Positions 1 to 21,786 of a stretch of 21,786 bases of DNA are shown piece by piece. A model generated the notes under the pieces. The model was not told where the DNA came from. It ran no database searches and was given only the letters and a program-made list of their open reading frames with translations. Origin of the DNA: Caldilinea sp. CFX5 (GTDB lineage Bacteria > Chloroflexota > Anaerolineae > Caldilineales > Caldilineaceae); the NCBI GenBank assembly GCA_021405325.1, contig QWII01000140.1, positions 30,606-52,391 of the forward strand, read 5' to 3'. Each line of letters starts with the position of its first letter. Within the stretch, counting starts at the first letter, position 1. The translations under genes and the position numbers were made by a program.

Positions 1-29
1 AACTCATCCACCAGTAACAAGGCACAACG

Positions 30-1076
30 ATGAATACGATCACGATCAACGGTCGCCCCATCGGGCCAGGCCACCCTGCCTATATCATTGCCGAAATGTC
101 GGCCAACCACAACCAGGATTTTGCCCAAGCGGTCGCCATTGTCAAAGCCGCCAAGGAAGCCGGCGCTGATGCCGTCAAGCTGCAAACCTATACACCTGAC
201 ACACTGACCATCAACTGTAGCAATGACTATTTCCGCATCCAGGGGACGCTTTGGGAGGGCCGGAATTTGTATGATCTCTATGGCGAAGCCTATACGCCGT
301 GGGCGTGGCAACCCAAACTGAAAGCGGTGGCCGATGAGCTGGGGATGGATCTCTTCTCCACCCCCTTTGACGCCACGGCAGTTGACTTTCTGGAAGCGAT
401 GAAGGTGTCGGTACACAAAGTGGCTTCCTTTGAAAATGTCGATCTGCCGCTCTTGCGCCGCATCGCCGCCACCGGCAAGCCAGTTATCGTGTCCACCGGC
501 ATGGCGACGTTGGCGGAGATCGACGAAGCGGTCAACACCCTGCGCGCCGCCGGTAATCGCGAACTCGCCTTGCTCAAATGCACCAGCGCCTATCCATCAC
601 CGCCGGAAGCGATGAACCTGCGCACCATTCCGCATCTGGCCGCAGCCTTTCAGACACCGGTCGGGCTTTCGGATCATACGCTGGGTACGACCGTGCCGGT
701 AGCGGCGGTGGCGCTAGGGGCGTGCATTATTGAGAAGCACTTTACCGTTTCACGGGAAATTCCCAGCGCTGATCGCGCCTTTTCGCTGGAACCGCACGAA
801 TTTCGGGCAATGGTGGACGCCGTGCGCATGACCGAACAGGCGCTTGGCACGGTACATTACGGCGTCGATCCGGCGGAGGAAAAGAGCCGAGTCTTTCGCC
901 GGTCGCTCTTTGTGGTGCAGGATGTCAAGGCCGGCGAACCCTTCACGGCAGAGAACGTGCGGTCGATCCGGCCGGGGCATGGCTTGCATACGCGCTATCT
1001 CGATGCCATCATCGGTCGACGCGCCCGGCAAGATGTGGCGCGGGGGACGCCGTTGGATTGGGGGTATTTGGCGTAA
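30..1076 (+). CDS. pseI: Pseudaminic acid synthase (NeuB/PseI family)
   Basis: This enzyme would condense phosphoenolpyruvate with a 2,4-diacetamido-trideoxy hexose to make pseudaminic acid, a nonulosonic acid used on cell-surface glycans. The 348-aa protein has the usual PseI length. It starts with the family-typical IAEMSANHNQDF stretch (residues about 20-31) and continues with KLQTYTPDT, GTLWEGRNLYDLY, EAYTPWAWQPKL, STPFD and VIVSTGMATL of the NeuB TIM barrel. The catalytic-region motifs GLSDHT and EKHFT follow. A C-terminal SAF (antifreeze-like) domain covers roughly residues 290-348, from FRRSLFVVQDVKAGE onward. The EAYTPWAW stretch points to PseI rather than sialic acid NeuB. The ATG at 30 has only a poor ribosome site upstream, and the rest of a nonulosonate pathway is not in the window, so it may sit at the left edge of a larger locus. 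Sialate or legionaminate synthase is the alternative. Confidence 0.9.
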   Translation: MNTITINGRPIGPGHPAYIIAEMSANHNQDFAQAVAIVKAAKEAGADAVKLQTYTPDTLTINCSNDYFRIQGTLWEGRNLYDLYGEAYTPWAWQPKLKAVADELGMDLFSTPFDATAVDFLEAMKVSVHKVASFENVDLPLLRRIAATGKPVIVSTGMATLAEIDEAVNTLRAAGNRELALLKCTSAYPSPPEAMNLRTIPHLAAAFQTPVGLSDHTLGTTVPVAAVALGACIIEKHFTVSREIPSADRAFSLEPHEFRAMVDAVRMTEQALGTVHYGVDPAEEKSRVFRRSLFVVQDVKAGEPFTAENVRSIRPGHGLHTRYLDAIIGRRARQDVARGTPLDWGYLA

Positions 1077-1136
1077 CCTAACCGATTCGGTCATCGCATA
1101 CATTGTCCGATTCTGGTGGTCTTTGCCTTCTCTTTT

Positions 1137-1145
1137 TGCTATAAT
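1137..1145 (+). promoter_or_regulatory. Extended -10 promoter before broken gene
   Basis: TGCTATAAT is a perfect TGn-TATAAT extended -10 box about 35 bp upstream of the reconstructed start of the interrupted small gene. No good -35 is visible at 17 bp, which is tolerable for an extended -10 promoter. Confidence 0.55.
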
Positions 1146-1178
1146 ATGAGAAGATAGTGTTGATAGTGCAAGGGTAAA

Positions 1179-1660
1179 ACAACCATCCAAATTCATTCTG
1201 AAGTATCACTTGCTGAACTGCTAAATGGCGTTAAACAATTGGATACAGTGACATTGGAGAGCTTTGCCGATGAGGTGTTGGCGATTCGCGCCCAGCGTAG
1301 AGCGCCAAGCTTACCGCAAGCGGAGTCAGAGTTACTTATAAAGATAGGAGTTACGCAGTTGACGGGCGCTACCAGAGACCTGTCAGGTTTCGCAAACCTG
1401 ACAGGTCTTGTCCAACTGCGTAACTCCTAAAAGATTAATCAGGGACTGCCTGGGAAGTTCGCACACGGTTTGCAGAGCTAAACGAAAAACGGCGTGCAGA
1501 AACCCTAACCGAAGAAGAACACGCCGAGTTGTTACAGTTGATTGATCAAATTGAAGCGCACGACGTTGAGCGTGTGAAAAACTTGGGGAAATTAGCACAA
1601 CTTCGTAATGTGCCGGTGCGCACTCTGATGAAACAATTGGGGATACAGCGCCCGGCTTAG
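1179..1660 (+). pseudogene. Small antitoxin-like gene, interrupted and frameshifted
   Basis: Two reading-frame pieces join into one familiar small protein of a Chloroflexota/cyanobacterial family whose role is not established (often next to PIN or RelE-type toxins). The first piece reads ...AELLNGVKQLDTVTLES then FADEVLAIRAQRRAPSLPQA, ending LLIKI at 1345. The second piece resumes after the inserted palindromic element as INQGLPG and, after a one-base slip, EVRTRFAELNEKRRAETL, EEEHAELLQLIDQIEAH and LMKQLGIQRPA, ending at TAG 1658-1660. The slip is best explained by loss of one G from the run at 1452-1454. No ATG is found at the expected start (codon ACA at 1179), and the first usable in-frame start is TTG at 1239. 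The gene is therefore hit at least twice and is very probably dead. The family assignment is from memory of similar sequences. Confidence 0.75.
1346..1428 (+). mobile_element. 83-bp palindromic MITE/REP-like insertion
   Basis: Outer terminal inverted repeats of 16 bp (AGGAGTTACGCAGTTG at 1346-1361 and its complement at 1413-1428) enclose an inner near-perfect palindrome. The inner left arm is 1376-1390, the loop CGC 1391-1393 and the right arm 1394-1408, built on AGACCTGTCAGGTTT. The hexamer AAAGAT occurs directly before (1340-1345) and just after (1430-1435) the element, which fits a target-site duplication. Removing the element plus one copy restores the reading frame LIKINQGLP of the host gene. 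It encodes nothing and would have to be mobilised in trans. Confidence 0.8.
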
Positions 1661-1701
1661 CCATTGTTGATGACGGCGCAGTTGCAGGTAAAATAGTCTA
1701 A

Positions 1702-1818
1702 AAGTCGCGTGGTCGCGTAGTCGCTTAGTCTGGTCGCCTTGTGATTACACGGCTATTTACTGGTCAGACCACCTGGACGAAAGCCGACGGACTACGCGAC
1801 CAAACGACCACGCGACTT
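1702..1818 (+). repeat. Imperfect inverted repeat with tandem 8-mers
   Basis: AAGTCGCGTGGTCG (1702-1715) is repeated inverted at 1805-1818, and GTCGCGTAGTC (1712-1722) is inverted at 1790-1800. The two pairs differ only by about 4 extra bases on the right side. The left arm is itself a degenerate 8-bp tandem (GTCGCGTG, GTCGCGTA, GTCGCTTA, GTC at 1704-1730). It fills most of the gap before the MFS gene at 1833. It could be a dispersed intergenic repeat or a leader hairpin. Confidence 0.6.
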
Positions 1819-1832
1819 AGGACACTACCACC

Positions 1833-3035
1833 ATGACCACAACCAGCCCAGCCATCGACACCGCAACTGCCGTACCGCAAGCCAACCCCCAGCGCGACTA
1901 CACCATCGCCTGGGTGGCGACCTTTCTCTTTTTCATCGCCTTTTATGCGCTCATCGTCCCCCTCCCTCGCTACTTAACCGGCATCGGCCTGCCCGACTGG
2001 GAGGTGGGGCTGGTGTTGGGGGCGACGGCCATTGCGTCGCTGCTCATGCGGCCCATCTCTGGCGTGTTGACGGACCGCTTCGGGCATAAACGGATGATGT
2101 TGCTTGGGGCAACTTCATTAACCATCGGGGCAGTTGGTGTTGTGTTGACCACACAGGTAGCAATTCTGTTCACCCTGCGTATTTTGCAGTCGCTGGGGTA
2201 TGTCATCTTTACCACCGCCGGCAATGCCCTGGTCGGTCAATTAGCCACACCAGAGGAACGGAGCAAAAAGATCGCCTACTTTGGTCTGGCCGCCAACTTC
2301 GCCATGACAATGACGCCCGGCGCGACTGACCTGTTGCTGCCACTCATTGGCTTAACCACCGCCTTCTGGCTCTCTGGTGGCATTGCTGCCAGTGCCGGCA
2401 TGATGACGCGTGCGTTGCAATATCAAGCGCCAGCCGTCAACGATACGCAATCGTTGGCCTTAACGCAGTTATGGCGGTTTCCGCGCCAGCTTTGGCTGGC
2501 GATGTTTGTCTCAGCGCTCTTTGGGGCGGGGTTCGGCGCGTATTTTCAATACTTTGCGGTGCTGCTCGAACGGCGCACCATTCCCTCGGCGGCGGTCTTT
2601 GCCACTTACGGCATCAGCATCATTGTCACCCGTCTGCTCTTTGGTCGGTATCTGGATCGGATTGGATTTGGTCGAGTGCTGGCCATCGCTGCGTTGATCA
2701 TGACTGCCGGGTTGGTGATTGCAGCCTATGGCTATTCACTGCCTATGTTGATTGCAGCGGCAGCGCTGATTGCGGCGGGCGGCGGTTTCTTTCACCCTAT
2801 GCTGATTGCCCATCATGTCACCCTCCTGCCCCAGCGTTCCGGCTGGGCAGTGGCCTGCTTCTACTTCGGCTTTGACCTGGGCATTGGCGGCGGCGCGTGG
2901 CTGCTGGGCGCCGCGCTCGACCTGGGTGGGTTGGAGGCGCTCTATTTGACGGCGGCGTTGCTGACCCTTGCCACCCTGCTCTTGATTCCGGCGCTGGCGC
3001 GCCAACGGAGAGCCGCACTTGGAGAAAATAATTGA
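1833..3035 (+). CDS. MFS transporter (drug/sugar efflux-like)
   Basis: This is a 400-aa, 12-TM-type major facilitator protein of the inner membrane, probably an exporter driven by the proton gradient. A 25-residue polar N-terminus precedes the first membrane helix (WVATFLFFIAFYALIVPLP). The loop between helices 2 and 3 carries the MFS motif A variant GVLTDRFGHKRMM. Further hydrophobic segments include IAALIMTAGLVIAAY and LYLTAALLTLATLLLI near the C-terminus. The substrate cannot be read from sequence. ATG 1833 has no clear ribosome site (ACACTACCACC upstream). The gene overlaps the following small gene by one base (TGATG), so the two are likely translated together. It is flanked on the left by an unusual repeat. 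Confidence 0.88.
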   Translation: MTTTSPAIDTATAVPQANPQRDYTIAWVATFLFFIAFYALIVPLPRYLTGIGLPDWEVGLVLGATAIASLLMRPISGVLTDRFGHKRMMLLGATSLTIGAVGVVLTTQVAILFTLRILQSLGYVIFTTAGNALVGQLATPEERSKKIAYFGLAANFAMTMTPGATDLLLPLIGLTTAFWLSGGIAASAGMMTRALQYQAPAVNDTQSLALTQLWRFPRQLWLAMFVSALFGAGFGAYFQYFAVLLERRTIPSAAVFATYGISIIVTRLLFGRYLDRIGFGRVLAIAALIMTAGLVIAAYGYSLPMLIAAAALIAAGGGFFHPMLIAHHVTLLPQRSGWAVACFYFGFDLGIGGGAWLLGAALDLGGLEALYLTAALLTLATLLLIPALARQRRAALGENN

Positions 3036-3307
3036 TGAACATCCCTGTTGCGCACATTGATGACCCGGATGCAATCAACGCACTGCTCACTGCGTTGCGC
3101 ACCCTGCATGGCCCAGCCTATGAATTTGCCGTTGGTCGCTGGGCTGGCGCGGTACGCCTGGTAGCGCCACCGGGGCGCACCGTCTACCGCTTTTTGATCC
3201 AAACAACGGCGGCAACAGTGCAACTTCAGCTAGGCGATCTTGTGCGGGGGCCGACCCCGGATGGTCCCTACCGCGCCCTCGACGAAGCGCTGGCGGAAGT
3301 GTTTTGA
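3035..3307 (+). CDS. Small hypothetical protein coupled to MFS gene
   Basis: This 90-aa protein begins MNIPVAHIDDPDAINALLTA and ends YRALDEALAEVF. It has no signal peptide or membrane segment. Mixed alpha/beta character is suggested by the alternating hydrophobic strand VRLVAPPGRTVYRFLIQ and flanking helices. I do not recognise the family. The ATG shares its A with the stop TGA of the MFS gene, a classic termination-reinitiation arrangement. A TTG three bases earlier is possible but less likely. The tight coupling suggests it works with or is regulated with the transporter, but its function is unknown. Confidence 0.6.
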   Translation: MNIPVAHIDDPDAINALLTALRTLHGPAYEFAVGRWAGAVRLVAPPGRTVYRFLIQTTAATVQLQLGDLVRGPTPDGPYRALDEALAEVF

Positions 3308-3324
3308 TCTCAGTATACCTATCC

Positions 3325-3573
3325 ATGCGGCTTAAAGTTCCCCATTTCCAGCAGGAATATCCCTTGCACGATTGGCCTGTCATCGTCTTTGTGTACGCGG
3401 CGGATTTGCACCATGGCGGCAGTGGCTTGCAGGCAATTGTTCTCGTGGAGATGGGTGATCATAAGGCAATTGCGCTCGACCCAATGGCCAAGCGAGCAAC
3501 GCAGATTGACATACGAGCATTTGAGACCATGTGGACGAATTTTGGCAACCAAGGCATGGTCATTTGGCCGTAA
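3325..3573 (+). pseudogene. C39-like peptidase relic lacking catalytic centre
   Basis: The open frame (82 aa from ATG 3325, or 89 aa from TTG 3304) starts RLKVPHFQQEYP, the usual beginning of papain-like/C39-like peptidase domains. It then jumps directly to the second half of the fold: PVIVFVYAADLHHGG, QAIVLVEMGDHKAIALDPM and a terminal WTNFGNQGMVIWP. Members of this family are normally about 150-200 aa, with a CGPAA-type cysteine motif right after the first strand and a histidine before the VVVVG strand. Here the cysteine segment is missing and the histidine position reads Q (LQAIV). I infer an in-frame internal deletion giving a catalytically dead remnant. A genuine small non-peptidase paralogue is the alternative. 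Confidence 0.55.
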
Positions 3574-3595
3574 GTGAAATGGTATGAAAAAACGT

Positions 3596-6235
3596 TCAAT
3601 TCGTCCGCAGTGTAGCAAAGATGGCTTCGAGTGACATCTGCTGCCCGGCGGCGAAGGCGTCGGCAAAGGCCGCCGGGGCCAGCGCGGCACGAATTGTCGT
3701 GGCGCAGGCGTCGATCAGCGGTCGCATGGGGGTTTTGTCGGCGTAGCCAATCCGGGTGGCAATCTGCTCCGCCAGACCCAAACGGGTGGCCGCCAGCAAA
3801 TAATGCGCTTGTTGCGCCGCCAGCCGGGCCGCCACAAAGAGAAAATCGGCAAATTCAATGGTGAACCAGCGCAAGCCGGCTTGATGGTTGATGCTCGCAG
3901 TCAGGTGGGTCTGCGCCAGCGTGAGATTGCCTTCGGCGAGAGCGATCTCGGCGACATAGCCATGAACACGCGCCACATATTCGTCGTTGCCCACGCCCTG
4001 GCAATGGCGCAAAGCATCATAGAGATAGTGATAGGCATCGGTGCTATTGCCGCTATGAAAGGTCGCCATGGCCAGGCGGGGCAGCCAATCACAAAGCCCC
4101 ATGCGATTATGAACGGCGGCAGCAAGATCGACCGCCTCTTGAAAGAAGTGGCGCGCTGGCGCAAGCGCGCGGCGGATGAGCGCCAGACGACCCAGGTTAC
4201 CAAGGGCATAGACGATGAAATCGCGATTCCCCAACGCATGAAAGAGCCGCAAACTGGCCTGTGACAGGCTTGCCGCCTTTTCATAGTCACCGACTTCATC
4301 AGTCAGCCGAATGGCATGGCGCGCCAACGTCATCGCCTGTAAATTGGCTACGTCCGCATAGAAACCGAAGTTGCTACCAAGCTCGTGCGCACCCTTCGGC
4401 TCGGCCAGGAGGGCAAAACAGGTGTCAAAGGCGGCAATGGCTTGATCGGCATCGGCGGCGACGTTGGCATAAAAGTACCAGGCCGCCGCCCGCAGGAGCT
4501 GCGAAGAAGAGCTTTCGCGCAACGCCGTGAGTTCGTGTTGATATTGTTCAATGGCGGGGAAATTGCCGAGACCACGCCAGCAACGGTAGAGCGTCACGAG
4601 CAGCGCAAAACGCAGATTGGCTTCAAAGTGGTGACGATGGGGCAGCAATTGTTCCAACCAATAGGCCCCTTCGTGCCACCGCGCGCCCATGTGCCAGCCA
4701 TGATTCTGGGCGAGGCCCAGCCAGGCGGCGTCGACAAAATGACCGCTGTCAAGCGCCCACTGCCAGGCCGCCGTTAGGTTATCGTACTCAAGATGCAGAC
4801 GCGCTGCCCATTGGAGACAATCGCTCCTGCGCAGATGGTCATCCACGGCACGGGCAAATTGCAGATAGGTGTGAAAATGGCGCTGTCGCATCAATTCGCT
4901 CTCGGCGTTGCGCGTCAGTTGTTCCAGGGCGAATTGACGCAGCGTTTCCAGCAGATAATAGCGTTGTTCGCCGGTGGGCAACGCTTCGCTGTGGATCATG
5001 CTTTTGCCAAGCAACGAGCGCAGCACCGAAATGAGCGAGTGCTGGTGCAGATGCGCTTGCCAACGGCTCACCTGTTCGATGGCGCTCAAATCAAAGCCGC
5101 CGGCAAAGACGCCCATCGTGCGAAAGAGGGCGCGTTCGACCGCGTCGAGCAGATGGTAGCTGCGCTGAATCGTCGTGTACAGCGTGCGCTGGGGCGGGGG
5201 CAGGTCGTGGGGGCCATCCACGAGTAAGGCCAGCGGACGCGTTTGCACTTCTTGATGGATTTGTTCAAGCGAGAGCAGATCGCTCTGCGCCGCACACAGT
5301 TCAAGCGCCAGCGGCAGGCGATCCAGCCGTTGGCAAATCAGTTCAATCGTTCCAAGATTGTGCGCCGCAAGGCTGAAGTTTCCCCCAACCGCCTGCGCAC
5401 GCTGGCAGAAGAGTTCTACCGCGGCTTCAAGTTCCAGTGGCAGCACCTTGTGGCGTTGCTCGGCGCGCAGATGGAGCCGTTCACGGCTTGTGGCAAGAAT
5501 ATGCAGTTGCGGACACTCGGCAAGTAACTCCGCAATGAAAGAGGCTGCACCCGTGATCTGCTCTAAATTATCCAAAACCAACAACATAGCGCGGCGACGC
5601 AAGGATTCGATCAACCGGGTTTTGGGCGGTTTGGCGCTAAAATTCTCTTTGGCGATGACAGCGAGAATGGCATCAGCCATCAACGCGGCCTCGCTGACCG
5701 CAGCCAGGGCGACAAAGAACACACCATCGGGATAGGAAGGCTGTAAGATGTGCGCCACGGCCAACGCCAACGAGGTTTTCCCTACGCCCGGCGGGCCAAT
5801 CAGCGTCAACAGCCGTCCCTGGTGACCCTGTAAACGATGGCAGATCTGGTTGATTTCAGCCTGACGACCGATGATTTGGGTTGGTGGATGGCGGAGGAAG
5901 GGGCGCGCATCGGGGCGGGCCGTGGCGGTAGGGTGGCTGGTGTGACGGTGCGTGATCTGCGCGGGCGTGCTTTCCCCCCGTGCGGCGGCCGCCTGTTCGA
6001 TCAGGCAGGCAGTCAAGGCATCATCGTCCTGTAAGCCGAGGGCCGGCACAAAGCGCTCGGCAATGGCCTGTAAATTGGGCAGCCGCTGATTCTGTTCCAA
6101 CTGTCCGATGAGGGAGAGGCTGTACCCCACGGCCGCGGCCAGATCACTTTGCGTCATCCCTGCGCGTTTCCGCAGTTGTTTGAGCAAAGCGCCAAAGGAA
6201 ACCGCTGTCGGGAAAGGTCTCGCAACACTTGGCAT
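3596..6235 (-). CDS. XRE-HTH / NB-ARC ATPase / TPR regulator
   Basis: This 879-aa cytoplasmic STAND-type signal-transduction ATPase is of the form common in Chloroflexota. Residues about 14-70 form an XRE (Cro/CI) helix-turn-helix (LLKQLRKRAGMTQSDLAAA, then GYSLSLIGQLEQNQRLP). The nucleotide-binding domain has a Walker A GPPGVGKT at 147-154, a Walker B strand LLVLDN with D222 and a sensor strand LHILATSRERLHL. A winged-helix region follows (FRTMGVFAGGFDLSAIEQVS), then LLETLRQFALEQL. From about residue 480 to the end, helical TPR-like repeats are rich in alanine and leucine, ending AAFADAFAAGQQMSLEAIF. Such proteins usually bind DNA on ligand or partner sensing. It is divergent from sulfotransferase 1 across a 240-bp gap and convergent with the peptidase relic, so it may control the sulfotransferase side. 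Its start has only a weak ribosome site (AAGG). Confidence 0.88.
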   Translation of the reverse strand: MPSVARPFPTAVSFGALLKQLRKRAGMTQSDLAAAVGYSLSLIGQLEQNQRLPNLQAIAERFVPALGLQDDDALTACLIEQAAAARGESTPAQITHRHTSHPTATARPDARPFLRHPPTQIIGRQAEINQICHRLQGHQGRLLTLIGPPGVGKTSLALAVAHILQPSYPDGVFFVALAAVSEAALMADAILAVIAKENFSAKPPKTRLIESLRRRAMLLVLDNLEQITGAASFIAELLAECPQLHILATSRERLHLRAEQRHKVLPLELEAAVELFCQRAQAVGGNFSLAAHNLGTIELICQRLDRLPLALELCAAQSDLLSLEQIHQEVQTRPLALLVDGPHDLPPPQRTLYTTIQRSYHLLDAVERALFRTMGVFAGGFDLSAIEQVSRWQAHLHQHSLISVLRSLLGKSMIHSEALPTGEQRYYLLETLRQFALEQLTRNAESELMRQRHFHTYLQFARAVDDHLRRSDCLQWAARLHLEYDNLTAAWQWALDSGHFVDAAWLGLAQNHGWHMGARWHEGAYWLEQLLPHRHHFEANLRFALLVTLYRCWRGLGNFPAIEQYQHELTALRESSSSQLLRAAAWYFYANVAADADQAIAAFDTCFALLAEPKGAHELGSNFGFYADVANLQAMTLARHAIRLTDEVGDYEKAASLSQASLRLFHALGNRDFIVYALGNLGRLALIRRALAPARHFFQEAVDLAAAVHNRMGLCDWLPRLAMATFHSGNSTDAYHYLYDALRHCQGVGNDEYVARVHGYVAEIALAEGNLTLAQTHLTASINHQAGLRWFTIEFADFLFVAARLAAQQAHYLLAATRLGLAEQIATRIGYADKTPMRPLIDACATTIRAALAPAAFADAFAAGQQMSLEAIFATLRTN

Positions 6236-6248
6236 TGTCGGGCAAACC

Positions 6249-6329
6249 TTGTGAGAATTTTATGAAAGCTTCTGTGTGAGTTTTTGTGTGAGTTGGGCGC
6301 TTGTTTCCAAGCATAGCATGTGCTTAACT
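6249..6329 (+). promoter_or_regulatory. Candidate promoter and repeats before sulfotransferase 1
   Basis: TTGTTT (6301-6306) and TTAACT (6324-6329, preceded by TGC as an extended -10) are separated by exactly 17 bp. Upstream lie three GTGAG copies (6251, 6276, 6288), the last two inside identical octamers TGTGTGAG 12 bp apart. The layout loosely resembles the promoter elements at 7431, 13057 and 21593, but sequence identity is low, so common regulation is only a possibility. Confidence 0.35.
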
Positions 6330-6374
6330 GGTAGTCAAGCCGAAAATGGCGCAAACCAGGGCGTAACTACTCAG

Positions 6375-6437
6375 TCCGCTCTTAGCCAGTCCGTGACTGG
6401 CGTCTCCATCGCCAGTCACGGACTGGCTAAGAGCGGA
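6375..6437 (+). repeat. Perfect 28-bp hairpin in sulfotransferase 1 leader
   Basis: The arms 6375-6402 and 6410-6437 are exactly complementary, with a 7-nt loop TCTCCAT. Four more outer pairs (CTAC 6367-6370 with GTAG 6438-6441) extend it across a 4-nt bulge. Each arm contains its own small palindrome (CCAGTC-cgt-GACTGG), so alternative folds exist. No T-run follows, which argues against a simple terminator. It lies between the candidate promoter and the ATG at 6476. Confidence 0.85.
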
Positions 6438-6475
6438 GTAGGTACACTAGGACAATCAAAGTTTGGAGGAGATGT

Positions 6476-7414
6476 ATGAACGAACAGCTTCCCCAGGTGA
6501 TCCACACCTACCAAAATCACACATTGGACAGCACCCGTTGGCAGCACTACCGACCGCGGCCCGATGATATCGTGGTCGCCACCGCCTACAAAGCAGGCAC
6601 AACCTGGATGCAAGAGCTTGTGCGCCAGTTGATCTTGATAAACCAGGCTGCACCCACGACGGAACCGATGGAACTGGGCGCGGTTTCCTACTGGCTTGAG
6701 AGTCGTTTTGCCCCGATCGCCGACGTGATTGCGCAACTGGAAGCGCAGCAACATCGCCGGTTTGTCAAGACCCATCTGGCGCTTGACGGCCTGCCCTTTT
6801 ATCCACAGGTCAACTACATTGTCGTTGGGCGCGATGCGCGGGATGTCGCCATGTCCATGTGGAATCATCATGCGAACTACACCAAGGGGGCCTTGGAATT
6901 TATGCAAAACTTCCCAGGCCGCGTTGGCGATGCGCTGCCCCCAGCTACCAATCTTCACGAGTTTTGGCGTGATTGGATTCAGCGTGGCTGGTTTGCGTGG
7001 GAAAGCGAAGGCTATCCTTATTGGGGGAATATGCACCACACCCAAACCTGGTGGGCCTATCGTCATCTGCCCAATATCCACTTTGTCCACTATCACGATC
7101 TCAAGACCAATCTGGTCGGCGAATTGCACCGGCTAGCTGATTTTCTGGGGCTGCCCCTGCCCGCAGCCGCTTTGCCTGATATTCTACACAGCACCACATT
7201 GGAAGCAATGCGCACGCGTGCCGAACGCTTAAACCCCGGTATGATCGACTTTTGGCAAGAGGGCGCCAAAACCTTCTTTTACAAAGGCACCAATGGGCGC
7301 TGGCAGGATGTCCTCTCGCCTGAGGAACTGGCGCTCTATGAAGAAAAGGCGGCTCAAGTGTTGACGCCCGATTGCCGGGCATGGCTGGAGCAGGGGCGGG
7401 CGGCGCTCAAGTAG
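6476..7414 (+). CDS. PAPS-dependent sulfotransferase 1
   Basis: This 312-aa cytosolic-type sulfotransferase (Sulfotransfer_1 family) would transfer a sulfuryl group from PAPS to a hydroxyl or amine acceptor that is unknown here. The 5'-phosphosulfate loop is YKAGTTWMQ (K39-W44). The conserved catalytic-region histidine is in FVKTHLALDG. The 3'-phosphate-binding segment is YIVVGRDARDVAMSMWNHH. The C-terminal PAPS-binding loop is FYKGTNGRWQDVLSPEE. Length and motif order are complete. ATG 6476 is preceded by GGAGGA at good distance. It is a close paralogue of the gene at 19623 and of the remnant ending at 21580. Downstream lies a promoter element for the FkbM gene. Acceptors in this family range from lipids and glycans to small natural products. 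Confidence 0.9.
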   Translation: MNEQLPQVIHTYQNHTLDSTRWQHYRPRPDDIVVATAYKAGTTWMQELVRQLILINQAAPTTEPMELGAVSYWLESRFAPIADVIAQLEAQQHRRFVKTHLALDGLPFYPQVNYIVVGRDARDVAMSMWNHHANYTKGALEFMQNFPGRVGDALPPATNLHEFWRDWIQRGWFAWESEGYPYWGNMHHTQTWWAYRHLPNIHFVHYHDLKTNLVGELHRLADFLGLPLPAAALPDILHSTTLEAMRTRAERLNPGMIDFWQEGAKTFFYKGTNGRWQDVLSPEELALYEEKAAQVLTPDCRAWLEQGRAALK

Positions 7415-7430
7415 CATTGGTTCAGTCAAT

Positions 7431-7485
7431 TTGTGGAATTTTTGTGTAAAAATCGCTTGCATTGGGGCGGAGCAACTGCTAGCAT
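7431..7485 (+). promoter_or_regulatory. Promoter element copy A (before FkbM)
   Basis: Direct repeats TTGTGGAA (7431-7438) and TTGTGTAA (7442-7449) are 11 bp apart. They are followed by -35 TTGCAT (7457-7462), a 17-bp spacer and an extended -10 TGC-TAGCAT (TAGCAT at 7480-7485). The first 36 bp are nearly identical in copies B (13067) and C (21593). The predicted 5' leader to ATG 7559 is about 65 nt. Confidence 0.75.
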
Positions 7486-7558
7486 TGCGTACTGTCCCCA
7501 CGCGATAGCCAAACAGGGGGAATTGTACAGATAATCGACAAGGATACAAGAACCAATT

Positions 7559-8380
7559 ATGTCCACATCAAATGCGCAGAAAAATCTCGGACCTGTGATG
7601 GCAACGAGTATAGAAGCAATCGAAGATCGACTCTGGCTTTACACCTTTCCCGACGGTTTTCGTTGTTACAGCCATTCCGCTGCGCAGGAAACCCAACTGA
7701 TCTACAACGAAATCTTTGTCAAAGCGGAGTATCTCGGCGATACGCTTTCGCTGGATCACTGTCGCTATGTGGTGGATGTGGGCGCCAACATCGGCATCTT
7801 TACACTCTTTGCCAAGTTGCGTAACCCCAATGTGGTCATCCATGCCTTTGAACCGATCAAAGCCACCTATGATGTCCTGTTGAAAAATATCGCGCTGCAC
7901 GGCTTGACCGATGTCTACCCACATAACGATGCGCTTGGCAACGAAGATGGCGCCGAACGTACATTGACCTTTTACCCGAATGCCGCCGGTATTACGACAG
8001 CCTATCCGGAGAGTAAGGAAGCGCTGAAACGCCATTTGACCGAGGTGCTCGGACAAGAGACGGCCAATTATATCTTTCACGCGCCGCAGGTACACAACGT
8101 ACAAACCCGTGCGCTCTCTGCGCTTCTCGACGAGTTAGCCATTCCGGCGATCGATCTCCTCAAAATCGATGTCGAAGGTGATGAACTGGCTGTATTACAG
8201 GGGATTGCGCAGCAGCATTATCCGCTTGTGCGCCAGATTAGCGCAGAAGTGCATAGCGATGCCCTTTGGGTAGAGATACAACCCCTCCTCACCCGTCTGG
8301 GATTTCGTGTGCTTTCCAGCATAGGCATTGCCAATTTCGAAAGCGCAGGCGGCAACAATCTCTACGCCATCAGACAATAA
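7559..8380 (+). CDS. FkbM-family SAM methyltransferase
   Basis: This 273-aa class I methyltransferase is of the FkbM type, which O-methylates sugar or polyketide hydroxyls. The SAM-binding motif I is VVDVGANIGIFTLF (about residues 70-83), followed by IHAFEPIKATYDVL with the acidic residue that contacts the ribose. The FkbM signature LLKIDVEGDELAVLQGI is near residue 205. The C-terminus GGNNLYAIR is also typical. ATG 7559 has a weak ribosome site. It is the first gene after promoter copy A and lies 14 bp before the oxidoreductase, so the two form an operon. Together with the neighbouring sulfotransferase it suggests tailoring of a glycan, glycolipid or small metabolite. The exact substrate is not readable. 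Confidence 0.88.
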   Translation: MSTSNAQKNLGPVMATSIEAIEDRLWLYTFPDGFRCYSHSAAQETQLIYNEIFVKAEYLGDTLSLDHCRYVVDVGANIGIFTLFAKLRNPNVVIHAFEPIKATYDVLLKNIALHGLTDVYPHNDALGNEDGAERTLTFYPNAAGITTAYPESKEALKRHLTEVLGQETANYIFHAPQVHNVQTRALSALLDELAIPAIDLLKIDVEGDELAVLQGIAQQHYPLVRQISAEVHSDALWVEIQPLLTRLGFRVLSSIGIANFESAGGNNLYAIRQ

Positions 8381-8394
8381 AGGAGAATCGAACC

Positions 8395-9419
8395 ATGACG
8401 GAAGCAATCCGCATCGGCGTGATCGGTACAAGTTGGTGGGCAGACCTTGGTCACCTACCCTTCTTAACATCAGATGATCGCGCAAAGGTGGTTGCCATCT
8501 GCGGACGCCATCGGGAACGGGCGCAGGCGATGGCAGCCAAGTATCGCATACCCCAGGTTTTCACTGACTATCATGAACTGATCGCAAAAGGCGACGTACA
8601 AGCCGTTGCCATCTTGACCCCGGATGATGAACATTTTGCCATGACAATGGCCGCGCTCGACGCCGGATTGCATGTTCTCTGCGAAAAGCCGCTGGCGCGC
8701 AACGCGGCTCACGCCAAGCAGATGTACGAACGAGCCGAAGCGCAGGGTGTCCGCCACATGACCTATTTCACTTGGCGTTGGTTGCCGCACTATCGCTATC
8801 TGCGCGATGGCGTAACCCCGCCTACGCCTGGCGCTTTGACCCGCAACGGGCTAGCGGCGTCCTTGGTGACTATGGCTCGCACATGATCGACCTGGCCCAT
8901 TATCTGGTGGGCGATATTGGGCGGGTCCAGGCACGGCTGACCACCAGCGCCCCCCGCAATGGGCTGGATGGCCGACCGCTCTACGGCGCTTGGGATGCCG
9001 CGACCCTCTTGCTCAAATTTCGCTACGGTGGCGAGGGCACCATTGAACTCAGCGCCGTGGCACGCACCCATGATCCGGCGCTGGAGCATACGGTCGTCCT
9101 GCATGGGGAAGCCGGTTCGTTGACCGCGGCTTTTGGTCTCTTCACCGCCGCGCCCACCGTGCAACTTGCCACCGGCGACAACGGCTTTCAGGAACTGGCC
9201 ATTCCGACTGCGTACCTGTCGGGGCTTGATCCGGCGCAACCGGTAGGGTCGCAAATGGACGCGCTCTTCCGCCAGCCGGGCCTGGGCAGCCGCAGCTTTG
9301 TCGATGCCATTCTGGCCGGGCAGAGCGTTGCGCCCAGCTTCTACGAGGGGTGGCAGACACAGCGGGTGATCGACGCGGCGTTGGCAGCGTATGAACGGGG
9401 CGGGTGGATGGATGTCTAA
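8395..9419 (+). pseudogene. Gfo/Idh/MocA oxidoreductase broken by internal deletion
   Basis: The N-terminal part (8395 to about 8805, frame 1) has the Rossmann NAD(P) motif IRIGVIGTSWWA, AVAILTPDDEHF, and the dinucleotide-fold EKPLA motif in VLCEKPLARNA. The C-terminal part (frame 3, about 8808-9419) begins RNPAYAWRFDP and contains GVLGDYGSHMIDLAHYLVG with the catalytic-type histidine region, ending at TAA 9417-9419. The junction around 8798-8812 reads HYRYLRD then W-RNPAYAW. Family members carry roughly 20-30 residues between these motifs, so an out-of-frame deletion is the likely event. The combined length (341 codons) is shorter than the usual 360-380. The start ATG 8395 has a strong AAGGAG. 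These enzymes oxidise or reduce sugars and derivatives; this copy is probably inactive. Confidence 0.8.
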
Positions 9420-9541
9420 GCTACATCACTGCATTCGGCGATGGGCGTCTGCATGCCTTCACGGCGAGGACATCTTGGTGGGCTTCGCGCAGGTCTGTGG
9501 CGCCCCGCATATTACCTGGCAAGTGGCGAAACGTTCTCTTT

Positions 9542-9570
9542 TTGTAAAACCAAAACATTTATAGTACAAT
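9542..9570 (+). promoter_or_regulatory. Promoter of toxin-antitoxin pair
   Basis: TTGTAA (9542-9547) and TACAAT (9565-9570) are separated by 17 bp in an A/T-rich stretch. They lie 33 bp before the antitoxin ATG at 9604. The 120 bp before this (9420-9541) hold no gene that I can recognise. Confidence 0.6.
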
Positions 9571-9603
9571 TCAGAAGAAACGATGGTCAAGGAGAGAATG
9601 ATC

Positions 9604-9840
9604 ATGACACTTAACTTTGCAATTGAAACCGTGATGCAGTTACCCTACCCGCAACAAGAAATGTTGCTGGAAATCATTCACCGCCGCCACATTGAACAGC
9701 GCCGCAAAGAAATGGCTCAGGATGCCCAAAGCACATTGGCGGCCTTTCGGCTGGGGCAATTTTCTCCCCAACCTGTGCAAGCCGTGATCGATGAGCTACG
9801 TGCTGCATTGAATGAACCAGACAAAGCCGACGAAGCATGA
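9604..9840 (+). CDS. Antitoxin-like small protein
   Basis: This 78-aa protein begins MTLNFAIETVMQLPYPQQEM. It is highly helical and charged (IHRRHIEQRRKEMAQDAQ) and ends in an acidic tail typical of antitoxins that wrap a toxin. The ATG at 9604 is chosen because AAGGAG (9589-9594) sits 9 nt upstream; ATGs at 9583 and 9598 are placed badly for it. The stop overlaps the next gene's ATG by 4 bases (ATGA). Similar sequences occur in Chloroflexota and Cyanobacteria beside RelE-like toxins, which supports the role, but I see no named DNA-binding domain. It probably autoregulates its own promoter at 9542. Confidence 0.7.
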   Translation: MTLNFAIETVMQLPYPQQEMLLEIIHRRHIEQRRKEMAQDAQSTLAAFRLGQFSPQPVQAVIDELRAALNEPDKADEA

Positions 9841-10121
9841 GAGCGCTTGTCCTCACCCCTAAATTTAAACGCGCATTTCGCAAATTTGTGCGGCGCAATC
9901 CCCGTTTACAAAGCCGCATTGAAGAGACTTTGACGCAGATGCAAACCGATGTGTTTGCCCTCCACCTGGCTACCCACAAGCTTAGTGGGGAACTGTTCGG
10001 CTTACAAGCCTGTTCCTGCGGATACGATTGTCGGATTGTGTTTACTATCGAGCAGGACGCGAATACAAACCAAGAGGTAATTGTTCTCCTCGATATTGGC
10101 ACACATGATGAAGTGTATTAA
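9837..10121 (+). CDS. RelE/YafQ-type toxin (mRNA interferase)
   Basis: This 94-aa basic protein has the RelE/ParE superfamily layout. The N-terminal strand and helix read LVLTPKFKRAFRKFVRRNP. A central HKLSGELFGLQACSCGYDCRIVFTIE matches the GxLxGxxxxRxxxYRIVY-type core. A C-terminal strand VIVLLDIGTHDEVY follows, in which the terminal His and Tyr match the YafQ/RelE active-site positions. It would cleave mRNA at the ribosome when free. It is translationally coupled to the antitoxin by a 4-base overlap. There is no obvious damage to the frame. ParE-like gyrase inhibition is a less likely alternative. Confidence 0.75.
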   Translation: MRALVLTPKFKRAFRKFVRRNPRLQSRIEETLTQMQTDVFALHLATHKLSGELFGLQACSCGYDCRIVFTIEQDANTNQEVIVLLDIGTHDEVY

Positions 10122-10144
10122 CCCCTCGCGGCCCAAGCGGTGAA

Positions 10145-10261
10145 TCAACAGGTTAGCAGCGCTGCTATGGCATAGCGAGCCGCTTCATCTAGCGGCATGG
10201 CTTGACCGGCAACCCAAGCGGCGGTAAAGGTGGCATCATCTAGTTGCTCGCACCTTCCATC
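10145..10261 (-). pseudogene. Scar: C-terminus of an NB-ARC/TPR regulator
   Basis: On the minus strand, just after the fused regulator gene, a 38-codon open stretch reads ...CEQLDDATFTAAWVAGQAM then PLDEAARYAIAALLTC and a stop at 10145-10147. This has the form of the last residues of TPR-type regulators; compare AAFADAFAAGQQMSLEAIF at the end of the gene at 3596. An in-frame stop (10262-10264) closes it upstream and its frame differs from the fused gene. I read it as the leftover end of the original TPR half displaced when the glycosyltransferase was acquired. Confidence 0.6.
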
Positions 10262-10287
10262 TCACAGGGAATATTCCACGCCCTAGG

Positions 10288-12963
10288 CTACGTAGCGTGG
10301 TTGATCGCACTTGTTGTTGTGCAACAGATTTGATATACCTGCGCCGTCTGCATGGCAATGTTGTCCCATTGGTACGATATGTGGATTTCATCAAGTGCAC
10401 GGATACGCCGTTGTTGCGCCGCCGCCGGATCGATAAAGAGTAAATGCACTGCCTGCCGAATGCTCTGAGGATCATTGGGCTGGCTCGTTAGCCCATTTTC
10501 TCTATGATTCACTACCTCAGCTAAACCGCCGACATTGCTGGCGATTACATTACAACCGAAGGCCATTGCCTCCAAAGCGACGCGACCAAACGGTTCATAT
10601 AAGCTCGGAATGATCATGGCATCCACAATTTGATAAAGACAGTCGCGGTGGTAGTCGCTGACATGGCCCAGAAAATCGATTGATTTATCTACATGCAGTT
10701 CGTACGACAATGAATGGATTTTATCGCTATATTTGCCAACAACTAACAAACGCGTGCCAGGATGATCGGCCAAAATATGGGGCATGGCACGGATTAACAC
10801 AGGCAACCCCTTTTCAAGGATCGCAGGGCCAATAAAAAGCAATAACTTCTGCGCTTGCGGTGCATATTGCTGACGCAGCAATGACAATTCCTCTGGGGGA
10901 TAGTCTTCCTTTCGCTTCACCTTTATCCCATTCGCAATCACTTTGATTTTGTCCAATGGAGCGCCTAAATGCGCGTTTAACTGCTGGCGCATAAATTGGC
11001 TGCAAACAATTAGCTGCTTCGCCTCGGTGCAAAGCTCACGCTCGAATTGTTCAATCTGATCAATCTCAGCGGGTGGATCTTGTTGATATCGTTTGCGTTC
11101 AATTAAATGGAATGTGGCAAGCAAAGGTAAATGCCAACGATATTTTAGCGCAGTGCCAATCTTGGCGAATCGCCAATCTTGAATGTGTATTAGATCATAG
11201 TGGTGTTGCTGGATGAGACCATTGGCGCGTTCAACAATGGGTACAAGACCGGCAATTAGGCCGCTAACTGGGTAAGGTGGAACCAAGTACACATCCACAC
11301 GAAAAGCAGTAATTGCGGGAGTGATCTGTTCTTCTAACTCACCTCCGGCAAAGCGCGGGGCTAACACATCGATTAGCAATGGTCTATCATCAAGTACAAC
11401 CTGACCAAGCGCCGATATAAGATCTGCCACATGTTTACCACTGCCACCGGTGATGAAAGGAGGATATTCCCAACTAAGCATAAGGATACGCAATGCTTTC
11501 TGCTTTGACCTCGTTGAAACTAAACTGGCTGCTGCTTTGTCCGTTGCATCTGCTACGTTTTCGCTAGAGTCAAGAACGTGAGACAGGGTTGTCCTCAATC
11601 GATGTAATTCTTCCTGTGCTTGTGCAGTAAAATATGTCTCATGACGCGCTCGGCTTTCCTGTAAATCATTGCGCTCGGTTAACTTCGCCGCAGCGAATTG
11701 GCGGGCATATTCATGCATTTCAAATTCACCCGTCAAATTCCGGTATAGTAGCGATTTGTCAACCAGTGCAGACAATACGGATAGAGAAGCGTCAGCTACA
11801 TAGACAGCAGCTTCACGCGTAAATTTGCCACGAAAGACAGATAATTGAGCAAAGAGCCGCTGCTCTTCCGGTGAAAGCAATCCCCACGAATGCTCAAAGA
11901 CAGTGTAGAGGGAGCGGTGTCGTTCAGGTATGTCGCGCAATGTACTCGTCAGAAAATGCAGATTGTGTTCAATCTCCCAGGCGATCTCTGCGCATGAGAG
12001 GAGGTGAACCCATGATGCGCTCAGTTCAATGGCCAACGGCAGATAATCAACCAAATGACAAATCTTCTGAATAGTCGCGTGATTTTCCGGCGACGCCACG
12101 AAATCGGGGGCAACGGCTTCAGCGCGTTGGATAAACAACGCTGAGGCAACAGTAGCCGGCAGCGGCGGCACTGGAAAGCGCTGTTCAGCACGCAGATGTA
12201 AGCGTTCTCGGCTGGTCACCAATAGACACAACTTTGGACATTCAGCCAATAATGTTGCCAACAGTGGTGCGGCGGCAATGATCTGCTCAAAATTGTCGAG
12301 TAACAACAGTAACTCTTTTTGGCGCAACCCTTGCAACAAGCGCTGCTGCGCTGTTTGCTTACCTGTATCGACTAATTCAAGTTCGTCGGCAATGGCGGCG
12401 GCAACCAGTTCAGAATCGACGAGCGCCGCTAATGGCACAAAGCGCGCACCATCTTTGAAGAATGATTCTAGATGACGCGCCACTTCCAGTGCCAGGCGTG
12501 TTTTGCCGACACCCGGCGGCCCTACTAATGTGAGGAGCCGACCACTATGTCCTTGCAAGCGATTGCATAAGGCTTGCACCGCCTGATCGCGCCCAAGCAA
12601 CGCCGCGGGTTGGCTCGGTAACCGGGATGCTTTGTTTGTGAACGTTTCGGTGACGACGAGTTGCGTCGTGCGCTGGAGGGTAATCGAGGCTGGTGGACGC
12701 TCACCACGCGCCAACGCCGCCTGTTCGATGAGGGCCGCAGCCATGGCGGGATCATCCTGCAAGCCCAGCGCCGGGATAAAGCGTTCGGACACCGCCTGGA
12801 GATCGGGTCGGCGTTGGGCCTTTTCCAGGCTAGAGATGAGCGCGATGCTATAGCCCAGCGCGGCGGCGAGGTCGCCTTGGGTCATGCCAGCGCGTTTGCG
12901 CAACTGCTTCAGTAGAACGCCAAAGGTATGATCGGTTGAGCTATGGGTGGATCGTGGCGCCAT
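10288..12963 (-). CDS. XRE-HTH / NB-ARC ATPase fused to GT4 glycosyltransferase
   Basis: In this 891-aa protein, residues about 14-70 are an XRE HTH (LLKQLRKRAGMTQGDLAAA) almost identical to the one in the gene at 3596. The STAND ATPase has Walker A GPPGVGKT (148-155), Walker B LLLLLDN (D223) and LCLLVTSRERLHL, then a winged-helix part to about residue 450 (HEYARQFAAAKL). Where TPRs should follow there is a linker and then a full GT-B glycosyltransferase from residue 491. It has LRILMLSWEYPP and GGSGKH at the start, IHIQDWRF, an acceptor-side FHLIER, GPAILEKGLPVLIRAMP, and the GT4 E-x7-E motif EPFGRVALE (E790, E798). The GT half is A/T-richer: 21 of 60 G+C at 10681-10740 versus 38 of 60 at 12481-12540. 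The start at 12963 has an AAGAGG site; an upstream in-frame ATG at 13035 lacks one. It is divergent from promoter copy B. The roles of the GT half (enzyme or sugar sensor) are unknown. Confidence 0.85.
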   Translation of the reverse strand: MAPRSTHSSTDHTFGVLLKQLRKRAGMTQGDLAAALGYSIALISSLEKAQRRPDLQAVSERFIPALGLQDDPAMAAALIEQAALARGERPPASITLQRTTQLVVTETFTNKASRLPSQPAALLGRDQAVQALCNRLQGHSGRLLTLVGPPGVGKTRLALEVARHLESFFKDGARFVPLAALVDSELVAAAIADELELVDTGKQTAQQRLLQGLRQKELLLLLDNFEQIIAAAPLLATLLAECPKLCLLVTSRERLHLRAEQRFPVPPLPATVASALFIQRAEAVAPDFVASPENHATIQKICHLVDYLPLAIELSASWVHLLSCAEIAWEIEHNLHFLTSTLRDIPERHRSLYTVFEHSWGLLSPEEQRLFAQLSVFRGKFTREAAVYVADASLSVLSALVDKSLLYRNLTGEFEMHEYARQFAAAKLTERNDLQESRARHETYFTAQAQEELHRLRTTLSHVLDSSENVADATDKAAASLVSTRSKQKALRILMLSWEYPPFITGGSGKHVADLISALGQVVLDDRPLLIDVLAPRFAGGELEEQITPAITAFRVDVYLVPPYPVSGLIAGLVPIVERANGLIQQHHYDLIHIQDWRFAKIGTALKYRWHLPLLATFHLIERKRYQQDPPAEIDQIEQFERELCTEAKQLIVCSQFMRQQLNAHLGAPLDKIKVIANGIKVKRKEDYPPEELSLLRQQYAPQAQKLLLFIGPAILEKGLPVLIRAMPHILADHPGTRLLVVGKYSDKIHSLSYELHVDKSIDFLGHVSDYHRDCLYQIVDAMIIPSLYEPFGRVALEAMAFGCNVIASNVGGLAEVVNHRENGLTSQPNDPQSIRQAVHLLFIDPAAAQQRRIRALDEIHISYQWDNIAMQTAQVYQICCTTTSAINHAT

Positions 12964-13056
12964 AGGTTCCTCTTGGTTGGGTACACGGTGACAGAGAGGC
13001 CGTTGGGAAAGCTGCCTGGAATTATACCTGAACATGCGTCAGTCAACAAACCGGAT

Positions 13057-13121
13057 TTCCACAAAATTGTGGAATTTTTGTGTAAAAATCGCTTGCATTG
13101 GGCCGCCGCAACGGCTAGAGT
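13057..13121 (+). promoter_or_regulatory. Promoter element copy B (before the dikinase operon)
   Basis: The 11-bp-spaced repeats TTGTGGAA (13067) and TTGTGTAA (13078) precede -35 TTGCAT (13093-13098), a 17-bp spacer and -10 TAGAGT (13116-13121). Only in this copy the first repeat is also half of a palindrome, TTCCACAA-AA-TTGTGGAA (13057-13074), a possible operator. It sits in the 233-bp gap divergent from the fused XRE regulator. Confidence 0.75.
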
Positions 13122-13160
13122 TGTTTCCCATCGCGCACATCACCGCGAAACGCACGCTAT

Positions 13161-13182
13161 TTATGCACAGATTATGCACAGA
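13161..13182 (+). repeat. Tandem 11-bp repeat in leader
   Basis: TTATGCACAGA occurs twice back to back (13161-13171, 13172-13182), 13 bp before the ATG at 13196 and touching the AAGG ribosome site. Each unit includes TTATGCACA, which fits the TTATNCACA DnaA-box form. It may be a protein-binding site or an RNA feature. Confidence 0.7.
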
Positions 13183-13195
13183 AAGGTTACCCCAA

Positions 13196-13696
13196 ATGAA
13201 TCAGCCCAAGCACTCCCATCGCGCCATCAGTATGGTTGCAGCCGTCGTGGTTCTGCTGGCAATCAGCCTCAGCAGCGCCGCACCGGCCTTGGCCAAAGCC
13301 ACCGTCATTCACGAGAAGTACGCCGTTCCCGTGGATGAGATTATTTACTCGGATTGTGCCGGTGAGGCGATCCATTTCACCGGTGCATTCCATGTCGCCG
13401 CCCACACAACCATGGATGAAAATGGCGGTTTTCATACCACCTTTGTGGGCAACGATCACAATGTCACCGCCGTCGGTCTATCGACCGGTGCGATCTATCG
13501 TCGGGTCGGCGTGACGCATGTCAGCGATAACTTCAGCGGTCAGCTTCCCTATCAAACCTCCTATACCAACTCGTTCAGCTTCATTGGTCGGGGTATGGCC
13601 GCCAACACGCTGGAGATCGATATCGTCCGGCTCCACATTGATGAGAATGGGGTGTCAACGATCGTCTTTGAAAATCGCATCCTTGAATGTAAGTGA
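13196..13696 (+). CDS. Secreted protein of unknown function
   Basis: This 166-aa exported protein has a textbook Sec signal peptide: basic MNQPKHSHR, hydrophobic core VAAVVVLLAISL, and cleavage predicted after ALA (A33). The mature part of about 133 residues is rich in beta-forming stretches (IHFTGAFHV, FHTTFVGND, SFSFIGRGM, IVRLHIDENG, TIVFENRILEC). It has exactly two cysteines, C54 near its start and C165 at its end, likely closing a disulfide around a beta barrel or sandwich. Small secreted proteins with this pattern are familiar from Chloroflexota and Actinobacteria, but I know no function. The start is chosen for the signal peptide and AAAGG site. As first gene of the operon after promoter copy B, it may bind or carry the product outside the cell. 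Confidence 0.78.
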   Translation: MNQPKHSHRAISMVAAVVVLLAISLSSAAPALAKATVIHEKYAVPVDEIIYSDCAGEAIHFTGAFHVAAHTTMDENGGFHTTFVGNDHNVTAVGLSTGAIYRRVGVTHVSDNFSGQLPYQTSYTNSFSFIGRGMAANTLEIDIVRLHIDENGVSTIVFENRILECK

Positions 13697-13704
13697 GATC
13701 AGCT

Positions 13705-14619
13705 ATGCCCAATCACATATCGCTTGCAAGCGCCCTCGACCCTGTGACCGATGGTGAGGGCCAATCATCCCATCCTGCCGGCCAGCCGATTCGTTGGCTT
13801 GGGCAGGCGAATTGTTGCGACTCAGCGCAGGTGGGCGGGAAAGCGGCCAATTTGGGCAGACTTGCCCTACGTTATCCTGTGCCTGCCGGCTTTTGCCTGA
13901 CTGCCCCAATGTTGAACCGCCAGCATCCGGCAGACCATCAAGAGAGGGTTCTTCATGCCTATACCGCCCTTAGCCAGATGGTTGGCCATGTAGAGCTGAG
14001 TGTCGCTGTCCGCTCCTCCGGCATTGATGAAGATGGCAAAAGTGCCTCGTTTGCCGGGCAATATGAAAGCTTTCTCAATGTGCGGGGCGCGGGCGCCGTG
14101 TTGACGGCTGTGGAAAAGTGTCTCCACTCCGCCTTTGCGCCGCGCGCCGTCGACTACCGCCTACAAGCCGGCCTCAACAGCGCCGACCTTCGGTTAGCCG
14201 TGTTGGTGCAACAGTTGGTTCCTGCGGATGTCAGCGCCGTGATCTTCAGCGCCAATCCAATCAATGGCAATCGTGAGGAAACGGTGATCACCGCCAGTTG
14301 GGGTTTAGGCGAAAGCGTGGTCGGCGGCACCGTGACCCCGGACACCTACATCGTACACCGGTCGCCCCCGCCCAGGATCACCGCACAGATCAATGACAAA
14401 GCGCGCATGACCGTAGCCACCGCTGCCGGGACTCATGAAGTGCCGGTGCCGCGGCTGCTCCGCAAGGCGCGCACCCTGACCGATACGCAACTCCTGGAAA
14501 TGACAGACCTGGCCGCCACACTCCAATGCGAGATGGGCTACGCTGTCGATCTCGAATGCGCCTGGCATCAGGGCAAGCTTTTTCTTTTACAATGTCGTCC
14601 GATCACAACGTTAGCTTAA
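13705..14619 (+). CDS. ATP-grasp subunit of split RPH-like dikinase
   Basis: This 304-aa protein is the PEP/pyruvate-dikinase-type ATP-binding domain (PPDK_N family) standing alone. Recognisable parts are the ATP-contact loop VGGKAANLGRL with K46, PVPAGFCLT, VAVRSSGIDEDG with R103, SFAGQYESFLNV, VSAVIFSANPI, ASWGLGESVVGG, and the end LLQCRPITTLA with Q296 and R298. In rifampin phosphotransferase this domain passes the beta-phosphate of ATP to a histidine on a swivelling domain; here that domain is in the next gene, 40 bp downstream. Thus the two proteins should form one enzyme. ATG 13705 lies 8 bp after the secreted-protein stop; a GTG at 13693 overlapping that stop is the alternative start. 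Regulation is presumably from promoter copy B. Confidence 0.85.
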   Translation: MPNHISLASALDPVTDGEGQSSHPAGQPIRWLGQANCCDSAQVGGKAANLGRLALRYPVPAGFCLTAPMLNRQHPADHQERVLHAYTALSQMVGHVELSVAVRSSGIDEDGKSASFAGQYESFLNVRGAGAVLTAVEKCLHSAFAPRAVDYRLQAGLNSADLRLAVLVQQLVPADVSAVIFSANPINGNREETVITASWGLGESVVGGTVTPDTYIVHRSPPPRITAQINDKARMTVATAAGTHEVPVPRLLRKARTLTDTQLLEMTDLAATLQCEMGYAVDLECAWHQGKLFLLQCRPITTLA

Positions 14620-14659
14620 ACGCCATCGCTTGAAAACCATTTACCCAAGGAGGTCATCT

Positions 14660-16369
14660 ATGGAAACACCCCAACCCATGCCGGGTCAACCAATCCCGAT
14701 CCCGCCCGATTTCCCGCTTGAATGGCGCAAACCATCTGACCCAGGCAACTTCTGGACGCGCGACATCATGCACTTCCCCTATCCCAGCGCCCCGCTCGCG
14801 GCATCCTTTCTCGATACCGTTATCGAACCAGGCATGAATCATGGCGCAGCGAAACTGGAGATGCCTGTGCGCTTTCAGTGGCGAGTGTTGAACACCTATG
14901 TTTACAGCACAACAACCCCGGTGCTGGGGGCAGATGGCAAGCCGCTCCAGCCGCCGCCTGATGCCGATCCGACCCAAAGCCCGATGTTCCAGACCATCAT
15001 GAACCTGGCCAACATCTGGGAAAATCAACTGCTGCCGGAGACAAAGCAACTCCTGGCCGCTTGTGAAGCCATCGATCTGGCCGCAACCACGCTTGAGGAG
15101 CTTGTCACCTATTTTGACGACTTTGTGGCAAAGGCAACGCGCGCCTGGCAAATTCACTTTGAAATCGCCCACGCCATGCTGCCCGCCATGAGTATCTTTG
15201 ATGACTTTTATCAGGAAGTTTTTGGCGCAGGGGCATTGGGCGCCTACCGTCTCCTGCAAGGGCTGGATAACAAGTCGCTGGAAGCTGACCGGCGCTTATA
15301 TGCCCTTAGCCGCCTGGCCCAAAGTACACCAGCGGTGTTGAAAATTCTGGAAACGCAGCCACCCAATCAGGTGATGACGGCCTTACAAGCATCGGCGGAA
15401 AGTCACGCCTTCTTGTCGGCGCTGAATAGTTGGCTACAGGAGTATGGTCAACGTGGGGAGCTGTTTGATTCGTTGACCAGTGTAAGCTGGATTGAAGATC
15501 CGACACCTGCCATTCAGAATCTGCAAGGGTACATCTTGCGCAACGATGACGATGCGTTCGACGCCCATCGACAAGCAATGGCAACCGAACGGGAACAGTT
15601 GATTGCCGACGCGCGCACCACCCTGGCAACCTATCCTGAGCCTGTGCGCATGCAGTTCGAGGGATTGTTGCGCAGCGCCCAGGCGGCAACGGTGATCCAA
15701 GAAGATCACAACTACTGGATCGACCAGCGCGCCGTCTATCAACTGCGCCGCGCCTTTCTCGAAGTGGGGCGCCGGTTGGCCGCTTACGGTTCCATTGCCG
15801 ATCCGCTGGATGTGATCTACCTGAGCGTTGCCGAGGTGCGCAACGCATTGCTGGCGCTCTTGCGCACACCTCAGGCACTACAAGCGCGCATCGCCGAACG
15901 CCAGGCCATTGCTGCACACTATGCCACCATTCAGCCGCCGTTCATGGTAGGCACGATGCCCGAAGGCCCGCCTCCCGATGACCCAGGCACACGCGCCGCC
16001 TTACGCTTCTTTGGCACGCCGCCTCAACCCAGTGGTGATCCCGACACGATCAACGGCGCGGCAGGGTCTCCCGGCAAAGTGCGCGGCAGCGCCAAAGTGA
16101 TTCGCACCTTAGCCGAGGCGGGCAAACTGAGCAAGGGCGACATCCTGGTAACAGAAACGACAGCGCCGCCCTGGACGCCCCTCTTTGCCACCGCCGCCGC
16201 CATTGTTACGGATGCCGGCGGGATTCTCAGCCATTGTGCGGTCGTCGCGCGCGAGTATGGCATTCCGGCAGTGGTGGGTACCTACACTGCGACCCATCTG
16301 CTCTATGATGACATGCAGATCGAGGTCGATGGCGACAACGGCATGGTGCGCATCCTGGAAAAAGCATAA
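14660..16369 (+). CDS. Substrate and phosphohistidine subunit of split RPH-like dikinase
   Basis: In this 569-aa protein, residues 1 to about 450 are a helical domain (FPLEWRKPSDPGNFWTRDI, HFPYPSAPLAASF) resembling the substrate-binding middle part of rifampin phosphotransferase-type enzymes. Residues about 470-569 are the mobile phosphohistidine domain: GSPGKVRGSAKVI, ILVTETTAPPWTPLF, and GGILSHCAVVARE with catalytic H525, then GIPAVVG. The order ATP domain, substrate domain, His domain and the combined length (304 + 569 = 873) match single-chain rifampin phosphotransferases. They do not match PEP synthase, where a TIM barrel follows the His domain. The substrate is unknown; it could be an antibiotic or an operon product. 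The start has a perfect AAGGAGGT 8 nt upstream. The MFS gene follows after 4 bp. Confidence 0.85.
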   Translation: METPQPMPGQPIPIPPDFPLEWRKPSDPGNFWTRDIMHFPYPSAPLAASFLDTVIEPGMNHGAAKLEMPVRFQWRVLNTYVYSTTTPVLGADGKPLQPPPDADPTQSPMFQTIMNLANIWENQLLPETKQLLAACEAIDLAATTLEELVTYFDDFVAKATRAWQIHFEIAHAMLPAMSIFDDFYQEVFGAGALGAYRLLQGLDNKSLEADRRLYALSRLAQSTPAVLKILETQPPNQVMTALQASAESHAFLSALNSWLQEYGQRGELFDSLTSVSWIEDPTPAIQNLQGYILRNDDDAFDAHRQAMATEREQLIADARTTLATYPEPVRMQFEGLLRSAQAATVIQEDHNYWIDQRAVYQLRRAFLEVGRRLAAYGSIADPLDVIYLSVAEVRNALLALLRTPQALQARIAERQAIAAHYATIQPPFMVGTMPEGPPPDDPGTRAALRFFGTPPQPSGDPDTINGAAGSPGKVRGSAKVIRTLAEAGKLSKGDILVTETTAPPWTPLFATAAAIVTDAGGILSHCAVVAREYGIPAVVGTYTATHLLYDDMQIEVDGDNGMVRILEKA

Positions 16370-16373
16370 TCCG

Positions 16374-17582
16374 ATGACGACCGAGACATCAACCCAGCGC
16401 GTTAGCACAGGCGAGGCATGGCTGGTGGCAGCCATTGCTCTGATCACGATGCTGGCGCCCTTAAACAGCACCATGATCGCCATCGCGCTGCCCAGCATTG
16501 CCACACACTTTCGGGTGGGGATCAGCGCCGCCAGTGTGCTTGTCCCCACCTATCTCTTCATCATGGCCGTGCTGCAACCCGTGGCGGGTGGTCTGGGGGA
16601 TCGCTTGGGCAGACGCCAGTTGATGCTGGGCAGCCTGGTGATCTTTGGGGTAGCTTCTTTGGGCGCGGCGCTGGCGATCAACCTGCTGCTGTTGATTGGG
16701 TGTCGCTTGTTACAGGCGTTGGCTGGCGCAGTCGCGTTCCCCAATGGCGTGGCGCTCCTGCGCGAGGCGATTCCCGGCGAACGGCGCGGGCGCGTGAGTG
16801 GCACCGTCGGTGCGGCGGCTTCCTTCGCCGCCGCACTGGGACCGGTGGTGGGCGGCTTGCTGGTACAGGGGCTGGGCTGGCAAGCGGTCTTCCTGACCAA
16901 TGTCCCCGTTATTGCCGGGGCGCTGGCATTGGGCTACTTTGTCATTCCGTCATCGCCATCTCGTTTGCAGCAAAACGAAGTCGCCAAGTTCGACGGACTG
17001 CGCGGCAATCTGCTTGATCTGCGCACCTTTGTCGCCGCCAACGCGGCGGTGGCGCTGAGCAATCTTGCCATGTATGTCACCCTGCTGGCAGTGCCGATCC
17101 TGTTGACAAGTCACCGGCACTGGCCGCCCAGTTGGGTTGGCTTTACGCTGGCCGCGCTTTCGGTAATGAGCCTGGTCTGTGCGCCAGTCGGCGGCCGCTG
17201 GGCAGACACAATGGGGCGACGAGCGCCGGTGGTTCTGGGGCTAGGTGCGTTGACCCTTGGCTGCATCCTGGTCGGTATTGCCCAGGCGCGACTGCTGCCC
17301 ATGCTGATTGCGGGGTTAATGTTGATGGGCGCAGGCTTGGGCATTTGCGGCGCCGGCATGCAGACCGCCGCCATTGAAGCGGTTTCCAAACGGATGGCCG
17401 GAACCGCCGCCGGTCTCTTCAGCACCAGCCGTTATGTCGGCAGCATTGTCGGCTCTACAGTCTGGACTGTGCTGATCGGCGCAGAGAAAGAGCAGTTCAC
17501 TGTTGTATTTGCTATGGTGTTCATAGCCGCGGCGCTTTCGTTGGTTGCGAGTGTCGTCATGCAACCAATGCTGACTGAATAA
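16374..17582 (+). CDS. MFS exporter (DHA-type)
   Basis: This 402-aa inner-membrane major facilitator resembles drug/proton antiporters. Helix 1 contains LAPLNSTMIAIALPSIATHF, where the asparagine-containing LNSTMIAIALP is the DHA2-like signature. Motif A is GGLGDRLGRRQLM, and the antiporter motif C region is AAALGPVVGGLL. A second motif-A-like loop is GGRWADTMGRRAPVVLG. It is smaller than 14-TM DHA2 proteins and closer to 12 TM. The ATG follows the dikinase subunit stop by 4 bp, so it is in the same transcript. It likely exports the product modified by this operon or confers self-resistance. It is unrelated in detail to the MFS gene at 1833. Confidence 0.88.
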   Translation: MTTETSTQRVSTGEAWLVAAIALITMLAPLNSTMIAIALPSIATHFRVGISAASVLVPTYLFIMAVLQPVAGGLGDRLGRRQLMLGSLVIFGVASLGAALAINLLLLIGCRLLQALAGAVAFPNGVALLREAIPGERRGRVSGTVGAAASFAAALGPVVGGLLVQGLGWQAVFLTNVPVIAGALALGYFVIPSSPSRLQQNEVAKFDGLRGNLLDLRTFVAANAAVALSNLAMYVTLLAVPILLTSHRHWPPSWVGFTLAALSVMSLVCAPVGGRWADTMGRRAPVVLGLGALTLGCILVGIAQARLLPMLIAGLMLMGAGLGICGAGMQTAAIEAVSKRMAGTAAGLFSTSRYVGSIVGSTVWTVLIGAEKEQFTVVFAMVFIAAALSLVASVVMQPMLTE

Positions 17583-17602
17583 AAAATGATAAGGAGACCG
17601 AT

Positions 17603-18650
17603 ATGACAAAAGATCAATCCAATCCATTGCCCAGTGCAACACCCACTACACCGCCCCCGCCCGCCATCCTGCTCCAGATGATGACCGGCTATTGGGTCTC
17701 ACAGGCGATCTACGTCGCCGCCAAGCTGGGAGTGGCCGACCTGCTGGCCGACGGGCCGCAGCCGGTTGAGGCGCTGGCGACGGCGACGCAAGTCCATGCC
17801 CCCTCGCTGCACCGCGTGTTGCGGGCGCTGGCCAGCGTGGGCATCTTCACCGAAGCAAAGCCCACGCACCTTTGCCCTGACCCCCATGGCCTCTCTGTTG
17901 CGCACAAACACGCCAGATTCGATGGCCGCGCTGGCTATCATGTACGCCGAAGAACAGTACCGCGCTTGGGGCAACGTCCTCCACAGCGTGCGCACCGGTG
18001 AGACTGCCTTTGAAGACCATTTCGGCATGAGCTACTTTACCTACCTCGGCCAAAATCCCGCCGCTGATCGTGTCTTTAACGCGGCCATGACCGGTTACAC
18101 GACGCAACTCGTCGGCGCCGTGCTAGCAGCCTATGACTTCTCGCCCTTCAAGAGCGTGGTGGATGTCGGCGGCAGCTATGGCACCTTGCTGGCTGCGATT
18201 CTACAGCAGAATCCAGCGTGCCGCGGGATTCTGTTCGACCAGCCCCATGTCGTCGCCGCTGCCGGTGAACAACTGGCGCAGAACAGCGTGGCCGAACGCT
18301 GCACGACCGTCGGCGGTGACTTCTTTGTCGCGGTGCCAGCCGGCGGCGACGCCTACCTGCTTGCGCAGATCCTGCATGATTGGGACGACGAACGCAGTAT
18401 GACCATCCTCCGCCACTGTCGCCGCGCCATACCCCAACACGGGAAACTGTTGGTGATCGAACTGGTGCTGCCACCAGGGGAGGACCCCTTTATCGGCAAG
18501 TGGTTGGATCTGCACATGTTGGTGCTGCTGGGGGCGCGCGAGCGCACAGCAACAGAGTATGCGGCGCTCTTCCATGCGACAGGCTTTGAACTGACGCGGG
18601 TGATTCCCACGCCGGCGGGAGCAAGTGTGGTGGAGGCTGTGCCGGTCTGA
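17603..18650 (+). pseudogene. SAM O-methyltransferase, frameshifted
   Basis: This is an acetylserotonin/CrtF-type O-methyltransferase in two frames. Part 1 from ATG 17603 (AAGGAG upstream) holds the dimerisation winged helix: MMTGYWVSQAIYVAAKLGVADLLADG, LHRVLRALASVGIF, ending EAKPTH. Part 2 resumes +1 as FALTPMASLLRTNTPDSM, then the SAM motif VVDVGGSYGTLLAAIL, the family catalytic-histidine region ILHDWDDERS, HGKLLVIELVLP, and ends at TGA 18648-18650. One extra C at 17869-17870 explains the break. Without it the protein would be about 348 residues, normal for the family. It may be a true recent inactivation or a sequencing error. In context it would methylate a small-molecule hydroxyl within the dikinase/MFS operon, of which it is the last gene. 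Confidence 0.82.
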
Positions 18651-18718
18651 TGTAGATTTGGAGAGGGGACCATCGTACTCTTCGCTCAACCTGAAAGGGG
18701 ATGGCTTTGTTGGTATGG

Positions 18719-19114
18719 CTACTCAGCAATTTCAACAACACCGGCATGACCATTGAGTGTAACGACAAGATGATTGAGTACATTACGACCGACGATGCTC
18801 TCATCTTCAGCGCGCACGCCGGCAACGCGAACAGCAAAAAGTTGATGCGGACCGATATAGAGCTTTACGAGATACATGTTCACTGAACGGCTGCCGCCCC
18901 ATAGTCCATGGACACGGGCGGGGCCAACCGGTTTTGCGCCAATTGGCTCTAATAAATCGATCGGCAGCAATGTGCCGTCTGAACCAGAGTCCAGTAATGC
19001 TGATACCGTAAGCTCGGCGCTGCTTCGTTTTGGTAGACTTACACCCACCGTCATGATCGGCATGGGCGGGTCATACTCATGATTGTAATCATAGCTATAG
19101 ATCCGTTTATTCAA
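18719..19114 (-). CDS. Retropepsin-like aspartic protease family protein
   Basis: This 131-aa protein has the single-lobe aspartyl protease layout. A catalytic-type D-S-G triad (D42-S43-G44) sits in ALLDSGSDGTLLPIDLLEP. A flap-like middle segment (VHGLWGGSRSVNMYLVKLYIG) and a C-terminal IVGRNVLNHLVVTLNG, the usual second hydrophobic-G-R/N motif, follow. As with retropepsins it would act as a homodimer. No signal peptide is present. It overlaps the upstream gene by 8 bp and is cotranscribed with it; such pairs are frequent in Cyanobacteria and Chloroflexota, and no function is established to my knowledge. The lone lobe and intact DSG make enzymatic activity plausible. Confidence 0.7.
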   Translation of the reverse strand: MNKRIYSYDYNHEYDPPMPIMTVGVSLPKRSSAELTVSALLDSGSDGTLLPIDLLEPIGAKPVGPARVHGLWGGSRSVNMYLVKLYIGPHQLFAVRVAGVRAEDESIVGRNVLNHLVVTLNGHAGVVEIAE

Positions 19115-19472
19115 GGGGCATCTGCGCTAAACGAATCGTGTAGACTTCTTCAATCGAAGGAGTTACTTGTTTGATTAGGATCACTTCGTCCGGGTATTGT
19201 TCGTCTAGCCGTAGGTAGAGGGCGAGTTGATCAGCGTCATGATCGATAAGCTGTCCACGACGAATAGCAACGTACTGCTTAGGATACTGTTGGAGAAGGG
19301 TCGGGTGTAAAACACGAAACGCCGCCATCTCCCGTGCCAGAATGCGATCGGCTTCGGCCCGTAGTAGCTCACGAATCGCTTTCTCAACAAGCGCTTCCGG
19401 CGAGAGGGCTTGCTCGTCGGCAACGATTGTCAATTGTCGCGCAACCTGTTCGCGAATAGTTACAATCATCAT
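19107..19472 (-). CDS. Small protein with helical N-terminus and beta C-domain (unknown)
   Basis: This 121-aa protein is the partner of the retropepsin-like gene. The N-terminal half has an antitoxin-like or ribbon-helix-helix-like look (MIVTIREQVARQL, LSPEALVEKAIRELLRAEAD). The second half contains HPTLLQQYPKQYVAIRRGQLIDHDAD and YPDEVILIKQV, which resemble the DUF5678-type beta domain often paired with retropepsin-like proteins. That assignment is from memory. The start at 19472 has GGGAG 5 nt upstream; a second ATG three bases on is equally possible. Promoter TTGCTG-17-TATAAT lies about 80 bp upstream. No catalytic residues are recognised. Confidence 0.62.
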   Translation of the reverse strand: MMIVTIREQVARQLTIVADEQALSPEALVEKAIRELLRAEADRILAREMAAFRVLHPTLLQQYPKQYVAIRRGQLIDHDADQLALYLRLDEQYPDEVILIKQVTPSIEEVYTIRLAQMPLE

Positions 19473-19551
19473 GCTAACTCCCGAAACTTTAGTTGTCTTC
19501 TTTCATTCAATTGGGGAAAGGCGAGATTAGTCAACAGAAAAACGTAAAGTT

Positions 19552-19580
19552 ATTATACCAGGTTAATCGTGTTCCAGCAA
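19552..19580 (-). promoter_or_regulatory. Promoter of the retropepsin pair
   Basis: Reading the minus strand, TTGCTG (19580-19575) and a perfect TATAAT (19557-19552) are separated by exactly 17 bp. It lies about 80 bp ahead of ATG 19472 and is divergent from sulfotransferase 2. Confidence 0.65.
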
Positions 19581-19622
19581 TACTTTTGTCAACTTTGGTC
19601 AATCAGCAATGGAGAAATCGCA

Positions 19623-20573
19623 ATGACCGCACAGCTACCCCAAGTTATCCACACCTATCAATTCCACTCGCTGGACAGCACACGTTGGCAGCACTACCAG
19701 CCGCGGCCAGATGACATTGTTATCTCGACTTCGCTTAAATCGGGTACAACCTGGATGCTGGAAATCGTGCGTCAGTTGGTCTTTCTGGGGCAAGATGTCC
19801 CAGAGCGTAGCGAAGTGCCGGTGGGTCAGGTTTCGACCTGGCCCGATGGTCCCTGGTCACCGGTCGAGAAGATGCTGGAGAAGTTAGAAGCACAACAGCA
19901 CCGCCGTTTTATGAAAACACATCTGCCGTTGGATGGCCTGCCCTTCTTTCCCCAGGTCAAGTACATCGTCGTGGGACGGGACACCCGCGATGTGGCAATG
20001 TCTATGTGGAATCATTACGCAGGGATGACGGATGGGGCTTTCGAGTTCCACAACGGCGTAGCGGGACGGATTGGTGCGCCCTTGCCCCACCCCCAACAGG
20101 ACATCCACGCCTTCTGGCACGATTGGATCAGCCGGGGCTGGTTTGATTGGACAAGTGAGGGTTATCCCTTTCAGCCCAATCTCTATCACACCCAAAGTTG
20201 GTGGGAGTACCGCCATCTGCCCAACATCCTCTTTGTCCACTACAACGACCTCAAGGCTGATTTTCCAGGTGAGCTTCGTCGCATTGCTGACTTTCTGGCA
20301 ATACCACTGACCGAGGAGCAGTTGCCTCCGCTCATGCAGACAGTAAGTCTCGAAACCATGCGCGAGCGCGAAGCACGTCTCAACCAAAGTTGGAGCGCCA
20401 CTTTCAAGGATGGGGCAGGAACTTTCTTCTTCAAAGGCACCAACGGCCGCTGGAAGGATGTGCTTTCGGCGGAGGAACTGATGCTCTATGAAGAAAAGGC
20501 CGCGCAGGTGTTGACGCCAGATTGTCGGGCGTGGTTGGAGCAGGGGCGGGTGGCTTTGCCTCGGCTGCGTTAA
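19623..20573 (+). CDS. PAPS-dependent sulfotransferase 2
   Basis: This 316-aa intact paralogue of the gene at 6476 has the same motif order. The phosphosulfate loop is LKSGTTWMLE (K39-W44), FMKTHLPLDGLPFF supplies the catalytic-region His, and the 3'-phosphate segment is YIVVGRDTRDVAMSMWNHY. The C-terminal loop is FFKGTNGRWKDVLSAEE. The start is set at 19623 because its N-terminus (MTAQLPQVIHTYQ) aligns residue by residue with sulfotransferase 1 (MNEQLPQVIHTYQ) and GGAG lies 8 nt upstream; an in-frame start at 19569 would add 18 unrelated residues. Unlike the other two copies it is not followed by the TTGTG promoter element but by a convergent PIN gene. The acceptor is unknown and may differ from that of copy 1. 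Confidence 0.9.
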   Translation: MTAQLPQVIHTYQFHSLDSTRWQHYQPRPDDIVISTSLKSGTTWMLEIVRQLVFLGQDVPERSEVPVGQVSTWPDGPWSPVEKMLEKLEAQQHRRFMKTHLPLDGLPFFPQVKYIVVGRDTRDVAMSMWNHYAGMTDGAFEFHNGVAGRIGAPLPHPQQDIHAFWHDWISRGWFDWTSEGYPFQPNLYHTQSWWEYRHLPNILFVHYNDLKADFPGELRRIADFLAIPLTEEQLPPLMQTVSLETMREREARLNQSWSATFKDGAGTFFFKGTNGRWKDVLSAEELMLYEEKAAQVLTPDCRAWLEQGRVALPRLR

Positions 20574-20579
20574 GCTAGG

Positions 20580-20616
20580 GTTCTGCCGCTGCTCATAGAT
20601 CGTCGAGCAGCAGAAC
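20580..20616. terminator. Possible bidirectional terminator hairpin
   Basis: GTTCTG-CCG-CTGCTC (20580-20594) pairs with GAGCAGCAGAAC (20605-20616), giving 12 pairs with a 3-nt bulge and a 10-nt loop. It sits between the converging sulfotransferase 2 and PIN genes, overlapping the PIN 3' end. No T-tract is evident, so confidence is modest. Confidence 0.35.
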
Positions 20617-21018
20617 TAACTCGTCACCAGCGAGTAATGAAATGCCAACTTCGTTGAACTTGGCAACAATATCCTTTGTCAGCAGATCATGATCAACCGT
20701 GAGCAGGTAATCCACCAGACCATAAACCGCAGCGGCGATCACTTTGTTATCATCGGGGTCACGACAAAGGCGCGGAACTTCTGGTGGTTCAATTAGTTCG
20801 ATGTCATGCAGGAGGTGGCTATGGAAGGAGCGCAAGAGTTCGGGGTAAATTAGCTTGGCGACATCAGGATAGGCCAACACACGAAGATATTCATCGATCA
20901 TGGCGGGCGACGCCACCACGGTAAAGCGTGCCGATTCCCAAGCCATCAGCAAGGTGGCTAATTCCGGTGGGCGCACCAAAGCCGCGACAAGTTAGTTCGT
21001 ATCAATGACAATCCGCAT
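20593..21018 (-). pseudogene. PIN-domain toxin with early nonsense codon
   Basis: The frame from ATG 21018 reads MRIVIDTN, then a TAA stop at 20994-20992 (codon 9), then LVAALVRPPELATLLMAWES and the rest of a PIN domain. That rest includes FTVVASPAMIDEYLRVL, LCRDPDDNKVIAAAVYG and YLLTVDHDLL. The acidic catalytic residues (the D of DTN, E of IDEYL, D of RDPDDN, D of TVDHDLL) are all present across the stop. Family members commonly read DTNQLV or DTNVLV here, so a single CAA to TAA change is the simplest explanation. Reinitiation at GTG 20979 would give a product lacking the first strand and its catalytic Asp. The antitoxin gene lies 9 bp upstream in the same orientation. Confidence 0.8.
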
Positions 21019-21027
21019 CACTTGTTG

Positions 21028-21294
21028 TTACTCTTTTGTGGCGCGGCGCGCACGTTTGACCAATTGGACAATCTCTTCATCGGAAGGCGTTTGTTCTGCC
21101 TGGGTGCTTTGAATCGCCGCTTGCAGCGCTTTACGCGTCGCCGCAAAACGGGCGCGACGGCCAGCATCATCGAGCAATGTATCGATGGAAGAAATTCGCA
21201 CAACCAGCACTTGTTCACCAACCGCCAGGTATGAAGGCAACTTGATCGTATGATCGGGGGCAATGGTGGCAACAAGTGAATTGACCGCTGACAT
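21028..21294 (-). CDS. Antitoxin partner of PIN toxin
   Basis: This 88-aa protein has an N-terminal AbrB/VagC-like beta strand segment (TIAPDHTIKLPSYLAVGEQVLVVRI) that fits a swapped-hairpin DNA-binding fold. A charged helical tail follows (RARFAATRKALQAAIQ, EEIVQLVKRARRATKE) that could bind the toxin. ATG 21294 has GGAG 8 nt upstream. Its stop is 9 bp from the PIN start, a normal TA operon. With the PIN frame broken, this antitoxin may now be an orphan. The domain assignment is tentative. Confidence 0.65.
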   Translation of the reverse strand: MSAVNSLVATIAPDHTIKLPSYLAVGEQVLVVRISSIDTLLDDAGRRARFAATRKALQAAIQSTQAEQTPSDEEIVQLVKRARRATKE

Positions 21295-21337
21295 AGGTAA
21301 GCTCCGTTCTTAAGGACAACAGATCGAACAACCAGAC

Positions 21338-21349
21338 ACAAGTATATCA
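21338..21349 (-). promoter_or_regulatory. Extended -10 of PIN operon
   Basis: On the minus strand TGA-TATACT (TATACT at 21346-21341) forms an extended -10 about 47 bp ahead of ATG 21294. A TTGAAT further upstream is only 14 bp away, too close for a standard -35. Confidence 0.4.
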
Positions 21350-21361
21350 TAAGCCGATTGA

Positions 21362-21580
21362 TTCAAGAATCGCGTCCGTGCTGATCGCCTGGCTCCGGGC
21401 ATCACGGACATTTTCAAGGAGGGTTCCCAAACCTTTTACGGCAAAGGAGCTAACGTCCGGTGGAAGGATGCACTCTCGGCTGAGGAACTGGCGCTCTATG
21501 AAGAAAAGGCGGCGCAAGTGTTAACACCCGATTGCCGGGCATGGTTGGAGCGGGGGCGGGTGGCGCTCAAGGAGCAATAA
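21362..21580 (+). pseudogene. C-terminal remnant of a third sulfotransferase
   Basis: About 72 codons match the ends of sulfotransferases 1 and 2: NRVRADRLAPGITDIFKEG, then LSAEELALYEEKAAQV, LTPDCRAWLERGRVAL and stop at 21578-21580. The PAPS-binding loop KGTNGRW has decayed to GKGANVRW. A stop at 21359-21361 closes it upstream and no start codon fits. The DNA of the last 90 bp is nearly the same as in sulfotransferase 1, and both are followed within about 20 bp by the TTGTG promoter element, so this end plus promoter was probably copied as a block. Confidence 0.88.
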
Positions 21581-21592
21581 ATGTAGCGCGAT

Positions 21593-21647
21593 TTGTGGAA
21601 TTTTTGTGGAAAAATCGCTTGCATTGGGAAGCGATTGCTTCTACACT
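21593..21647 (+). promoter_or_regulatory. Promoter element copy C (before right-edge gene)
   Basis: Two identical octamers TTGTGGAA (21593 and 21604, 11 bp apart) precede -35 TTGCAT (21619-21624), a 17-bp spacer and -10 TACACT (21642-21647). The spacer holds a perfect dyad GAAGC-gatt-GCTTC (21628-21641). The leader to ATG 21724 is about 70 nt, as in copies A and B. Confidence 0.75.
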
Positions 21648-21723
21648 GGCGTACAGCTTGGCAGCCAATCGCGAATAACCCAAGCAAGGCGTTTGCCCAA
21701 TGCAACAGGGAGGTTTGTTCACA

Positions 21724-21786
21724 ATGGTTACGATGTTTATCAAAGCCAAGGTTCGTGCGTATGACAACTGGAAGCCTGGGTACGAT
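21724..21786 (+). CDS. Start of small ABM/EthD-like protein (partial)
   Basis: Only the first 21 codons are in the window: MVTMFIKAKVRAYDNWKPGY and D. The pattern of a short beta strand, then V-x-x-YDNWKP, resembles the opening of small dimeric alpha/beta-barrel proteins (antibiotic biosynthesis monooxygenase or cyclase-like). GGGAGG lies 10 nt upstream of the ATG. It is driven by promoter copy C. The assignment is tentative because the rest is cut off. Confidence 0.5.
   Translation, partial: MVTMFIKAKVRAYDNWKPGYD

Follow-up and report, generated by a model that had tools for sequence, protein, structure and literature searches.

The present analysis describes a gene of Caldilinea sp. CFX5 in which a STAND regulator and a GT4 glycosyltransferase (GT) are encoded in one open frame of 891 aa (10288..12963, minus strand), as judged from the ORF, Pfam and relatives. 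The gene lies in a stretch of 21,786 nucleotides, here called the window. Our favoured reading, to which we give slightly better than an even chance, is that the product would be a one-component STAND regulator having as its sensor a former glycosyltransferase that binds a nucleotide sugar and probably has little or no activity left. Nucleotide-sugar sensing by a GT domain in the sensor position had been proposed in a first-pass annotation, and it is this proposal that we favour, the ligand itself being a deduction. As far as comparison of sequences can establish, the architecture and its conservation, the single origin of the GT, the exchange of heads and the loss of specific active-site residues, with donor-sugar residues retained, are secure.

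The longest ORF of the fusion frame starts at 13035 and encodes 915 aa. The ATG at 12963 was preferred as start because the nearest relatives, P0002 and P0003, start at the matching residue; the other XRE-headed fusions start downstream of this position. By eye, AAGAGGA, a ribosome-binding-like stretch, lies directly 5' of this ATG. Pfam was run on the 915-aa form, and 24 was subtracted to give the 891-aa numbering used here, in which HTH_31 covers residues 14-71, NB-ARC 126-254, Glyco_transf_4 506-683 and Glycos_transf_1 701-851. One uninterrupted frame from 10288 to 12963 with XRE-HTH, NB-ARC and GT-B modules had been claimed, and this was borne out by ORF and Pfam. The TPR half is absent, as had also been claimed: Pfam found no TPR family in the fusion protein, and gene 3596 of the same window has TPR_12. 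On the minus strand, the XRE-type HTH (12751..12924) is followed by the NB-ARC ATPase core (12064..12624, residues about 114-300), with Walker A GPPGVGKT at 148-155 and Walker B LLLLLDN at 218-224. The Walker A Lys154 is present in 10/10 rows covering that position and the Walker B Asp223 in 11/11. The winged-helix region (11629..12063, minus strand, residues 301-445) is of the SARP-regulator kind and carries MHE at 416-418; its His417, which we take to be the nucleotide-sensing His of an MHD-type motif, was found in 11/11 rows. A linker (11494..11628, minus strand, residues 446-490) leads to the GT-B glycosyltransferase (10309..11493, minus strand, residues 491-885), a glycogen-synthase/MshA-like GT4 that has the GT-B fold by which GT4 membership is judged. 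Structure prediction across 450-500, suggested earlier as a check, gave a helix to about residue 461 and low confidence after it (pLDDT <50 at 455-487), in a model of the fusion that is moderate only (pLDDT 67, pTM 0.45).

The G+C samples given by the first-pass annotation, 38/60 at 12481-12540 and 21/60 at 10681-10740, are correct, but the recent join concluded from them is contradicted. In 50-codon windows, G+C is 0.59-0.68 over residues 1-150, 0.48-0.59 over 151-300 and 0.44-0.52 beyond 300. The drop is gradual within the STAND part, so that G+C is already low ahead of the GT boundary near 491, and there is no step at the boundary. The XRE-type relatives, some with as little as 53% identity, and the single GT clade described below also speak against a recent join. 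Start-like codons around the boundary are TTG456, CTG460, TTG491 and ATG495, and by eye there is no good ribosome-binding site. The position of Leu491 is R, I or F in P0005, P0009 and P0012, so a start codon at this position is not conserved. Judging from these codons, a separate GT made from an internal start within the fusion frame is unlikely.

A protein search with residues 440-880, in which only the 7,990-7,997 candidates sharing most words were scored, gave 68 matches, and 12 of these 68 matching clusters, together 19 sequences, have this GT joined to a STAND regulator. Nine of them (the query and eight at 53-94% identity) consist of XRE, STAND core and GT4 in 877-900 aa. Besides the query, nine clusters from several sources carry the XRE-type GT, with 53-94% identity over residues 440-880; P0004 is a shorter frame that starts within the winged helix. 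A different head is found in P0012, which has BTAD (SARP), AAA and GT4, and its relative P0011 starts within the ATPase. A second search from P0012, scored on the same number of candidates, gave no added fusion in 45 matches. When residues 290-500 were searched, the GT was found in 10 of the best 120 of 4,670 matches, all of them found before; TPR families are given for most of the remaining 110. No full-length fusion was found in overlapping samples of 6, 396, 46 and 400 Chloroflexota genomes, at E cut-offs from 1e-70 to 1e-112; in the 396- and 400-genome searches, scoring was confined to the two best candidates of each genome. An organism name is attached to a single cluster, P0008, which comes from a Caldilineaceae MAG. 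Among 841 plasmid records with a match, none covered 80% of the query. A 736-aa frame at L041 was considered as a further GT fusion and rejected, since the frame crosses a run of N, a scaffold gap; its GT part alone was used.

Standalone GT relatives, 41-51% identical to the fusion GT, are present in numerous genomes of the class; the 46-genome order to which G331 belongs has the nearest ones. A tree was built of 51 GTs, comprising 12 fusions, 27 standalone GTs and 12 of the Bacillota type, the last taken from 46 rows. In it the fusions form one clade (100/99), which is nested inside the standalone GTs and adjoins L041 and L045. The tree establishes a single origin of the fusion GT within the standalone glycogen-synthase-like GT4s of one Chloroflexota order. 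The N-terminus was found in 18/27 standalone rows, where the Leu491 column is Met in 15, Val in two and Leu in one. Since the standalone GTs mostly have Met here, the join lies at the former GT start codon. For the standalone GT4 of the G331 order, the best NCBIfam model is glgA_Coryne, at 174 bits and below cut-off. A repeated gene order is shared by three standalone loci (L058, L059 and L060), with mltG as a neighbour in 2/2, a pyrimidine-nucleoside phosphorylase in 3/3 and a periplasmic-binding-like gene in 2/3; in L059 the gene at the last position is without an assigned family. From the shared neighbours mltG and phosphorylase, the GT ancestor seems to have been a glycogen-synthase-like enzyme whose chromosomal place was fixed, and it could have had a 'housekeeping' role.

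The active site was compared between the 12 fusions and 73 standalone relatives (27 from loci and 46 mostly GH57-linked Bacillota-type); P0052-P0068 (17 of 68 matches) and P0076-P0104 (29 of 45) were left out of the 73 rows, and equivalent MshA columns were found by counting in the alignment. The GT had been called complete, with an E-x7-E motif at E790 and E798. The positions of the motif are correct (Glu790 to Glu798, 10570..10596, minus strand) and the fold and the motif stand, but not every active-site residue is kept. The Arg of GR..EKG, in the column of MshA Arg231, is Pro713 in the fusion (10825..10827, minus strand); it is present in 73/73 standalone relatives and in 0/12 fusions, where Pro (7) or Ser (5) takes its place. 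This Arg is not universal among GT4. The second His of HxHDW is Gln595 (11179..11181, minus strand), being His in 73/73 standalone relatives, Gln in 10/10 XRE-type fusions and His in both BTAD-type fusions. The HATExGR motif is altered at Leu620 (11104..11106, minus strand), Ala in 73/73 standalone relatives; Ala620 is changed in 12/12 fusions and Gly624 in 10/12, both being invariant among the 73. His595, Thr621 and Gly624 are retained by the BTAD-type fusions. On the other hand, Lys718, Glu790, Glu798, His619, Gly506 and Gly507 are retained in 12/12 fusions. A pseudoenzyme by 'loss of catalytic His' was rejected, as MshA His133 aligns with the kept His619 and not with Gln595. In excerpts of PMC9883506, MshA Arg231 and Lys236 are described as binding the donor pyrophosphate, and the mannosyltransferase ManT, an active GT4, is reported to keep two of three pyrophosphate-binding residues (Gly, Lys). 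Going by these excerpts, the activity of ManT with two of three residues means that loss of the Arg is no proof of inactivity. With E-x7-E, Lys and the catalytic-His column intact, the fusion GT may still transfer sugar.

Altogether, 5/46 columns invariant in the 73 standalone GTs are altered in at least 80% of the 12 fusions; among 13 control clades, of which six are single sequences, 12 have no such column and one has a single one. The change is unequal between the two halves. At matched overall identity, the C minus N identity difference is 0.171 for 29 fusion pairs vs 0.095 for 189 standalone pairs in the 0.5-0.6 bin, 0.152 vs 0.088 at 0.6-0.7, 0.109 vs 0.025 at 0.7-0.8 and 0.061 vs 0.026 at 0.8-0.97, the pairs not being independent. 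In the 0.4-0.5 bin it is hardly larger (0.166 vs 0.148, from six fusion pairs and one standalone pair). Against L041 and L045, the fusions show 44.3% identity in the acceptor domain and 60.1% in the donor domain; L041 and L045 against the other standalones show 53.7% and 61.6%, respectively. By this measure the donor half of the fusion GT is held and the acceptor half is loosened, which is clear in four of five identity bins.

The STAND part is a mosaic. Over residues 112-300, the nine XRE-type fusions have a mean identity of 53.7% to eight XRE-TPR regulators vs 36.5% to ten SARP-type ones, whereas over residues 301-445 they show 34.2% to XRE-TPR, 44.6% to SARP-type and 48.4% to BTAD fusions. 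The XRE-TPR and SARP labels were assigned by search origin and 10 rows were checked later: 8/8 XRE rows have HTH and TPR (TPR_12), and both SARP rows, which are partial sequences, have BTAD, with TPR in one. Trees of the two regions agree with the identity comparison. In the ATPase-core tree the fusions are split over two positions within the XRE-TPR regulators, window gene 3596 adjoining one of these, and in the winged-helix tree they group with the SARP side (100/99). The STAND trees were built without L027, P0004 and L002, which repeats L006; for the ATPase-core tree P0011 was dropped as well. XRE and BTAD fusions formed one group in 0/200 bootstrap trees of the whole STAND part. P0002 and P0001 have 94% identity over residues 440-880 but merely 41-43% over 151-240, and by this comparison the ATPase segment 151-240 of P0002 is a case of recombination within the STAND core. 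With the ATPase head divergent and the GT alike, winged helix, linker and GT make up a stable unit on which the head is exchanged. In both region trees the XRE-headed L008 and L010 belong to the SARP side, which means that head mixing also occurs outside the fusion family. As for the order of events, the GT would have come first, on a SARP-type body, and the XRE head would have been gained later.

Two shorter STAND proteins were also observed. P0113 (752 aa) has an XRE head and ATPase core and then a second STAND core, without GT; its head and core are 66% identical to P0008 over 299 residues, by which it is another product of head exchange. P0107 (498 aa) ends right after the winged helix, where it is 63-65% identical to the fusion, and is without sensor; P0113 is likewise reported to end there. 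As regards an operon-pair origin of the fusion, a short STAND gene beside a GT gene, every row of a P0107 search in 46 genomes has an open frame of at least 659 aa.

For the regulator that we favour, the following working can be proposed. The XRE domain would bind DNA, and the NB-ARC/winged-helix core would be the ADP/ATP switch, which would undergo opening and multimerisation. Sensing would fall to the C-terminal GT-B domain, which stands where an arm and TPR repeats are usually found. The ligand would be a nucleotide sugar, in all likelihood the one that the ancestral enzyme used as donor. Descent from a glycogen-synthase-like enzyme points to a glucose nucleotide, e.g. ADP- or UDP-glucose. 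GT-B enzymes undergo domain closure upon donor binding, and such closure of the two halves is a movement that could release the STAND switch by allosteric coupling. Catalysis by the fusion GT is probably weak or lost. An action of the GT on the winged helix would account for the co-inheritance of winged helix, linker and GT under swapped heads. The wider proposal, that a glycogen-synthase-like GT became a nucleotide-sugar sensor on a single occasion and that a winged-helix-GT cassette under XRE or BTAD heads now constitutes a class of regulators, is one for which the chances seem to us a little short of even. Such a class would be the glycosyltransferase counterpart of the enzyme-derived MocR and ROK regulators. 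If true, this is a case of an enzyme turned into the part of a STAND switch that senses the ligand, and the sequence shows which unit is conserved (winged helix and GT) and which is exchangeable (DNA-binding and ATPase head). It would be uncommon for a transcription regulator to sense a nucleotide sugar directly. A STAND protein whose sensor has a known fold and probably a small ligand would lend itself well to studying how sensors release the core.

Other explanations have to be weighed against this. The GT could be a trigger enzyme, active with a changed acceptor, its turnover state controlling DNA binding or a regulatory partner being glycosylated. The conservation of E-x7-E, Lys718, His619 and both loop glycines in every fusion agrees with this, as does the long-term conservation of the fusion itself, and the altered acceptor-side motif could signify a new acceptor. 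However, the donor-diphosphate Arg that all 73 standalones keep is lost from every fusion and the acceptor domain is loosened, and we consider a trigger enzyme unlikely, though deserving of attention. That the gene is a chimeric assembly, or a fresh non-functional join, is scarcely credible. G+C does differ between the gene ends and full-length copies did not turn up in the Chloroflexota genomes searched, but this reading is already refuted by the relatives: nine further clusters with the XRE-type GT come from several sources, in eight of these a single frame holds both head and GT, and the fusion GTs are one clade. The same domain order in eight other clusters likewise disposes of an assembly error at about 11500-11600, which had been raised earlier as a danger, and their XRE head and GT in one frame of 877-900 aa argue for a single product.

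The bare architecture, taken at first as not described, is in print. Kaur and colleagues reported GT4 fused C-terminally to STAND AP-ATPases as predicted conflict effectors (PMC8195603, eLife 2021), and what stands of the novelty claim is the XRE/BTAD-headed lineage with its altered GT. Read after that model, the fusion would be a STAND immune-type protein from which the GT4 is released as effector on sensing an invader, with the XRE domain serving autoregulation. The order of STAND and GT4 is the same, the GT exceeds the cut-off of the GT4-conflict model PF20706 (36.9 vs 26 bits), and a RelE/YafQ-like toxin gene is nearby. But PF20706 gives a higher score, 46.4 bits, to the standalone GT in L059, which is of the parental kind, and the fusion itself matches PF00534 much better, at 121 bits, so that PF20706 does not single out the fusion. 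An effector is moreover expected to retain its catalytic site, no TPR or other sensor remains, and PADLOC, run on one neighbourhood, matched HTH models only. We regard an effector as improbable for this lineage, and sensing by the GT, if right, would offer an alternative to the effector reading of other STAND-GT4 fusions.

The DNA-binding STAND-GT4 lineage with an altered standalone-type GT counts as a new form of such fusions. It shares with the published fusions and PF20706 a GT4 C-terminal to an AP-ATPase type STAND core. It differs in having an N-terminal XRE or BTAD DNA-binding domain and no TIR or caspase, and in a GT that nests among standalone glycogen-synthase-like GT4s and has an altered active site. 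The term 'XRE' does not occur in the main text of PMC8195603, and no literature on an XRE- or BTAD-headed STAND-GT4 regulator was found, as judged by titles and abstract starts. With the Chloroflexota XRE-NB-ARC-TPR regulators (gene 3596-6235 of the window; L011, L012 and L014) the fusion shares the XRE-HTH and ATPase core, and in windows of 60 residues along 1-300 its identity to L011 and L014 is 46-73%; unlike these regulators it is without the TPR half, has a winged helix of the SARP-regulator kind and has the GT in the sensor place. With the SARP (BTAD)-NB-ARC regulators it groups by its winged helix, and P0012 combines BTAD, AAA and GT, whereas the window protein has no BTAD and has a C-terminal GT. 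The standalone GT4 of the G331 order, nearest in the tree, has the same fold but is a single-domain gene that retains Arg, HxH and HATExGR. In MocR/GabR regulators an HTH is joined to a former enzyme as sensor, of aminotransferase fold, and there is no STAND switch. MalT of E. coli, a STAND activator with a C-terminal LuxR HTH, resembles the fusion in that a STAND switch drives transcription and a sugar ligand is read after the core, but its sensor is arm and TPR and that of the fusion would be the GT-B domain. Excerpts of PMC6468293 place the sensor of STAND proteins usually in the part after the core, and excerpts of PMC10427625 place maltotriose binding by MalT there.

A divergent intergenic region of 70 bases (12964..13033) is a candidate operator or promoter; in and around it no consensus promoter and no inverted repeat were found. 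By position, the target of the regulator is perhaps the divergent candidate operon at 13034..16369 (plus strand), which encodes a 220-aa protein without assigned family, a PPDK_N protein and a PEP-utilizer protein. The latter two look like a PEP-synthase-like (PigC/RedH/Rph-type) enzyme split into two genes. An MFS exporter, an O-methyltransferase and a sulfotransferase follow, which gives a small biosynthesis-like cluster. An O-methyltransferase lies over the overlapping frames 17603-18001 and 17766-18650 (plus strand), with the dimerisation domain in one and the catalytic domain in the other, and it seems to be split by a frameshift in the gene or in the sequence. Just downstream of the fusion, at 9583-10121 (plus strand), an 85-aa ORF without Pfam family precedes a YafQ/RelE-like toxin of 94 aa, and the two genes look like a type II toxin-antitoxin pair. 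The ORF at 8772-9419 (plus strand) is the C-terminal part only of a GFO/IDH/MocA oxidoreductase.
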